A stretch of DNA of 64,000 nucleotides from Marinilactibacillus sp. Marseille-P9653. GTDB lineage: Bacteria; Bacillota; Bacilli; Lactobacillales; Carnobacteriaceae_A. The notes under the pieces were generated by a model. The model ran no database searches. It was not told the DNA's origin and was given only the letters and a program-made list of their open reading frames with translations. Position 1 is the first letter of the stretch; every line of letters starts with the position of its first letter. The DNA is taken from positions 1,723,005 to 1,787,004 of the forward strand of contig NZ_CAKAKH010000001.1 in assembly GCF_916618885.1 (NCBI RefSeq). Reading direction: 5' to 3'. Below are positions 1 through 64,000 of the stretch, piece by piece. The position numbers and the translations under genes were made by a program.

Positions 1-518
1 GATTGCCCAATAAAGACAATCAACTTGCCTCCAAATTGATCCTTAAAGATTTTTTCAACTTGTTCTTTTTTATTCGTTTCAGACTCTTCTGTAAGAATAA
101 ACTGATAGCCAATCTCAGTATAGTCTTTCTGGTATTGAAGCATTTCCAGTCTTTGCTCTTCAGTTAATAGATCCAATTTTGTTATAAAAATAACTGGCTC
201 TATATGTTTGGATTCAAGCATCACTAAGAATCGGTCTAGGAGTTGTGTCGAAAATCCAGGATCAATTGCTGACATGATAATAATGCCTACATCTACATTT
301 GCTACTTGAGGTCTTGTTAATTCATTTTTTCGATCAAGAAGATTTTGAATAACACCTTCTGTTAAGTTGCCACTTTCGAATTCCACATAATCTCCAACCA
401 AAGGCGTCAAATTCTGATTTCTAAAAACCCCTCTAGCTCTTGTTTGATATATTGTTTTGGAATCATCCGTTACATAATAAAATCCGCTAAGTGCCTTTGT
501 TATCTGTCCTTTTTGCAA
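1..518 (-). CDS. rsgA: Ribosome small subunit-dependent GTPase A, N-terminal part (cut by window edge)
   Basis: RsgA is a circularly permuted GTPase that acts late in 30S subunit maturation. About 172 N-terminal codons are present and the rest lies beyond base 1. The translation opens MQKGQITKALSGFYYV and continues through the OB-fold (RARGVFRNQNLTPLVGDYVE) into the start of the GTPase domain (NVDVGIIIMSAIDPGFS, then the G4-like FITKLDLL). The start is a TTG at 518-516 behind a GGGAAGG ribosome binding site; no ATG fits. It follows prkC by 24 bases, matching the prpC-prkC-rsgA order of Firmicutes. Identity is confident; only the C-terminus is unseen. Confidence 0.9.
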   Translation of the reverse strand, partial: MQKGQITKALSGFYYVTDDSKTIYQTRARGVFRNQNLTPLVGDYVEFESGNLTEGVIQNLLDRKNELTRPQVANVDVGIIIMSAIDPGFSTQLLDRFLVMLESKHIEPVIFITKLDLLTEEQRLEMLQYQKDYTEIGYQFILTEESETNKKEQVEKIFKDQFGGKLIVFIGQ

Positions 519-542
519 ATAGTTCCTTCCCTTCTAATAATT

Positions 543-2534
543 TTATTCCGTTAAGCCAGATTCTTCCATTATAACTTCGTCGTCACGTTCTACTCTATAA
601 CTAGCAGATTGTCCTTCTTCAACAACAAAACTCAAGATTTCAGGAGTATCCTCAGTAATCTCGTATTCTTTAAAAACTGTATCAATGGAGTTTTCTGCGT
701 CTTCTATATAGATTCTGATCAGATTTGGCACAGGTTCTGGCGCTGGCTCTTCTTCCTCTTCAGATTCTGGATCTTGATCCTGATCGGGCTCTTCTTCTAA
801 TGGTTCGTAAGGAATAATAATCCCTTCATCAAATGTTGACTGTGAGACTTCTTCTGGTCCTGTAGAAAACACAACGGAAATACGTCTTCCTGAATAAATG
901 GTTGTTCCAGCTTCCGGCGACTGACTACTGACTTGTCCAGCAGGAATTTCATCACTCGGTTCATCTGTACTAGATATGGATAAACCCAGTTCATCTGCAT
1001 AGTCTAAAACACCCGCTTCTGAATATCCAGTCAAATCTCTTAAAGTATAACCTGCCTGTCCTGTACTGACAGTTAGCGTGATGGTTGTTTCTCCTGGAAT
1101 GACTTCTTCTCCAGCTTTGATATCTTGAGAAACGATATTTCCTTCTGCTATTGTATCACTACTTTGTTGGACACTCTCAACAGTAAATCCTAATGTAGTC
1201 AGTTCTGCCCGAATGTCTTCGTAAACTTCCCCTTCATAATCTTCAACTTCATAAGGTTCTTGTCCAGTACTAACATAAAGAATAACCTCAGCTTCTTCTC
1301 TCAGTGTAGAGCCTGCTGCAGGATTAGAGCGAATCACATCGCCTGATTCTATCTCTTCACTAGCCTGCTCTATCGGTTCGCCAAGTGTTAAGTTTAATTC
1401 CGTTAGTTGTTCTTCAGCCGCTTCTTGTGTCATTCCAGCAAGTTCTGGAACCGTGACTTCTCCAGGTCTTGTGAAGAATCCAATGGCCCCTACAACGAAC
1501 GTTAAGAATAAAAGGATCAGTACCAACCAGATCCATTTTCTTTTTTTACGTTTTTTAGGGGGAGTCTTTTCTTCAGCCTGTGGATCATCAGCGTTCTGTT
1601 TGACTTCGCTTTCTGACTGGTTCTGTTCTGGTTGATCAGGTACTACAATTGGCGTAATGACCATGGTATCTTCTTTATCAGAGTCTCTCGGTACAAACTT
1701 GCTTTCACTAGCTCTCTCAGGTGAAAGTGCCGTCATTAGATCTTCTTTCATCTCGTCAATGGTCTGATAGCGTTGGCTTGCTTCTTTTGCCGTTGCTTTT
1801 AAAACAACATTTTCCAGCGGCTGTGGAATACGGTTATCAATATCTCTGATAGACGGTAGCTCATTTTGAAAATGTTTCAATGCAATAGAAACAGCAGACT
1901 CACCATCGAAGGGAACATCTCCTGTTAGTAATTCAAACAACAAAATCCCTAATGAATAAATGTCCGACTGCTTGGTGGCCATACTTCCACGTGCTTGTTC
2001 AGGAGACAGGTAATGAACAGAACCTAGTAAAGAGTTGGTTTGCGTAATAGAATTTTGAGAAAGCGCCACAGCTATCCCGAAATCTGTTATTTTAACTGAA
2101 TCATGATGATCAATTAAAATATTTTGTGGCTTGATATCTCTATGAATGATATGGTGCTGATGAGCGTACCGAACAGCATCTAGTATTTGACTCATTATAC
2201 CAATCGATTTCTTATATGGAATTGGATGGTGATCATGGATATATTGCTTCAAATCTGTACCTTCTACGTATTCCATTACAATATAAGGATTTTCATCTTC
2301 TCCAACATCATAAATATTCACAATATTTGGATGGACGAGTTCTGTCGTTGCAAGTGCTTCTCTTTTAAACCTTCTAATACTGTTTTCGTCATTATGAAAA
2401 TTATAAGCCATTAACTTAACAGCAACGTCTCTTTCCAGGATAAGGTCCTTAGCAAGGTAGACTTTAGCCATACCACCTGCACCAATACTCTTGATGACTT
2501 TGTACCTTCCATTGATTCTTTCTCCAGTCTCCAT
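543..2534 (-). CDS. prkC: PASTA-domain serine/threonine protein kinase (PrkC/Stk type)
   Basis: Membrane Ser/Thr kinase that senses muropeptides or lipid II and controls cell-wall and stress physiology. The 663 aa show a kinase domain (about 11-270) with glycine loop GAGGMAKVY at 18-26, catalytic K40 and E59, HRDIKPQN with D133, and DFG with D151. A juxtamembrane linker ends in a basic patch, followed by one transmembrane helix (about 333-354) and three extracellular PASTA repeats (about 359-562). After PASTA 3 come a strongly acidic Asp/Glu/Pro linker and a further domain of about 65 residues. The ATG directly abuts the TAG stop of its phosphatase gene prpC (TAGATG), so the two are translationally coupled. 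Family assignment is certain; ligand and targets are not visible here. Confidence 0.97.
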   Translation of the reverse strand: METGERINGRYKVIKSIGAGGMAKVYLAKDLILERDVAVKLMAYNFHNDENSIRRFKREALATTELVHPNIVNIYDVGEDENPYIVMEYVEGTDLKQYIHDHHPIPYKKSIGIMSQILDAVRYAHQHHIIHRDIKPQNILIDHHDSVKITDFGIAVALSQNSITQTNSLLGSVHYLSPEQARGSMATKQSDIYSLGILLFELLTGDVPFDGESAVSIALKHFQNELPSIRDIDNRIPQPLENVVLKATAKEASQRYQTIDEMKEDLMTALSPERASESKFVPRDSDKEDTMVITPIVVPDQPEQNQSESEVKQNADDPQAEEKTPPKKRKKRKWIWLVLILLFLTFVVGAIGFFTRPGEVTVPELAGMTQEAAEEQLTELNLTLGEPIEQASEEIESGDVIRSNPAAGSTLREEAEVILYVSTGQEPYEVEDYEGEVYEDIRAELTTLGFTVESVQQSSDTIAEGNIVSQDIKAGEEVIPGETTITLTVSTGQAGYTLRDLTGYSEAGVLDYADELGLSISSTDEPSDEIPAGQVSSQSPEAGTTIYSGRRISVVFSTGPEEVSQSTFDEGIIIPYEPLEEEPDQDQDPESEEEEEPAPEPVPNLIRIYIEDAENSIDTVFKEYEITEDTPEILSFVVEEGQSASYRVERDDEVIMEESGLTE

Positions 2535-3314
2535 CTAATTCCCCTCCTTTTTTTCTACTGTTTGTTCAAGACCTAGGCTTTGTGGGGCAAGTTCTAGCAG
2601 ACATACCGTAATATTATCCGTTGCGCCATTCTTTAAAGCTTGTTCAATTAATTCATCTGCTTTAGAGGCATCACTTTTGTTTTTAGAAACGATTGAAAGG
2701 ATATCTTTTTCACTTATAGCATTCGTCAATCCATCAGAACAAAGCAGTAGTAATTGTTTTCCAGAGTTAGAAAAACTGAAAAAGTCAATTTTCACTTCAG
2801 AGCGAACCCCCAGAGAACGTGTAAGTGTATTTCGCTTCTCATGCGTTAATGCTTCTTCCTCTGTTATTTGCCCCGTCATTTTCAATTCATTGGCAAAAGA
2901 ATGGTCTTCTGTGATGCGCGTAATAGAAGTTTCTTCTATAATATACGCTCTACTATCGCCAATATTTGCGATTACCGTCATTTCTTCAAATACAGCAGCT
3001 GCAACTAGTGTTGTCCCCATACCTTGAAGGTCTTTAAATATATTGGCAGCATCATAAATTCTCTTATTTTCTTCATTAATATGATTTTGAAACCAGTCTT
3101 CTACAGCTTCAATGTCTTTATTTTTAAAATCAGACTGTTCCCAGCTATTTCCTAGCTGCAAAACAGCCATTTCACTCGCAATATCACCGGCATTATGCCC
3201 ACCCATCCCATCACATAAAACAGCTAACGTTTGATTATCTGCATTAACAAACGTAGAAACGTAGTCTTGATTCGAATCTCGCTTACCAATATTAGATCTA
3301 GTTGTAATGTTCAG
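2535..3314 (-). CDS. prpC: PP2C-family protein phosphatase (PrpC/Stp)
   Basis: Mn2+-dependent phosphatase that removes phosphate from PrkC and its substrates. Metal-binding motifs are seen: DGMGGHNAGD, the GDSRAY motif, SDGLTNAI and the C-terminal GATDNITV. The first ATG in frame (3206) would start inside DGMGG and lose an essential Asp and the family's N-terminal strand. Upstream the frame stays open and reads NITTRSNIGKRDSNQDYV, as PP2C enzymes require, back to a TGA. The only plausible initiator is CTG at 3314-3312, 7 bases after an AGAGGTG Shine-Dalgarno, giving 259 aa. ATT at 3308 is a poorer choice. The gene is coupled to prkC downstream. Confidence 0.9.
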   Translation of the reverse strand: MNITTRSNIGKRDSNQDYVSTFVNADNQTLAVLCDGMGGHNAGDIASEMAVLQLGNSWEQSDFKNKDIEAVEDWFQNHINEENKRIYDAANIFKDLQGMGTTLVAAAVFEEMTVIANIGDSRAYIIEETSITRITEDHSFANELKMTGQITEEEALTHEKRNTLTRSLGVRSEVKIDFFSFSNSGKQLLLLCSDGLTNAISEKDILSIVSKNKSDASKADELIEQALKNGATDNITVCLLELAPQSLGLEQTVEKKEGN

Positions 3315-3365
3315 TTTCGTTCACCTCTGATTTATAAATAACGTACTTTCTTCTGGTCTCTATGT

Positions 3366-3389
3366 ACCTACCCAAATCATTGGATAGGT
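3366..3389 (-). promoter_or_regulatory. Hairpin in the rsmB-prpC intergenic leader
   Basis: The 120 bases between rsmB and prpC, read on the minus strand, contain a possible promoter (TTGTAC, 17 bases, CATACT) and then the hairpin ACCTATCCA / TGGGTAGGT with a 6-base loop. No U-run follows it, so it does not look like a terminator. It lies about 50 bases before the CTG start of prpC and may stabilise the transcript or influence translation. The pairing is seen; the role is inferred. Confidence 0.4.
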
Positions 3390-3434
3390 GCTTTTAACTA
3401 TTAGTATGTCTTATTTTTTCTAGATGTACAAGTA

Positions 3435-4790
3435 TCAATTCTCTTTAACTAATGAACAGATAAAGAAGCCATCCGTTTGATATTCATGAGGATACAGTCT
3501 TAACATATCGTCACTATCCAATTTCAATTGGTTACTTTCTAAAATCACTGGTTCTACTTTGAAATCAGGATGCTTTTCTAGGAAAGCTTGAATAACTTCT
3601 TCGTTTTCTTCTGGTGTTATGGTACACGTGCTATAAACTAGTCGACCTTTGGCTTTTAATAAAGGGGCCATGTGTGTCAAAATATCGATTTGTATTTTTT
3701 TCAAGGATCTTAGATCCTCTATTGTTTTAGAGTATCTGATTTCAGGTTTTCTTCTCATCAATCCTAAACCTGAACAAGGTGCATCCACTAGTATTTTCTC
3801 GAACGATTCAGCTTGAACTTCTTCACCAATTTTACGAGCATCTATATTTCTAGCTGTAACAACGGCTTCTACGTTCTGTCTCTTCGCGTTTTCTTCTATG
3901 AGCTTGATCTTATGCTTATGAAGATCAAGTGCCAGCACTTCTCCTCCTAGCTGAGCATCTAGATACGAAGCGATATGTGTTGTCTTACCACCAGGCGCTG
4001 CGCAAGCATCCAAAACTTTATCTCCTGGCTCTAATTGTAGCGAAGGTGCAACTAGCATTGAACTTTCGTCTTGAATCGTCAGTTTACCTGATTTAAATAA
4101 CTCCGATTTTGCAGGCAATCCACTTTCACTGATCAAACCTTGAAGAGATACGATACTTCTCTTGACGCTATAACCTTCTGCTGTCAATTGCTCAATAGCT
4201 TCTTCGATCGTAATTTGTTTCTGATTCACTCGCAAGCTGACTTTTGATTTTTCAGAAAGAGATTGTGCATATTTTTCTGTTTCTTCAATCCCAATTTTAT
4301 TTATACTTGTTTCAATCATCCAGTCAGGAAGACTATACTGGATACCCAGTCTCTTTACTGGATCTTCAATTTTAAGAAAATCCGGTTTTTCACTTCTCAA
4401 AACGTTTCTAAGCACACCGTTCACTAACCCAGCAATGCCTTTATGCCCTCTGGATTTAGCAATATTTACCGCTTCATTTAACACAGCGTGATCTGGAACG
4501 CGTTCAAGGTAATGTAACTGATAAACTGAAAGTCTTAAAAGTTCCAGCACCCAGTTTTCTAGCTTTTTTTTCTGATCAAGTAATGGTTCTAACGTGTAAT
4601 CCAGCGTTCTTTTTCTTTGAATCACACCATAAACCAGTTCCGTTAATAAATTGCTGTCTTCTCTTGATAGCGCATGTTTTTCAATTGTCTGATTCAAGAC
4701 AATATTACTGAATGCCCCTTTAGTATTCACTTTTTCAAGTATAGTCATAGCCAGATAGCGGCTACTGTTTCTAATCGTATTATTCGCCAA
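3435..4790 (-). CDS. rsmB: 16S rRNA (cytosine-967-C5)-methyltransferase
   Basis: SAM-dependent enzyme making m5C967 of 16S rRNA. The 451 aa comprise an N-terminal NusB-like RNA-binding domain (about 1-140) and a Rossmann methyltransferase with DACAAPGGKTTH (SAM loop), the catalytic-pair motifs DAPCSGLG and YSTCTITPEENE (the two Cys of m5C enzymes), and MRRKPEIRYS. The start overlaps the end of fmt by 11 bases, so translation is coupled. Length and domain order are normal for the RsmB/Sun family. Confidence 0.96.
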   Translation of the reverse strand: MANNTIRNSSRYLAMTILEKVNTKGAFSNIVLNQTIEKHALSREDSNLLTELVYGVIQRKRTLDYTLEPLLDQKKKLENWVLELLRLSVYQLHYLERVPDHAVLNEAVNIAKSRGHKGIAGLVNGVLRNVLRSEKPDFLKIEDPVKRLGIQYSLPDWMIETSINKIGIEETEKYAQSLSEKSKVSLRVNQKQITIEEAIEQLTAEGYSVKRSIVSLQGLISESGLPAKSELFKSGKLTIQDESSMLVAPSLQLEPGDKVLDACAAPGGKTTHIASYLDAQLGGEVLALDLHKHKIKLIEENAKRQNVEAVVTARNIDARKIGEEVQAESFEKILVDAPCSGLGLMRRKPEIRYSKTIEDLRSLKKIQIDILTHMAPLLKAKGRLVYSTCTITPEENEEVIQAFLEKHPDFKVEPVILESNQLKLDSDDMLRLYPHEYQTDGFFICSLVKEN

Positions 4791-5727
4791 AGTTACATCC
4801 TTCTTTCAGTTGACTACCTGCACCAACAAGGTAATCTCTTGTTTTCATTTTTTGTTTCCCAAAGGGTTGGATTTCAATCAGTTCAATTAACGTTTTCGAA
4901 CCACAAGCAACCACAATGGCATTTTTTTGAATTTCTTCAATCGTTCCGGGTTCTTTAGTAGCTGTACCTTCAACTGGGTTGACTGACCAAATTTTCATTC
5001 TTTTTCCTTGAAAATAAGTATGTGAACCTGGGAATGGTCTCAATCCTCTCACTTTACAGTCGATTTCTTCAGCTGTTTGATTGAAGTCGATTTTTTCCTG
5101 TTCTGAGTGAATCATAGGTGCATAAGTCACTTTACTCGGATCTTGCTCAATTGAAGGATTTGTTCTATTAAAAATAGCTGGCAATATCTCCATCAAAGTA
5201 TCTCTTCCCAAGAGACTTAGTTTTTCAAACATGGATCCTACGTCATCTTGTTTTGTAATTGGTATCGTCTGTTGAGCAATAATATTCCCAGCATCCATTT
5301 CTTTTTCCATGTACATGATCGTAACACCCGTCTCATCATCTCCATTGATTATCGCTGAATGAATAGGTGCAGCACCACGATATTTTGGAAGAAGAGAGGC
5401 ATGAACATTGATGGATTTGAATTCTGGGGTATAAAGTAATTTAGTTGGAACATATTGTCCATAAGCCGCAGTTATTAATAAATCTGGTTGCAAATCGAGA
5501 ATTTGCTGCATTTCTTCAGATCCAGATAATTTTTCCGGCTGGTAAACTGGCAGATCCAGTTCTAGCGCTAAAGCTTTGACGGGTGGTGGTGTCAGAATTT
5601 TTTTCCGTCCTACTTTTCTATCTGGTTGTGTAACGACAGCAATAACCTCAACTTGATCTGATTCGGATAGTGCTTTCAATATAGGGACTGAGAACTGGGG
5701 AGTTCCCATAAAGACAATTTTATACAC
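4780..5727 (-). CDS. fmt: Methionyl-tRNA formyltransferase
   Basis: Formylates initiator Met-tRNA using 10-formyl-THF. The 315 aa carry the N-terminal formyltransferase fold beginning YKIVFMGTPQFSVPIL, the active-site stretch NVHASLLPKYRGAAPIHSAI with its Asn and His, and the MDAGNII motif, followed by the C-terminal OB-like tRNA-binding domain (from about residue 205). The start is GTG (5727) after an AGGAGG with 6-base spacing. It sits between priA and rsmB in the usual order. def, often a neighbour, is here placed separately at 60642. Confidence 0.97.
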   Translation of the reverse strand: MYKIVFMGTPQFSVPILKALSESDQVEVIAVVTQPDRKVGRKKILTPPPVKALALELDLPVYQPEKLSGSEEMQQILDLQPDLLITAAYGQYVPTKLLYTPEFKSINVHASLLPKYRGAAPIHSAIINGDDETGVTIMYMEKEMDAGNIIAQQTIPITKQDDVGSMFEKLSLLGRDTLMEILPAIFNRTNPSIEQDPSKVTYAPMIHSEQEKIDFNQTAEEIDCKVRGLRPFPGSHTYFQGKRMKIWSVNPVEGTATKEPGTIEEIQKNAIVVACGSKTLIELIEIQPFGKQKMKTRDYLVGAGSQLKEGCNFGE

Positions 5728-5752
5728 AGTGTTCCTCCTAATGATTGATTCT

Positions 5753-8170
5753 TTAAATGAAGTTCATGGGTTGCGCATCAATGGAAACGAAAAGACCTTT
5801 GGCCTGATCTTTTTGGCTATTCATCAATAGTTCATGCAATCTTTCAGACAACGCTGACTCTTTTTTATACTTTATAAGGGCTTGAAAATGATAACGATTA
5901 TGTGTTCTAGCAATTGATTTAGGTGTTGGTCCTAAAACGATTGCTTTATCACTCAGCACCGGCTTAATAAAATGCATAAATTCTCCGATTTTTTTTGCGG
6001 CAGTCATTTCATTTTCATGGCTGACAGAGATACTGACCAGAAAATAGTAAGGACTATAATCACTGATATGCCTTAACTGCATTTCTCTTTTATAAAAAGC
6101 ATTATAGTCATGTCTCTTTGCGTATTGAATGGCATAATGGTCTGGATTAAATGATTGTACATAGACTTTCCCTATTTTTTCAGCTCTACCTGCTCGTCCA
6201 CTGACTTGCGTAAGTAGCTGGAAAGTTCTTTCCGCTGATCTAAAATCTGGCAGCCCTAGTGATGTATCTGCATTGATTACCCCAACTAGTGTAACATCTG
6301 GAAAATCCAGACCTTTTGCAATCATTTGAGTACCTAGCAAAATATCGGCCTTTTTATTGCCAAAATCACTCAGTAAGCGCTCATGAGCGCCTTTTCTTCT
6401 GGTCGTATCTACATCCATTCTAAGAATTCTAGCTTCCGGAAATAGTTCTTGTAATTCTTCTTGAACTTTTTGCGTTCCCGTTCCAAAATAACGGATACTC
6501 TTACTGCGACAACTTGGACAGATAGATGGAATCCCTTCTTCATGTCCGCAATAATGGCATTTCATGGTTTTTGTATCCATATGCAGTGTCTGCGAAATAT
6601 CACAGTTCGGGCACTCCAACACAAATCCACAGTCTCGGCACATCACGAATGAAGAGTAACCTCTCCTATTTAACATCAAAACAGCCTGCTCATTTTTTTC
6701 TATTCGATCTTTAATGGCTGACTGTAATTCCATTGAGAAGTTGCTTCGATTCCCTATCTTGGCTTCTTCTCGCATATCAATGACTTTTACTTCTGGTAAA
6801 GCTTTCTTATTTGCCCGTTCATTTAATTCAAGTAAAGTATAAACGCCTTTACTTGCTCTTGCGCTAGATTCTAAGGATGGCGTCGCACTTCCTAAAATAA
6901 CTGGACAGTTGTGGAAATCACCTCGCCATATTGCAATATCTCTCGCATGATACCTTGGGTTTTCTTCTTGTTTGTAGCTGGTCTCATGCTCTTCATCAAT
7001 GATGATCAAGCCGATTTTTTTCAATGGCGCAAATACACTGGATCTAGCACCTACAACAACTGACGCTTCACCATTATTGATTTTGCGCCATTCATCGTAC
7101 TTTTCACCTTCCGAAAGTCCACTGTGCAGCACAGCTACCTTTTCACCGAATCGACTTTTAAATCTGTATACCATTTGGGGTGTTAATGCAATTTCTGGAA
7201 CGAGCATTAACGCTCCCTGATCTTGATCAATAACTTTTGAAATCGTCTGAAGATAAACTTCTGTTTTTCCGCTACCCGTTATGCCTTTCAACAAAAACAC
7301 TTGATTTTCTTTGCTGTCCAGTTTTTGACTTATTTGATCATAGGCTACTTGCTGTTCATCGTTAAGCTTCAAATGATGGCTTTTATCAATAGTGATATCT
7401 TTAAAAGGATCTCGATAAACCTCAACATCTTTGATCTCTAGCCAGCCTTTTTTCTGAGCTTCATTGATAGAAGAAAGGGAAATTCCGTATTCTTCCTTAA
7501 TCCACTTCGTATCAACCCATTCATTTTCTTGCATTGATTGTAAAACATTAATCAAAGCAATTTGCTTTTTAGCATTTTGTCTAAGTGTTTCACGTATTTC
7601 TTCCAATTGTTCAAAATCTAATACAGGTTTGATTTTCTTAACAGTTTTCTTCGTACGCTTATCCTTAACATTGTAATTAACCTCTACTTTATCTGCAGCT
7701 TTAAGTTCCAGCATCTGCTTGACTAAATTTCGATCAATCACTTCTTCCCAAGACAAGGTATCTTTACCTTTGAATAATTCAAAAAACAACTCTTCATCGA
7801 TATCATCGACAACAGTGACTGTTTTTTTGTATTTTGCTCTTAATACTGCGGGAAGCATAGTCTGATAACAACTAATTTGAAAACTATACGTACTTCTAGC
7901 CATATATTCGCCAAGTTGAATCAATTCCGGTTTTAAAACTGGCGCAAGATCCATCAACTCATCGAGCTCTTTAAGTTCTCCTTCATAATCGCTCGACTCG
8001 AATATATTTGTAACGAACCCTTGTACTAATCGAGACCCTTTACCAAATGGAATTACTACTCTCATCCCTGGTTCTATACGCTGTTCGAACGCTTGAGGAA
8101 TCTCATAGTGAAACGGTCTATTTGTTTGCAGTACTGGAACATCAACAATCACTTCGGCTACGTAAGGCAT
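5753..8170 (-). CDS. priA: Primosomal protein N', replication restart helicase
   Basis: 3'-5' DNA helicase that recognises stalled forks and reloads the replisome. The 805 aa show the N-terminal DNA-binding domain (about 1-105), a linker winged helix, Walker A GITGSGKTEVYL, DEEH box, the eight-Cys zinc module (CRDCGF, CPNC, CHYCG, CPSC) and the C-terminal helicase half with GRAGRAEKIG. The ATG follows an AGGAAG site and lies 13 bases after coaBC, so it is co-transcribed. Length is typical. Confidence 0.97.
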   Translation of the reverse strand: MPYVAEVIVDVPVLQTNRPFHYEIPQAFEQRIEPGMRVVIPFGKGSRLVQGFVTNIFESSDYEGELKELDELMDLAPVLKPELIQLGEYMARSTYSFQISCYQTMLPAVLRAKYKKTVTVVDDIDEELFFELFKGKDTLSWEEVIDRNLVKQMLELKAADKVEVNYNVKDKRTKKTVKKIKPVLDFEQLEEIRETLRQNAKKQIALINVLQSMQENEWVDTKWIKEEYGISLSSINEAQKKGWLEIKDVEVYRDPFKDITIDKSHHLKLNDEQQVAYDQISQKLDSKENQVFLLKGITGSGKTEVYLQTISKVIDQDQGALMLVPEIALTPQMVYRFKSRFGEKVAVLHSGLSEGEKYDEWRKINNGEASVVVGARSSVFAPLKKIGLIIIDEEHETSYKQEENPRYHARDIAIWRGDFHNCPVILGSATPSLESSARASKGVYTLLELNERANKKALPEVKVIDMREEAKIGNRSNFSMELQSAIKDRIEKNEQAVLMLNRRGYSSFVMCRDCGFVLECPNCDISQTLHMDTKTMKCHYCGHEEGIPSICPSCRSKSIRYFGTGTQKVQEELQELFPEARILRMDVDTTRRKGAHERLLSDFGNKKADILLGTQMIAKGLDFPDVTLVGVINADTSLGLPDFRSAERTFQLLTQVSGRAGRAEKIGKVYVQSFNPDHYAIQYAKRHDYNAFYKREMQLRHISDYSPYYFLVSISVSHENEMTAAKKIGEFMHFIKPVLSDKAIVLGPTPKSIARTHNRYHFQALIKYKKESALSERLHELLMNSQKDQAKGLFVSIDAQPMNFI

Positions 8171-8183
8171 TTTGGTCTTCCTT

Positions 8184-9377
8184 TCATTCTAAACGTTCGA
8201 TCAGTATTTCAATGATACTTTGAGCAATTTCTGCTTTCTTGGATAATTTAATGGTTACAGGCTGATTGATGTCTGAATATATTGTGACTTCATTATGATT
8301 GGAATTAAATCCTCTATCCTTTTTACCAACGTCGTTTGCTATGATTAGATCTGCATTTTTTTCAGTCAACTTTTTCAAAGCATAGGTTTCAATGTTTTCT
8401 GTTTCTGCGGCAAATCCAATTAAAAATTGTTTTGTTTTCTTTTTACCCATTTCTTTTAAAATATCTGGATTTTTTTTCAAATCAATCGTTAACTGATTTT
8501 GTTTTTTCATTTTATGTTCTTCAACTTTTAAAGGCGCATAGTCTGAAACAGCCGCCGCCATAATCAGCACATCTATTTCTTGAAACGCTTGATTAACGGC
8601 TTCGTACATCTGTGCAGCAGAATCAATTTGAATTCGGTTAATCTGTTTACGTGACGGCAAATCGCTCACTGTGATCAAGGTCACTTCTGCACCTGCATTC
8701 CATGCGGCTTCTGCAAGCGCATGTCCCATCTTTCCTGAAGAATCATTTGAGATAAAGCGAACCGGATCGATTCTCTCTTTCGTTCCTCCCGCAGTAATCA
8801 GTACTTTTTTCCCTTTTAATGGCAAACTTTCTCTGAATTCCATCAAGAAGCCTTCTAAAGCTTCAATAATGGCATCTGTTTCTGGAAATCTCCCTTTACC
8901 ACTATAGCCTTCTGCGAGAAATCCAGTTTCAGGCTCCATGACATAATGGTTACGATTTCTCAGTGTTTCAATATTCTTTTGCGTCGCTGGATGCTCCAGC
9001 ATATGCTCATTCATTGCTGGAACTAGAAATATTGGCGATACAGTTGCCAATAACGCCGACGTCACGAAATTATCAGCCATTCCATTTGCTAGTTTTGCAA
9101 TTGTATTTGCTGTAGCGGGGGCAACAATAGAAACATCTGCCCAGTCGGCAAAATGTATATGCTGTACGTAGTGCGGATCTTCTTCTGAAAAGGTATCTAT
9201 ATGAACGGCATGCTTGCTCAACACTTGAAACGTCAATGGAGATACAAACTCTGTAGCTGAAGGGGTCATAGCAACTTGGACATCAGCGCCCATTTTAATG
9301 AATTCCCTCATCAAGCTAATAGACTTGTAAACAGCAATTCCACCCGTTACATAAAGAGCTACTTTTAAATTTTTCAT
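8184..9377 (-). CDS. coaBC: Bifunctional phosphopantothenoylcysteine decarboxylase/synthetase
   Basis: Carries out two steps of coenzyme A synthesis: CTP-dependent ligation of Cys to 4'-phosphopantothenate, and FMN-dependent decarboxylation. The flavoprotein CoaC part (about 1-180) shows VTGGIAVYKS, the IHFADWADVSIVAPATANT region with the catalytic His, and VPAMNEHML. The CoaB part (about 190-397) shows ITAGGTKERIDPVRFISN and AAVSDY. Gene order rpoZ-coaBC-priA is the standard Firmicutes arrangement. A terminator-like hairpin lies between rpoZ and coaBC. Confidence 0.96.
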   Translation of the reverse strand: MKNLKVALYVTGGIAVYKSISLMREFIKMGADVQVAMTPSATEFVSPLTFQVLSKHAVHIDTFSEEDPHYVQHIHFADWADVSIVAPATANTIAKLANGMADNFVTSALLATVSPIFLVPAMNEHMLEHPATQKNIETLRNRNHYVMEPETGFLAEGYSGKGRFPETDAIIEALEGFLMEFRESLPLKGKKVLITAGGTKERIDPVRFISNDSSGKMGHALAEAAWNAGAEVTLITVSDLPSRKQINRIQIDSAAQMYEAVNQAFQEIDVLIMAAAVSDYAPLKVEEHKMKKQNQLTIDLKKNPDILKEMGKKKTKQFLIGFAAETENIETYALKKLTEKNADLIIANDVGKKDRGFNSNHNEVTIYSDINQPVTIKLSKKAEIAQSIIEILIERLE

Positions 9378-9484
9378 GATCTACACATCCTCACTTATCT
9401 GATAAGATTATTTTACCAAGAAATAGAACGAAAGTCTTCAAGACCTCCATTTACTCTCGATAATAGATTTAAACTGGCTACTCA

Positions 9485-9561
9485 TAAAAAAACCTCTGCC
9501 AGTGTTTATTGCAGATAAGAAGGTTCCTTTTCTACAATAACACAATACCCGCAGAGGTTTT
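9485..9561 (-). terminator. Long hairpin terminator after rpoZ
   Basis: On the minus strand the outer stem AACCTCTGC / GCAGAGGTT is followed by a run of seven T. The 51 bases between the arms also fold: a GTGTTATTGTAGA arm pairs imperfectly with TCTGCAATAAACAC, and the tip holds AAGG/CCTT. The whole element is thus one hairpin of about 75 bases, much longer than a normal terminator, placed within the gmk-rpoZ-coaBC series. Confidence 0.75.
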
Positions 9562-9577
9562 GTTCATTTATACTCGT

Positions 9578-9790
9578 TTAGTGTTGGATACTTTCGGGAT
9601 CTAGAACGATATCTCCAGATTCAATTTCTTCAAGAGCTCTACCTACATTTTTAATAGACTGATAGTCATCTAACAAATCTACGTTGTGACTACTTTGCAT
9701 TTCTTTTGCTCTTTTAGAAGCAAGTATAACTAATGAATATTTTGAATCGATTTTGTCTAATAACTTATCTTGTGAAGGATATAATAACAT
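9578..9790 (-). CDS. rpoZ: DNA-directed RNA polymerase omega subunit
   Basis: Small subunit that helps assemble RNA polymerase by clamping beta'. The 70 aa begin MLLYPSQDKLLDKIDSKYSL and include the conserved helix VILASKRAKEMQ and the late segment KNVGRALEEIESGDI. Only one base separates it from gmk, the almost universal partner. The ATG is preceded by AGGAGATGG within the end of gmk. Confidence 0.95.
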   Translation of the reverse strand: MLLYPSQDKLLDKIDSKYSLVILASKRAKEMQSSHNVDLLDDYQSIKNVGRALEEIESGDIVLDPESIQH

Positions 9791-9791
9791 A

Positions 9792-10409
9792 TTATTCCAT
9801 CTCCTCTATAATTTCTGCAAACTCTTTTAAATTACGTGTAACCTTAAGATGTTCACTTTCAATGATATTTCGAATTTTTCTAGCAGCATTATTAACTGTA
9901 TCATTTTCTACCACATAATCATAGTATTGAATCAGTTTTAATTCTTCCACCGCTTTTGTCATACGTTTTTGGATCATCTCATGACTATCCGTTCCGCGAT
10001 TGACAATACGCGAGTTCAGTTCTTCAAGATCCGGTGGGGATAAGAACACAAAAATACCTTCTGGCATTTTTTCTCTAACTTTCAGTGCTCCCTGTACTTC
10101 AATCTCTAGAAAAACATCTCTGCCTTCATCTAGTGTTTTATTGACATATTCTAAAGGTGTCCCATAATAATTACCGACGTATTCTGCATATTCAAGTAAT
10201 CCGTCTTCTTGAATCAATTGTTCAAATTGTTCTTTCGTGCGAAAATAGTAGTCCACCGCTTCTACTTCGCCTGTTCTTTGCTTTCTAGTAGTCATTGAAA
10301 CAGAGTATACAAAATCATTATTATAATTATCAAAAATGGCTTTTCTAACTGTCCCCTTGCCTACTCCTGACGGCCCAGATAGAACAATCAATAATCCTCG
10401 ATCAGTCAT
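9792..10409 (-). CDS. gmk: Guanylate kinase
   Basis: Phosphorylates GMP to GDP with ATP. The 205 aa begin with the P-loop [10 protein letters not shown], followed by the GMP-binding [17 protein letters not shown] and the lid helix [14 protein letters not shown]. It precedes rpoZ in the conserved gmk-rpoZ pair. It is also a stringent-response target in Firmicutes, which is family knowledge and not visible here. Confidence 0.97.
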
Positions 10410-10506
10410 TACTACTTCCTTCCCAAAACATTTCTCTCGTTTGAACCCTTATCCTCAATATTACCACATAAAAGAAATCTTTTGGGAATTTTTTTAGTTA
10501 TTTTTC

Positions 10507-11859
10507 TTAATGGTTGAATTTATCTTCGAGATAAAGCATATAAAGTGCCAGCATAAAAGGAAATGGTTTGATAGTAGCTACAAATTTGGATAAAATACTT
10601 GAAAGATCGTTAGTAGAGTTTTTGAGTGTATTGTAGATAAACAAAGTCATTTGACGATCAGATATAAAAGGAACGTTTTCTTTAATCTTTTCTGCCCATT
10701 CTGTTCCACTTAAATGAAATTCGGGTGCAAGTTCACTAAAAGAACCCTCGTTATTTAGAGTCTGTACTCTACTTAATATTTCTCTTTGAAAAGATTCAGC
10801 GTTATACGCTTCTTCAGGCAATAATCTAAAACACTTTCCAGCCAGTTCCATCATTACTAACGGGAGTGTTTCGTAAGTAACTTCTTTGTTCCACTTATTT
10901 GAGATCTCTCCAACCATATTTATCTGGTATTCCTCATCTTCAAGAAAATCTTCTAAGCCATCATAAACGTTTCCTTGCATGATTTTATTTAGAGAGTGAT
11001 AAAAAGCACGGTAGTCTTTCTCCATACTGTCTGTTTCAAACGTATACCAGAATCCTTTATATCGATTAGAAAGTTTCATTGTTTCTAGATAGCCTAATTT
11101 AATATTTAATGAGGTTCTTTTTTTATTAAACAAGAGCAAATCACCCAATGACCACTGTGTTCGAATCCATTTAGTTGGAACACTATCCACTTGGTGGTCA
11201 ACGCTAAAAAGACCAGGACCTTGTAAATCTACAACAATCATTTTATCTGGCTTTCTATCTATAACCATCTCATAAGGTATATTGTTTTTATAGCCTCCAT
11301 CCATATATGGTGTACCATCAATAATGGTTTTTTCCATTGCTGGATACAATGAAGCACTGGCTAACAAGTAATCTTTCAAGCGATTTTCAGGTATATCTTT
11401 TAAGTAAAAGAATTCTATTCCCCCAGTATCACCATTCGTTACTGATAGTCCAAAATCAATGGGAGACTTGCGTATGGCTGATTCATCAGTAATATATTCA
11501 CTAATGAGTTCTTTCAAAGGCGCTGAACTCAATCCTTTGGAGCCAATAGCTTTAATGAAGAAGCCACCTAATGTTCTTTGATAATCATTGAAACTATCAA
11601 TACTTAATGGAAATTCATAGTCTAGAATTGACGAACCTTCGATATCCTTCCACATGGTTTCAGCCTCTTCAACATTTCCTTGAAGCATCAAAGCTCCGTT
11701 TAAAGCGCCTACTGAGGTTCCAGTTATAATATCTGGAACAAAATTCAATTCTTTTAAAGCTTTCCAAACACCAATCTCGAAAGAACCTCTTGCTCCCCCG
11801 CCGCCTAGAACAAGTGCACTTTTTTCATCTTCTTTTAAATCGAAAAAATTTTCATTCAA
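10507..11859 (-). CDS. Patatin-like phospholipase
   Basis: Predicted cytoplasmic or membrane-associated serine lipid hydrolase. The patatin domain (about 14-210) shows the oxyanion hole GGGGARGSFEIG, the nucleophile elbow GTSVG and the catalytic Asp in MDGGYKNN, giving a complete Ser-Asp dyad. About 240 further residues follow with no domain I recognise. The start is TTG (11859) behind AGGAGG with 8-base spacing. It has its own promoter and is preceded by the V-ATPase terminator, so it is a separate unit. Natural substrate is unknown. Confidence 0.85.
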   Translation of the reverse strand: MNENFFDLKEDEKSALVLGGGGARGSFEIGVWKALKELNFVPDIITGTSVGALNGALMLQGNVEEAETMWKDIEGSSILDYEFPLSIDSFNDYQRTLGGFFIKAIGSKGLSSAPLKELISEYITDESAIRKSPIDFGLSVTNGDTGGIEFFYLKDIPENRLKDYLLASASLYPAMEKTIIDGTPYMDGGYKNNIPYEMVIDRKPDKMIVVDLQGPGLFSVDHQVDSVPTKWIRTQWSLGDLLLFNKKRTSLNIKLGYLETMKLSNRYKGFWYTFETDSMEKDYRAFYHSLNKIMQGNVYDGLEDFLEDEEYQINMVGEISNKWNKEVTYETLPLVMMELAGKCFRLLPEEAYNAESFQREILSRVQTLNNEGSFSELAPEFHLSGTEWAEKIKENVPFISDRQMTLFIYNTLKNSTNDLSSILSKFVATIKPFPFMLALYMLYLEDKFNH

Positions 11860-11896
11860 TTGTAGTGCCTCCTATTCAGTCAGATCATTCTTGTTT

Positions 11897-11925
11897 ATAG
11901 TACAACCTGTTAAGATTTTTGACAA
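11897..11925 (-). promoter_or_regulatory. Promoter of the patatin-like gene
   Basis: Minus strand: -35 TTGTCA (11925-11920), 17-base spacer, -10 TACTAT (11902-11897), about 37 bases before the start codon. It lies between the V-ATPase operon terminator and the gene. Confidence 0.65.
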
Positions 11926-11942
11926 CTTTAATCACTTCAAAC

Positions 11943-11976
11943 AAAAAAGCACCGATACCAAGTATCGATGCTTTTT
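11943..11976 (-). terminator. Terminator of the V-ATPase operon
   Basis: Minus-strand hairpin AGCATCGATAC / GTATCGGTGCT with a short TTG loop, followed by six T, just after the ntpD stop. The A-run on the other side is symmetrical, but no convergent gene lies here. Confidence 0.9.
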
Positions 11977-11984
11977 CATATCCC

Positions 11985-12614
11985 TTAACCCATGTCTTTT
12001 ACTTTCATCAAACGTGTGATAGAAGCACGTTCTGCTTCATCAAGTTTCATTTGAATAAAGTAAATGGTTTCTTCAAGTTGTGGAATTGTCATGAATTCAA
12101 GTGCATTTACACGACGTCTAGTTTTTTCGATTTCATCAGCCATCAATTGACAAGTTTTCTCAATTTCAGCTAACTCTAGCATGTCTGGCATAACTTCAAC
12201 CAGATATTCAAAGGTCAGATCTAATTCACCATTGGAATTCAGATATCCATAACTTAAGTCTTTTGGATCCCCAGCATTGTCATCATATTGAAAATGCATT
12301 TGAGGAACTCGAACACTCATGATATTTTTCTGATCAATGTTTAGATTAACACTTTGAGTCGGCACTGCCATGAGCTCTTCAATAAAGTTCTCATGAACAA
12401 GTGACTTAGCCATCGCAAAAGATTGCATAGCTTTAGATAGTTTTTCTTCCACTTCGATACGCAATTCATTGTTTTGACGAATCAACGTAATGAAACGTCT
12501 CATCAGTTCATCTTGCTTATCTTTGAGGAGTTTATGTCCTCTAGAAGCTAACGAAAGACGATCTTTAAGGTTTGATAGTTCCATTCGAGTGGGGTTGACA
12601 TTTAATTTAGCCAT
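11985..12614 (-). CDS. ntpD: V-type ATP synthase subunit D
   Basis: Central-shaft subunit linking A3B3 catalysis to rotation of the membrane ring. The 209 aa begin with the family signature [16 protein letters not shown] and are dominated by long coiled coils at both ends, the C-terminal one passing through [18 protein letters not shown]. It is the last gene of the ntp operon, 5 bases after ntpB and directly before the terminator. No ntpH or ntpJ follows, unlike E. hirae. Confidence 0.96.
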
Positions 12615-12619
12615 TTACC

Positions 12620-13996
12620 TCACTCTCCTTTTGGTAAATATTTATCCAGCATATCATCCTTGATACGTTTCAGTTCACCACGTGGCAAGACTTTCAATAA
12701 GTCCCATCCTAAATCAAGTGTTTCTTGAATCGAACGGTTTGCATAGTTACCTTGATTTACGTATTCTTTTTCGAATTTGTTCGTAAATTCAACATAACTA
12801 CGGTCACTTTTAGACAAAGCAGCTTCCCCAAGTACTGCAGATAATTCTTTCGCTTCTTTACCTTGTGCATAAGCGGAGAAAATCTGGTTCATTGTAGCTG
12901 AGTGGTCTTCACGTGTTTTACCTTCACCAGTACCTTTATCTTTCAAACGAGAAAGAGAAGGTAGTACATCGATTGGTGGTTGATACCCTTGGTTGAATAG
13001 GTCACGAGACAGAATGATTTGTCCTTCTGTGATGTAACCCGTTAAATCGGGAATCGGATGCGTGATATCTTCTTCGGGCATTGTCAGGATTGGAATCTGA
13101 GTAACAGATCCTTTAGATCCTTCCAGACGTCCAGCACGCTCATATAATGTTGCTAAGTTGGTATACAAGTAACCAGGATATCCACGACGACCAGGAACTT
13201 CACGTCTAGCGGCAGAGATTTCACGAAGTGCTTCCGCATAGTTTGTCATGTCAGTCATGATAACTAAAACGTGCATATCTTTCTCAAAAGCTAAATATTC
13301 AGCAGCTGTTAGTGCCATACGAGGTGTTGCAATACGTTCGATTGCAGGATCATCTGCCAAGTTGACAAATAATACTGAACGATCAATTGCGCCGGTTTTC
13401 TTGAAATCTTCCATGAAGAATTCAGCTTCTTCAAACGTAATACCAATTGCAGCAAATACAACGGCAAATTTGTCATCAGAATTTGTAACACTTGCTTGTC
13501 TAGCAATTTGAGCCGCAAGCTCTTTGTGTGGTAAACCAGATGCAGAAAACACAGGTAGTTTTTGTCCACGAACCAAAGTGTTCAAATGATCGATCGTTGA
13601 GATACCAGTTTGAATAAATTCATCTGGATAATTACGTGCAATCGGGTTAATTGCAATACCATTGATATCTAAACTTTTTTCAGGGATAAGGTCTGGTCCG
13701 CCATCGTTTACGCGGCCCATTCCATCAAACGTACGACCGATCATATCTTCAGATACGTCTAGTGATAGAGGTCTACCTAAAAAACGTACTTTAGTATCTT
13801 TCAAGTTAATACCAGTTGACCCTTCAAATAATTGAACAACAGCATTCTCACCGTTAATTTCAAGTACTTGTCCACGTCTTCTAGTACCGTCTTGAAGTTC
13901 AATATCAACAAGTTCATCATATTTAACACCTTCAACACCGGTAACGGTCATTAAGGGTCCGACTATTTCGGAAACTGTTTTATACTCTTTAAGCAT
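12620..13996 (-). CDS. ntpB: V-type ATP synthase subunit B
   Basis: Non-catalytic nucleotide-family subunit of the A3B3 hexamer. The 458 aa contain the beta-barrel start [39 protein letters not shown], and a degenerate P-loop region [14 protein letters not shown] that lacks GKT, as expected for [19 protein letters not shown] is also present. It overlaps the end of ntpA by 8 bases, implying coupled 1:1 synthesis. Confidence 0.97.
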
Positions 13997-15773
13997 CTGA
14001 CTCTACACCACCTTTTTCAATAACCTTTTGAATCGTTTCTTCTGTTTGTTTACGAATATCAGCGAAACGAGAAAGTTCTTCTTCAGGGATAAATTTAGAA
14101 CGTCCGATTCTTTCACGGATTTCTTCAGTACCCTCATTGATTTCATCATAATAAGCACCTAAGTCCATTGCACGAAGAGCTTTATCTTGGAAATCAAGAA
14201 TCGTTTCAATCATTTCAAATTGTTTCTCACGAGAAGTATACGTATCAACATCATCAAACGCATTTTGTTGTAGGAAATCTTCACGAATCATTCGAGCAAC
14301 AACTAATTTCAGTCTGTCTTTCTCAGATAAAGACTCAACCCCAACTAAACGAACGATTTCTTGAAGTTCTGACTCATCTTGTAGTAAAGATTTCACTCGT
14401 GTAACTTTACCGTTCCAGTCAACATTTAATTTATTACCAACATATTCATTCATTTCATTTGAATATAAAGAATACGAGCTTAACCAGTTGATAGATGGGA
14501 AGTGACGTCTTTGTGCAAGTGATGAATCAAGACCCCAGTAAACTTTAGCTACACGCAAAGTATTTTGTGTAACGGGCTCTGAAGTATCTCCACCTGGAGG
14601 TGAAACGGCTCCGATAGCTGTGATTGATCCTTCACGTCCTGTTGAACCTAAAGAAACAACTTTGCCAGCTCTTTCGTAATACTCAGCTAAACGACTACCT
14701 AGATAAGCCGGGTAACCTTCATCCCCTGGCATCTCTTCTAGACGACCAGACATTTCACGAAGTGCTTCTGCCCAACGAGAAGTTGAATCTGCCATGATGG
14801 CTACTGAGTAACCCATATCACGGAAGTATTCAGCAATTGTAATACCAGTATAGATAGAAGCTTCACGTGCTGCAACGGGCATATTAGAAGTGTTGGCGAT
14901 CAACACAGTTCTTTCCATGATTGATTTTCCAGTATTAGGATCAATCAATTCAGGGAACTCGTTGATAACGTCCGTCATTTCATTACCACGTTCTCCACAA
15001 CCAACATAAACAACTAAATCTACATCTGCCCATTTAGCGATCTGGTGTTGTACAACTGTTTTTCCGGCACCAAATGGTCCAGGAACTGCAGCTGCTCCAC
15101 CTTTTGCAACAGGGAATAATGTATCAATAACACGCTGTCCAGTAATTAATGGTTCAACTGGGTTTAATTTACGTTGAATTGGACGACCACGTCTAACGGG
15201 CCATTTTTGAATCATTGTGAATTCTTTGTCGCCATTTTCAGTTTCAATAACATATAGTGGATCTGTAAGTTTATACGTTCCACTAGCAATTGATTTAACT
15301 GTTCCATTAACACCATTTGGTACCATGATTCTGTGTTCTAATACACTAGTCTCTTGAACAGTACCTAAAATATCTCCAGAAACAACTTCAGTTCCTACTT
15401 CAACTGTAGCTGTGAATTCCCATTCTTTATCTCTGTTCAGTGGCTTGATTTCCATACCACGTTCCAAGAAGTTACTTTGTGTTTTGTCCATAAATTCATC
15501 TAATGGTCGTTGAATACCATCAAACATTTGCGCAATCATTCCCGGTGCAAGCTCAACTGACAATGGTTCTCCAGTCGTTTCAACTTTTTCACCAGGTCCA
15601 ACCATTGAAGTCTCTTCATATACCTGAATAGATGCGATATCTCCTCGCATTTCAATGATTTCACCAATCAATCCTAAATTACCTACTCGGCAAATATCTT
15701 GTATATTAGCTGATTCCATATCTTTAGCCGTAACTAAAGGTCCGGAAACACTAACGATTGTTCCGTTACTCAA
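13989..15773 (-). CDS. ntpA: V-type ATP synthase catalytic subunit A
   Basis: Catalytic ATPase subunit. The 594 aa show the N-terminal barrel, the A-subunit-specific bulge domain (about 110-190), Walker [12 protein letters not shown], the catalytic-Glu region [28 protein letters not shown], and [17 protein letters not shown]. The start is TTG (15773) after AGGAGG. It is followed by ntpB with an 8-base overlap and preceded by ntpG. Confidence 0.97.
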
Positions 15774-15785
15774 ATTCGTACCCTC

Positions 15786-16097
15786 CTATAAAATATTTTG
15801 ACCCACAGCTTTTTCTACGTTTTCTTGGACACGTTTCTTCCCAATGCCGCGTGAACCAGCATGATTCGGGATCAAAATGATGGCAGGTGTTAACTTAGCA
15901 TCATATCTTCTTATCGTATCTGGGATCAGTTCTGCCAATTGCTCAGTTAAATAAATAACCCCGTATTTCTGGTCTGCGAGTTTGTCAATCGTACGTCTGG
16001 TCTCTTTTGCTTCAGAAGCAAAATATACATCGAACCCAAGCATTTTGAATGCCAATACAGATTCTCTGTCTCCAACAACACCAATTTTACTAGGCAT
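15786..16097 (-). CDS. ntpG: V-type ATP synthase subunit F (NtpG)
   Basis: Small shaft-associated subunit that binds the D subunit. The 103 aa begin SKIGVVGDRESVLAFKMLGF, the typical Rossmann-like opening of the family, and contain YGVIYLTEQLAELI. It sits between ntpC (8-base overlap) and ntpA, exactly as in E. hirae. The E. hirae name is used; many databases call it subunit F. Confidence 0.93.
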   Translation of the reverse strand: MPSKIGVVGDRESVLAFKMLGFDVYFASEAKETRRTIDKLADQKYGVIYLTEQLAELIPDTIRRYDAKLTPAIILIPNHAGSRGIGKKRVQENVEKAVGQNIL

Positions 16098-17091
16098 AAT
16101 TCAATCGCATCCTTTCTCTAATTCCATCGGCAGAAACGCCGTTTTCCTTACCAGAGAGAATGAGACGTAGATTTTTGACTTCAGTTTCTTTTGCGTAAAT
16201 AAAAGCTACAATCGGTAAAGGACCGAAAGACTTCAATTTAGCATCTTGCATCATTTTCATATAGGCATTATCAATTTCAAAATCTAGTTTCACTGGTGAA
16301 ATCTCGTTTGTATCAGAGTCAACAGATGCTTCAATGATTGATTTATACTTAGTATCTTTCAAAGTGTTTGCAGCTGTACTCATATCTTTATTCGCAATAT
16401 CCACAAGATCAGCTTTTGGAATAGAACCAGAGCTAGACAAAATCGTAACCAAGAAGTTACGTGTTCTATTCTGTTTCATTGCTCGAGTCAGTGTAGATAA
16501 ATTCTGGAAATCGATAAAAGTCTCAACCATTTCTGGTATACCTTGCTCACCGGTTTCGTCAGCAAGTATACGCATATGACTGAAGAATCGACGATCTAAA
16601 ATAATGTCTATTGACTGAGTATTCTGGTACTCATCGTAGTCCGTTTGTACTTCATTTATACTATCCAAGTAAGGCTGAGGAAGAACGTCTGAAGTTCCTG
16701 TTCTAACGGCTTGTCTCAATTCAGAGATATCGTAACGTCCAATTGGGATAAACAGGTGATCCAAATCTTGTTCTGTAAACTCCTCTTTGAATAACACTTT
16801 TAGATTATGGTATGCATAACGTAAGCCAAAAACTTCTACTAGAGCTTTATTTGGTGAGATTTTAAATAACTCATCAAATGTTTGGTGTAACTCATTCATT
16901 AGCATGGTGTCATAATCTTTATCCTCTTTTATTCGATCAACATCATTTCTATATGGGGTTTCACGTAGTACATTTACAGCATCCTCAAATGAGTCAGCTG
17001 CCAGCATACGGTCATAATGTCCCCGATTAAGGAGGTTATTTTCATACACACGAATGAGTACATTACTTGAACCATAAGCGGTATCTTTCAA
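16090..17091 (-). CDS. ntpC: V-type ATP synthase subunit C
   Basis: Socket subunit joining the central shaft to the membrane rotor (eukaryotic d-like). About 333 aa, rich in helices, with YENNLLNRGHYDRML near the N-terminus and FIYAKETEVKNLRLIL near the end, both typical. The frame is open to a TTG at 17112, but the better start is TTG at 17091, which stands 8 bases after AAGGAGG. That site lies just downstream of the ntpE stop. The start choice is inferred from spacing. Confidence 0.93.
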   Translation of the reverse strand: MKDTAYGSSNVLIRVYENNLLNRGHYDRMLAADSFEDAVNVLRETPYRNDVDRIKEDKDYDTMLMNELHQTFDELFKISPNKALVEVFGLRYAYHNLKVLFKEEFTEQDLDHLFIPIGRYDISELRQAVRTGTSDVLPQPYLDSINEVQTDYDEYQNTQSIDIILDRRFFSHMRILADETGEQGIPEMVETFIDFQNLSTLTRAMKQNRTRNFLVTILSSSGSIPKADLVDIANKDMSTAANTLKDTKYKSIIEASVDSDTNEISPVKLDFEIDNAYMKMMQDAKLKSFGPLPIVAFIYAKETEVKNLRLILSGKENGVSADGIRERMRLNYA

Positions 17092-17104
17092 GTTTTTCTC
17101 CTCC

Positions 17105-17686
17105 TTAAACAAATAATTCTTTAGTTATGATCGGTACAATTTCAGATCTAGCATCTTCAATCAATGCATCGAATAAGAAATTGTATTCAATACCTTCTAT
17201 CTGAACTAGCAATCCAGCTTCATTTTGAACCGTTTCGTTTGAAAGAGTCGCTTCAATTGATGAGCCAGTTGCACTTTCCAACCATGCTTGGTCGATTAAA
17301 CCGACTGTTTTAGAACCTAGTACAATGGTTACTTTACTTTCTGATTGGAATTGAGAAATAACATCTTTTGTAAACTGTTTAAAAGCTGCTTCGTTAATTT
17401 GGTCTAACTCAACTTTAGCATCTTCCAAAACGCGTGAAAGGATTGCTTGTTTAGCAGATAAGACATCATTTCTTTTTTGAATCTCAAGCGTATTGTTACG
17501 AATCGTATAGTTTTGTTGTGCGTTTTCGTCAATTGTTTGCTTGCGCGCAATTTTATCTTGCTCTGCTTTAGCGCGAGCCGCCTGAACTTCATCTTCAGCG
17601 TTTTTGCGTGCTTCTTCAACACGTTGACGAATAGCTACTTTTTCTTTTTCAATAACTTTTTCTGTCAATAATTTTAAATCCGCCAT
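17105..17686 (-). CDS. ntpE: V-type ATP synthase subunit E
   Basis: Peripheral-stalk subunit that with the G/H subunit (ntpF here) forms the stator. The 193 aa have a long charged N-terminal coiled coil (about 10-95, including VEEARKNAEDEVQAARAKAE) and a compact C-terminal domain with VTIVLGSKTVGLID. The ATG follows TAAGGAGG. Composition and position between ntpK and ntpC support the call. Confidence 0.9.
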   Translation of the reverse strand: MADLKLLTEKVIEKEKVAIRQRVEEARKNAEDEVQAARAKAEQDKIARKQTIDENAQQNYTIRNNTLEIQKRNDVLSAKQAILSRVLEDAKVELDQINEAAFKQFTKDVISQFQSESKVTIVLGSKTVGLIDQAWLESATGSSIEATLSNETVQNEAGLLVQIEGIEYNFLFDALIEDARSEIVPIITKELFV

Positions 17687-17778
17687 ACTGAACCTCCTTA
17701 GTATTTCTTCTTTCAGTAAAGAGTAAAGATTACGTTCAATACGGTCTTTACTCTATTAAAGAAGTGATTCTATTTTTA

Positions 17779-18252
17779 TTATAAGATGATCATTACTAAG
17801 GAAATAACGAATCCTAAGATTGCATAAGTCTCAACCATTGCTGAGTAGATGATACCTTTAGTAGTGTGTTCTGGTTTTTGAGCTAAGATTTGCATAGCTG
17901 CTGCAGAAACGCGTCCTTGGTTACCGCCTGAAGAAAGACATGTGAATGCTACTGGTAATCCAGCCATAAACAGGTACCAACCTTCTGATACTGCTAATTC
18001 AGGAGTGATTTGTAGGAAAATCAAGAATCCGATAACGAAACCGTAAAGACCTTGTGTTGCTGGTAGCATTTGTAGTACTAACGCACGACCAAATGATTCT
18101 GGTTGTTCTTTTGTTAATGCTGCTGCAGCTTCACCGGCAATTGCTACCCCGCGTGAAGATCCGATACCTGAAAAGATAACAGCCATAGCTATTCCTAATC
18201 CTGCAAAAATTTGACCCATGTTGTCACCTAAAAGTGTTTGTAAAAATTCCAT
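17779..18252 (-). CDS. ntpK: V-type Na+-ATPase membrane rotor subunit K
   Basis: Forms the rotor ring that carries ions. The 157 aa contain four transmembrane helices as a duplicated hairpin. Comparison with remembered E. hirae NtpK shows all its Na+ ligands kept with an offset of two: L63, T66, Q67 and Y70 in LPATQGLYGF, Q112 in NQGRV, and E141 in MVETYAILGF. This predicts Na+ rather than H+ coupling. It is followed by a 92-base gap before ntpE, allowing separate expression of this high-copy subunit. Confidence 0.95.
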   Translation of the reverse strand: MEFLQTLLGDNMGQIFAGLGIAMAVIFSGIGSSRGVAIAGEAAAALTKEQPESFGRALVLQMLPATQGLYGFVIGFLIFLQITPELAVSEGWYLFMAGLPVAFTCLSSGGNQGRVSAAAMQILAQKPEHTTKGIIYSAMVETYAILGFVISLVMIIL

Positions 18253-18272
18253 TATATTATTCCTCCATTAAT

Positions 18273-20231
18273 TTAATTAGTTTCTTTTTTTAACCAAATG
18301 TGTTTTTCAAGTGTTTTAAGAGGGGTTAATGGCTTACCGCCACCCTCGAAGAATTTACCGAAAAATTCCACGTATTGTAACCTTGATGAATGGACATATG
18401 CACTCAAGAATGATAACGCAATGTTCATTCCTTGAAGAGCAATGATCAATACTACCCCGATCGTGAATCTGAACAGTGGCGGTAAGAATCCGATAATCAA
18501 GTTAAAGGCCATTGCGATGTTCGCACTTGCTACACCCAATGCCATTAAACGAGTATAACTGACGACGTCTCCGACATAACCAGTAACACCGTACAAGTTG
18601 TATAATCCCAATCCGAATCCAAGACCTTTGTTTTTACTGGAAATTGTTGATACGACAATAATCCCTACAACATTAATCAGTGTTAAACCAAGACCAACTT
18701 GAGAAACAATTGGTATATTGAAGACCATTGAGCCTAGAACGTAAACAACAAGTCCCAGTAGCATCATTGCCCAAGCATAACCGTCTACATAACTAGAAGC
18801 TCTTTGTCCTTGACGATTTTTGATAATTCCGTTCATAACTAACCCAAAAATCAATTGGATTACACCAAGAGCAACAGATAAAATCATGACTTCAATGACG
18901 TTATCTTGCAGTGAAAGCACGTGAAAAGGTAACGATATTCCAAAGAAACTTCCGAAAAACAGTCCGAATGCCATAGTAGGATACGATAGTATATGAAGAA
19001 ACTTCATAAATCTTCTCGTAGAGCCTTCCACACTGAAGAATTTCAATGCGACAAAAGTAACGAGTCCAAGCAAGACTCCGTATCCTAGATCTGCTCCGAT
19101 CATACCGAAGAAAATCATGAAGAACGGGAACATAAGTGGTGTTGGATCGACTTCATTGTATTTTGGCAAACTAAACATTTCAGTAATCAATTCGAATGGT
19201 TTGATTAAATTGCTGTTTTTCAAGACGATTGGAACCTGGTTGAATTCTTCCATTTTCACATCGTCTATCATAACGACAATACTATCTTCTCCAAGTTCAG
19301 AATGAAGAGTATTTTTCAATAAATCAACTTTCTCTTCTTCAATCCATCCACTAGCAATAAATAAGTGTTCACTATTTAAAACTAAGTCTTTAGCTAAATC
19401 TCTTTGCCCGAGATTATAGTAATATTCTTCTGCTAATTCAAGATCTTTAACAAGTGATTTCCACTCTTTCATTTCTTTTTTAGCAGCGGACTCTTCTTCA
19501 CGTAAACCTTTTTGAGCATTTAAATTAGCATATAATGCATCTTCTGGTAACAAGTCATACGTGTATTTTAGTTCTCTGAAACTTAATTCTATAACGAGTT
19601 TATTGAAAGCTTCTTCATTATCCTTTGGAACAATAATCATATAAGCAGATTCATCTTGTCTACTATAAATTTCTTCAAAGTATACAGTAGCTAACTCATC
19701 TAATCCTTGGGTTAATAAAGGTGCATGTTCATTATCAACTGTTCCGATGTGAACATTCAACAACTTAAGTCCTTTAACTTCTTGAGGAAGGAAATTAAGT
19801 CCGCGCCATTTTCTTAAAAATGATTCTTCTTCTTGGAGAGCTTTTCTCTGCTCTTCAATTTGATTCAACTTTTGTTCTCTTGAATTCACTTTTTCGATCA
19901 AAGCATCCACGTCTACGTTTGAAACATGGCTCTCCAATTCTTCCAAAGAGAAAACATCACGCTTTGTCTTTAATTTTTCAATTGTTCCAGGTTGAGGAAC
20001 ATACTTGTTAACATAAGTGATCGCGTGTTCAATATCTTGAATCTTTGTTTGGAAATCCGCAGTTTCTTTGTAAGAGTCTGTGACTTCAAACTGATCAAGA
20101 ATTTCTTCTTCTAAAACATCCGATAGTGAAATGACTTCGATACTCTGCATTTCTTGAATAGAACGCAACAATGTTTCTTTGTTCTGTTGCTCGGCCATCA
20201 AAGTCAGTTTTTTCATTTTAGCGATTGCCAT
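18273..20231 (-). CDS. ntpI: V-type ATP synthase membrane subunit I (a-type)
   Basis: Stator membrane subunit supplying the ion half-channels. The 652 aa comprise a soluble N-terminal half with coiled coils (about 1-340) and a C-terminal membrane half with about seven or eight helices. Key segments are PTPLMFPFFMIFFGMIGADLGYG, given here as residues about 365-387, the GDVVSYTRLMALG helix and the terminal HSSRLQYVEFFGKFF with its conserved Arg. It overlaps ntpF by 14 bases. Confidence 0.96.
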   Translation of the reverse strand: MAIAKMKKLTLMAEQQNKETLLRSIQEMQSIEVISLSDVLEEEILDQFEVTDSYKETADFQTKIQDIEHAITYVNKYVPQPGTIEKLKTKRDVFSLEELESHVSNVDVDALIEKVNSREQKLNQIEEQRKALQEEESFLRKWRGLNFLPQEVKGLKLLNVHIGTVDNEHAPLLTQGLDELATVYFEEIYSRQDESAYMIIVPKDNEEAFNKLVIELSFRELKYTYDLLPEDALYANLNAQKGLREEESAAKKEMKEWKSLVKDLELAEEYYYNLGQRDLAKDLVLNSEHLFIASGWIEEEKVDLLKNTLHSELGEDSIVVMIDDVKMEEFNQVPIVLKNSNLIKPFELITEMFSLPKYNEVDPTPLMFPFFMIFFGMIGADLGYGVLLGLVTFVALKFFSVEGSTRRFMKFLHILSYPTMAFGLFFGSFFGISLPFHVLSLQDNVIEVMILSVALGVIQLIFGLVMNGIIKNRQGQRASSYVDGYAWAMMLLGLVVYVLGSMVFNIPIVSQVGLGLTLINVVGIIVVSTISSKNKGLGFGLGLYNLYGVTGYVGDVVSYTRLMALGVASANIAMAFNLIIGFLPPLFRFTIGVVLIIALQGMNIALSFLSAYVHSSRLQYVEFFGKFFEGGGKPLTPLKTLEKHIWLKKETN

Positions 20232-20544
20232 ATCGACGCACTACCTCCTCTGCTATTCGATTGGCTAGAGCATTTTTGTTCTCTTGATAAGCCTGTTCGA
20301 ACCGCTCTGCTTCTCTACTAGCGGATTCATCCATTTCAGCTTTGTCTTTCTCTAATTTACTACTGTAAATTTGCTCTTGCTCAGACTTGTATTCTGACAA
20401 CTCTGTTTCAAGTGCTGTTCGAATAGATTCAACTTCTTGAGCTGTTTCTCTTTCGATCTGCTTGATTTCGTCATCAGCGTCTTTCCGTAATTGAGAAGCG
20501 CGTGCTTCAGCGTCTTTTACATAATTAATTGCCTCACGGTTCAT
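20218..20544 (-). CDS. ntpF: V-type ATP synthase subunit G/H (NtpF), peripheral stalk
   Basis: Coiled-coil partner of subunit E in the peripheral stalk. The 108 aa are almost entirely a charged heptad-rich helix (KDAEARASQLRKDADDEIKQ onward) ending RIAEEVVRRYGNR. It is the first gene of the operon. The ATG follows GGAAGGAGG. The function rests on position and helical pattern, since sequence conservation in this subunit is low. Confidence 0.85.
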   Translation of the reverse strand: MNREAINYVKDAEARASQLRKDADDEIKQIERETAQEVESIRTALETELSEYKSEQEQIYSSKLEKDKAEMDESASREAERFEQAYQENKNALANRIAEEVVRRYGNR

Positions 20545-20562
20545 ATCGTGCCTCCTTCCGCC

Positions 20563-20627
20563 AAAAAGGGCGCAACTAACAAGCCTCTTCTCACCCCAGA
20601 AGAAATTATCCTTGAAAGCTCACGCCC
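20563..20627 (-). promoter_or_regulatory. Structured leader with a possible attenuator before ntpF
   Basis: On the minus strand the V-ATPase leader folds into nested helices: GGGCGT (20627-20622) pairs with GCGCCC (20573-20568), GAGCTT pairs with AGGCTT, and TTCTTCT pairs with AGAAGA. The outer stem is followed at once by TTTTT and then by the ntpF ribosome binding site. This is the layout of a factor-independent attenuator. No competing antiterminator was found by eye, and no known riboswitch class is recognised. Confidence 0.5.
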
Positions 20628-20662
20628 AACCGCATTAATATTTTATTTCGACTACGAGTAAC

Positions 20663-20691
20663 ATAATACCATACGTCTCACAGGATTTCAA
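20663..20691 (-). promoter_or_regulatory. Promoter of the V-ATPase operon
   Basis: Minus strand: -35 TTGAAA (20691-20686), 17-base spacer, -10 TATTAT (20668-20663) with the extended TGG in front. Predicted start is near 20656, giving a 5' leader of about 110 bases that includes the structured element. Confidence 0.7.
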
Positions 20692-21041
20692 TTCGACAGC
20701 CATACTATAAATGAAGAGTTTTGTTGCAGAATCAAAGATTGTTAGCACTTGCAACTTCATTTTCTTTATTTTAAGTTTACTCCAACCAATTGTAGACACT
20801 CTAATCTAAGATTCTTAATATCACGTGTTTTCAATAGAGTTTTCATCGCTATATTTTGCATGTTTAAAGTTCGTATTTCTTTCTTATAATTTAAGCAATT
20901 AATCTTATATAAAAATCCATACTGAAATAAAACTTGGCTAAATTATCCTAAGCTAGGAACAATTTTTTCTGAGTATATTTATCCATAAAAATTTTATAAG
21001 TTGAGCGTTCAAATGCTCAAAGTGTGTTTTTTAATTCTTTA
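20692..21041. other. AT-rich intergenic region with two inverted repeats
   Basis: No gene is seen between the divergent V-ATPase operon and the small plus-strand gene. An inverted repeat at 20710-20761 pairs AATGAA with TTCATT and GTTGCA with TGCAAC, 12 pairs in all, interrupted by a 7-base bulge on one side; it is followed on the plus strand by a T-rich stretch. A second hairpin at 21001-21020 (TTGAGC/GCTCAA) is followed by TTTTTT at 21027 and could terminate plus-strand transcription. No ORF links them. Confidence 0.5.
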
Positions 21042-21071
21042 TTGACAAACGGAATGCGTGTTCGGTATAAT
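21042..21071 (+). promoter_or_regulatory. Consensus sigma-A promoter of the YolD-like gene
   Basis: -35 TTGACA (21042-21047) and -10 TATAAT (21066-21071) are both perfect, with an 18-base spacer. Such a strong promoter is normally held down by a repressor. SOS-like boxes overlap the spacer and the predicted start site. Confidence 0.85.
21051..21064 (+). promoter_or_regulatory. SOS (LexA) box-like operator 1
   Basis: GGAATGCGTGTTCG lies between -35 and -10 and matches 11 of 14 positions of the Bacillus SOS box CGAACRNRYGTTYC. Its core is GAAT-N4-GTTC. A second box follows at the transcription start, and uvrB in this window has a similar GAAT-N4-GTTT box. Confidence 0.5.
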
Positions 21072-21076
21072 CTATT

Positions 21077-21090
21077 TAAACAAACGTTCG
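21077..21090 (+). promoter_or_regulatory. SOS (LexA) box-like operator 2
   Basis: TAAACAAACGTTCG covers the predicted transcription start and matches 11 of 14 positions of CGAACRNRYGTTYC. With box 1 it would let LexA cover the promoter. It was identified by eye only. Confidence 0.5.
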
Positions 21091-21102
21091 GGAGATGAGC
21101 TC

Positions 21103-21417
21103 ATGGAAAAATTTGCAGTTGAAAAAAATCAAATTCTTCATTATTTCAAAGAAACTTATTTAAATCGTAGTCACTTTGCAGTTCACAAACAAATGCCAGC
21201 TTTACAGCTAAGACATTTCATCAAACAAGCTGTGCGCAAACAGAAACTTATTACTATACAATTGAATCCATCTGCACACGACTCATCCATATCCGAATGT
21301 ACTGGAACAGCTTCTTTTTCTCCTTATAGTAGCCAAATTATATTGAATAGCCATAATAGTAATACTGTTCATTTGATAAACAGTGATCAAATCAGACACA
21401 TTAGACTTGCTAATTAA
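21103..21417 (+). CDS. Small protein, possibly YolD-like
   Basis: The 104-aa product is not firmly recognised. The start is ATG 21103, 7 bases after GGGAGATG's core; an in-frame TTG/ATG-type extension upstream runs through the promoter and is rejected. The N-terminal half is helical and basic (YFKETYLNRSHFAV, RHFIKQAVRKQK). The C-terminal part alternates like a small beta barrel (GTASFSPYSSQIIL, then VHLINSDQIRHIRLA), resembling the end of YolD-like proteins, which usually precede Y-family polymerases of the UvrX/PolYB kind. Here no polymerase follows, only a terminator. SOS-like boxes in the promoter agree with a DNA-damage link. The family call is tentative. Confidence 0.6.
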   Translation: MEKFAVEKNQILHYFKETYLNRSHFAVHKQMPALQLRHFIKQAVRKQKLITIQLNPSAHDSSISECTGTASFSPYSSQIILNSHNSNTVHLINSDQIRHIRLAN

Positions 21418-21469
21418 ACTATATGGTTTAAACTTTCGTTTTATTTATTGCTAGTATACTTCTTAACAC

Positions 21470-21518
21470 TAAAAAAGTCTTCAGAGGGAGAAACACGGTC
21501 CCTTTGAAGACTTTTTTA
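21470..21518. terminator. Bidirectional terminator between the YolD-like gene and cls
   Basis: AAAAAAGTCTTCA pairs with TGAAGACTTTTTT, with an inner AGGG/CCCT stem. T-runs exist on both strands, so it serves the convergent small plus-strand gene and cls. Confidence 0.9.
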
Positions 21519-21558
21519 CTTCATTACAAATGAATCTTATACATACTTATAAAAAATC

Positions 21559-23001
21559 CTATAGTATTGGCGAAAATAAGCGACTAAATTGCTGCTTGAA
21601 TAATTCCCATTTAGAATACTGGTCTATGATTTTTCGAGTTAATTCATAGGAAGCTTCCATATCTTTTTCGAAAATGGCTACTTGCTCTCTCGCTAAATGG
21701 CGATCGTACATAAAGGTATTAACTTCAAAATTCAGCTTAAAGCTTCGGATATCAAAGTTGGCTGTACCAACTGACAAGATTTCTCCATCTATCACAATCG
21801 TCTTTGCATGGATAAATCCAGCATCATAAATATATACTTTAACGCCTGAGTTAATCATCTCTTCAGCATAACTAAGTGTAGCTCGGTATATGAAAGGATG
21901 ATCCGGTTTGTTAGGAATCATCAATTTAACATCAATACCAGATAAACTCGCAATTTTTATCGTTTCCATTAACGCTTCATCTGGTATGAAATAGGGTGTC
22001 TGGATATAAACGGACTCCTTGGCCATACTGATCATTTTAAGAAAACCTTTTTTTATTGCATGCATTTCAGTATCTGGGCCACTGGAAACAATTTGTAGAT
22101 CAGTAGAGCCTATAAAAGAAGAAACTGGAAAATAATTTTCTTCATAACTGACTGGATGATGTTTAACAGATGCATTCCAGTCCATCAAAAACCTTGTTTG
22201 CAAAGGAAGCACACCGTTTCCATTGATTCTAAGATGTGTATCTCTCCAGTATCCCATCTTTTCATAGAGACCTAAATAATCATCTCCGACGTTAAAGCCT
22301 CCTGTATACCCTACTTTTCCATCAATTACGACAATTTTTCTGTGATTTCTGTAGTTCAGTCTGAAAAATTTAGAACCGAAGAAAGGTTCAGCTTTTCCTC
22401 CAAGAGCTTTTAGGTGTTCAAAAAAATGAGCGCCTACGACTCTAGCTCCAATCGGATCATATAAAACTTTAACTTCAACACCATTTTCAGCTCTTTCTTC
22501 CAACGCTTTCAACAATCTTGTACCAATGCCATCTGCTTTAAATATATAATAAGTCACATGAATATGATGTTCCGCTTTACCGATGTCTTCTATTAATTTA
22601 TCGAATTTTTCTTTACCATCTGTAATAATATCTACTTTATTACCTTTAGTTAAAATAGCTTCGTTACTCTCTAGAAAAAGAGAAACCAGTTCCAAGGTAG
22701 AATCCAAGTACTTCGATTCTGGGATATCTAGATTTTCAGACTCAATTAATTGCTTTTGTGCTTCAACCAATTGAGTCATACCAATTCTCTTCTGTGACCG
22801 AATGTCGAATATATTTTCTTGAGAGATTTTCCGTCCAAGAAATAGGTAAATAACAAATCCAATGCCCGGTAACATCGTAATAACGAGTAACCAAGCCCAT
22901 ATTGCTGCAATATCTCTTTCTCTTTCTCTGAAAACTGTTATAAATGCTAAAATTGAATTGACAATGATAAATAACCAGAATAACGTTCTAATAATCTCCA
23001 T
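21559..23001 (-). CDS. cls: Cardiolipin synthase
   Basis: Membrane enzyme of the phospholipase D family that condenses two phosphatidylglycerols into cardiolipin. The 480 aa have two N-terminal transmembrane helices (about 2-20 and 32-55) and two HKD motifs: NHRKIVVIDGKVGYTGG with a GFNVGDDY tail, and HAKTIVIDGEILSVGT followed by ANFDIRSF. Length is normal. It appears monocistronic, with a shared terminator downstream. Confidence 0.96.
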   Translation of the reverse strand: MEIIRTLFWLFIIVNSILAFITVFRERERDIAAIWAWLLVITMLPGIGFVIYLFLGRKISQENIFDIRSQKRIGMTQLVEAQKQLIESENLDIPESKYLDSTLELVSLFLESNEAILTKGNKVDIITDGKEKFDKLIEDIGKAEHHIHVTYYIFKADGIGTRLLKALEERAENGVEVKVLYDPIGARVVGAHFFEHLKALGGKAEPFFGSKFFRLNYRNHRKIVVIDGKVGYTGGFNVGDDYLGLYEKMGYWRDTHLRINGNGVLPLQTRFLMDWNASVKHHPVSYEENYFPVSSFIGSTDLQIVSSGPDTEMHAIKKGFLKMISMAKESVYIQTPYFIPDEALMETIKIASLSGIDVKLMIPNKPDHPFIYRATLSYAEEMINSGVKVYIYDAGFIHAKTIVIDGEILSVGTANFDIRSFKLNFEVNTFMYDRHLAREQVAIFEKDMEASYELTRKIIDQYSKWELFKQQFSRLFSPIL

Positions 23002-23241
23002 TTTATACCCCTTATAGTCTTTTTGTTGACTCCTCTACGAACACCTGATACTAAGCCTTCTAGAGTTTTTCTTAATCAGTTTACACTATTACACCTTTAC
23101 CCGTCTACATATATTATCCCCAGGGGGTCCTTAAAACGAAGTATACATTAAAAGCATACGATATTCTGTAACAACTGGTGCGGAAAATAACAAAGCAGCC
23201 TCTAATAGTAGAGACTGCTTGATGGGATTTATTTTCAAGGA
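23002..23241. terminator. cls-thiT intergenic region with the thiT terminator
   Basis: The 240 bases hold a minus-strand terminator at 23192-23220, AAGCAGTCTCTA / TAGAGGCTGCTT, followed by TGTTATTTT. The rest is presumably the cls upstream region. No further gene is seen there. Confidence 0.8.
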
Positions 23242-23811
23242 TTAATTTTTTGATTTAGGCACAAACATAGATGAAGCTCTATCGAATAATAACACCAATA
23301 CAATAATTGTGACCGCTATGGTTGCGAGCATACTCGCTCCGTTGAATAGTAGCGAAAACGTTACAGGATCAAGCCCCCACACTGCATAGTCTCCAAAAAA
23401 GAATACACCAGCTACAAAATGCCAGAACCAGCGGGCAGCTGATCCTATGAATGTCGTAATGATCAAATATTTTTTAGCGGTACTTAGTGAATTTTCTTTT
23501 ATATTTTTGACGATGGTTTGGCTAAAGTAACCGGAAAACCCAACACAAGTGAAAGCAAATCCATATTCAATAATAAATTGATAGATATTCAATATATAAG
23601 CTGTTCCAGCTACTACATGCAAGATTCCCCACAAAAACCCAGCAAATAAACCAGGTAACACGCCTCTTCTGATTGCAAAAAAGGTCAACGGAATCGTACC
23701 TAAAGAAACACTAAAAGAGGCTCCAATCCCTACTGGTATTAAAGACAAAATCATAGCTATGGCCGCAAACAATGTCCCTTCAATATAAACTCTTAACTTT
23801 TCGTTCTGCAT
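23242..23811 (-). CDS. thiT: Thiamine ECF transporter substrate-binding subunit ThiT
   Basis: S component that captures thiamine and works with a shared ECF energising module encoded elsewhere. The 189 aa are very hydrophobic, with about six membrane helices. Family motifs are seen: IPLTFFAIRRGVLPGLFAGFLWG, given here as residues about 42-64, the thiamine-contact YGFAFTCVGFSG region, and ARWFWHFVAGVFFFGDYA near 126-143. The start is ATG 23811 after AGGAGGAG; a longer frame to 23871 would run through the regulatory hairpin and is rejected. A TPP riboswitch stands upstream. Confidence 0.95.
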   Translation of the reverse strand: MQNEKLRVYIEGTLFAAIAMILSLIPVGIGASFSVSLGTIPLTFFAIRRGVLPGLFAGFLWGILHVVAGTAYILNIYQFIIEYGFAFTCVGFSGYFSQTIVKNIKENSLSTAKKYLIITTFIGSAARWFWHFVAGVFFFGDYAVWGLDPVTFSLLFNGASMLATIAVTIIVLVLLFDRASSMFVPKSKN

Positions 23812-23817
23812 ACAAAA

Positions 23818-23855
23818 ACTCCTCCTATAGATACTATGTATACTAGAGGAGGAGT
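23818..23855 (-). promoter_or_regulatory. Shine-Dalgarno-sequestering hairpin of thiT
   Basis: On the minus strand ACTCCTCC (23855-23848) pairs perfectly with GGAGGAGT (23825-23818), which contains the thiT ribosome binding site; weaker pairs extend inward. No U-run follows. This is the expected OFF structure of a riboswitch acting on translation. Confidence 0.8.
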
Positions 23856-23905
23856 AAATTCTTATCATCATAGCAAAAAAGCAAAAAGATACTTTTAGAC
23901 ACTGA

Positions 23906-24001
23906 TTCTAGGTACTCTCCCTACGCACGTACGAACGTACAGGTTCAAAGGGTCTGGACTAATAGTCCACTCTCAGCCAATTTAATTGGCTCCCCTAGTA
24001 C
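23906..24001 (-). promoter_or_regulatory. TPP riboswitch (THI element)
   Basis: Read on the minus strand, the conserved landmarks occur in order: TACTAGGGGAGCC, then GGCTGAGAGTGG, then ACCCTTTGAACCTG, then GCGTAGGGAGAGTACCTAG. P1 forms from CTAGG and CCTAG. The variable arm before GCGTAGGG is a short GTACGTTCGTAC hairpin. It sits 95 bases upstream of thiT and downstream of rnjB, and would shut off thiT when thiamine pyrophosphate is plentiful. Confidence 0.95.
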
Positions 24002-24022
24002 AAATAGTTAATTTATCGCGAT

Positions 24023-25702
24023 CTACTTGAATCGACGATTTTGATTCACTTCCATTATAACAGGTAAAATGATTGGACGTCTACGTGTTTTTTTAAATAA
24101 ATGATTTCCGAGTTCTTCTCTAATATCTTGCTTGATAGATCCCCAGTCGAAATCATTATGTTCAAGATTTTTGCGAACTACATCAGTAACGATTTCGTTA
24201 GATTCATTAATCAAATCCTGATTTTCTTTAACAAAGACAAATCCTCTTGTTACAATGTGCGGACCAGATACAACTTTACGTTTTTTCCGGTCAATCGTTA
24301 CAACGGCTACAAAAATACCATCTTCAGATAATAGTCGTCTATCTCTTAAAACAATATTTCCAATGTCTCCAATACCAATTCCATCAATTAGCGTATTTTC
24401 AGCTGGAACTTGACCAGTCTGATTCATTTTGCCATTTTGATAGTTCAAAACATCTCCATTACTTAAAATAAAGATATCTGCGTTATCCATACCTGTTTCA
24501 TTTGCTAAATCAGCGTGAGCTGCAAGCATACGATACTCTCCTTGAATTGGTATGAAATATTTCGGTTGAAGTAAATTGATCATCAATTGTAGATCGTTAG
24601 GCGTAGCATGACCAGAAGCTTTCATATTATCAGAAATATGCTTAACGGTAGCACCTGCTCTATAAATCAAGTTTTCTGTTTCAGCAACAGTTACTTCCAT
24701 TGCAATAGATGGACTTGTAACAATAAATATAAGATCATTCTCTTTAATATTCACTTGTCCATGATTGCCTGTTGCCATACGGCTAAGTGTTTTAATCGGT
24801 TCACCAGAAGCGCCTGTTTCAAGTACGATAATTTGGTTATCATCAAACTGATCAATTTTATCGACTGAAACGATTAAATTCTCATCAGGGAGTGTCAGTT
24901 TGTCTAATTCTATCGCTGTTGCTAGAATTGCTTCAAGATTACGTCCTGTAATGAAAACTTTTCTTCCAGATGCATGTGCAGCATTCAGTACTTGTTGAAT
25001 ACGTAAAATATTACTTGCTACTGCGGCAACAATAATTCTACTATTCGAGTCTTGGAAAATATCCAACACTTCTTCTTGAACTTTTTTCTCAGAAACATTT
25101 TCTATCGTACTTTCTGCTTCGTTTGAATCACTTAATAACGCAAGTACACCTTCTTTACCAATCTCAGAAATCTGAGAAAAGTCCGTACGGTATCCCTCAC
25201 TTGCACTTTGATCAAACTTAAAGTTTCCAGTGTAGACAATGTTGCCATCATCAGTCTTAACAGAAATTCCCATAGAGTCAGGTATAGTGTGCGTTGTTCT
25301 GAAAAATTTCACTAGGTTTCCATGGAAATCAATTTCTGTGTGTTCATCGATTACATGATAATCATCAAAATTGGCGCCAAGACTAGATTCATTAACAAAT
25401 AATTTTGCTAATGCAATGGTTAGTTCTGATCCAAATACAGGTACATTGAAAGATTCAAGGAAATATGGCAATGCGCCTATAGCATCCTCATGTCCGTGTG
25501 ATAAAAATACACCAGCAATACGGTCTTTGTTTTCTAATAAATAGCTGAAGTCAGGAATAACTGCGTCAATACCATACAAATCTTCTTCTGGATACATTAA
25601 TCCACAATCCAAGACAAAAATGTCCTCTCCTGATTCAATGACATATAAATTTTTTCCGTTTTCTCTTACTCCTCCAAAAGGAATAATCTTAATATTACTC
25701 AA
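24023..25702 (-). CDS. rnjB: Ribonuclease J2
   Basis: Metallo-beta-lactamase/beta-CASP RNase, partner of RNase J1 in mRNA decay. About 559 aa, beginning SNIKIIPFGGVRENGKNLY. The metal motif is HGHEDAIG rather than the HxHxDH of active J1 enzymes, so the last His is Ala. This is the mark of RNase J2, which has weak exonuclease activity and supports J1. The start is TTG 25702 after AGAGGTG; a TTG at 25741 is possible but has no ribosome binding site. It is divergent from birA. Confidence 0.92.
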   Translation of the reverse strand: MSNIKIIPFGGVRENGKNLYVIESGEDIFVLDCGLMYPEEDLYGIDAVIPDFSYLLENKDRIAGVFLSHGHEDAIGALPYFLESFNVPVFGSELTIALAKLFVNESSLGANFDDYHVIDEHTEIDFHGNLVKFFRTTHTIPDSMGISVKTDDGNIVYTGNFKFDQSASEGYRTDFSQISEIGKEGVLALLSDSNEAESTIENVSEKKVQEEVLDIFQDSNSRIIVAAVASNILRIQQVLNAAHASGRKVFITGRNLEAILATAIELDKLTLPDENLIVSVDKIDQFDDNQIIVLETGASGEPIKTLSRMATGNHGQVNIKENDLIFIVTSPSIAMEVTVAETENLIYRAGATVKHISDNMKASGHATPNDLQLMINLLQPKYFIPIQGEYRMLAAHADLANETGMDNADIFILSNGDVLNYQNGKMNQTGQVPAENTLIDGIGIGDIGNIVLRDRRLLSEDGIFVAVVTIDRKKRKVVSGPHIVTRGFVFVKENQDLINESNEIVTDVVRKNLEHNDFDWGSIKQDIREELGNHLFKKTRRRPIILPVIMEVNQNRRFK

Positions 25703-25802
25703 TTTTTTCACCTCTAAAAGTTGATTTAACGTATAGTTCAACTTAGTTATTATAGTTTATTTCACCTATTTTTCTTACGTCCGTTCACTCTACACTGATT
25801 TT

Positions 25803-25811
25803 AGTATAGCA
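25803..25811 (-). promoter_or_regulatory. Extended -10 promoter of rnjB
   Basis: Minus strand TGC-TATACT, with no good -35. It lies about 100 bases before the rnjB start in the rnjB/birA divergent gap. Confidence 0.55.
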
Positions 25812-25854
25812 TAGAAATTCCTTATTTCCTACTAATCTTCAACTTGGAAACGTG

Positions 25855-25883
25855 TCGACTTTCTCTTTTAGTATCTGTATACT
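25855..25883 (+). promoter_or_regulatory. Promoter of birA
   Basis: -35 TCGACT, 17-base spacer, -10 TATACT (25878-25883), 40 bases before the birA ATG. No biotin-operator dyad was recognised around it. Confidence 0.55.
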
Positions 25884-25922
25884 TTACTACTATAAAACTT
25901 GAAGGAAATGGAGATCAAAATC

Positions 25923-26909
25923 ATGGTTCCTCAAACTTTAAAAGCTCATCATCTGGATTACTTAAATAGTGAGCCCACTCATTCTGCTTCAATAGTAGAA
26001 GTTAGTACGGCTTGTGCGTGTTCTGAAGAAATGACAAAGAATGTATTAAAAGAAATATCAGAAGACGGAATGCCTATCCACTTTGACGCTCAAACGGTCA
26101 TACTCTTGAATCCTATTTTATCTGAAGCGTCTATCATAAACCAGCTGAAAACTGAAAGAATTGGTCATCATATAAAACTTCTTCAGTCAATTGACTCTAC
26201 AAATGATTATGTCAAAAAGCATCTGAGCTCATTAAATCATGGTTCCTTAGTTCTTGCGCATGAACAGACAGTGGGAAAAGGACGGTTAGGAAGAGAGTGG
26301 TCTTCACCTGCTGGAAAAACCATATCCATGAGTCTACTACTTAAACCATCAAATCAGAAACTCCGTTACTCTATTTTGACACAAATGGCCGCTGCTGCGC
26401 TTGTCCGATCTTTGGAAACTCATAGTCACGCTGAAATCAAATGGCCCAATGATGTCTTGGTCAATAAAAAGAAAATTTCAGGTATTTTAACTGAAGCAGA
26501 ATATTCAGGAAGTCAACTTGAAGGCATCATCATTGGTATAGGTGTCAATACCAATCTGGATAAAGATGATATTCCTCTATCCTTAAAAGAAAAAGCCAGT
26601 TCTCTCAAAATAGAAGTCGACACAGTTGATCCAAACAAGCTTATTTCTAGATTTTTAGAGTTTTTTGAAACCTATTATGAATCTTGGCTCTCTGATCAGG
26701 ACACGAAGCCTTTTTTAGATGTTTGCAGAAAACACTCCGCTTTGATCGGTCATCGCTATTGGATTGAAGACACAGTTAGTAGAAGAAAAGCTTCTATCGA
26801 CTCTTTAGATGATGACGGGGCTCTAGTCGTAACTTATTTAGATACTTCTGAGACAATGCCACTCGTTTCTACTCATTATTCTATTCGAGGGGACAATGGA
26901 TACATCTGA
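25923..26909 (+). CDS. birA: Biotin-protein ligase / biotin operon repressor
   Basis: Activates biotin to biotinyl-AMP and attaches it to carboxylases; the N-terminal winged helix allows it to repress biotin genes. About 328 aa. The helix-turn-helix lies at roughly 15-70, and the catalytic core shows GKGRLGREWSSPAGKTI, SIDSTNDYVK, KWPNDVLVNKKKISGIL and IGIGVNTN, followed by the C-terminal SH3-like cap. ATG 25923 follows GGAG by 9 bases and is preferred to the TTG at 25899. This and def are the only firmly identified plus-strand genes. Confidence 0.94.
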   Translation: MVPQTLKAHHLDYLNSEPTHSASIVEVSTACACSEEMTKNVLKEISEDGMPIHFDAQTVILLNPILSEASIINQLKTERIGHHIKLLQSIDSTNDYVKKHLSSLNHGSLVLAHEQTVGKGRLGREWSSPAGKTISMSLLLKPSNQKLRYSILTQMAAAALVRSLETHSHAEIKWPNDVLVNKKKISGILTEAEYSGSQLEGIIIGIGVNTNLDKDDIPLSLKEKASSLKIEVDTVDPNKLISRFLEFFETYYESWLSDQDTKPFLDVCRKHSALIGHRYWIEDTVSRRKASIDSLDDDGALVVTYLDTSETMPLVSTHYSIRGDNGYI

Positions 26910-26923
26910 ATCCAGAATACAAT

Positions 26924-26980
26924 AAAGCACCCTTTTATCCATCAACTGATTTCAGTGAGATTTTAAAAGGGTGCTTTTTT
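26924..26980 (+). terminator. Terminator of birA, possibly shared with pnp
   Basis: AAAGCACCCTTTTA pairs with TAAAAGGGTGCTTT, followed by TTTT on the plus strand. On the minus strand only a short T-rich tail follows, so its use for pnp is less sure. Confidence 0.85.
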
Positions 26981-26991
26981 ATTGGCTTAAA

Positions 26992-29115
26992 TTATTCTTT
27001 TTCAGCTTCTGGTTCTTTCGCTTCAAGAACAGCTTTTCTGGAAAGATTCACTCTGCCCATTTTATCAACTTCTGTTACTTTAACTTCAAGAACATCCCCA
27101 ACTGAAATCACATCTTCAACATTCTTGATGTATTTATCAGAAAGTTCGGATACATGGACTAATCCATCTTTCCCTTTGATGATTTCTACAAATGCGCCGA
27201 ATTTTTCAATTCTCTTAACGGTTCCTTTGTAAATTTTTCCAACTTCTACTTCTTCAGTCAATTGCTCGATGATTTCGATTGCGCGTTGAATTGCACTAGC
27301 ATCTTGACCGTAGATAGAGACTGTTCCTTCTTCATCGATATCAATCTTAACGTTTGTTTCAGCGATGATACCGTTGATCGTATCTCCACCTTTACCAATA
27401 ACCACTTTGATTTGTTCTGGCTTGATTTTGATTGATTCAATTTTCGGTGCATATGCACTCAACGCAGTGCGTGGAGCTGCAATAGCCGCTTCTAGATTAT
27501 CAAGAATCTCAAGACGAGCTTTTTTAGCAGAAGTCAATGCTTCTTCTAAGATCTCTCTAGTGATTCCTTCGATTTTAATATCCATTTGTAGCGCTGTGAT
27601 ACCTTCTCTTGTTCCAGCAACTTTAAAGTCCATATCGCCAAGGTGATCTTCTAGCCCTTGGATATCAGTCAGTACGGTGTAATCGTCACCTTCCATAACC
27701 AATCCCATTGCGATACCGCCAACTGGTGCTTTAATCGGTACTCCAGCGTCCATCAATGCTAATGTCCCTGCACAGATACTTGCTTGAGAAGAAGAACCGT
27801 TTGATTCAAGTACTTCTGCTACTAAACGGATCATGTATGGGAATTCTTCTTCACTCGGAATCACTTGTGCTAAAGCTCTTTCTCCTAAAGCTCCGTGCCC
27901 AATTTCACGACGACCTGGTCCTCTTACTGGTCCAGTACTTCCTACAGAAAATTGCGGGAAGTTATAGTGATGGATGAATCTCTTGCTGCTTTCACTTCCA
28001 AGACCATCAATAATCTGGTGCTCATTAAGTGGTGCAAGTGTGGCAACAGATAATGCTTGTGTCTGTCCACGAGTAAACAGCCCAGAACCATGAACACGAG
28101 GAAGAATAGAAACTTCTGATTCAAGTGCACGAATTTCATCGACTTTACGTCCATCAGGTCTAACGTTTTCTTGAGTGATCAAACGACGTACTTCATCTTT
28201 TTCCATATCAGACGCAATTGCCTTAACATCTTTCATCATGCTATCTTTTTCTTCATGATCAGCTAGTTTTTCTTGATAAGCTTCAATAATTTCTTGCTTA
28301 ACAGCTTCTGTTTTTTCAGCTCTTTCTTGCTTATCAAAAGTTTGAATAGCTTCTTTCATTTGATCGTTGTAAGCTGAAGTGATTTCTTGTTTAAGATCTT
28401 GATTTGGAACAGAAAGGATGACTTCCATTTTTTCTTGTCCAAGTTCTGCTACAATTTTTTCTTGGAATGCTACAAGTTCTTTGATTGCATCATGTCCGAA
28501 AAGCAATGCTTCAAGCATGTCTTCTTCTGAAACTTGTTCTGCTCCACTTTCAACCATGTTAATTGCTTCTTTAGTACCTGCAACTGTTAAGTGAATATCA
28601 GACTGTTCTGTTTGCTCTTCAGTTGGATTGATTACAAGTTTTCCATCTACTCTACCTACATTGACACCTGCAATTGGTCCATTAAACGGAATGTTTGAAA
28701 TACTTAATGCTAATGACGAACCAAGCATAGCTGTCATTTCTGGAGAATTGTTAGGATCAACAGACATTACTGTGTTGGTAATTTGAACTTCATTACGAAA
28801 TCCTTCAGCAAACATTGGACGTAATGGTCTATCAATTAGACGAGCAGTTAAGGTTGCATTTTCAGAAGGACGTCCTTCTCTTTTGATAAATCCACCAGGA
28901 ATTTTTCCAACTGAGTACATTTTTTCTTCATAACTAACCATTAACGGGAAAAAGTCACGGTCGCTAGCTTGATTGCTTGCTACTGCAGCAGTTAATACGA
29001 CAGTATCTTCATATCTAAGTAATGCAGCACCATTGGCTTGTTTGGCTAATTGACCGATTTCTACTGTTAAGGTTCTTCCACCGATTTCGGTTGAAAATAC
29101 TTTTTTATCTGACAT
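26992..29115 (-). CDS. pnp: Polyribonucleotide nucleotidyltransferase (PNPase)
   Basis: Phosphorolytic 3'-5' exoribonuclease central to RNA decay. The 707 aa contain two RNase PH domains separated by a helical domain (active-site landmarks [21 protein letters not shown] segment near 80-95 and [15 protein letters not shown] near 405), a KH domain ([17 protein letters not shown]) and an S1 domain ([20 protein letters not shown]). It lies downstream of rpsO as in most bacteria, with a terminator-like hairpin between them. Confidence 0.98.
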
Positions 29116-29395
29116 TATATTCTCCTTTTGATCTTTATTGACAGGAAGTTCGTTCTACTAAACAAATGTCATTTTTCCTATTAAAAAAATCACATTTGCA
29201 TAGTAGAGAATCAAATCTTCCCGATTTTTCCAAATTTTGACTATAAAGAAAGCGAGATTCAAAAGAATCCCGCTTTTTTATAAACCAAATCCAGCTTATA
29301 AATCCGGATTCGCTATTAAGATGATGGCAGGCGTATATATCTTTACCCGCATATCCATCTAACTTTTATAACTAAGCGGTTTATATAGCCTTTTA
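29116..29395. terminator. rpsO-pnp intergenic region with hairpin terminator
   Basis: A hairpin at 29249-29276 pairs AAAGCGAGATTC with GAATCCCGCTTT around an AAAA loop. T-rich tracts flank both sides, so it can end rpsO transcripts. The segment 29285-29395 holds short imperfect repeats such as AATCC/GGATT that may fold. This may limit or process read-through from rpsO into pnp. No small gene is seen. Confidence 0.7.
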
Positions 29396-29665
29396 TTAAC
29401 GACGTAGTCCTAAACGTTGGATCAATTCACGGTAACGTGTGATATCTTTGTTACGTAAATAAGCTAACAAGTTACGACGGTGACCGATTTTTTTCATTAG
29501 TCCACGCATAGAGTGGAAATCTTTTTTATGTCTTTGAGCATGCTCATTCAATTCGTTGATATCAGCAGTCAATACAGCGATTTGCACTTCTGGAGAACCA
29601 GTATCTCCTTCGTGACGAGCATATTCTGACATGATTTGTGTTTTAAGTTCTTTTGTTATAGCCAT
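29396..29665 (-). CDS. rpsO: 30S ribosomal protein S15
   Basis: Primary 16S rRNA-binding protein of the platform. The 89 aa begin with [20 protein letters not shown] and contain [20 protein letters not shown] and the [17 protein letters not shown] region, all invariant in the family. The length is exactly that of bacterial S15. Confidence 0.98.
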
Positions 29666-29783
29666 TTCACTACACCTCTTCCTCTTTTTTTGAATCCAGT
29701 TACTGAGATAACGTTGGTGTTACGTTTATCCAAGTAATGGTCTGTGTTCTAAAGTCTGAATCAAACGAAAAGTCTTTTTCAGT

Positions 29784-29792
29784 ACTATAGCA
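29784..29792 (-). promoter_or_regulatory. Possible extended -10 promoter of rpsO
   Basis: Minus strand TGC-TATAGT, about 120 bases upstream of the rpsO ATG, without a convincing -35. The leader is long enough for S15 autoregulation, but no known S15-binding fold was recognised. Confidence 0.4.
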
Positions 29793-29832
29793 CTTTATAA
29801 ATCTTACAGCACTTCATACTAAAAATCAAGTA

Positions 29833-30459
29833 TCACTGCCAACTTTTAGGATCCTTTTTCCATTCCATCAAACTCGTTCTATCACTATCTTTAATTCTAC
29901 CTGATTCTAAGGCTACCTGTATCATTTCAGAGTATGTGGTGATCGTTTTCAGAGCAACTTGTAACTCATCGAATGCATACGTACTGATCTCTAATTCATA
30001 GGAAAAGATTGCTGCTACACCCAATACTTCCGCGCCTTCTCTTCTAGCTTCTTGAACAGCATTGATGACACTGCTACCAGTAGAAATCAAATCTTCGATG
30101 ATGACCATTTTAGCATCTGGTTCGAAGGTTCCTTCAATTTGTTTGCCTTTTCCATGCTTTTTAGCAGAGCTTCTAATATAAACCATTGGAAGATTTAATT
30201 TCTGTGCGATCCAGGCAGCATGTGGGATACCCGCTGTAGCCGTTCCTGCTATCACTTCTACTTCTGGGTAATCTTGTTTGATAATTGAAACAAATGCTTC
30301 AACAATTGTAGTTCTGATTTCTGGATAACTCATAGTGATCCTATTATCACAGTAAATTGGACTCTTCATTCCGCTTGTCCAAGTAAATGGATCATTAGGT
30401 TGTATTGAGACTGCTCCGATTTCAAGCAAATCCTTGGATACTTTCGATGAGTAATTCAT
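29833..30459 (-). CDS. pyrE: Orotate phosphoribosyltransferase
   Basis: Converts orotate and PRPP to OMP. About 208 aa with the PRPP loop VIIEDLISTGSSV, TSGMKSPIYCDNR near the N-terminus and AGTATAGIPHAAWIA. ATG 30459 has GGGG 6 bases upstream. The frame also opens at 30471 within the end of pyrF, but with worse spacing. It is the last gene of the pyr operon; no clear terminator was found after it. Confidence 0.95.
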   Translation of the reverse strand: MNYSSKVSKDLLEIGAVSIQPNDPFTWTSGMKSPIYCDNRITMSYPEIRTTIVEAFVSIIKQDYPEVEVIAGTATAGIPHAAWIAQKLNLPMVYIRSSAKKHGKGKQIEGTFEPDAKMVIIEDLISTGSSVINAVQEARREGAEVLGVAAIFSYELEISTYAFDELQVALKTITTYSEMIQVALESGRIKDSDRTSLMEWKKDPKSWQ

Positions 30460-30460
30460 A

Positions 30461-31171
30461 TTATTCCCCATTCCAATATTTTAATACTTCTTGATAAGCA
30501 GTAGCCGGGTCTTTTGATTTTGTGATTGTTCGCCCTACTACAATATGTGTCGCTTTTTCTCTCTTTGCTTCCAGTGGAGTAGCAATTCTTTTTTGATCGT
30601 TCGTCAGATCTCCTGACAGTCTAATGCCCGGTGTAACACGCAAGAATTTTGGCGCAGTCACTTGTTCAACTTTTTTTGCTTCATGAACCGAACAAACGAC
30701 ACCATCAACACCGGCAAAATAAGAGAGTCGAGCATAGTTTAACACGCTCTCTTCGAGTGTACCAGAGACCCTTTGTTCTCTCTGCATGTTTTCTTCAGTT
30801 GTACTTGTCAATTGGGTTACTGCTATGAGCAAGGGCTTTTTTGATCCTGCTTTGTTTCCATCTTTCAGCCCTTCTTTAGCGGCTGCCATCATCTCTACCC
30901 CTCCTGCTGCATGCACGTTGACCATGTCCACTCCAAAACTAGCTAAGCCTCTCATTGCCTTATAAACCGTTGTCGGGATATCGTGAAGCTTAATGTCTAA
31001 AAACACATCATGTCCAGATTCTTTTAATTGTTTTACGATTTCAATACCTTCTTGATAAAACAATTCCATCCCGACTTTAACGTTGAGAGTTTGTTTTGGA
31101 AAGTGCGTCAGAAAATGTTCTACTTCTTTCTTTGTAGAAAAATCCAGTGCGATAATCGGCTTATTATCCAT
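30461..31171 (-). CDS. pyrF: Orotidine 5'-phosphate decarboxylase
   Basis: Last step to UMP. The 236 aa form a TIM barrel with the catalytic DIKLHDIPTTV, the early IIALDFSTKKE and the phosphate loop segment TPGIRL. It overlaps pyrD by 8 bases and nearly touches pyrE, so the three are co-translated. Confidence 0.97.
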   Translation of the reverse strand: MDNKPIIALDFSTKKEVEHFLTHFPKQTLNVKVGMELFYQEGIEIVKQLKESGHDVFLDIKLHDIPTTVYKAMRGLASFGVDMVNVHAAGGVEMMAAAKEGLKDGNKAGSKKPLLIAVTQLTSTTEENMQREQRVSGTLEESVLNYARLSYFAGVDGVVCSVHEAKKVEQVTAPKFLRVTPGIRLSGDLTNDQKRIATPLEAKREKATHIVVGRTITKSKDPATAYQEVLKYWNGE

Positions 31172-32090
31172 TGCTTCTCTCCTTTTTCACTTCAGAAATT
31201 AGAGATTCTATTGAAAGGATTCCTAATTCACTTAAGCGTTTAGGCAATTCAGCTATAATCTGCTTCATAATCAGGGGATTTCTATAAGTCGCTGTTCCAA
31301 TCGCTACTGCAGATGCTCCGGCAAGTAACATTTGCAAAACATCATCAGTCGACTGAACACCACCCATGCCTATAATTGGCAAATCAACTTCTTGTGCGAT
31401 CTGATAAACCATACGAACAGCTATTGGCAGTACGCTTTCTCCAGATAATCCGCCCATGACATTTCCTAGGACTGGTTTTCTGGTCGTAACATCAAATTGC
31501 ATACTTAAAACCGTATTGATTAAGGTTATACCGTCTGCTCCACCAGATTCAGCTGCTTTTGCGATCGCTACGATGTCTGTAACATTTGGTGATAGTTTGA
31601 TATAAACCGGTAGTGTCGTCACTTTTTTCACTGCTTCTGTGATCTCTCTGACCTTTTCCGCATCCGTTCCAAAGGCTAGTCCACCTTCTTTTACATTCGG
31701 GCAAGATACATTGATTTCTAGAGCTGAAATCCCCTCTGATTCACTCAGTTTTTTAGCTACGTAAGCAAATTCTTCTACTGTCTTTCCTGCGACGCTTGCC
31801 ATAACAGGCGTATGATACTTTGCTAGATTAGGAAGTTTATCCGAAAGCACTTTATCTACTCCTGGATTTTTCAACCCTACAGCATTCAATGCTCCATGCT
31901 CCATCAGAAAGAATCTGGGATCTTCGTTTCCATTTCTAGCTTCTTTTGTTGTGGATTTAAGTACAATTGCTCCAAGCGTATTGTAGTCATATAGATCATG
32001 ATACATATCTCCAAATCCAAACGTACCACTTGCTGGCATGATTGGGTTCTTCATATTCAATCCTGGTAGAGATACAGCTAAATTTTCCAT
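31164..32090 (-). CDS. pyrD: Dihydroorotate dehydrogenase, class 1B catalytic type
   Basis: Oxidises dihydroorotate to orotate using FMN. The 308 aa resemble Bacillus PyrD (class 1B) far more than Lactococcus PyrDA: NPIMPASGTFGFG, GLKNPGVDKVL, NVSCPNVKEGG with the catalytic Cys, KLSPNVTDI, and IIGMGGVQSTDDVLQMLLAG. Class 1B enzymes normally need PyrK, an FAD/2Fe-2S subunit whose gene lies just before pyrD. Here carB is only 21 bases upstream and no pyrK is present. ATG 32090 follows GGAGGA by 6 bases. Confidence 0.95.
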   Translation of the reverse strand: MENLAVSLPGLNMKNPIMPASGTFGFGDMYHDLYDYNTLGAIVLKSTTKEARNGNEDPRFFLMEHGALNAVGLKNPGVDKVLSDKLPNLAKYHTPVMASVAGKTVEEFAYVAKKLSESEGISALEINVSCPNVKEGGLAFGTDAEKVREITEAVKKVTTLPVYIKLSPNVTDIVAIAKAAESGGADGITLINTVLSMQFDVTTRKPVLGNVMGGLSGESVLPIAVRMVYQIAQEVDLPIIGMGGVQSTDDVLQMLLAGASAVAIGTATYRNPLIMKQIIAELPKRLSELGILSIESLISEVKKERSNG

Positions 32091-32111
32091 ATACATTCCT
32101 CCGTGAACTTT

Positions 32112-35100
32112 TTATAGTGCGCTAGTAGAAAACGATCTAGATTCTAATACACTTAAAATGGCAGATACTGTGTCCAGTGAAGTCATTAAAGGAATGCCTT
32201 TTTCAATCGAAGCTTTACGAATATAGAACCCATCAGTTATTGCTTCTATATTCTTGCCCATTGTGTTGACAACAAGATCTACTTGGTTAGCTTGAATTAA
32301 AGTTAAAACAGGTTCTTCTGTCTGTTCAGTAGTTATTTCTGTTATAGATTCAACTAGTATGCCCACATTTTTCAATACTTCCGCAGTACCCGCAGTCGCG
32401 ATAATGGAATATCCGGTTTCTCGGAATCGTCTGGCAAGTTCAATCCCTTCTTCTTTATCTTCATTCGCTAATGTCATCAAGACTTTACCGTGATCAGGTA
32501 AATGCATGCTACTCGCTTCAAAAGCTTTATATAACGCTTTTTCAAGTGTTCTGTCACTTCCCATGACTTCTCCAGTTGATTTCATTTCTGGTCCGAGTGA
32601 TGCATCTACTCGGTGTAATTTTGAAAAGCTGAAGACAGGTGCTTTTACATGTACGAGCTTCGGCTCTTTGTAATGTCCATTTGTATAGCCTTGATCCTTC
32701 AAAGATTGTCCAAGAATGATTTTTGTAGCGACTTGAGCCATAGGTATACCTGTAACTTTACTTAAGAAAGGTACTGTCCGACTTGCTCTTGGGTTGACTT
32801 CAATAACGAATACTTGATCTTCATGGATAACAAACTGGATATTCATTAGTCCAAAGCAATTTAGTCCTTTACTGAGTTTTTCAGTATAATCAACGATGGT
32901 ATTTTTGATCTTATCTGATAAGTTTTGAGGTGGATATACAGCCATAGAGTCTCCAGAATGTACGCCTGAACGTTCGATATGTTCCATAATTCCTGGTATC
33001 AGAACGGATTCTCCGTCGCAGATAGCATCTACTTCTACTTCTTTACCAATGAGATAACGGTCAATCAGTACTGGGTGTTCAGAAGATAGTTTAACGGCAC
33101 CATTCATATAGACTGAAAGATCCGCTGTATTATCCACAATCTGCATACCTCTTCCGCCTAGAACGTAGCTTGGTCTCACTAAAACAGGATATCCAATCGT
33201 TTCTGCAATGGCTAATGCTTCAGCTTCTGTACGTGCTGTGTCCCCTTTAGGTTGCGGTATACCAAGACTCTTCAATGCTTTTTCGAATGCATTTCTATTC
33301 TCAGCACGGTCCAAGTCTTCAACAGTCGTACCCAGAATTTTGACGCCGCGTTTTTCTAGTGGCTCTGCTAAGTTGATCGCTGTCTGCCCACCAAATTGTA
33401 CGATGACACCTTCTGGTTGTTCATGGTCAATGACATTCATCACATCTTCTATTGTTAAAGGTTCAAAATAAAGTTTGTCAGATATCGAAAAATCGGTTGA
33501 TACTGTTTCTGGATTATTGTTCATAATGATGGCTTCGTATCCCGCTTGTTGGATCGCCTTTACCGAGTGGACCGTTGCATAGTCAAATTCTACACCCTGA
33601 CCGATTCGAATCGGTCCTGATCCTAGAACTAGAATAGATTTTTTATCTGTACGGATACTTTCCTGTTCTTCTTCGTAAGTACTATAAAAATATGGCGTTG
33701 AAGAATCAAACTCTGCCGCACAAGTGTCGACGGTTTTGTAGACTGGTAAAATCTGTGCTTTTTTTCTTGTATCCGCAATGACTTCTAATGTCGTTCCCCA
33801 GACCTCAGCGATTTTATAATCGGAAAACCCATATTGCTTAGCGTAAGTCAACGTATCCAAGTCGTAGGGTGCTTTTTCTAGCATTTGTTCGATTTCTACG
33901 ATGTGGAGTAGTTTATCTAAGAAAAACAAATCGATTTTTGTTAGTTGCGCCAGCTCTTCAATTGGGTAAGATCTTCTGATCGCTTCAACAAGGTAAAAAA
34001 GGCGGTCGTCTTCTGCTTTAACGATTTTGTCGATCAGTCGCTGATCATCTATTTGCTTACATTCTTCGAGCTCAGCGTGTTCTGCGCCTATTTCCAGTGA
34101 GCGTACTGCCTTCAGAAGACTTTCCTCAATGGTTCTTCCAATAGCCATGACTTCCCCAGTAGCTTTCATTTGAGTTGTCAGTCTACGGTCCCCTGATTCA
34201 AATTTATCAAAAGGCCATCTTGGAATCTTCGCGACTACATAATCTAGTGCTGGTTCAAATTGAGCATAAGTTGTTTCTGTAACAGGGTTTTTCATTTCGT
34301 CGAGTGTCAGTCCAACAGCAATCTTAGCTGCCAGTTTCGCAATCGGATACCCGGTTGCTTTACTCGCAAGTGCTGAAGACCGGCTCACGCGCGGATTTAC
34401 TTCTATAATGTAATAGTTAAAACTATCAGGATCTAGTGCTAATTGAACATTACATCCACCTTCAATTTCTAACGCTCGTATAATTTTCAAGGATGCGTCT
34501 CGCAACATTTGATACTCTTTATCTGTCAATGTCTGACTAGGCGCCAATACAATTGAATCTCCAGTATGAATACCTACTGGGTCAAAGTTCTCCATATTAC
34601 AAACAACCATTGCATTATCGTTTCTGTCCCTCATGACTTCATATTCAACTTCTTTGTATCCTGCGATACTTCTTTCCACCAAACATTGATGAACTGGAGA
34701 TAGTTTGATGCCGTTCGCTACGATTTCTCTTAGCTCTTCTTCGTTATCACAAAGACCGCCACCTGTTCCACCCATTGTAAAGGCAGGACGAACAATTAGA
34801 GGGTACCCAATTTTTTCTGCAAAGTCGACCGCTTCATTTACAGAGTGGACGATTTCACTGTCAGGGACGGGTTCATTCAACTCATGCATCAACGTTCTGA
34901 ATAAATCTCTGTCTTCTGCTTGATTGATCGCTGACAATTTTGTTCCAAGTAATTCGATATCCAACTCTTCTAATATCCCGCTACCATCTAATTCAATAGC
35001 CATATTCAGTCCCATCTGTCCACCAAGAGTCGGTAGGATTGCATCAGGGCGCTCTTTTCTTAAAATTTTAGAAACAAATTCAAGTGTCAGTGGCTCCAGA

Positions 35101-35294
35101 TAGACTTTATCTGCGATTTCTTTATCGGTCATGATTGTAGCTGGATTGGAATTTACCAGCACAACCTCATATCCTTCTTCTCTGAGTGCCAGACAAGCTT
35201 GTGCTCCAGCATAATCAAATTCCGCTGCTTGTCCAATAATGATTGGTCCCGATCCAATAACTAGGATCTTATGAATATCGTCTCTTTTAGGCAT
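32112..35294 (-). CDS. carB: Carbamoyl-phosphate synthase large subunit
   Basis: Makes carbamoyl phosphate from ammonia, bicarbonate and two ATP. The 1060 aa show two homologous ATP-grasp halves, each with the GSGPI..GQ signature ([20 protein letters not shown] at about 14; [20 protein letters not shown] at about 560), [38 protein letters not shown], and a C-terminal MGS-like allosteric domain (from about 930). It overlaps carA by 8 bases. Within the pyr operon it is the pyrAB form and should respond to UMP and PRPP. Confidence 0.98.
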
Positions 35295-36378
35295 CTTTAT
35301 TCCCCGCTTTCCAAGAATCCATCAGTTCTGTGAACTGATCAAACAAATCTTCTGCATCATGTGGTCCAGGTGCTGCATCAGGATGATACTGCACACTAAA
35401 TACCGGATGAGTACGGTGTCTTAGTCCTTCAATCGTTCCATCATTAATCTCAAGATGTGTGACTCTTAGTTGATTAGGGTCAATGGATTCTTTCTCCACT
35501 GAATATCCGTGATTTTGAGAAGTAAAAGCGATTTTTCCAGTTGCAATTTCTTTGACTGGATGATTGAATCCTCTATGTCCAAAATTCATTTTGTATGTTC
35601 TAGCGCCATTGGCTAGAGCAATTAATTGATGACCCAAGCAAATTCCAAATACTGGAACTTGAGGTTGAATGGCTTGAATCATCTTTAATACCTCTGGCAG
35701 ATCCGTTGGGTCTCCAGGTCCGTTCGTTAGCATAACGCCGTCTGGATCAAGATTCATAATGGTTTCAGCTTTTGTATCATGTGGAAGGACTGTTACATGG
35801 CAAGAGCGTTTATTCAGTTCGTGTAAAATACTATGTTTTAAGCCAAAGTCGATGACAACAACCTTTCTGCCGTTATCTGGGCTTACGTAAGGCCTCGTTG
35901 TGGAAACTTGCGCAACTTGATTGTGATCAAGTTGCGTTTCAGCTAGCATTTTTAGGTATTTTTCGACATTTTCTGTAGCGTCCGTTAAGATTGCTTTCAT
36001 AGCTCCATGTTCTCTAATGACTTTAGTTAATCTTCTTGTGTCTACCCCTGAAAGTCCTGGAATATCTTTTTCTTTTAAAAATTCATCTAAGTTCATCTGA
36101 CTACGCCAGTTAGAGGGCCTTCTAGCATATTCTTTAACGATGACTGCTTTTGTCGTTGGAAAAACTGATTCATGGTCATCGCGATTGATTCCTGCATTTC
36201 CTATTAGCGGATAAGTAAATGTTAGCAGTTGTCCATTATAAGAATGATCCGTGATGGATTCCTGATATCCTGTCATCCCTGTGTTGAAGACGACTTCTCC
36301 AATCGTTTCTTTGTCTGATCCAAATCCGTATCCTTTAAATATATTCCCATCCTCTAAAATCAACATTCTTTTTTTCAA
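35287..36378 (-). CDS. carA: Carbamoyl-phosphate synthase small subunit
   Basis: Glutamine amidotransferase subunit that feeds ammonia to CarB. The 363 aa contain the N-terminal CPSase domain and a class I amidotransferase domain with [12 protein letters not shown] (catalytic Cys), NGPGDP and [12 protein letters not shown] with the His/Asp partner residues. It directly abuts pyrC and overlaps carB. Confidence 0.98.
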
Positions 36379-37656
36379 CTAGTTTCCCTCCTGGTATACA
36401 ACTTTTCCATTTACAATCGTCAGATACGTATCTCCAGCGATGTCCCACCCGATAAATGGTGTGTTAGACGATTTAGATTTTATCGTCTCTTTTGAAATCT
36501 TGGTTTTATTTTCTAAATCAAAACAAGCGATATCTGCCGGAGCACCTACTGTTAGTCTGCCGGCTTCAAAACCAAATACTTTGGCGGGGTTTATCGTCAT
36601 CCAGTCAATAAGTTGTTCAAGTGTGACTTTATGCGTTTTAACTAGATAAGTGTAGAGTAATGAAAAAGCTGTTTCACTTCCGATGATTCCAAATGGTGAT
36701 CCAATCATTGACCCCTTTTTCTCGTCTTCACTATGAGGGGCATGATCTGTTGCGATCATGTCAATTGTCCCGTCTAGTAAGCCTTCCAAAAGAGCTTCTT
36801 GGTCGTCTTTCCCTCTAAGTGGTGGATTCATTTTATACAGCGTATTGTCTGACGGAATATCTTGTTCTGATAATAGTAAGTGATGTGGTGTAACTTCGGC
36901 TGTAACGTTGATTCCAGCTCTTTTAGCTTCTCTAATCACTCTGACGCTTTCTTTCGCTGATACATGACAAATATGATAGTGCACACCGGTTGCTTCGGCT
37001 AACAGCACATCTCGAGCGATCTGAGTGGATTCTGTTAGTTGGCTCATTCCAGGTAAGTTCAATTCTTTGTTTCGGATGCCTTCATGCATCACACCCCCAC
37101 CAAATAGCAACGAATCATCTTCTGTATGCGCAACAATCGCAACATGGTTTCTGGTAGCTTCTTCCATTGCTTTAAACATGGTCGCTGCTGTTTGAACGCC
37201 TAAGCCATCATTTGTAAAGGCAAAAGCACCTGCTTCTATTAAAGATTCTTGATCTGTAAGATCCTCGCTTGTAAGCAATTCTGTGATAGGCGCGTACTGT
37301 TTAACATTTACTAAGGCTGTGTCTTTAATCAACTGTTGTATTCTTTGCATCTTTTCAGCAGTATCTGGAGCTGGATTTACATTAGGCATCGCACAGATCG
37401 TTGTAAATCCTCCTCGAGCAGCTGCAGCCGAACCTGTTTCAATGGTTTCTTTATACTCAAATCCAGGTTCTCTAAGGTGAACATGTACATCTATCAGACC
37501 TGGTACAACCAGCTTTCCTTGAACGTCAATGACTTCTACCCCATCAGAAGAGAGTTGCTCTCCTATTTCTTTTATTTTTCCGCCTTCAACCAAGATATCT
37601 TGAAGCTGCTTTGAGTGTCTTGGTAAGGTGTGCGCATTTTTTATCAGTAGTGTCAT
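36379..37656 (-). CDS. pyrC: Dihydroorotase
   Basis: Cyclises carbamoyl aspartate to dihydroorotate. The 425 aa are of the Gram-positive class I type, with the metal motif DVHVHLREPGFEYKETIETG, VTAEVTPHHLLL, and ATDHAPHSEDEK carrying the catalytic Asp. It stands between pyrB (9-base gap) and carA (1-base gap), the canonical order. Confidence 0.97.
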   Translation of the reverse strand: MTLLIKNAHTLPRHSKQLQDILVEGGKIKEIGEQLSSDGVEVIDVQGKLVVPGLIDVHVHLREPGFEYKETIETGSAAAARGGFTTICAMPNVNPAPDTAEKMQRIQQLIKDTALVNVKQYAPITELLTSEDLTDQESLIEAGAFAFTNDGLGVQTAATMFKAMEEATRNHVAIVAHTEDDSLLFGGGVMHEGIRNKELNLPGMSQLTESTQIARDVLLAEATGVHYHICHVSAKESVRVIREAKRAGINVTAEVTPHHLLLSEQDIPSDNTLYKMNPPLRGKDDQEALLEGLLDGTIDMIATDHAPHSEDEKKGSMIGSPFGIIGSETAFSLLYTYLVKTHKVTLEQLIDWMTINPAKVFGFEAGRLTVGAPADIACFDLENKTKISKETIKSKSSNTPFIGWDIAGDTYLTIVNGKVVYQEGN

Positions 37657-37665
37657 TGTATCCTC

Positions 37666-38589
37666 CTAATATTCGTTCAGTAATGAGTCGATAATGGCCA
37701 TTCTAGCATATACACCATTTTCCATTTGCTTGAAAATTCTCGAGCGTTGGCACTCGACTAATTCTGTTGCAATCTCTACACCCCTATTTACCGGTGCCGG
37801 ATGCATGATGATTGAGTTTTCATTCATTCGTCTTTCACGTTCAACAGTTAATCCGTATTTATTTAAGTAATCCTCTTTAGAAAAAACTTGTCCAAGATTA
37901 CTGTGCCGTTCGTGCTGTACTCTAAGTAACATCAAAACTTCTACTTTATCGATCAACTCATCCATTTCTACATGAGTTCCATATATGTGAAGCGAATCAT
38001 CCATCCACTCTTCTGGTCCAGTAAAGTAAACATCAGCACCCAGTTTATTTAGTATCTGAGCATTACTTTTTGCTACTCTGGAATGTCTTATATCTCCAGC
38101 AATCGCGACTTTTAAGTGTTGAAATGTCTTGAATTCTTCATAGATAGTCATTAGATCTAAAAGCGATTGGCTTGGGTGCTGACCGGCTCCATCTCCACCG
38201 TTCACAATCGAACACCTCAAGTCAGGTATACTAATCAATTCTTCGTAAAAAGCTTCTTGTCCATGTCTGATCACGATAAGATCTACCCCAATCGCTTCAA
38301 ACGTTTTTACGGTATCGTATAAAGTTTCGCCTTTTTTTAGGCTACTATTTTCAGGAGAAAATTCTAAAACCTGCATGCCTGATTTTTTCTCTGCCATTTC
38401 AAAGCTCTTATGTGTGCGTGTACTGTCTTCAAAGAAAAGATTTACTGCATAACGATCATGAAATCGGGCAATCATCTGACCCAGTTTAAATTTTAATGAA
38501 TGATCAATCAGTGTTTGAATCTGATCAGGTGTAAAATCATTTAAGGTAATAAAATGTCTACGTTTAAGTTGTTGTAACCCATTTTTCAT
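37666..38589 (-). CDS. pyrB: Aspartate carbamoyltransferase catalytic subunit
   Basis: Condenses carbamoyl phosphate with aspartate. About 307 aa with the carbamoyl-phosphate loop FFEDSTRTHKSFE, RHGQEAFYEEL, NGGDGAGQHPSQSLLDL and HPAPVNRGVEI. No regulatory subunit gene is present, as is usual in Firmicutes. ATG 38589 lies 7 bases after AGGAA and is preferred to a TTG two codons upstream. It is the first enzyme gene after the second attenuator. Confidence 0.96.
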   Translation of the reverse strand: MKNGLQQLKRRHFITLNDFTPDQIQTLIDHSLKFKLGQMIARFHDRYAVNLFFEDSTRTHKSFEMAEKKSGMQVLEFSPENSSLKKGETLYDTVKTFEAIGVDLIVIRHGQEAFYEELISIPDLRCSIVNGGDGAGQHPSQSLLDLMTIYEEFKTFQHLKVAIAGDIRHSRVAKSNAQILNKLGADVYFTGPEEWMDDSLHIYGTHVEMDELIDKVEVLMLLRVQHERHSNLGQVFSKEDYLNKYGLTVERERRMNENSIIMHPAPVNRGVEIATELVECQRSRIFKQMENGVYARMAIIDSLLNEY

Positions 38590-38622
38590 TTTCAAATTCC
38601 TTTCTTTTCTGCTTTTATTTAC

Positions 38623-38767
38623 AAAAAAAGACCTGAGCCAGATGCACGTCAGGTCTGAGGGTAGTCTGCTTCCATTAATCTGGTAAAGAATCTTCTCACG
38701 AATGTGATAGCTTCTTCAATCCTTCTAATGGATTCCTCAGTGACCTTTAGTGCCTCTCTGGACTACT
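38623..38767 (-). promoter_or_regulatory. PyrR-dependent attenuator between pyrR and pyrB
   Basis: On the minus strand a PyrR binding-loop sequence, AGTAGTCCAGAGAGGCACT (38767-38749), stands 14 bases after the pyrR stop. About 90 bases later comes a terminator, AGACCTGA / TCAGGTCT, followed by seven T. High UMP should let PyrR bind, block the antiterminator and stop transcription before pyrB. The antiterminator itself was not drawn fully. Confidence 0.88.
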
Positions 38768-38780
38768 TTTTAAAGTTCAC

Positions 38781-39326
38781 TTATGATTTAGTTGGTTTAA
38801 TGATCGTGACAGTATCTTTATCATCGACTTCTTTTAAAGAGACTTGAATCGTCTCATCGTTAGCGGTTGGAATATTTTTTCCTACAAAGTCTGCTCTTAT
38901 CGGTAACTCTCTATGTCCACGGTCTATTAACACAGCAAGATAAATTTTTTTCGGTCTTCCGCTATCAATAACTGCATCTAATGCTGCACGTATTGTACGA
39001 CCTGTATATAATACATCGTCTACAATCACGACTTGTTTATTTTCGATTGAAGTAGCAATATCCGGTGCCGGAATAGTCATTGTTTCGTTTTTATGATCAT
39101 CACGGTAATTAGAAATATCTAACTCCCCGATTTCAACTTTATGTCCTTCTAATTGTTCAATTCTTTGGGCAATGCGCTGAGCGAGGAATACACCTCTTGT
39201 CTTTACACCCAGAAGAACTAGATTATCGATTCCTTTATTTTTTTCAATGATTTCATAGGTAATTCTCGTCAAAGCTCTTTTGATTGCGACTTCGTTGATT
39301 ACTTCTATTTCCTGACTGTTCTGCAT
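38781..39326 (-). CDS. pyrR: PyrR, pyrimidine operon RNA-binding attenuator and uracil phosphoribosyltransferase
   Basis: Senses UMP and PRPP and binds loops in pyr mRNA to cause attenuation; it also has phosphoribosyltransferase activity. The 181 aa show the PRPP motif [18 protein letters not shown], the flexible-loop segment DISNYRDD, and the early [17 protein letters not shown] 39326 follows TTTGGAGGAG; a longer frame to 39401 would enter the leader terminator and is rejected. The gene is flanked on both sides by PyrR target loops. Confidence 0.96.
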
Positions 39327-39398
39327 ATTGACTCCTCCAAATTTGTTTTTACTTTTCGTTAATAATCCGTATCGAAGCAACATATAAATGCCAACAGA

Positions 39399-39552
39399 CA
39401 AAAAAAGCTCTCTTATCCTTGTGCGATAAGAGAGCTTCCTAATGATTTGTTAGGTTTAAAGATGAAGGTACACTTCACCCATGAATCTCCACTAAAAGCT
39501 TATATAAACTGCTCTGAATGAAGGTTCTGCTCCTTATTAGCCTCACAGGACT
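39399..39552 (-). promoter_or_regulatory. PyrR-dependent attenuator in the pyrR leader
   Basis: The minus strand carries a binding loop AGTCCTGTGAGGCT (39552-39539), then about 100 bases further a strong terminator, AGCTCTCTTATC / GATAAGAGAGCT (39436-39406), with a T-run. It precedes pyrR itself, so the regulator's own gene is under the same feedback. Confidence 0.88.
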
Positions 39553-39585
39553 ACTTATTAAAGGATATCTATTAACTTTTCATTT

Positions 39586-39614
39586 ACTTTACAGGTTTCT
39601 CAAATAAAAGTCAA
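39586..39614 (-). promoter_or_regulatory. Promoter of the pyr operon
   Basis: Minus strand: -35 TTGACT (39614-39609), 17-base spacer, -10 TAAAGT (39591-39586). The transcript would begin near 39579, just before the first PyrR loop. It lies just past the uvrB stop. Confidence 0.7.
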
Positions 39615-39628
39615 CAAGCTTCTATTGA

Positions 39629-41614
39629 TCACTTAGGAAATTTCGTTTTAATCTCCAGAACTACATCACGAAGCTGAGCGGCTTTCTCGAAGTCCAGCTC
39701 TTTGGCTGCTTGTTTCATTTCGAGTTCCATTGTCTCGATCAGTTCTCTTCTTTCTTCTCTTGAAAGCTGTTTGAACGTGTCTTCTGTCAAATCTTCCCCG
39801 TCCTCGATGATTGTAGAAATTTTTATGAGATCTCGTACTTCTTTCTTAATTGTCTTAGGGGTAATACCATGAACCCGGTTGTATTCTTCTTGAATTTCAC
39901 GTCTACGCTCGGTTTCTTCAATCGCTCTGTTCATTGAGTCTGTTCGTTTGTCAGCATACAAAATGACTCGACCATTTTCATTACGAGCTGCACGGCCCAT
40001 TGTCTGTATTAAAGAACGGGTACTTCTCAAGAAGCCTTCTTTATCTGCGTCAAGGATCGCAACCATTGAAACTTCTGGTACATCTAATCCCTCTCGAAGC
40101 AAGTTGATACCGATTAATACGTCAAATTTCCCTATGCGTAGATCTCTGATAATCTGTGTTCTTTCGAGGGTCTTGATATCACTGTGAAGGTACTGCACTT
40201 TGATCCCAACTTCTTTAAGGTAGTCCGTCAAATCTTCAGACATTTTCTTCGTTAATGTGGTAATAAAGACTCTTTCATTTCTTTCAATTCGTAGATTGAT
40301 TTCTTCAATTAAGTCATCGATCTGTCCTTTGATTGGTCGAATTTCAATAATAGGATCAAGAAGTCCAGTAGGTCGGATGATTTGTTCAACAATTTGAGTT
40401 GAACGTTCCATTTCATAATCTGCTGGTGTTGCAGAAATATAGGTGATCTGCGGAACTCTTTCTTCAAACTCTTCCAGACGAAGTGGCCTGTTATCCAGCG
40501 CACTTGGCAGTCTGAATCCGTGTTCTACAAGTTGTTGTTTTCTTGCACGGTCTCCGTTATACATGCCTCGAATCTGCGGAATTGAAATATGAGACTCATC
40601 TACAATGAAAAGTGAATCTTTTGGAAAGAAATCAAGTAAGGTATAAGGAGATTCTCCAGGTTTTCTTCCATCCATATGTCTAGAGTAATTCTCTATCCCT
40701 GAACAGTAGCCCATTTCCATCAGCATTTCAATATCGTAATTCGTCCGCTGCTCTAAACGCTGTTCTTCAAGTAACTTGTTGTCTTCTTTCAGCTCTTCTA
40801 GTCTTCCACCTAATTCATCTTTTATGGACTCGATTGCTGATCTCGTCTGTTCATCATTTGAAACAAAGTGGGTAGCTGGGAAAACAGCCACATGAGAAAG
40901 ATCTGCTTTAACCTCTCCTGTTAGTACATCCACTTCTCTTATCCGTTCAATTTCATCTCCAAAAAATTCAACTCTGATCGCTTCACTTTCTCTAGAAGCT
41001 AAGAATATCTCGACGATATCTCCTCGAGCACGGAATCTACCTCGTTGAAAGTCGATATCATTTCTTTCGAATTGCATATCTACTAATCTTCTGAGTACAG
41101 CATCTCGACTGATCTCCATACCAGATCTAAGAGACAAAACATGTTCTGCATAATCTTTGGGATTTACAAGTCCGTAGATACAAGAAACCGAAGCAACGAC
41201 AATCACGTCTCTTCTTTCTAATAGTGAACTAGTAGCCGAATGTCTCAATTTATCTATTTCATCGTTTACTGATGCATCTTTTTCAATAAATGTATCGGTT
41301 GAAGGTACATAAGCTTCTGGCTGGTAATAATCATAATAACTTACAAAATATTCTACTGCATTATCAGGAAAGAACTCTTTGAATTCTGAATATAATTGTC
41401 CCGCAAGTGTCTTGTTGTGTGCAATCACAAGAGTCGGTTTGTTGACTTGCTGGATAACGTTGGACATCGTAAAAGTTTTTCCTGTACCCGTAGCACCCAG
41501 TAAAACTTGTTCCTTCTGACCTTCATTAATTCCTTTGACGAGTTTTTTGATTGCCTCTGGCTGATCTCCACTAGGCTCATAAACAGATTTTAACTTGAAT
41601 TGATTCTCAGACAT
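39629..41614 (-). CDS. uvrB: UvrABC excinuclease subunit B
   Basis: Damage-verifying helicase-like subunit of nucleotide excision repair. The 661 aa show Walker [12 protein letters not shown], the beta-hairpin [20 protein letters not shown], the DESH box, [20 protein letters not shown] and a C-terminal UVR domain for UvrC binding (about 625-661). uvrA, which often follows, is not here; the pyr operon follows instead. An SOS-like box lies in its promoter region. Confidence 0.98.
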
Positions 41615-41634
41615 CCTTCATTTCCTCCTAAACC

Positions 41635-41648
41635 TAAACATACATTCG
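41635..41648 (-). promoter_or_regulatory. SOS (LexA) box-like operator of uvrB
   Basis: Minus strand CGAATGTATGTTTA, 12 of 14 matches to CGAACRNRYGTTYC, 21 bases before the uvrB ATG and directly after the predicted transcription start. uvrB is a classic SOS gene in Firmicutes, which supports the call. Confidence 0.65.
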
Positions 41649-41656
41649 TATTAATA

Positions 41657-41665
41657 ATAATACCA
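41657..41665 (-). promoter_or_regulatory. Extended -10 promoter of uvrB
   Basis: Minus strand TGG-TATTAT, about 45 bases before the start codon. No strong -35 is seen. The SOS-like box lies immediately downstream, where a repressor would block it. Confidence 0.55.
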
Positions 41666-41675
41666 CAAAAGGTCA

Positions 41676-41719
41676 AAAAAAGTTCTCCTTTAGACTGATG
41701 TCTGAAAGAAGAACTTTTT
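41676..41719 (-). terminator. Terminator of rpsT
   Basis: Minus strand AAAAAGTTCTTCTTTCAGAC pairs with GTCTAAAGGAGAACTTTTT, with a long T-run after it. It separates rpsT from uvrB. Confidence 0.9.
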
Positions 41720-41736
41720 ATACGAACTTAAGGTCA

Positions 41737-41988
41737 TTAACCTAATTTTTTAGATAAACGAGACTTGTCGCGAGCAGCTTTGTTTTTGTGGATTAATCCT
41801 TTAGACGCTGCTTGGTCAATAGCTTTAACAGCTGATTTAAATAATTCAGCTGAATTATCTTGTCCGTTTTCAACCGCAGTTAAATATTTTTTCTTAGTGC
41901 TACGCATAGCTGACACTTGCGCAACATTGTTAGCATTCTTTTTAACATCTTGACGTTGACGTTTAATAGCTTGTACCATGTTTGGCAT
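41737..41988 (-). CDS. rpsT: 30S ribosomal protein S20
   Basis: 16S rRNA-binding three-helix protein. The 83 aa are Lys/Ala-rich, beginning [20 protein letters not shown] and ending [20 protein letters not shown], the family signature. It lies next to holA, convergently placed in many Firmicutes, but here on the same strand. Confidence 0.96.
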
Positions 41989-42158
41989 TCTGAAAACACT
42001 CCTTTATAAAAAATTCTTTAAATCCAGTTCATTCTCTATAAACCGTACATTTCTGTCCGTTTTTTACCGAATGGAACCTTCTCTATTCAGTTGATTTTCA
42101 ACATTCTCCATTGTACAGGATAATAATTACTTTTGCAATATTTCAAACAGAAACTTAT

Positions 42159-43205
42159 TTAGTTTACTTGTAAATGTGACTGATCATCAGAAAATTTTAA
42201 AATAAATAGTTCCACTTGAAGCTCTGGATTTACTCTACCTGATTTGATTAAATAGTCTGCATCTATAAGATGGTGATGAGCTTTAGAGAGTATTTTCTGT
42301 TCGAATTTCTTTTCTTTTTGCAGTGCTAGCTTCACCCTGAAAGGATGTACTTTTAAGATTTTTGCAATATCAGCTTGCTGGTACCCTTTTCTTCTTAAAA
42401 TTTTCACTTGAAGTAACAATCGAAACTGACCAATCATCAACGCTATTATTTTAATGGGGTCTTCTTTTTGCGTTAACAGATCCTGATAAAGTTCAACGGA
42501 CTCCTGAACCTTTTTACTCAACACTAAATCATTTAATTCAAAAATGTTCTGTTCAAGCGTTTTAGGAACTAACTGCTCTACTGTAGATATATTGATATGC
42601 TTATCTTGTTGATGATAAATCATTAGTTTATCTAATTCGGTCATACTTTTAGAAAGATTTCGATCAGTGAGCTGAATCAATTTATCTAGTGCATTCGAGT
42701 CAATAGAATACCCTTCGGTCTCACATGTAGATTTCACAAGATCGTAAACAGATTTTTCATTCAGCGGCTCAATATTGATGATTTCAGCTTGCTTCAAAAG
42801 GGTTTTGGTTATTTTTTTTCGTTTATCCAGTTTTTCATAAGGTGCAAATATAACAAGCACCGAAAAATCGGAAGGATTTCCTAGGTATGATTCAAAATAA
42901 CTCATATCGTGATCAGGTCCATTAGTTACCGTTTTACCAGTCAAAAAATAAGGAGACTGTACAAATACGAGTCTTTTATCTCCAAAGAACGGAAAGGATT
43001 CAGCCTCTTGTAAAGCTACATCAATCGTTGTTTCTCTCATATCGAACTGGCCAAAATTGAACTCAGAAACTTCATCATCCAATACTGAATTGATGAGCGC
43101 AAATTTCACCTTTTCACTTAGATATTGTTCCGTTCCCTGAATCAGATAAACGGCTGAGTATGTTTTATTTTCTATTGCTTTGATTTGTTTTTTTAACTCA
43201 ATCAT
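42159..43205 (-). CDS. holA: DNA polymerase III delta subunit
   Basis: Clamp-loader subunit that opens the beta clamp. About 348 aa, beginning IELKKQIKAIENKTYSAVYL with the following IQGTEQYLSE, typical of Firmicutes HolA, and the clamp-contact region near NFGQFDMRE. ATG 43205 lies 6 bases after GAGGAG; the frame also opens at 43235, overlapping comEC, but has no ribosome binding site. The comEC-holA-rpsT order is standard. Confidence 0.93.
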   Translation of the reverse strand: MIELKKQIKAIENKTYSAVYLIQGTEQYLSEKVKFALINSVLDDEVSEFNFGQFDMRETTIDVALQEAESFPFFGDKRLVFVQSPYFLTGKTVTNGPDHDMSYFESYLGNPSDFSVLVIFAPYEKLDKRKKITKTLLKQAEIINIEPLNEKSVYDLVKSTCETEGYSIDSNALDKLIQLTDRNLSKSMTELDKLMIYHQQDKHINISTVEQLVPKTLEQNIFELNDLVLSKKVQESVELYQDLLTQKEDPIKIIALMIGQFRLLLQVKILRRKGYQQADIAKILKVHPFRVKLALQKEKKFEQKILSKAHHHLIDADYLIKSGRVNPELQVELFILKFSDDQSHLQVN

Positions 43206-43218
43206 CCTGAGCTCCTCA

Positions 43219-45555
43219 CTAATTTGTATCATCATGATGAGATATTACTTGTATCATACGATCATCATTAAGTTTAATAAAGGGGAAAGTATAGTATTCA
43301 TACAGAACAGCTCCTCTTAGGTCTGTTCTGTAAACATCGATTGCTCTGTCTTCTAATCGACTCAACACTTCAGGGTTTGGATGTCCGTAGATGTTGTTTA
43401 CACCGCTCGAAATCCATCCTACTTTTGGTCTCAAAGAATCTAAAAAAACTTCTTGAGAAGAAGTCGAACTTCCATGGTGAGCGACCTTTAATATATCCAC
43501 TGCTAGGTTTGGATACATTTGTGTGATAACCTCTTCTCCGGTCGCTTCAAGATCTCCTGTGAATAACCATCTGTATCGACCGATTTTACCATACAAGACT
43601 AATGAAGCCTCGTTTTTATTTTGATTCTCCTTTAGATTTTTATCCTCATCTGGATAAATGACTCTTAGACCAGGTCCCAAGACACTTTCTAAGTCCCTAC
43701 TTAAGATAGTGAATGGAATCTTTCGTTTTTTGAACTCTGGCATCATTGCTTCAAGTGATGGATCCAAAAAGGTCGATTGAGTCGCTAAGATTTCTTGTGT
43801 CTGTATGCCTTGAATGATTTCTTCAAGAGCTCCAATATGGTCAGCATCGGCATGGGAAAGATAAATTTGATGAAGCTTATTTACACCTAGTGATTTTATA
43901 GTCGGCAAGACAATATCTTCCCCTACTGCAAAAGGTGTTTCTCTTTTTCTCCACTCTTCTACTGACTTCCATTCCACTAGTCCACCAGTGTCAATCAAAT
44001 AATTGCCTTTACCAAATGGCTGTTTGATCAACAGCGAATCTCCTTGACCCACGTCTATCATCATAACTTTTCCAACAGGTGATAATTGTTCCGAAAATAA
44101 CCCTACAAAGAACAAAAGACATCCAATTAGGATTATGCCATTTTTCCTATGACCCCTATTCTTTTCTAAAGTGATCAAAAACACTAGGATACCCAAAACT
44201 AAAAAAATCATGCCGATTACTGATAGCCTGCCGACTACAAAAGAAAAATCATAGCTTTCACTTAAAATTTTTACGCCTTGTTCTATTCCATCTAGTAAAT
44301 AGTCTGAAACAGCGTTAACCCATTTAAACAATGGCCATTTACTGAACAGGACTCCCAAAATAAATAAACTGACTAATAACGGCAACAGCAAATAAGAGAA
44401 TAGTGGAATAAAAAAGAAGTTCAGTAGGATAACAATCCAAGAAAATTCAAAGAAATGAAAAGATAGTACTGGAATACTCACAATTGAGAGCGTACAATTC
44501 AATACAACCGTTTGCTTCAAAGGAGACATCAACTGAACATTTTTTTGATTTGAAAGTAAAATCAACAGACAACTCAGTAAGTAACTTAACTGAAAACCTG
44601 CAGAATACATTTGATAAGGGTCAATCAGTAATGCCAGCATCAAGGTTAATGCCCAATTGTCAAGTGACGACGATGGGCGTTTCAGTAGTGTGAAAATTGT
44701 AGCAATCAAAGCTTGTACAATCGCTCGAAACACACTGACTCCAAATCCAGAAAGATATCCATAAATGGGTAAGAATACCAGTAGCCAGACTGCTGTCGTC
44801 TCTTTTGTTAGTCTGCATTTTAGTAGACCGTTTCTCACCAAGGCGATCATAAACTGAATATGCAAACCTGATATACTTAAAAGGTGAATCACACCTAAAT
44901 CTCGGTAGTTTTCCAAGGTAGACTCAGACATTTCTCGCTTATCCGCAAAAAGTAATGTTTTGATATAGGCACTCGTTTTACCAGAAAGAATCCTATCAAT
45001 AAATTCTAAAAAAAGTGTTCTTACCCTATCTACTCGATATGAAAAAGGCATACTGATCTTTTCTTCAGGAAGTTTTCGGATAGTGTCCGCTTGAAAAATC
45101 CAATAGATTTGATTTCTGTATAAATACTTTCTATAATCGAACTGATTAAAATTACGCGCTTGATTGGGTTTTGATAAAGAACCGGTCAGTTCAACATAAT
45201 CAAAGAAAGAATCGATTAAAAAGTCATTCTTCTCTTCTTCTGACTGGATTTTATAGGTAACGATCACTTCTTCATTAGGCTTATTATTTAGCTTAACTAG
45301 ACCCGTAAATCTGAGTCGATCTCCATCAATATCAATCGTGCTTTTTTTGACGAGCACACGAGTCGTTTGTACACCTTCATTTAACCATGTTTTTTCGTTA
45401 TGTGTCTTTAACATCGTTAAGCCACAAAGAATCGATGCGATAAACACCGAAATGAACAGAATCTGACCATTTCTGGTCATAATCAAGCGAATAATGACGA
45501 TTATCACCACTGCCACAGACAGTGCTGAAAAGTTTTCTAAGACCATCATTATCAT
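43219..45555 (-). CDS. comEC: Competence protein ComEC (DNA uptake channel)
   Basis: Polytopic channel for single-stranded DNA uptake. From the first ATG it has 778 aa: an N-terminal helix pair, an OB-like DUF4131 region, the Competence membrane domain (about 220-480, with HLLSISGLHIQFMIALVRN near 228) and a C-terminal metallo-beta-lactamase domain with the SHADADHIGALEE motif and MMIDVGQGDSLLI. In-frame codons upstream of the ATG read KFEIKGFLIFPAILSLS, a typical ComEC N-terminus, and may be translated from an AUA at 45609 that overlaps the comEB stop. Confidence 0.95.
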   Translation of the reverse strand: MIMMVLENFSALSVAVVIIVIIRLIMTRNGQILFISVFIASILCGLTMLKTHNEKTWLNEGVQTTRVLVKKSTIDIDGDRLRFTGLVKLNNKPNEEVIVTYKIQSEEEKNDFLIDSFFDYVELTGSLSKPNQARNFNQFDYRKYLYRNQIYWIFQADTIRKLPEEKISMPFSYRVDRVRTLFLEFIDRILSGKTSAYIKTLLFADKREMSESTLENYRDLGVIHLLSISGLHIQFMIALVRNGLLKCRLTKETTAVWLLVFLPIYGYLSGFGVSVFRAIVQALIATIFTLLKRPSSSLDNWALTLMLALLIDPYQMYSAGFQLSYLLSCLLILLSNQKNVQLMSPLKQTVVLNCTLSIVSIPVLSFHFFEFSWIVILLNFFFIPLFSYLLLPLLVSLFILGVLFSKWPLFKWVNAVSDYLLDGIEQGVKILSESYDFSFVVGRLSVIGMIFLVLGILVFLITLEKNRGHRKNGIILIGCLLFFVGLFSEQLSPVGKVMMIDVGQGDSLLIKQPFGKGNYLIDTGGLVEWKSVEEWRKRETPFAVGEDIVLPTIKSLGVNKLHQIYLSHADADHIGALEEIIQGIQTQEILATQSTFLDPSLEAMMPEFKKRKIPFTILSRDLESVLGPGLRVIYPDEDKNLKENQNKNEASLVLYGKIGRYRWLFTGDLEATGEEVITQMYPNLAVDILKVAHHGSSTSSQEVFLDSLRPKVGWISSGVNNIYGHPNPEVLSRLEDRAIDVYRTDLRGAVLYEYYTFPFIKLNDDRMIQVISHHDDTN

Positions 45556-45605
45556 TGATAATGAAAGGATAGCCGGAAAGATTAGAAAACCTTTTATTTC
45601 AAATT

Positions 45606-46103
45606 TTATGAAACCGTATGATCGGGTTTTGAATCTGAATTATAAAGATGTCCTATATTTTGAAAAAAGTCATTAGGAACATCTATCTGTTCAACCTCAA
45701 TTTTAGCGTGCTCTAAAAGTTTCAAAGCATAATCGTTATTGTGATAATCTCTTAAATAGTATATCTTTTGAATACCTGCTTGTATAATCGTTTTTGTACA
45801 CTGTAAACATGGAAAGTGCGTCACATAGATATCGGAACCTTCTGTCTTAACACCAAATTTAGAGCATTGTAAAATAGCATTAATTTCGGCATGAACCGTT
45901 CTGACACAGTGTCCATCTACTACATAACATCCATGCTCAATACAGTGTACGTCTCCACTTACAGATCCATTGTATCCGCCAGAAATCACTCTCTTTTCTC
46001 TAACGATGGTGGCTCCTACTGATAGTCTAGTACAAGTACTTCTCATAGCTAGCAACATACTCTGTGACATGAAATATTGATTCCATGGAATTCTATCTGT
46101 CAT
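45606..46103 (-). CDS. comEB: dCMP/cytidine deaminase-family protein ComEB
   Basis: Zinc deaminase of the dCMP-deaminase family; it sits in the come locus although not needed for DNA uptake in Bacillus. About 165 aa, with VHAEINAILQCSKFG (zinc His and catalytic Glu), FPCLQCTKTI (two zinc Cys) and an early GCYVVDGHCVRT region. ATG 46103 is 5 bases after GAGGA. It has its own promoter upstream and probably drives comEC and holA. Confidence 0.93.
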   Translation of the reverse strand: MTDRIPWNQYFMSQSMLLAMRSTCTRLSVGATIVREKRVISGGYNGSVSGDVHCIEHGCYVVDGHCVRTVHAEINAILQCSKFGVKTEGSDIYVTHFPCLQCTKTIIQAGIQKIYYLRDYHNNDYALKLLEHAKIEVEQIDVPNDFFQNIGHLYNSDSKPDHTVS

Positions 46104-46160
46104 CTTTTTCCTCACAATCTTTACTGGTATTAAACCAATAATGTGTTCCTACGTCTATAT

Positions 46161-46189
46161 AGTATACAAGAGAGTATTTTGCATATCAA
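46161..46189 (-). promoter_or_regulatory. Promoter of comEB-comEC-holA
   Basis: Minus strand: -35 TTGATA (46189-46184), 17-base spacer, -10 TATACT (46166-46161), about 50 bases before comEB. No ComX CIN-box was seen, so constitutive sigma-A transcription seems likely, perhaps because holA is essential. Confidence 0.7.
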
Positions 46190-46200
46190 TCACTCAAAGG

Positions 46201-46851
46201 TTAATCTACTACAATATCTTCTTTTATAGAGTCAAATATTTTTTCACCAATACCCGATATATTCTTAATTTCTTCAATCGTCTTAAATCGACCATTTTCT
46301 TCCCGGTAATGGACGATTGACTGAGCTCTAGAATCTCCAATTCCGTTGAGCTGTGTTAATTCCCCTTGATCAGCATTATTGATGTTTATTTTATTTTTTT
46401 GAGTTTCATCATTTACTCCGGTGTCAATATTTGTAAACGCCTCTTCACCGATTGCTGGTATGTAGACCATCATCTGATCAACAAGCACAAGCGCTCTGTT
46501 GATCGTTCGATCATCCGCTGTTTCTGTTACGCCACCTGCCTCTATAATCGCCTCTCCTAATCGCGCGCCTTCTTTTAAAGTATATACTCCAGGATAGACT
46601 ACTTGTCCTTTGAGCTCGATAATAAGCTCTGACGATTCGCTAATGTCTTCCTCAGCTTCATCATTAAAGGTTTCTTCTGCTGACATACTTGTATCGGAAT
46701 ATAATTCTGTTAATTCTTCTTCTACAAATGTCTCAGGTTTATTTACAGCAAACACTAAGATGAATAAAAGCCCTAGAATGATAGAAGTAAAACCTATGAT
46801 ATAGTAATTTAACGGCGGCTGATTTTTTAACCAATAGACGAACTTTTCCAT
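46201..46851 (-). CDS. comEA: Competence protein ComEA (DNA receptor)
   Basis: Membrane-anchored DNA-binding protein that pulls double-stranded DNA to ComEC. The 216 aa have one N-terminal transmembrane helix (about 17-36), an acidic spacer, a SLBB domain (IIELKGQVVYPGVYTLKEGA) and a C-terminal double helix-hairpin-helix (INNADQGELTQLNGIGDSRA and IKNISGIGEKIFDSI). Complete and without frameshift. Confidence 0.96.
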   Translation of the reverse strand: MEKFVYWLKNQPPLNYYIIGFTSIILGLLFILVFAVNKPETFVEEELTELYSDTSMSAEETFNDEAEEDISESSELIIELKGQVVYPGVYTLKEGARLGEAIIEAGGVTETADDRTINRALVLVDQMMVYIPAIGEEAFTNIDTGVNDETQKNKININNADQGELTQLNGIGDSRAQSIVHYREENGRFKTIEEIKNISGIGEKIFDSIKEDIVVD

Positions 46852-46916
46852 GTATCATCTCCTCCAGTTTGACCATCTACTATATATACTGTTTTCCTTT
46901 TCTAAAACTAATGAAC

Positions 46917-46959
46917 AAAAAAATAAGAAGATCAAGTTTTTCACCTGATCTCCTTATTT
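46917..46959 (-). terminator. Terminator after ylbL
   Basis: Minus strand AAATAAGGAGATCAGGTG pairs with ACTTGATCTTCTTATTT, followed by T's, right after the protease gene and before comEA. Confidence 0.88.
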
Positions 46960-46966
46960 GAATGAT

Positions 46967-48055
46967 TTATGCAGCGATTAAAGGAACAAGGTCCTTATCA
47001 GAAGGCAATTGAGCTACAGGACTTAAGCTTTTTAGATAGTCGACTGCATCGCTAAACGTTTTAACTGGTACGATCACCATATCCGTATCAATATCTTCAG
47101 CAGCTTCTACAGCGACTTCATAATTTGTTTTATAATCAGGATAATCTTCCTTCAGTTCAGCAGACAGTTCATCATCTGGAGCGAAGAAAACAGTCGCCCC
47201 TTCTTTATCAGCAGCAACGACTTTTTTGTCGATTCCACCAATAGGTCCAACGGTTCCATCATCTGAAATGGTTCCCGTCCCTGCAATAGTTTGTCCGTCT
47301 CTCAAATCAGAGTCTGTAATCATCGAATAAATTTGTAGAGAATACATTAATCCAGCAGAAGGCCCACCTATTTGACCGGAATGAATGGTCACTTCCGGAT
47401 CGGTTACGACGGTCGACTGGTCTACTAAAGAGATTCCAATACCAGGCTCTCCAGTCTCTTCTAATTCGATCAACTGTCCTTCAGACACACTCTCTACGCC
47501 GTCACGCTCGTAATGAATCGTAACGGTATTGCCCACTTCTTTTGATTTGATGTAGTCCATAAATTGGTCTGTGTTCTCAAACTCTAACTCATCCACAGAA
47601 GTAATGGTATCCCCCATTTGAAGAGAGGACGAAAAGTTTGAATTTTCAGTTACACTCATAACGTAAACACCGTTATAAGTAAGATCATAAGGTAACTCTG
47701 CGGCATCAAATGCAGCAACCACTGCTGAATGAACTGAGCTATCCATATAGTATTTCTGCAATCTATTATAAGCTTCGTAGTCATCTATTTCCCCAAAGAG
47801 TTCTGCTTCGGTGACGACATCATTATAGGGCAGAAACTGGAATAAGTAAGAAAAAGGTGTAGCTTGAAGAATTTCAACCGTCGTCATCATGAATTTACCA
47901 GGCTCTTCAGAATAAGCTCCTTCAACTTCTACTACGGGATTTAGATCTAAAACGCCACCCGGTCTTTCAATATAATAAGGAATAGGCCTTAAAAAAAATA
48001 AGTAGCCAAATCCTAGTATCACGACAAGTTTTATCCATAAAGGTATCTTTTTCAA
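46967..48055 (-). CDS. ylbL: PDZ-Lon-type membrane serine protease (YlbL/SepM family)
   Basis: Cell-surface protease with a Lon-like Ser/Lys dyad. The 362 aa have an N-terminal transmembrane helix (about 7-24), the conserved FLRPIPYYIERPGG, a PDZ domain (about 145-215) and the Lon_C domain with HSGQIGGPSAGLMYSLQ (catalytic Ser) and GPIGGIDKKVVAADKEG (catalytic Lys). In streptococci the homologue SepM trims the competence pheromone; a role next to the come genes here is only suggestive. The start is TTG (48055). Confidence 0.93.
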   Translation of the reverse strand: MKKIPLWIKLVVILGFGYLFFLRPIPYYIERPGGVLDLNPVVEVEGAYSEEPGKFMMTTVEILQATPFSYLFQFLPYNDVVTEAELFGEIDDYEAYNRLQKYYMDSSVHSAVVAAFDAAELPYDLTYNGVYVMSVTENSNFSSSLQMGDTITSVDELEFENTDQFMDYIKSKEVGNTVTIHYERDGVESVSEGQLIELEETGEPGIGISLVDQSTVVTDPEVTIHSGQIGGPSAGLMYSLQIYSMITDSDLRDGQTIAGTGTISDDGTVGPIGGIDKKVVAADKEGATVFFAPDDELSAELKEDYPDYKTNYEVAVEAAEDIDTDMVIVPVKTFSDAVDYLKSLSPVAQLPSDKDLVPLIAA

Positions 48056-48076
48056 TCACTTTCCCTGCTTTCCTAG

Positions 48077-48568
48077 TTACCTATTCTTTTGCTTTATTTG
48101 TTTTTCTATGTTTTCAGGAACCAATCCTTGGATATTCCCATGAAACTTTGCAACTTCTTTAACCAACGAAGAACTGACAAAGCGGTAGTGTTCATCTGAC
48201 ATGAGGAAAACTGTTTCAATCTCTTTGTTTTGAGTTTTATTCATTGAAGCAATATCCATCTCATATTCCATATCTTTAATAGAACGGATACCTCTAATCA
48301 AGGCTTTGACCTCTAACTCTTCTGCCAGGTCAATCGTTAAACCACCCTTATGTTTCAACACCTTTACATTTGAATCTGGTAATTGAGATTCAAGTGAATC
48401 AATAATCATCTGCATTCTTTGGTCAACGTCAAATAAAGGTTGTTTTGAAATGTTTTCGCTAACAGCAATAATGACTTCATCGAATAGCGTAGATGCTCGT
48501 TGGACAATATCTAAATGTCCATTCGTAAATGGATCGAAACTACCTGCATATAGAGCCTTCATACTCAC
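48077..48568 (-). CDS. coaD: Phosphopantetheine adenylyltransferase
   Basis: Penultimate step of CoA synthesis. The 163 aa contain the nucleotidyltransferase motif AGSFDPFTNGHLDI, IRGIRSIKDMEYE and the ISSSxVKE-like SSSLVKEVAKF. The chosen start is GTG 48568, 6 bases after GGAGG and overlapping the rsmD stop by four bases; ATG 48562 is the alternative. With coaBC this window holds two CoA pathway genes. Confidence 0.96.
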   Translation of the reverse strand: MSMKALYAGSFDPFTNGHLDIVQRASTLFDEVIIAVSENISKQPLFDVDQRMQMIIDSLESQLPDSNVKVLKHKGGLTIDLAEELEVKALIRGIRSIKDMEYEMDIASMNKTQNKEIETVFLMSDEHYRFVSSSLVKEVAKFHGNIQGLVPENIEKQIKQKNR

Positions 48569-49122
48569 TCACGGCCTCCTCTATAAACGGTGATTCTTGT
48601 TGATCCATAGACTTTTTGTTTTGTTACACTGAAAGATCCTATAGATTCAGGTAAAATTGTGTTTCTATCTGTTTCACATAAGATCATCGAAGTTGAGTCA
48701 ATCAAATTTCTGCTTTCAAGATCTTTAACAATCTCTGTAATTTTTTGCAATGCATATGGGGGGTCTAGGATGACTAATTCAAATAATCGCTTAGCTGTTT
48801 CTAATTCTACTATGGCTTGACGATCTTTTTTCTTTAAAACTGTGAATTTTTCAGGTTCTTTTGTCATCTCGACATTTTCTTGAATAACCCTGATTGCTTT
48901 GAAATTAAAATCTACTAAAACTGCTCGATCCATCCCTCTTGAAACAGCTTCTATTCCCAAAGATCCACTTCCAGCATACAAATCTAAGACAGTTCCTCCG
49001 TCGAAATACGGACCAATCATGTGGAATACAGATTCTTTGATTTTATCGGTTGTTGGTCTAGTAGTCGTTCCCGGTACTGCTTTTAAAGGGCGACCACCAT
49101 ATTCTCCAGATATCACTCTCAT
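48565..49122 (-). CDS. rsmD: 16S rRNA (guanine-966-N2)-methyltransferase
   Basis: Methylates G966 of 16S rRNA. About 185 aa, beginning MRVISGEYGGRPLKAVPG, with KESVFHMIGPYFDGGTVLDL near 33-52, SAM motif LYAGSGSLGIEA and catalytic DPPYAL. ATG 49122 follows TTGAGG and is preferred to 49134, which would overlap ylbG. It pairs with coaD as in almost all Firmicutes. Confidence 0.95.
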   Translation of the reverse strand: MRVISGEYGGRPLKAVPGTTTRPTTDKIKESVFHMIGPYFDGGTVLDLYAGSGSLGIEAVSRGMDRAVLVDFNFKAIRVIQENVEMTKEPEKFTVLKKKDRQAIVELETAKRLFELVILDPPYALQKITEIVKDLESRNLIDSTSMILCETDRNTILPESIGSFSVTKQKVYGSTRITVYRGGRE

Positions 49123-49130
49123 TTTTAACC

Positions 49131-49466
49131 TCAATTCCAGCCAGAAGAAAGCTGATTAAATATTGAAATTTCTTTACTTTCATCTTCTTTTTTTCTTTGA
49201 GCTGCGAGTACTCGGACTTCATCAAGTACGCCGTCGAAAGTCTTAGGCATCTCACATTGATAAGATTCTTCAACTTTTTTTACAAAATGTTGCTTGGAAA
49301 GATTTTGTTGAACGGATTCTTTATCCTTTTTATCTATATACAAAATAGCATAATTCATTTTTTTTGAGACATAATGGACTAATCCATATCGTTTCAATTT
49401 ATTAATATATTTGGTTGTATAGACCCATACGACTAGACAGGATCTTTCATTTTGGTCTTCTAACAT
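49131..49466 (-). CDS. ylbG: YlbG-family protein (UPF0298 / DUF2129)
   Basis: Small conserved Firmicutes protein of unknown function. The 111 aa show the family core VVWVYTTKYINKLKRYGLVH with YVSKKMNYAILYI and KQHFVKKVEESY. It is about 20 residues longer than Bacillus YlbG, with a charged tail, as in other lactobacilli-type homologues. It stands upstream of rsmD-coaD as expected. Confidence 0.9.
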   Translation of the reverse strand: MLEDQNERSCLVVWVYTTKYINKLKRYGLVHYVSKKMNYAILYIDKKDKESVQQNLSKQHFVKKVEESYQCEMPKTFDGVLDEVRVLAAQRKKEDESKEISIFNQLSSGWN

Positions 49467-49499
49467 TTAATTCTCTCCTCGAAACGATTGATTTCACCT

Positions 49500-49508
49500 A
49501 TTATAACA
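49500..49508 (-). promoter_or_regulatory. Extended -10 promoter of ylbG
   Basis: Minus strand TGT-TATAAT, perfect -10 with extended TGn. It begins directly at the T-run of the ylaN terminator and lies about 34 bases before the ylbG ATG. Confidence 0.65.
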
Positions 49509-49537
49509 AAAAAATCCACTCAATATGAGAGGATTTT
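49508..49537 (-). terminator. Terminator of ylaN
   Basis: Minus strand AAAATCCTCTCA pairs with TGAGTGGATTTT around a short loop, followed by a T-run that overlaps the ylbG promoter. Confidence 0.85.
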
Positions 49538-49553
49538 AGTATTTATCTTTTTC

Positions 49554-49826
49554 TCATTCTTTTGATTCGTCGTAAGCTTCATTAATTAAATCATTCAGAT
49601 GTTTCTCCAGTTCACTTAACATGAGCTGACCTTCTTCTTCATCTAATATCCCCAAAGAGGAAGCAAATTCAATCTTTTTTGAGAATCCAAACATCTGTGT
49701 ATCAATAACCTCTTCAAAAGCAGGGCATGCCACACACAAGTGTTTCTGATTTTCGATCAAAGTAGAAATTTTACTAGCGTCTTCCATTAGAATATCTTTA
49801 GCAAGTGCATTTCTTAAGCGATCCAC
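49554..49826 (-). CDS. ylaN: YlaN-family protein (UPF0358 / DUF1507), Fur-associated iron protein
   Basis: Small helical protein; in Bacillus and Staphylococcus its homologues are reported to bind iron and Fur and to relieve Fur repression. The signature VIDTQMFGFSKKIEFASSLG, with the preceding PAFEE, matches Bacillus YlaN ([20 protein letters not shown]). The best start is GTG 49826, 8 bases after AAGGGGG, giving 90 aa, the family length; a frame from 49856 would run through the Fur box. The gene has its own promoter, Fur-like operator and terminator. Confidence 0.9.
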   Translation of the reverse strand: MDRLRNALAKDILMEDASKISTLIENQKHLCVACPAFEEVIDTQMFGFSKKIEFASSLGILDEEEGQLMLSELEKHLNDLINEAYDESKE

Positions 49827-49840
49827 TCTGCAGGCCCCCT

Positions 49841-49855
49841 TGATAATCATTGTCA
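49841..49855. promoter_or_regulatory. Fur box-like operator of ylaN
   Basis: TGATAATCATTGTCA matches the 7-1-7 Fur core TGATAATNATTATCA at 14 of 15 positions. It covers the predicted ylaN transcription start, so bound Fur would block expression. PerR and Zur consensus boxes fit less well. Confidence 0.7.
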
Positions 49856-49860
49856 ATAAC

Positions 49861-49888
49861 AGTATAGCATAAAAGCGCTTTGAGACAA
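49861..49888 (-). promoter_or_regulatory. Promoter of ylaN
   Basis: Minus strand: -35 TTGTCT (49888-49883), 16-base spacer, -10 TATACT (49866-49861). The predicted start near 49854 falls inside the Fur-like box. The group IIC intron ends about 20 bases upstream. Confidence 0.6.
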
Positions 49889-49953
49889 CTAATCATTTAT
49901 ATTTGTTAAAATCGAGTAGGAGGTAAATCATTAATTGATTTACCGTCCTCTCA

Positions 49954-49989
49954 CACCACCGTGCGTACGGTTCCGTACACGGCGGTTCA
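49954..49989 (-). other. Group II intron domain V
   Basis: Minus strand: ACCGCCGTG pairs with CACGGTGGT, capped by TACGG/CCGTA. The catalytic triad reads CGC, the form found in class C introns rather than the AGC of IIA and IIB. It begins on the TGA stop of the reverse transcriptase gene. Confidence 0.85.
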
Positions 49990-51282
49990 ATACCTTGCGC
50001 AAGCTGACTCTACCAAGGAGCTTAAAGAGACTAAGCCCCAATGGTGGAGTCTTTTCGTTATAAGTGCCTGATGAACTACAGGCGTCATGGATAGCCTCCA
50101 GTACTTCTTGCGGGAAAATCCGATTCTTCTAGCACTATCCATATCCAATCCATAGCTGAATAACTTCGTTATTTTCGTTTTGCTTTTCTTCCATTTTTTG
50201 AGTATCAGCTGTCTGATTCTATGATGTAACCATTGTTCTATCCGTTTTATGAACATTTTGATAAATCCAAGACCAAAATAGCCAATCCACCCTCGAGTCA
50301 CTTGATTGATTTCCTTTATAATAACTTCAAAGGTTCCGGAACGTTTACGACTCGTTAGTCGTTTGAGTGTTCGTTTAAATTTCTGTTTGGCTGATTTTGT
50401 AGGGATAAAACGACAGGTTCCATTCACTTTCCTTATCAGACAGCTCAAGAACTTTAAACGAGTAGGAGACCCGACTTTACTCTTATCTTTGTTAACGATT
50501 AGTTTCAAATCTTTCTCGATGAATTGTGTCACACTTTGTATCACACGTTCACCTGCTCGTTTAGATTTCACATAGATGACGAAGTCATCCGCGTAACGAA
50601 CAAATCGATGACCACGACGGTCTAGTTCTTTGTCCAGTTCATGTAAGTAAACATTGCTGAGAAGGGGCGAGAGTACGCCACCTTGCGGTGCGCCTGTTTT
50701 ACTTTCTACGAATTCGCCAGACAGGTCTATGACACCACTCATCAAAAACTTACGGACAACCTTTAAAATCGCTGTATCTTGAATAAAGGTTTCAAGATGG
50801 TACATCAGTTTATCATGACTTAATGTATCGAAACATTGTTTCAAGTCACAATCGACCACGAATTTATATCCTTCTTCGTAATAATCTACACATTGCTTCA
50901 ATGCTGTATGGGTTCCTTTATTCGGTCGGAATCCATGACTTTGCGGAAGAAAGTGCGGGTCAATCAGTGGTTCAATCACTTGTTTGATAGCTTTTTGTAC
51001 AACACGGTCACGAACGCAAGGAATACCGAGTTTACGTTTATCTCCGTTTGGCTTAGGAATTTCAACTCGTTTAACGGGTTGAGGTTTATAAGTTCCATTA
51101 AGGAGTTTCTGCCTCAATGGCAGATAAATTTCTTCAATATGTTCCTCGACTTCCCATACTGTCATACCGTCTATCCCAGCTGCTCCTTTATTACGTCTAA
51201 CTTTCGTGGCAGGTGTCGATAGATTCTTTCTACTTACAACGAGCTCCATCAAAGATGGAGACTTACGATACAGTTCTTTCAT
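49987..51282 (-). CDS. ltrA: Group II intron reverse transcriptase/maturase
   Basis: Multifunctional protein for intron splicing and reverse transcription. The 431 aa show RT blocks GAAGIDGMTVWEVEEHI, the RT3-like SHGFRPNKGTHTAL, catalytic FVRYADDFVIY (YADD), GAPQGGVLSPLLSNVYL, and a maturase X domain (TRGWIGYFGLGF). There is no H-N-H endonuclease domain, as expected for class C. It appears intact. The nearly 500 bases upstream of its start are ribozyme domains. Confidence 0.95.
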   Translation of the reverse strand: MKELYRKSPSLMELVVSRKNLSTPATKVRRNKGAAGIDGMTVWEVEEHIEEIYLPLRQKLLNGTYKPQPVKRVEIPKPNGDKRKLGIPCVRDRVVQKAIKQVIEPLIDPHFLPQSHGFRPNKGTHTALKQCVDYYEEGYKFVVDCDLKQCFDTLSHDKLMYHLETFIQDTAILKVVRKFLMSGVIDLSGEFVESKTGAPQGGVLSPLLSNVYLHELDKELDRRGHRFVRYADDFVIYVKSKRAGERVIQSVTQFIEKDLKLIVNKDKSKVGSPTRLKFLSCLIRKVNGTCRFIPTKSAKQKFKRTLKRLTSRKRSGTFEVIIKEINQVTRGWIGYFGLGFIKMFIKRIEQWLHHRIRQLILKKWKKSKTKITKLFSYGLDMDSARRIGFSRKKYWRLSMTPVVHQALITKRLHHWGLVSLSSLVESACARY

Positions 51283-51780
51283 TTGACCTAGAAGGGTACT
51301 CTACACATCTACATACTCTTTCGGTTCCACCTTATCCCTCTGTAGATTGCCAACCATTCGGTTGTTTTCTGCAGTAAACGTCCCTTCTAACCTCCAATCT
51401 ATACTTTGTATTTGATATTGTTTGGTCCTTCAGTACATTTTCCCTACTATGACCTCGGCTGACTTCTGCCTATTCGTTGTTACTACGACCGAACGGTCGC
51501 TAGACAGACCTCCCCGGGTAAGAACGACAACCTTCCGCTCATGTCACTGCTTCATTTACTGTACAGGATTCGTGCAGTATTGGACTTTACTTTGTTTAGC
51601 AAGCTCGTCCGTCCTGATTCAGCCTTGATATGAAGTTTCTGTTCGTCAGTGCGAGCATTTGCGTCCGACTTCCTTCAGATTCCGCCTCACGGCGGACACC
51701 CTTGTCTTTCGCTAACAGTTCCTACTGCCAAGCCTGTAGTGGACTTTCACCACCAAGTTGTCGCCCACGCCGGGCGCACT

Positions 51781-51809
51781 AAAAAAAGCCAGTAGTAAGC
51801 ACTACTGAC
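51781..51809 (-). terminator. Terminator of typA and intron target site
   Basis: Minus strand GTCAGTAGT / ACTACTGGC with a GCTT loop, followed by seven T. The intron follows after one A. Confidence 0.92.
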
Positions 51810-51818
51810 TTAGAATAT

Positions 51819-53648
51819 TTATTTAGATTTTTTACCAGCTTTTTCACGTAGATTTTTATCTAAGATTTTTTTACGTAGACGAATAGATTCAGGTGTTACT
51901 TCACAGTACTCATCTTCAGCCAAGAATTCTAATGATTCTTCAAGCGTTAAGATACGAGGACGTTTGATAACATTTGTCTGATCTTTATTCGCAGAACGGA
52001 TATTTGTTTTTTGTTTTTCTCTAACAACGTTAACAGAAAGGTCATTATCACGGTTATGTTGTCCAACAATCATTCCAGCATATACTTCAGTTGTTGGTTC
52101 AACAAAGATTACACCACGGTCTTCTAAGTTCATGATACCGTATGTTGTAGCAGAACCATTTTCCATAGAAACCAGTGCTCCTTGACGTCGCTCTCCAGCT
52201 CCACCAGCAACCATTGGTAAATATTCCTCGAATGTATGGTTCAAGATACCATATCCACGAGTCATAGACAGGAATTCAGTTGTAAATCCGATTAAACCAC
52301 GTGCAGGAGCAGAGAAAATTAAACGTACTTGACCATTTCCAGTATGGACCATATCTTTCATCTCAGCTTTACGTTGTCCAAGGTTTTCAATAATTGATCC
52401 CATGTATTCTTCTGGGGTATCAATTTGAACACGCTCAAACGGCTCGTGTTTTTTACCGTTGATTTCTCTGATGATAACTTCTGGACGAGATACTTGTAAC
52501 TCGTATCCTTCACGACGTAAGTTTTCAATCAAGATAGACAAGTGTAACTCACCACGACCTGAAACAATCCATGCATCTGGAGAGTCAGTCGGATCGATTT
52601 TTAGAGAAACATCTGTCTGTAATTCCATATTCAATCTTTCATTTAACTTGCTCGAAGTAACCCATTTACCTTCGCGACCTGCAAAAGGAGAGTTATTGAC
52701 TAAGAAAGTCATTTGTAATGTTGGCTCATCGATACGTAAGATTGGTAGTGGATCTACATGGTCAACAGGTGTAACGGTTTCTCCAACAAAGATGTCTTCA
52801 AAACCAGATACTGCAATCAAGTCACCAGCTTTAGCTGACTGAATTTCAACACGGCCTAGGCCGAAGAAACCAAATAGTTTTGTTACACGGAAGTTTTTAG
52901 TTGATCCGTCTAATTTACTTAATGTTACGTTGTCTCCAACTTTGATTGTACCGCGGAATACACGACCAATACCGATACGTCCAACGTAATCATTATAATC
53001 TAATAGAGAAACTTGGAATTGTAACGGCTCATTACTGTTATCCACAGGTGCAGGAATTTCAGAAACAATTGTTTCAAAGACTGGATTCATCGTATTTTCT
53101 TGATCATCTGGGTTGTCAGAGAAGCTTGAAGTTCCGTTCAATGCTGAAGCATAGATTACCGGGAATTCTAATTGTTCTTCGTCTGCATCTAATTCAATTA
53201 ATAAGTCTAATACTTCATCCAAAACTTCTTTAGGACGAGCAGAAGGTTTGTCGATTTTGTTTACAACTACGATTGGACGTAATTTTTGCTCTAATGCTTT
53301 TTTCAATACAAAACGCGTTTGCGGCATCGTACCTTCATATGCATCAACAACTAAAATTACACCATCAACCATTTTCATGATACGTTCAACTTCACCACCG
53401 AAATCGGCGTGACCAGGTGTATCCAAAATATTGATTTGCGTATCTTGGTATTTAACAGCCGTGTTTTTCGCAAGAATCGTGATTCCACGTTCTCTTTCAA
53501 GATCATTTGAATCCATTGCACGTTCACCAAGTTGGTTACGAGCATCCAGTGTATCTGATTGTTTCAATAATTCATCAACCAGTGTTGTTTTACCATGGTC
53601 AACGTGGGCAATAATTGCAATGTTACGAATATCATTTCTAATTTCCAT
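51819..53648 (-). CDS. typA: Ribosome-associated GTPase TypA/BipA
   Basis: Translational GTPase of the EF-G family involved in ribosome assembly and stress or cold adaptation. The 609 aa show G1 AHVDHGKTTLVD, switch I ERERGITI, G3 DTPGHADFGGEVER, G4 NKIDKP, then the EF-G-like domains and the BipA-specific C-terminus with TYGIMNLEDRGVIFVEPTTE at about 500. The leader is about 195 bases long. A CodY-like box overlaps its promoter. Confidence 0.97.
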   Translation of the reverse strand: MEIRNDIRNIAIIAHVDHGKTTLVDELLKQSDTLDARNQLGERAMDSNDLERERGITILAKNTAVKYQDTQINILDTPGHADFGGEVERIMKMVDGVILVVDAYEGTMPQTRFVLKKALEQKLRPIVVVNKIDKPSARPKEVLDEVLDLLIELDADEEQLEFPVIYASALNGTSSFSDNPDDQENTMNPVFETIVSEIPAPVDNSNEPLQFQVSLLDYNDYVGRIGIGRVFRGTIKVGDNVTLSKLDGSTKNFRVTKLFGFFGLGRVEIQSAKAGDLIAVSGFEDIFVGETVTPVDHVDPLPILRIDEPTLQMTFLVNNSPFAGREGKWVTSSKLNERLNMELQTDVSLKIDPTDSPDAWIVSGRGELHLSILIENLRREGYELQVSRPEVIIREINGKKHEPFERVQIDTPEEYMGSIIENLGQRKAEMKDMVHTGNGQVRLIFSAPARGLIGFTTEFLSMTRGYGILNHTFEEYLPMVAGGAGERRQGALVSMENGSATTYGIMNLEDRGVIFVEPTTEVYAGMIVGQHNRDNDLSVNVVREKQKTNIRSANKDQTNVIKRPRILTLEESLEFLAEDEYCEVTPESIRLRKKILDKNLREKAGKKSK

Positions 53649-53850
53649 TTAATCATTCACTCCTTAATAACTACGGTGAGACTTCATCATTTTTTAAACT
53701 ACAAATCTTTAGAATCCAATATTTCATATTTAGTCAAGTTAAAAGTTCTAAAAAAGTTTAACAGATTTTCACACAAAAAGACACTTACTCTTGGTTTGAC
53801 TTCAACGCAAGAATAAATGCTAAGTCATTGGACCTTTTTTTCCACTTCTT

Positions 53851-53859
53851 ATTATAACA
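53851..53859 (-). promoter_or_regulatory. Extended -10 promoter of typA
   Basis: Minus strand TGT-TATAAT, a perfect extended -10, about 205 bases before the start codon. A second candidate nearer the gene (TTGACT, 18 bases, TCTAAA) is weaker. Confidence 0.6.
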
Positions 53860-53861
53860 GT

Positions 53862-53876
53862 AATTTTCAGAAAATA
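53862..53876. promoter_or_regulatory. CodY box-like operator of typA
   Basis: AATTTTCAGAAAATA matches the CodY consensus AATTTTCWGAAAATT at 14 of 15 positions. It fills the spacer and -35 region of the typA promoter, so CodY binding would be expected to repress. It was recognised by eye. Confidence 0.6.
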
Positions 53877-53891
53877 CACTATTTTTTGAAA

Positions 53892-54671
53892 CTATTTAAA
53901 ATTTGTTGTCACAATTTCGTTGTAGGCACTTGGTGTTGCAAAAATCGTCTGGTTTGTTTTCAGTAAATCAACTGGTTCTCCAGAGAAATTTGAGATCTTA
54001 AAACCGAATTCTTCTAACATAATTTTACCAGGTGCAATATCCCAAGGACTCAATTTTGTAGCTACATAAGCCATGATGTTACCCTTGATCAATTCGGTCA
54101 CTTCTAATCCAGCTGAGCCTAGCATTCTAACACCCATAGATCGGCCTGCGATTTTTCTATAATCGCTGAAAGCATCTTGTGTCATCAATTGACTATTTGT
54201 AGCCATCAGTCCATCCGATAAACTTTTATTATCAGGTGCGCTTACTGGCTGGCCATTGCAAAATACACCTTGTCCTTTAATAGCGTGATAAAGTTTCTCT
54301 TCAGTCACGTTATAGATATATCCTTGTACACCTTTGCCTTCTTCGTATACTGCAATCATTACGGCAAAATTCTCTTGTTGGAGAACAAAGTTTAACGTTC
54401 CATCAATCGGGTCGATAAACCAGACAGTCCCCTTCAAATCTTCAAGGTTATCTCCAAAACCTTCTTCTCCACAGATACGATCATCAGGAAAATGGCTTCT
54501 AATTTTATCAGTCAAAACCTCTTCAATTTTCTTGTCCATATTTGTCACAAGATCATTTCTTGCTGATTTTTCTTCTACTTCTAAACTTTTTTCCTTTGCT
54601 TCTTCAATCATTTCAGCGGTTTCTTTTATCCATTGTTTGATTAACTGGTCTCTTTTTTGAATATCAGACAT
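53892..54671 (-). CDS. Inositol monophosphatase-family phosphatase
   Basis: Mg2+-dependent sugar or nucleotide phosphatase of the SuhB/IMPase family. About 259 aa, with RNDLVTNMDKKIEE, the metal motif CGEEGFGDN, WFIDPIDGTLNFV and WDIAPGKIMLEEFG, all complete. ATG 54671 lies 6 bases after AGAGGA. The true substrate (inositol phosphate, fructose bisphosphate or pAp) cannot be told from sequence alone. It follows the pdh terminator and precedes typA on the same strand. Confidence 0.88.
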   Translation of the reverse strand: MSDIQKRDQLIKQWIKETAEMIEEAKEKSLEVEEKSARNDLVTNMDKKIEEVLTDKIRSHFPDDRICGEEGFGDNLEDLKGTVWFIDPIDGTLNFVLQQENFAVMIAVYEEGKGVQGYIYNVTEEKLYHAIKGQGVFCNGQPVSAPDNKSLSDGLMATNSQLMTQDAFSDYRKIAGRSMGVRMLGSAGLEVTELIKGNIMAYVATKLSPWDIAPGKIMLEEFGFKISNFSGEPVDLLKTNQTIFATPSAYNEIVTTNFK

Positions 54672-54757
54672 GTACATTCCTCTTTTCTATTCGTTCTGTT
54701 CATTATATAAGTTTTTAGGTTTTCTATCAAAGTATAGCTGTTATGTTTAAACTATGT

Positions 54758-54792
54758 AAAAAAATCGAGTGAGAAGAATACCCACTCGATTA
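54758..54792 (-). terminator. Terminator of the pdh operon
   Basis: Minus strand AATCGAGTG / CACTCGATT with a 10-base loop and seven T after it, close behind pdhD. Confidence 0.92.
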
Positions 54793-54805
54793 AATCTATC
54801 AATAT

Positions 54806-56212
54806 TTACATGTGGATTGGTAGTCCTAAAGCAGCTTCTGCTGCATCCATTACAGATTCGCCTAGTGAAGGGTGTCCGTGGATAGTCATTGCGATATCTT
54901 CCGCATTCATACCACTTTCAATCGCCAACCCAAGTTCAGCAATAACGTCAGAAGCGCTGTGTCCAGCAACTTGAGCTCCGACAATTACGTTATCTTCTTT
55001 AGTCGTTACTAAACGTACGAAACCTTCAGTAGCGTTAAGGGATAACGCACGACCATTTCCAGCTAATGAAAATTTAGTCGTTTTAGTGTCAAGACCTTTG
55101 TCTTTAGCTTCTGCTTCAGTTAAACCTACTGATGCAATTTCAGGATCTGTAAAGGCTACTGCTGGAAGCGCACGATAATCAACAGCAACTTTTTTACCCG
55201 AAATTGCTTCTGCAGCAATTTTAGCTTCATAGCTAGCTTTGTGAGCTAGTGCAGGACCAGGAACAACATCACCAATAGCAAAGATGCTTTCGATATTTGT
55301 ACGTCCTTGGTTATCTACTTCGATCAAGCCACGATCACTCATGTTTACACCAGCTTGTTCTAGACCAAGTTCATCAGTATTCGGACGACGACCAACGGTT
55401 ACTAATACATAATCAACGTCTAAAGATTCTTCTTTTCCGTTAGCTTCGTATTTAACTGTTACACCATCATCAGTTTTTACTGCTTCTTTAGCCATAGCTT
55501 TAGTGACAATATTAACGCCACGGTTTTTGAAGTTTTTCTCAACTAATTTAACCATGTCTTTGTCAAAACCATTAAGAATTGAAGGAAGACCTTCAAGGAT
55601 AGTGATTTCAGTACCTAAGTTAGCATAGACTCCAGCTAATTCAGAACCGATGTAACCACCACCAACGATAGCCATTTTCTTAGGAACTTCAGTAAGGTTC
55701 AAAGCTCCCGTAGAATCTAGTACGCGATCACTGAATTTAAATCCAGGGATTTGTACTGGACGGCTACCAGTTGCAATAATAGCGTTGTTGAAAGAATAAG
55801 TTTGAGCACTATCTTCACCCATTACACGTAAAGTGTGTTCATCGTTGAAGAAAGCTTCTCCGTAAAGGATTTCAACTTTGTTCTTTTTAAGAAGCATTTC
55901 TACCCCTTTAGTTAATTTATCAACAACTTGAGTTTTTTTCCACTCTTGAGTTTTCGAAAAATCAAGAGTTACGTTTTCAGTAGTGATACCGAAAACTTGA
56001 GAATCTAATGACTCTTGGTATTTGTGTCCAGCAGAGATTAATGCTTTAGAAGGAATACATCCAACGTTCAAGCAAACTCCACCAATAAATTCTTTTTCTA
56101 CAATGGCAACTTTTTGTCCCATTTGAGCAGCGCGGATGGCAGCTACATAGCCACCAGGTCCAGCGCCGATTACGACTGTGTCTAACTCAATTGCGAAATC
56201 TCCTACAACCAT
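54806..56212 (-). CDS. pdhD: Dihydrolipoamide dehydrogenase (E3) of pyruvate dehydrogenase
   Basis: FAD enzyme that reoxidises dihydrolipoyl groups with NAD+. The 468 aa show FAD-binding [18 protein letters not shown], the redox-active pair C47/C52 in [13 protein letters not shown], the NAD site [12 protein letters not shown], the second FAD motif [15 protein letters not shown], and the C-terminal catalytic HGHPSLGE. It is the last gene of the pdh operon, 12 bases after pdhC. Confidence 0.97.
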
Positions 56213-56224
56213 TTAACTTTCACC

Positions 56225-57895
56225 TTAGCCTTCCATTAATAGTAAATCTGGGTCTGCCAATAATTTTTTCAATTCGTTCATTGCTGCTTGTCCTGTCGCA
56301 CCATCAATAATACGGTGGTCGAAAACAAGTGACAATGGAAGCATTGGAGCCGCTACGATTTCACCTTCAGCGTTAACGATTGGTTTCTTGAATGAACGTC
56401 CTACACCTAAAATCGCCACTTCTGGGTGATTAATGATTGGTGTGAAGAACTGACCATTTACAGAACCGATATTAGAGATTGAAATAGATCCATCTGCCAT
56501 ATCGCTTCCTTTAAGTTTTCCTTCTTGTGCTTTAGAAGCCAAGTCATTGATTTCGTCAGCGATATCAAATACTGATTTAGTATTCGCATCTGAAACTACT
56601 GGTACGTATAGACCTTGCTCTGTATCAGCAGCGATACCGATGTTAAAGTAGTTTTTGTAAACCACTTCATCAGTAGTATCATCAATTGATGCATTCAGGG
56701 CTGGGTATTTTTTCATTACTGAGATCAAAGCTTTAACAACGTATGGTAAGAACGTTAATTTAGTTCCTCTTTCAGCCGCGATTGCTTTAAATTTCGTACG
56801 GTGAGCGATAACTTTAGAGAAGTCTACTTCGTCAAACAATGCAACTGAAGGAATTGTTAACGTGCTGTTAACCATTGCTTTAGCGATCGCTTTACGAGTT
56901 GTACTCATTTTCTCACGAGTCTCTTCATCTGCACGACCAGATTTAAACGGTTTAGCATCAGCTGAAACAGTTTTAGATGATCCTGTAGATTTAGAAGCAG
57001 ATGCTTTAGCAGTAGACTGAGTAGCTTCTTCTTTAGCAGACGAAGTTTCTTCAGTTTTCGCAGCAACAGATCCGCCACCTGATATAAATGTATCGATGTC
57101 TTCACGAGTAGTACGTCCGCCTTTACCAGTAGCTTCTACAGCACTGATATCAACATCTTTTTCACGAGCATATTGACGAACTGACGGCATTGCAAGAACG
57201 CGTCTATCAGGGTTTGAAGTTTTAACAACTTGTCCAGAAGTTGCAGCTTCAGCTCCTGCTGGATCTGTTTTAGCAGTTCCAGATTCAATTGAAGAAGCAT
57301 TAGATTCTGAAGAATCTTCAGATTCGTGACCTTCTGCACTAATTTCAACAATTGGATCTCCAACTGCTGCAACAGTACCTGGTTCTACCAAGAATTTCTT
57401 GATTGTTCCATCAACCGGTGATGCTAATTCTTCTACTGATTTATCGTTTTGAATTTCGGCAATTGAGTCGCCTTCTTCTACTGTGTCTCCTTCAGAAACT
57501 AACCAGCTGACGATTTCGCCTTCTGCCATTCCTTCTCCAACATCTGGAAGTTTGAATGTGAACGTACCTGTAGATCCTTTAGATTCAGTTTTAGCTTCTG
57601 CTGGTTTTTCTTCAGCTTTCTCTTCAGCCGGAGCTGCAGCTTCTTCTGATTCGTGACCTTCAGCGTCGATTTCAACAATTGGATCTCCAACTGCTGCAAC
57701 AGTACCTGGCTCAACCAAAAATTTCTTAATTGTTCCATCAACTGGTGATGCTAATTCTTCTACTGATTTATCATTTTGAATTTCAGCAATTGAGTCGCCT
57801 TCTTCTACTGTGTCTCCTTCAGAAACTAACCAGCTAACGATCTCGCCTTCTGCCATTCCTTCCCCTACATCAGGGAGTTTAAATGTAAAAGCCAT
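56225..57895 (-). CDS. pdhC: Dihydrolipoyllysine acetyltransferase (E2) with two lipoyl domains
   Basis: Core of the pyruvate dehydrogenase complex. About 556 aa from ATG 57895 (after AGGGAAGAG). Two lipoyl domains (3-84 and 112-193) are almost identical, with lipoyl Lys 43 and 152 in QNDKSVEE. Then come a peripheral-subunit binding domain ([20 protein letters not shown]) and the acetyltransferase domain ending with the active-site [10 protein letters not shown]. Ala/Ser/Glu-rich flexible linkers separate the parts. The frame to 57931 lacks a ribosome binding site. Confidence 0.97.
57317..57562 (-). repeat. Tandem lipoyl-domain repeat, copy 2
   Basis: Encodes residues 112-193 of PdhC. Matches copy 1 at most nucleotide positions; nearly all differences are silent, and residues 3-76 and 112-185 are identical in protein. 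Confidence 0.9.
57644..57889 (-). repeat. Tandem lipoyl-domain repeat, copy 1
   Basis: Encodes residues 3-84 of PdhC. It is separated from copy 2 by an Ala/Glu/Lys-rich linker of about 27 residues. Confidence 0.9.
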
Positions 57896-58032
57896 GTTTG
57901 CGCTCTTCCCTTCTCGTTTATGATTATTCAATCATCTGTTTTCTAACTACGTTGATCAATACATACAACAATAGGAAGAAAAAACAATACAGATGCTCGA
58001 GATACTGAACTAGTTTTTCTCCTTTTGTTGAT

Positions 58033-58057
58033 AGATCAATGCTTAAAATACCGATCT
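58033..58057 (-). promoter_or_regulatory. Hairpin in the pdhB-pdhC gap
   Basis: Minus strand AGATCGGT pairs with ATTGATCT over a 9-base loop, including G-U pairs, shortly after the pdhB stop. The gap of 173 bases is unusual in an otherwise tight operon. No T-run follows, so RNA processing or stability is likelier than termination. Confidence 0.4.
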
Positions 58058-58068
58058 GATTGATTTAA

Positions 58069-59046
58069 TTAAAAGTTTACAGCTTCATTGATTGCTTCAG
58101 AAATATCGTCAGCACTTGGTAACCAAGTATTTTCAGCTTGACCAAATGGATAAATTGTATCAGGTGCAGATACAAATCCAATTGGTGCTTCAAGTGAAAG
58201 TACAGAACGTTGAGATACTTCAGAAATTACAGTGTTACCCACGCCAGCTTGACGTTGAGCTTCTTGAACCATAACCATACGACCCGTTTTTTCAACTGAT
58301 GCTACGACTGTTTCGTAATCGATTGGTGAAACTGTACGTAGATCTACTACTTCTACAGAAACGCCATCTTTTTCAAGTTTTTCAGCTGCTTTAAGTGCTT
58401 CACGAACCATGTAACCATAAGCTACAACTGTTACGTCAGTACCTTCTTTTGCAACAGCTGCTTTACCGATTGGAACAGTATACTGTTCTTCAGGTACTTC
58501 ATCTCGGAATGAACGATAAAGTTTCATATGCTCAAGGAATACTACAGGATCGTTTTCACGAATTGCTGAAGTTAAAAGTCCTTTAGCGTCGTAAGGGTTA
58601 GAAGGAATAACAACTTTCAATCCAGGAGATTGAGCCATTAATCCTTCAAGTGAATCAGCATGCATTTCAGGAGTGTGAACCCCTCCACCGAATGGAGAAC
58701 GAACAACCACTGGCATGTTCATGTTTCCACCCATACGGTAACGCGTACGAGCGATTTGTCCTACAACTGAATCCATTACTTCGAATACGAAACCAAAGAA
58801 TTGAATTTCCATCACTGGACGGAAACCTTGTACAGCTAAACCAAATGCCATACCACCGATACCTGACTCAGCAAGAGGCGTATCGTTAACTCTTTCTTCA
58901 CCATGTTTATCGTAAAGACCTTGAGTCGCACGGAAAACTCCTCCGTTTTTACCAACATCTTCTCCGAAAATCAAGACTTTTTCATCACGAGCTAATTCTT
59001 GATCTAAAGCTTCAGTGATTGCTTGAATCATTGTTAGATTCGCCAT
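58069..59046 (-). CDS. pdhB: Pyruvate dehydrogenase E1 beta subunit
   Basis: With PdhA decarboxylates pyruvate on thiamine pyrophosphate. The 325 aa include [57 protein letters not shown] and [16 protein letters not shown], all typical of the family. It stands 2 bases after pdhA, so translation is coupled. Confidence 0.97.
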
Positions 59047-59048
59047 GC

Positions 59049-60580
<1,532 letters not shown>

Positions 60581-60589
60581 TGTTAAAAT
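60581..60589 (+). promoter_or_regulatory. Extended -10 promoter of def
   Basis: TGT-TAAAAT on the plus strand, about 53 bases before the def start, with no clear -35. Confidence 0.5.
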
Positions 60590-60641
60590 GGTGAAGCTAA
60601 CTCTCAGAGTAGAAGAATGCTGAATGAAGGAGTGTATTCAA

Positions 60642-61214
60642 TTGATTACAATGAAAGATGTTATCAGGGAAGGTCACCCTACTTTACGTAAAATCGCAAA
60701 AAAAGTAGATTTCCCTTTGTCAGAAGACATAAAACAGTTAGCTAATGAACTGTTACAGTTTCTGATCAACAGTCAAGACCCTGAAATTGCAGAAAAATAT
60801 GAATTAAGAGCTGGTGTAGGTATCGCTGCTCCCCAAGTGAATGTCTCTAGTCAACTTTTAGCTGTTTATTTACCAGCAGCTGATGAAGAATCAGACGAAC
60901 CCGAATTTAGTAGAATCATGATCAACCCAAGAATCGTGAGTCATTCAGTTCAACAGACTTGTCTTCCTGATGGCGAAGGCTGTTTATCTGTTGATAGAGA
61001 AGTTGAAGGTTTTGTTCCAAGACATAAACGCATAACTGTTGAATATGTTGATTTGGATGGTGAAAAACATAAAGAACGATTAAGAGGGTTCCCAGCTATT
61101 GTGGTTCAGCACGAAATCGATCATTTGAATGGTGTTATGTTCTACGACCGAATTGATCCAGAAAATCCACTTGCTCTTCCAGACGGAATCGACGTCTTAG
61201 GCTCAGGAGAATAG
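60642..61214 (+). CDS. def: Peptide deformylase
   Basis: Removes the formyl group from nascent proteins. About 190 aa of the Gram-positive (type II) kind, with GVGIAAPQV, EGCLSVDREVEGFVPRH and the metal-binding QHEIDHLNG. The start is TTG 60642 (ITMKDVIREGHPTL follows, as in E. faecalis Def), 9 bases after GGAG; an ATG at 60624 contains the ribosome binding site and is rejected. It is a single-gene plus-strand unit. Its partner enzyme fmt is at 4780-5727. Confidence 0.96.
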   Translation: MITMKDVIREGHPTLRKIAKKVDFPLSEDIKQLANELLQFLINSQDPEIAEKYELRAGVGIAAPQVNVSSQLLAVYLPAADEESDEPEFSRIMINPRIVSHSVQQTCLPDGEGCLSVDREVEGFVPRHKRITVEYVDLDGEKHKERLRGFPAIVVQHEIDHLNGVMFYDRIDPENPLALPDGIDVLGSGE

Positions 61215-61230
61215 ATTAATTATAATAAAG

Positions 61231-61294
61231 AAGCTGAAAATGATGTTTAACGAACTTTTTGAGTAAAGTTAAACACACCATTTTCAGCTTTTTT
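61231..61294. terminator. Convergent terminator between def and the DUF1576 gene
   Basis: AAGCTGAAAATG pairs with CATTTTCAGCTT, with an inner GTTTAAC/GTTAAAC stem. TTTTTT follows on the plus strand. It is well placed to serve def and possibly the minus-strand gene. Confidence 0.88.
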
Positions 61295-62630
61295 AATCTT
61301 CTTCTGTTCTAATAGATTCTGCTGGATCGACTGGTTCTCTAATTTCTCTGCGCTGCTCTCTATGGTAATGAACAGCTTCTAATAACGGAATCATTAGCGC
61401 AGCTACAAAACCACCTGCAAAACCGTTATTGTAAAGGTTGATTCCACCATGAAGGTAACTCGTATTACTAACAACCGTTAAATGTAATCCACCAGCAACC
61501 ATTCCCATAACTAGTCCGTATCGACCAGCTATAGGTGCTATCGTTGTTCCAAACAATCCTGCTATGATAACTGAAGTATCACTCATATCGTAATTGTTGA
61601 GATGCCCGATCAATGTAACGCCCAACAAGATAGGGATAACATTTTTAAGATGTTTACCAAACGCACCGAACCCTACTACAGTCAGAATGCCCCCAATGAC
61701 TGGGCCGTTCAGTTCTCCTCCTAACAATAATACGAATCCCAAAGCTATAAACCCTAATAGAGACATATTAATCAGCGTAAGGTTGAACCCATTCTTTTTC
61801 ACAAAGTCTGAGGATAATTGTCCAGAATGCTTCATCATACGACTATACCCGTTTAATGACCAAGAATTTAAATAGAGCCCGTATACTAACATGACTGTAA
61901 ATAACGGGAAAAATAATAATGACATCGGCATATTGTTTCCTTTAGAGATTAGTGAAATTGGTTCTATTACGACTCCAGTAGCTCTAAGGATTGAAGTGAA
62001 AATTGTACCGACTACACCACTCGAAAATCCAATATTGTATAAACTAAATCCTTTGGTGAAGCCAACAAAATGATGGGCTAATGGTGGCAAAATAAATCCA
62101 GCTACAAATCCGGCCGCGCTTCCTAGCAGTACGCCTATGCCTAAAGGTAAGCCGATATTAAATGTGATTTCATTGACAAGTGGTCCTAGCGCTGTTCCAA
62201 ACAAAGCAGCTAGTAATGATCTTTCGGCAGGTACCTTCGTTACCCAAGCATAGGTGAATGCTCCGACGACAATCGGCATGGAATTATAGAGGTTTTTACC
62301 AAAGAATGAAAAAGCCGCAACTGTAAATACAGCGGCAATCAGTGAACCGTTAATTTTGGCTTTGGTTACTTTTATCAAAAGTAAAGCATGCAACGTTAGT
62401 ATTCCGGAATTAAAAAACGTTGCGCCCACGTTGGCAAGTTCGAAATAGTCAGTCATTAAGTTGGATGCAGCTGTAAGAATAATTGCCTGACCTTTAATAA
62501 TTTCAAAAGGTGTATTGAAAACAAATGAAATGAGCACCAGAAATATTCCAAATGATATGAGCATCCAGTATTGAGTATTTTGAGTGATCTGACGAGCTGA
62601 AGTAGCAACTATTTTATTGTTTGTTTCCAT
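61293..62630 (-). CDS. DUF1576 family multi-pass membrane protein
   Basis: Function unknown. About 445 aa, strongly hydrophobic, with roughly 12 membrane helices. The two halves repeat each other: FFGKNLYNSMPIVVGAF and AFGKHLKNVIPILLGV; LAALFGTALGPL and IAGLFGTTIAPI; GFSLYNIGFSSGVVGTI and GINLYNNGFAGGFVAAL. This internal duplication and the paired LYNxGFxxG motifs resemble a transporter built from two related units. ATG 62630 lies 6 bases after GGAG. It has its own promoter. No partner gene gives a substrate hint. Confidence 0.85.
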   Translation of the reverse strand: METNNKIVATSARQITQNTQYWMLISFGIFLVLISFVFNTPFEIIKGQAIILTAASNLMTDYFELANVGATFFNSGILTLHALLLIKVTKAKINGSLIAAVFTVAAFSFFGKNLYNSMPIVVGAFTYAWVTKVPAERSLLAALFGTALGPLVNEITFNIGLPLGIGVLLGSAAGFVAGFILPPLAHHFVGFTKGFSLYNIGFSSGVVGTIFTSILRATGVVIEPISLISKGNNMPMSLLFFPLFTVMLVYGLYLNSWSLNGYSRMMKHSGQLSSDFVKKNGFNLTLINMSLLGFIALGFVLLLGGELNGPVIGGILTVVGFGAFGKHLKNVIPILLGVTLIGHLNNYDMSDTSVIIAGLFGTTIAPIAGRYGLVMGMVAGGLHLTVVSNTSYLHGGINLYNNGFAGGFVAALMIPLLEAVHYHREQRREIREPVDPAESIRTEED

Positions 62631-62698
62631 GAACATCTCCATTTCTAAATCAAATACAATTTCTGTAAACCGCTTTATTTAATAGAATAGTAAAACTA

Positions 62699-62727
62699 AT
62701 TATATCGAATGACTAGACTAGATTCAA
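62699..62727 (-). promoter_or_regulatory. Promoter of the DUF1576 gene
   Basis: Minus strand: -35 TTGAAT (62727-62722), 17-base spacer, -10 TATAAT (62704-62699). The leader is about 60 bases. Confidence 0.75.
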
Positions 62728-62825
62728 TATCTTAATTAAACGCGCTAAATTGTACCTGTTTAGAAAGGAATAAAATTTCTTGAAATAACTGAATAAGAAT
62801 TTTTTAAACGAACTTTTATTGATTG

Positions 62826-63605
62826 TTAAATCAGCTCTAATTCTTTTAAAGCTTTGTAAATTCCGTCATCGTTGTTCGAGGCCGTAACCATATCGGCCAC
62901 TTCTCTAACAATACTTTCTCCATTCCCCATAGATATGCCTAGTCCAACATTTGCTATCATTTCATAATCATTAAGTCCATCACCAAAAGCTATAACGTCT
63001 TCTTTTTCAAACCCTTTTAAAGCAGCCATTTTTGCTATTGTCTCAAATTTCGAACCATCTGCTGGAAGAATATCCACACCAGACTCGTACCATCTTACAA
63101 ACCTGAATTCAGGAAACTGCCCTTCTTCATATAGATGACTCTCTTTTTCACTATAAAAAATCAATGCTTGAATTAAATCATGATTTTCATAGAACGATCG
63201 ATTAGCATCTGGAACTGGGAAGCCGACATGCTTCATTCCTGAACTGACTGCTTCACTGACCTTTTCGCTTCGTCTTTTAAGTTCTTTAGCGGTTTCGTAA
63301 ATCATCTGATGATCGTTCTTATCCGCAACTTTGATCAACCGTTCTAAAGCCTGCTCATCCAGAGGATTAGAATAAACTTCTTCGTGATGGAAAAAACCAG
63401 CAGCACCGTTACAAACGATATAATTGGGTACGTTAAGTTCATCGATCAACTCTTTTGCCATCAATGCATTTCTACCTGTTGCAATGGCTACTTCGTGACC
63501 ATTTTCTTGTAAAGTCTTGATTGCCTCTCTAGTACTGCTCAAAATCGTTTTTTCATCTGTTAAAAGCGTGCCATCTATATCGAAAAAGATCATTTTTTTA
63601 GTCAT
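62826..63605 (-). CDS. Cof-type HAD-family phosphatase
   Basis: Predicted cytoplasmic phosphatase for sugar phosphates or similar small molecules. About 259 aa, with motif I FFDIDGTLL, motif II in AIATGRN, a type IIB cap with beta strands (about 85-190) and motif IV AFGDGLNDYEMI. ATG 63605 follows AAGGAG; the longer frame to 63680 covers the promoter and is rejected. Substrate is unknown; such paralogues are numerous in lactic acid bacteria. Confidence 0.92.
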   Translation of the reverse strand: MTKKMIFFDIDGTLLTDEKTILSSTREAIKTLQENGHEVAIATGRNALMAKELIDELNVPNYIVCNGAAGFFHHEEVYSNPLDEQALERLIKVADKNDHQMIYETAKELKRRSEKVSEAVSSGMKHVGFPVPDANRSFYENHDLIQALIFYSEKESHLYEEGQFPEFRFVRWYESGVDILPADGSKFETIAKMAALKGFEKEDVIAFGDGLNDYEMIANVGLGISMGNGESIVREVADMVTASNNDDGIYKALKELELI

Positions 63606-63650
63606 TGTCCGTCTCCTTAAATTCTTAGCTCTATTTGTCTTTACTCTGCT

Positions 63651-63680
63651 AGTGTAACCCGTGTAATCCATTCCACACAA
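63651..63680 (-). promoter_or_regulatory. Possible promoter of the HAD gene
   Basis: Minus strand: -35 TTGTGT, 18-base spacer, -10 TACACT, about 45 bases before the start codon. Confidence 0.45.
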
Positions 63681-63784
63681 CTAGGAATATTAAAATGAAC
63701 AGATCAGTGATTGGATTAAATTAAATCACCTTGTCAGACTCTGTTTTCATGAGTTCGCTTCTTCTATACTTATTGTTTTGAGTA

Positions 63785-63902
63785 TGGTAGAATTATACTA
63801 ACCGTTGGCTGAAATAGGCCAACTCATCGGACGGATATTAAAAATGAAAAATGAAAACTCGAGCCATGTCATGATCGAACTATACTCAAAGTGGCTTTTT
63901 TT
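63785..63902 (+). ncRNA. Possible small RNA with own promoter and terminator
   Basis: An extended -10 (TGG-TAGAAT, 63785-63793) is followed by a stable hairpin GTTGGC/GCCAAC, an A-rich stretch, and AGCCAT/GTGGCT with seven T (ending near 63902). No ORF of normal size fits; a 29-codon frame (MKNENSSHVMIELYSKW...) reads through the terminator. It could be a small RNA of about 100 nt or a leader remnant. It matches no RNA family I recognise. Confidence 0.35.
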
Positions 63903-63915
63903 CATAATATGCAAA

Positions 63916-63937
63916 AAGACTTGGTTAACCTAGTCTT
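63916..63937 (-). terminator. Terminator of a minus-strand gene beyond the window
   Basis: Minus strand AAGACTAGG / CCAAGTCTT with a TTAA loop, then TTTTT (63917-63913). It implies a minus-strand gene ending near or past base 64000. The last 60 bases have a short open frame but nothing recognisable. Confidence 0.75.
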
Positions 63938-64000
63938 CACTGTATTCGTTTGTTCAAGCTTACGTTCAAACGTCAAATATACAATCTGATTGAAAACAAT

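Follow-up and report, generated by a model that had tools for sequence, protein, structure and literature searches.

A probable Na+-I riboswitch in the V-ATPase operon leader of Marinilactibacillus, with predicted exchange of stem P1 in the expression platform

The Na+-I riboswitch class was described by White et al. (2022, PMC9337991). According to the text of that paper, the element of kefB is an ON switch, mutating either the AA at the base of stem P1 or the GG in the loop of stem P2 abolishes the Na+ response, and the effect of Na+ on the reporter is stronger at high pH. Representatives of the class are carried by V-ATPase genes of enterococci and clostridia, Enterococcus faecalis EF1492 being the Term-seq example cited there. 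Hence the class, its ligand, the terminator logic and the location before enterococcal and clostridial V-ATPase genes are already in print in the text of PMC9337991.

Here we consider the leader of a V-ATPase operon in a 64-kb stretch of the genome of Marinilactibacillus, below called the window. It is similar to the enterococcal and clostridial V-ATPase elements described in PMC9337991, EF1492 included, both in the aptamer class and in the kind of operon. It also shares a two-stem aptamer and adjacent ion transport genes with the Li+-I and Na+-II riboswitches (the nhaA-I motif) as described in the text of PMC9646797, but scores as RF03071. As in the HMP-PP riboswitch, going by the title of PMC6478431, the aptamer and the terminator share a stem-loop, P2 of the window leader being located inside the predicted terminator, although both the ligand and the aptamer are different. 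In the predicted fold of the window leader we do not find the P2-exchange platform of the kefB type: the kefB terminator described in PMC9337991 displaces P2, whereas the one predicted here displaces P1 and retains P2. The text passages of PMC9337991 and PMC9646797 covered here contain no description of a form with P1 exchange, and a literature search for Marinilactibacillus together with riboswitch yielded no paper. Thus, the locus belongs to a known class and is a possible variant of its expression platform; new at most would possibly be the split between P1 and P2 exchange seen in the predicted folds. The leader has the following features.

20663..20691, minus strand: candidate promoter of the sigma-70 type (consensus scan, 10 of 12 positions) with the -35 box TTGAAA at 20691-20686, a 17-base spacer, the -10 box TATTAT at 20668-20663, and TG one base 5' of the -10 box
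20585..20631, minus strand: 47-nt match to the Na+-I riboswitch aptamer (Rfam RF03071, DUF1646 motif)
20612..20629, minus strand: stem P1 from the Rfam alignment, short, with GUGA as the cap; UUG and GGC at 20629-20624, GUGA at 20623-20620, and GCU, a UU bulge and CAA at 20619-20612
20585..20604, minus strand: stem P2 from the Rfam alignment, 7 pairs, with the loop GGGGUG
20563..20627, minus strand: predicted intrinsic terminator (minimum-energy fold and family alignment), GGGCGU (20627-20622) with GCGCCC (20573-20568), AGCU with AGUU, and CAAG with CUUG, stacked on P2
20567-20563, minus strand: U-run of the terminator, UUUUU
20551..20559, minus strand: Shine-Dalgarno sequence of ntpF, GGAAGGAGG, read from the sequence three bases 3' of the U-run

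The initial annotation had delineated a leader of about 110 bases with nested stems closed by GGGCGT/GCGCCC, followed by TTTTT and then by the ribosome-binding site of ntpF, and all these elements are indeed found at their places on the minus strand. Its limits coincide with the end of the U-run (20563) and, at 20691, with the first base of the -35 box in the promoter-like site that scores best; transcription would start near 20656. The GGGCGU/GCGCCC stem represents the terminator state, the sensor being an alternative fold of the same bases.

When the whole window was scanned against all Rfam families, the leader matched RF03071 with 48.5 bits (cut-off, 40.5 bits; E = 5.9e-7 for the 64-kb window). 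The alignment is full-length (model positions 1-55 of 55), and the leader matches the conserved positions GGUUGGGC, GCUUUCAAG, CUUC, GGGGUG and GAAG. The similarity to the Na+-I class as presented in PMC9337991 comprises the match to the full model, the layout of P1 and P2, the CAAG and GGGGUG motifs, the overlap with an intrinsic terminator, and the Na+ pump genes located 3'; a difference from the reference of that paper is the short P1 capped by the GUGA tetraloop. Both CAA, at the base of P1, and GGGGUG, in the loop of P2, are present in the Rfam alignment of the leader. The suggestion of an ion-dependent attenuator made earlier for this leader was therefore right in kind, as the sequence evidence points there, but not in holding that no known riboswitch class fits, since the match to RF03071 is full-length and exceeds the curated threshold; the enterococcal setting invoked with it does not apply either, the host being Marinilactibacillus, not Enterococcus.

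When E values up to 10 were allowed, the leader also matched other Rfam families, but we took these matches for chance, as they are far below the respective cut-offs (AfaR, 19.5 bits against 100; Entero_OriR, 15 against 80; L31, 14.5 against 33.3; S15, 13.1 against 39.5). The same search reported no match to the nhaA motif in the leader even at E of 10, and no second RF03071 element was found in a search of the genome (2.55 Mb, 5 contigs).

We conclude that the leader is very probably a Na+-I riboswitch that turns on the operon of a Na+-pumping V-ATPase by preventing early termination. By analogy with the published class, it would bind Na+ and act in the ON direction; the predicted folds suggest that the stem exchanged with the terminator is P1 and not P2. 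Immediately 3' of the leader, there are nine open reading frames in one direction.

20218..20544, minus strand: ntpF, the first gene, 108 aa, the ATG starting at 20544
11985..20231, minus strand: the rest of the V-ATPase operon (open reading frames and family searches)
18273-20231, minus strand: ntpI (family search)
17779-18252, minus strand: ntpK (family search, aligned to E. hirae NtpK)
17105-17686, 16090-17112 and 15786-16097, minus strand: three open reading frames, which from the E. hirae gene order we take to be E, C and G
13989-15773, minus strand: ntpA (family search)
12620-13996 and 11985-12614, minus strand: two open reading frames, by the same assumption B and D

The product of ntpF has no Pfam or NCBIfam match at 0.001, and the gene was named by its place and by its relatives 5' of NtpI in the family loci. 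In a comparison with E. hirae NtpK, for which the Na+ ring has been solved (2BL2), the window NtpK scores 181.7 bits. All five Na+ ligand residues of the E. hirae protein are identical in the alignment. We take their numbers in E. hirae to be L61, T64, Q65, Q110 and E139. These observations bear on the possibility that the aptamer, while belonging to RF03071, senses another ion, e.g. Li+. White et al. leave room in their text for representatives with altered specificity (PMC9337991), and the related nhaA-I class is described in the text of PMC9646797 as having both Li+ and Na+ forms. However, the positions conserved in the Na+-I model are matched by the leader, and the pump encoded in the operon has Na+ ligands; hence we consider a different ion highly improbable. 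As for Na+ itself, the ntp operon of E. faecalis was reported to be up about 6-fold in 6.5% NaCl (text of PMC3995695), and a Na+ pump rising with Na+ fits an ON switch.

To describe the distribution of the element, we considered 148 related genomes. It is present in 75 of them (83 matches), 64 genomes being above the cut-off. In 54 of the 83 cases the element precedes a V-ATPase (tblastn to NtpI, E below 1e-5), and the first open reading frames following the remaining elements include, by inspection, KefB-like antiporters, P-type ATPases and genes resembling Na+/Ca2+ exchangers. One genome, G091, has four RF03071 matches (L063, L069, L088, L102), which precede V-ATPase, P-type ATPase-like and antiporter-like genes.

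In the family of the window, the element is found in 20 of 27 genomes, each time 5' of NtpF/NtpI. Among the seven family genomes with no element detected, the NtpI match is strong in three (G005, G012 and G016; two of these genomes are only 85% and 72% complete), weak in two, and missing in two. Thus, the pump does not require the element, as judged from the strong NtpI matches in these three genomes, and this counts against the proposed role. Of 398 genomes drawn from the class of the window, 9 have the element, all of them from the order of the window; hence it is rare outside this order. In a draw from class Clostridia, it occurs in 22 of 391. The link between the Na+-I class and the V-ATPase is thus extended to Marinilactibacillus, Alkalibacterium and Lacticigenium. 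Marinilactibacillus and Alkalibacterium are salt- and alkali-tolerant bacteria, and with this element, the coupling of the Na+ pump to the internal Na+ level in Marinilactibacillus could be put down to a known sensor.

The family alignment comprises 20 leaders, of which 19 are distinct sequences; in this automatic alignment, one gap beside P2 is misplaced in six rows, the terminator columns being unaffected. Among the 19 distinct sequences, 99.6% of the cells in aptamer pairs are paired. For P2 this fraction is 99.2%, with 2 pairs changed on both sides, while all 6 pairs of P1 are invariant, so that covariation cannot be seen there, which is a point against the reading. In the terminator, 97.0% of the cells are paired, compared to 24-53% when one side of the stem is slid by 1-3 columns. 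The changes are mostly one-sided (GC to GU), and the single pair changed on both sides is matched by 26 of 500 shuffles. The earlier expectation that the stems should be conserved and covary in relatives is borne out in its first part but hardly in the second: judging by the aligned sequences, stem conservation within the family is strong, and terminator covariation is weak, with one two-sided pair. Between genera the element is conserved, whereas the rest of the leader around it is variable. All 20 family loci have a stem with a U-run after it and, by prediction, a terminator fold with exchange of P1. The same loci also all have TG and a best promoter-like pair 5' of the aptamer (a raw count with no shuffle control), the pairs scoring 9-12 of 12 and ending 27-39 bases 5' of the aptamer.

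Folding gave a mixed outcome for the stems seen in the initial annotation. Stronger evidence than the fold energies is provided by the full-length match to RF03071 and by the retention of the stem in the predicted folds of the 20 family loci. For 20633-20563, minimum-energy folding returns the nested stem (-25.9 kcal/mol, z = -2.35), with 3 of 200 shuffles being as stable, but the energy of the whole 112-nt leader is within the shuffle range (z = -1.27; 20 of 200), and the latter is a point against a switch. Another such point is the U-run being only five bases long, and the site is absent from the list produced by a simple terminator scan that allowed for loops of 3-8 bases only. If the leader contained a chance stem or a constitutive weak attenuator with no ligand control, the unremarkable energy of the full leader would be as expected. 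However, neither would account for the full-length match to the curated family RF03071, nor for the conservation across genera amid a varying leader; on these two grounds, the fold energy alone being insufficient, we rejected this explanation and give it next to no credence.

The regulation by the probable Na+-I riboswitch could proceed as follows. RNA polymerase would start near 20656 and produce first the 47-nt aptamer with P1 and P2. At high internal Na+, the ion would bind and clamp P1 and P2, so that the arms of P1 would be occupied and transcription would read through into ntpF. At low Na+, the bases made next (CUUG..AGUUGCGCCC) would pair with the arms of P1 and pull it apart, and the invading tail, stacked on the surviving P2 hairpin, would complete the terminator together with UUUUU, so that an RNA of about 94 nt would be released. 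The build-up of Na+ would then lead to more pump being made. The predicted energies are -9.3 kcal/mol for the aptamer fold against -25.9 kcal/mol for the terminator, the arms of P1 being common to both. In the minimum-energy folds of the growing transcript, a P1-type hairpin (GGGC/GCUU) and P2 are seen until the RNA extends 56 nt from the start of the aptamer, and the tail invades P1 from 58 nt onwards. Na+ bound during this stretch of transcription would keep P1 together, so that the polymerase could read on. All these folds are minimum-energy predictions that include neither Na+ nor tertiary contacts, which is a point against relying on them.

Control might instead act at the ribosome-binding site of ntpF, as its Shine-Dalgarno sequence starts just three bases 3' of the U-run, and the ribosome site is the presumed target of the related Li+ classes (text of PMC9646797). 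However, the Shine-Dalgarno sequence lies clear of the terminator stem and is mostly unpaired in the predicted folds, and every one of the 20 family loci has a stem with a U-run after it. We therefore regard control at the ribosome-binding site as very unlikely, and return to termination as the preferred mode.

As mentioned earlier, the terminator could compete with either of the two aptamer stems. We classified the predicted terminator folds by the native pairs kept, with at least 8 bases required between the aptamer and the U-run. P1 is lost and P2 is kept in 65 of the 83 elements from Lactobacillales, the rest being 2 elements with both stems kept, 11 mixed and 5 with no qualifying U-run. 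In the Clostridia sample (n = 29), P2 is lost and P1 is kept, as in the published kefB model, in 21 elements; among the others, 5 are mixed, 1 keeps both stems, and 2 are of the opposite type (L125, L131). As to the mixed elements, those from Lactobacillales (11) have the tail paired for the most part with the P1 arms, and those from Clostridia (5) have it paired with P2. The Clostridia sample consists of 27 matches from the 22 genomes in the draw of 391 (taken from the class to which G148, with a Ruminiclostridium hungatei locus, belongs) and of two others; two further G150 matches with no locus were left out.

This was the third and final classification. By the first one, P2 was kept, P1 lost and the tail placed in P1 in 72 of 79 elements, four of the 83 having no U-run by its rule; the second, using another rule, yielded 58 of 83 for Lactobacillales and 14 of 29 for Clostridia, and often halted at a U-run 2-4 bases past the aptamer. 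As the rules were changed after the results had been seen, the counts are descriptive, and the classified loci are related rather than independent. In an earlier set, the P2 form was observed in 7 of 9 clostridial or Bacillota loci, the other two folds having stopped at a U-run too near the aptamer.

The pairing partners of the 14 bases that immediately precede the U-run show the same tendency: they are located in P1 in 838 cases, in P2 in 111, and downstream in 24 for Lactobacillales, compared to 11, 293 and 46, respectively, for the Clostridia sample. When the spacer between the aptamer and the U-run was shuffled, the pattern with P1 lost was still seen in 404 of 1560 folds. For 78 loci of Lactobacillales, we counted long-range pairs of the tail with the 5' arm, the averages being 12.4 for the own tail, 9.8 for swapped tails (own higher in 70 of 78), and 6.4 for shuffled tails (own higher in 78 of 78); since the pairs were taken from each predicted fold, the count leans towards pairing, and the tail swap is the fairer control. 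In an energy-only version, applied to 72 loci chosen for fitting the pattern, the values were -13.4 kcal/mol for own, -9.3 for swapped, and -6.9 for shuffled tails. At arm positions 8-11, GC, AU, CG, UA and GU pairs are predicted in different loci (GC, AU and CG at position 8), and these changing pairs of the modelled stem are covariation across the order. For the window leader, the own tail is equalled in pairing by 30% of foreign tails, which is expected where near relatives share the arm.

The apparent exchange of P1 could be an artefact of minimum-energy folding, the terminator actually exchanging with P2 as in kefB, where according to the text of PMC9337991 it forms only at the expense of P2, this architecture being present in other representatives too. 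However, with the P2 pairs forbidden, the window tail still pairs with the arms of P1 in the best fold (-18.0 against -25.9 kcal/mol). Besides, the same procedure recovers the exchange of P2 in the 21 of 29 Clostridia elements, and so is able to see it. We find this explanation very unlikely for the window leader, and consider it rather probable, as far as predicted folds go, that the Na+-I aptamer is coupled to termination in opposite ways in two branches of bacteria, elements of Lactobacillales losing P1 and keeping P2, and those of Clostridia losing P2 and keeping P1. If so, one conserved Na+ pocket between P1 and P2 would be read out from either side, the window leader being a clean example of the form with P1 exchange, and the kefB picture would not be general for the Na+-I class. 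Two opposite couplings of one aptamer would then lend themselves to a comparison of how an ion bound only weakly (mM) can prevail over a strong terminator in the course of transcription.

A different arrangement is observed in six ntp leaders of Enterococcaceae (L060, L066, L069, L071, L074, L076), five of them from one genus, with NtpK 93-99% identical to that of E. hirae. In these leaders, no U-run comes directly after the P1-exchange stem. Instead, at 69-81 bases past the aptamer there is a second, strong hairpin of its own with the U-run behind it, whereas in the window the U-run directly follows the first stem. Within this second hairpin, the 5' arm includes a stretch resembling a copy (ACUUUCAA in several leaders); by pairing with the tail of the aptamer (UUGAAAGU and variants), it could play the part of an antiterminator. 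Compared with shuffled tails, the six leaders yielded fractions from 0.048 to 0.716, in a weak test with shortened arms. Some Enterococcaceae, those nearest E. hirae, may represent a third type of coupling: here the P1-exchange stem would act on a further terminator, located distally. Two other ntp leaders, L099 and L100 (genomes G036 and G131), have two successive U-run terminators; in the second hairpin, the 5' arm shows a 9-base complementarity to the aptamer tail UUGAAGUGC, with no such case in 500 shuffled tails (0/500).

Several other elements were observed in the window. The region 21042-21417 (plus strand) contains a divergent open reading frame of 104 aa (21103-21417) with no Pfam match, preceded by a perfect TTGACA-18-TATAAT and by imperfect GAAC-type palindromes, which in our view presumably recall an SOS box. 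A match to rliD, a Listeria antisense RNA (RF01494), at 28939-29196 (plus strand; 68.2 bits, cut-off 50) is opposite the start of a pnpA-like gene (26992-29115, minus strand) and may reflect conservation of the coding strand only. On the minus strand, there are a TPP riboswitch (23900-24006, 72.7 bits) 5' of an open reading frame for a small membrane protein (23242-23871), which by eye looks like a thiamine transporter; an S15 leader (29609-29713, 41.6 bits); a PyrR binding site (39399-39568, 54.6 bits, just over the cut-off of 54); and pieces of a group II intron at 49911-51696 (RF00029, 49911-49987; RF01998, 51425-51487; RF02001, 51523-51696).
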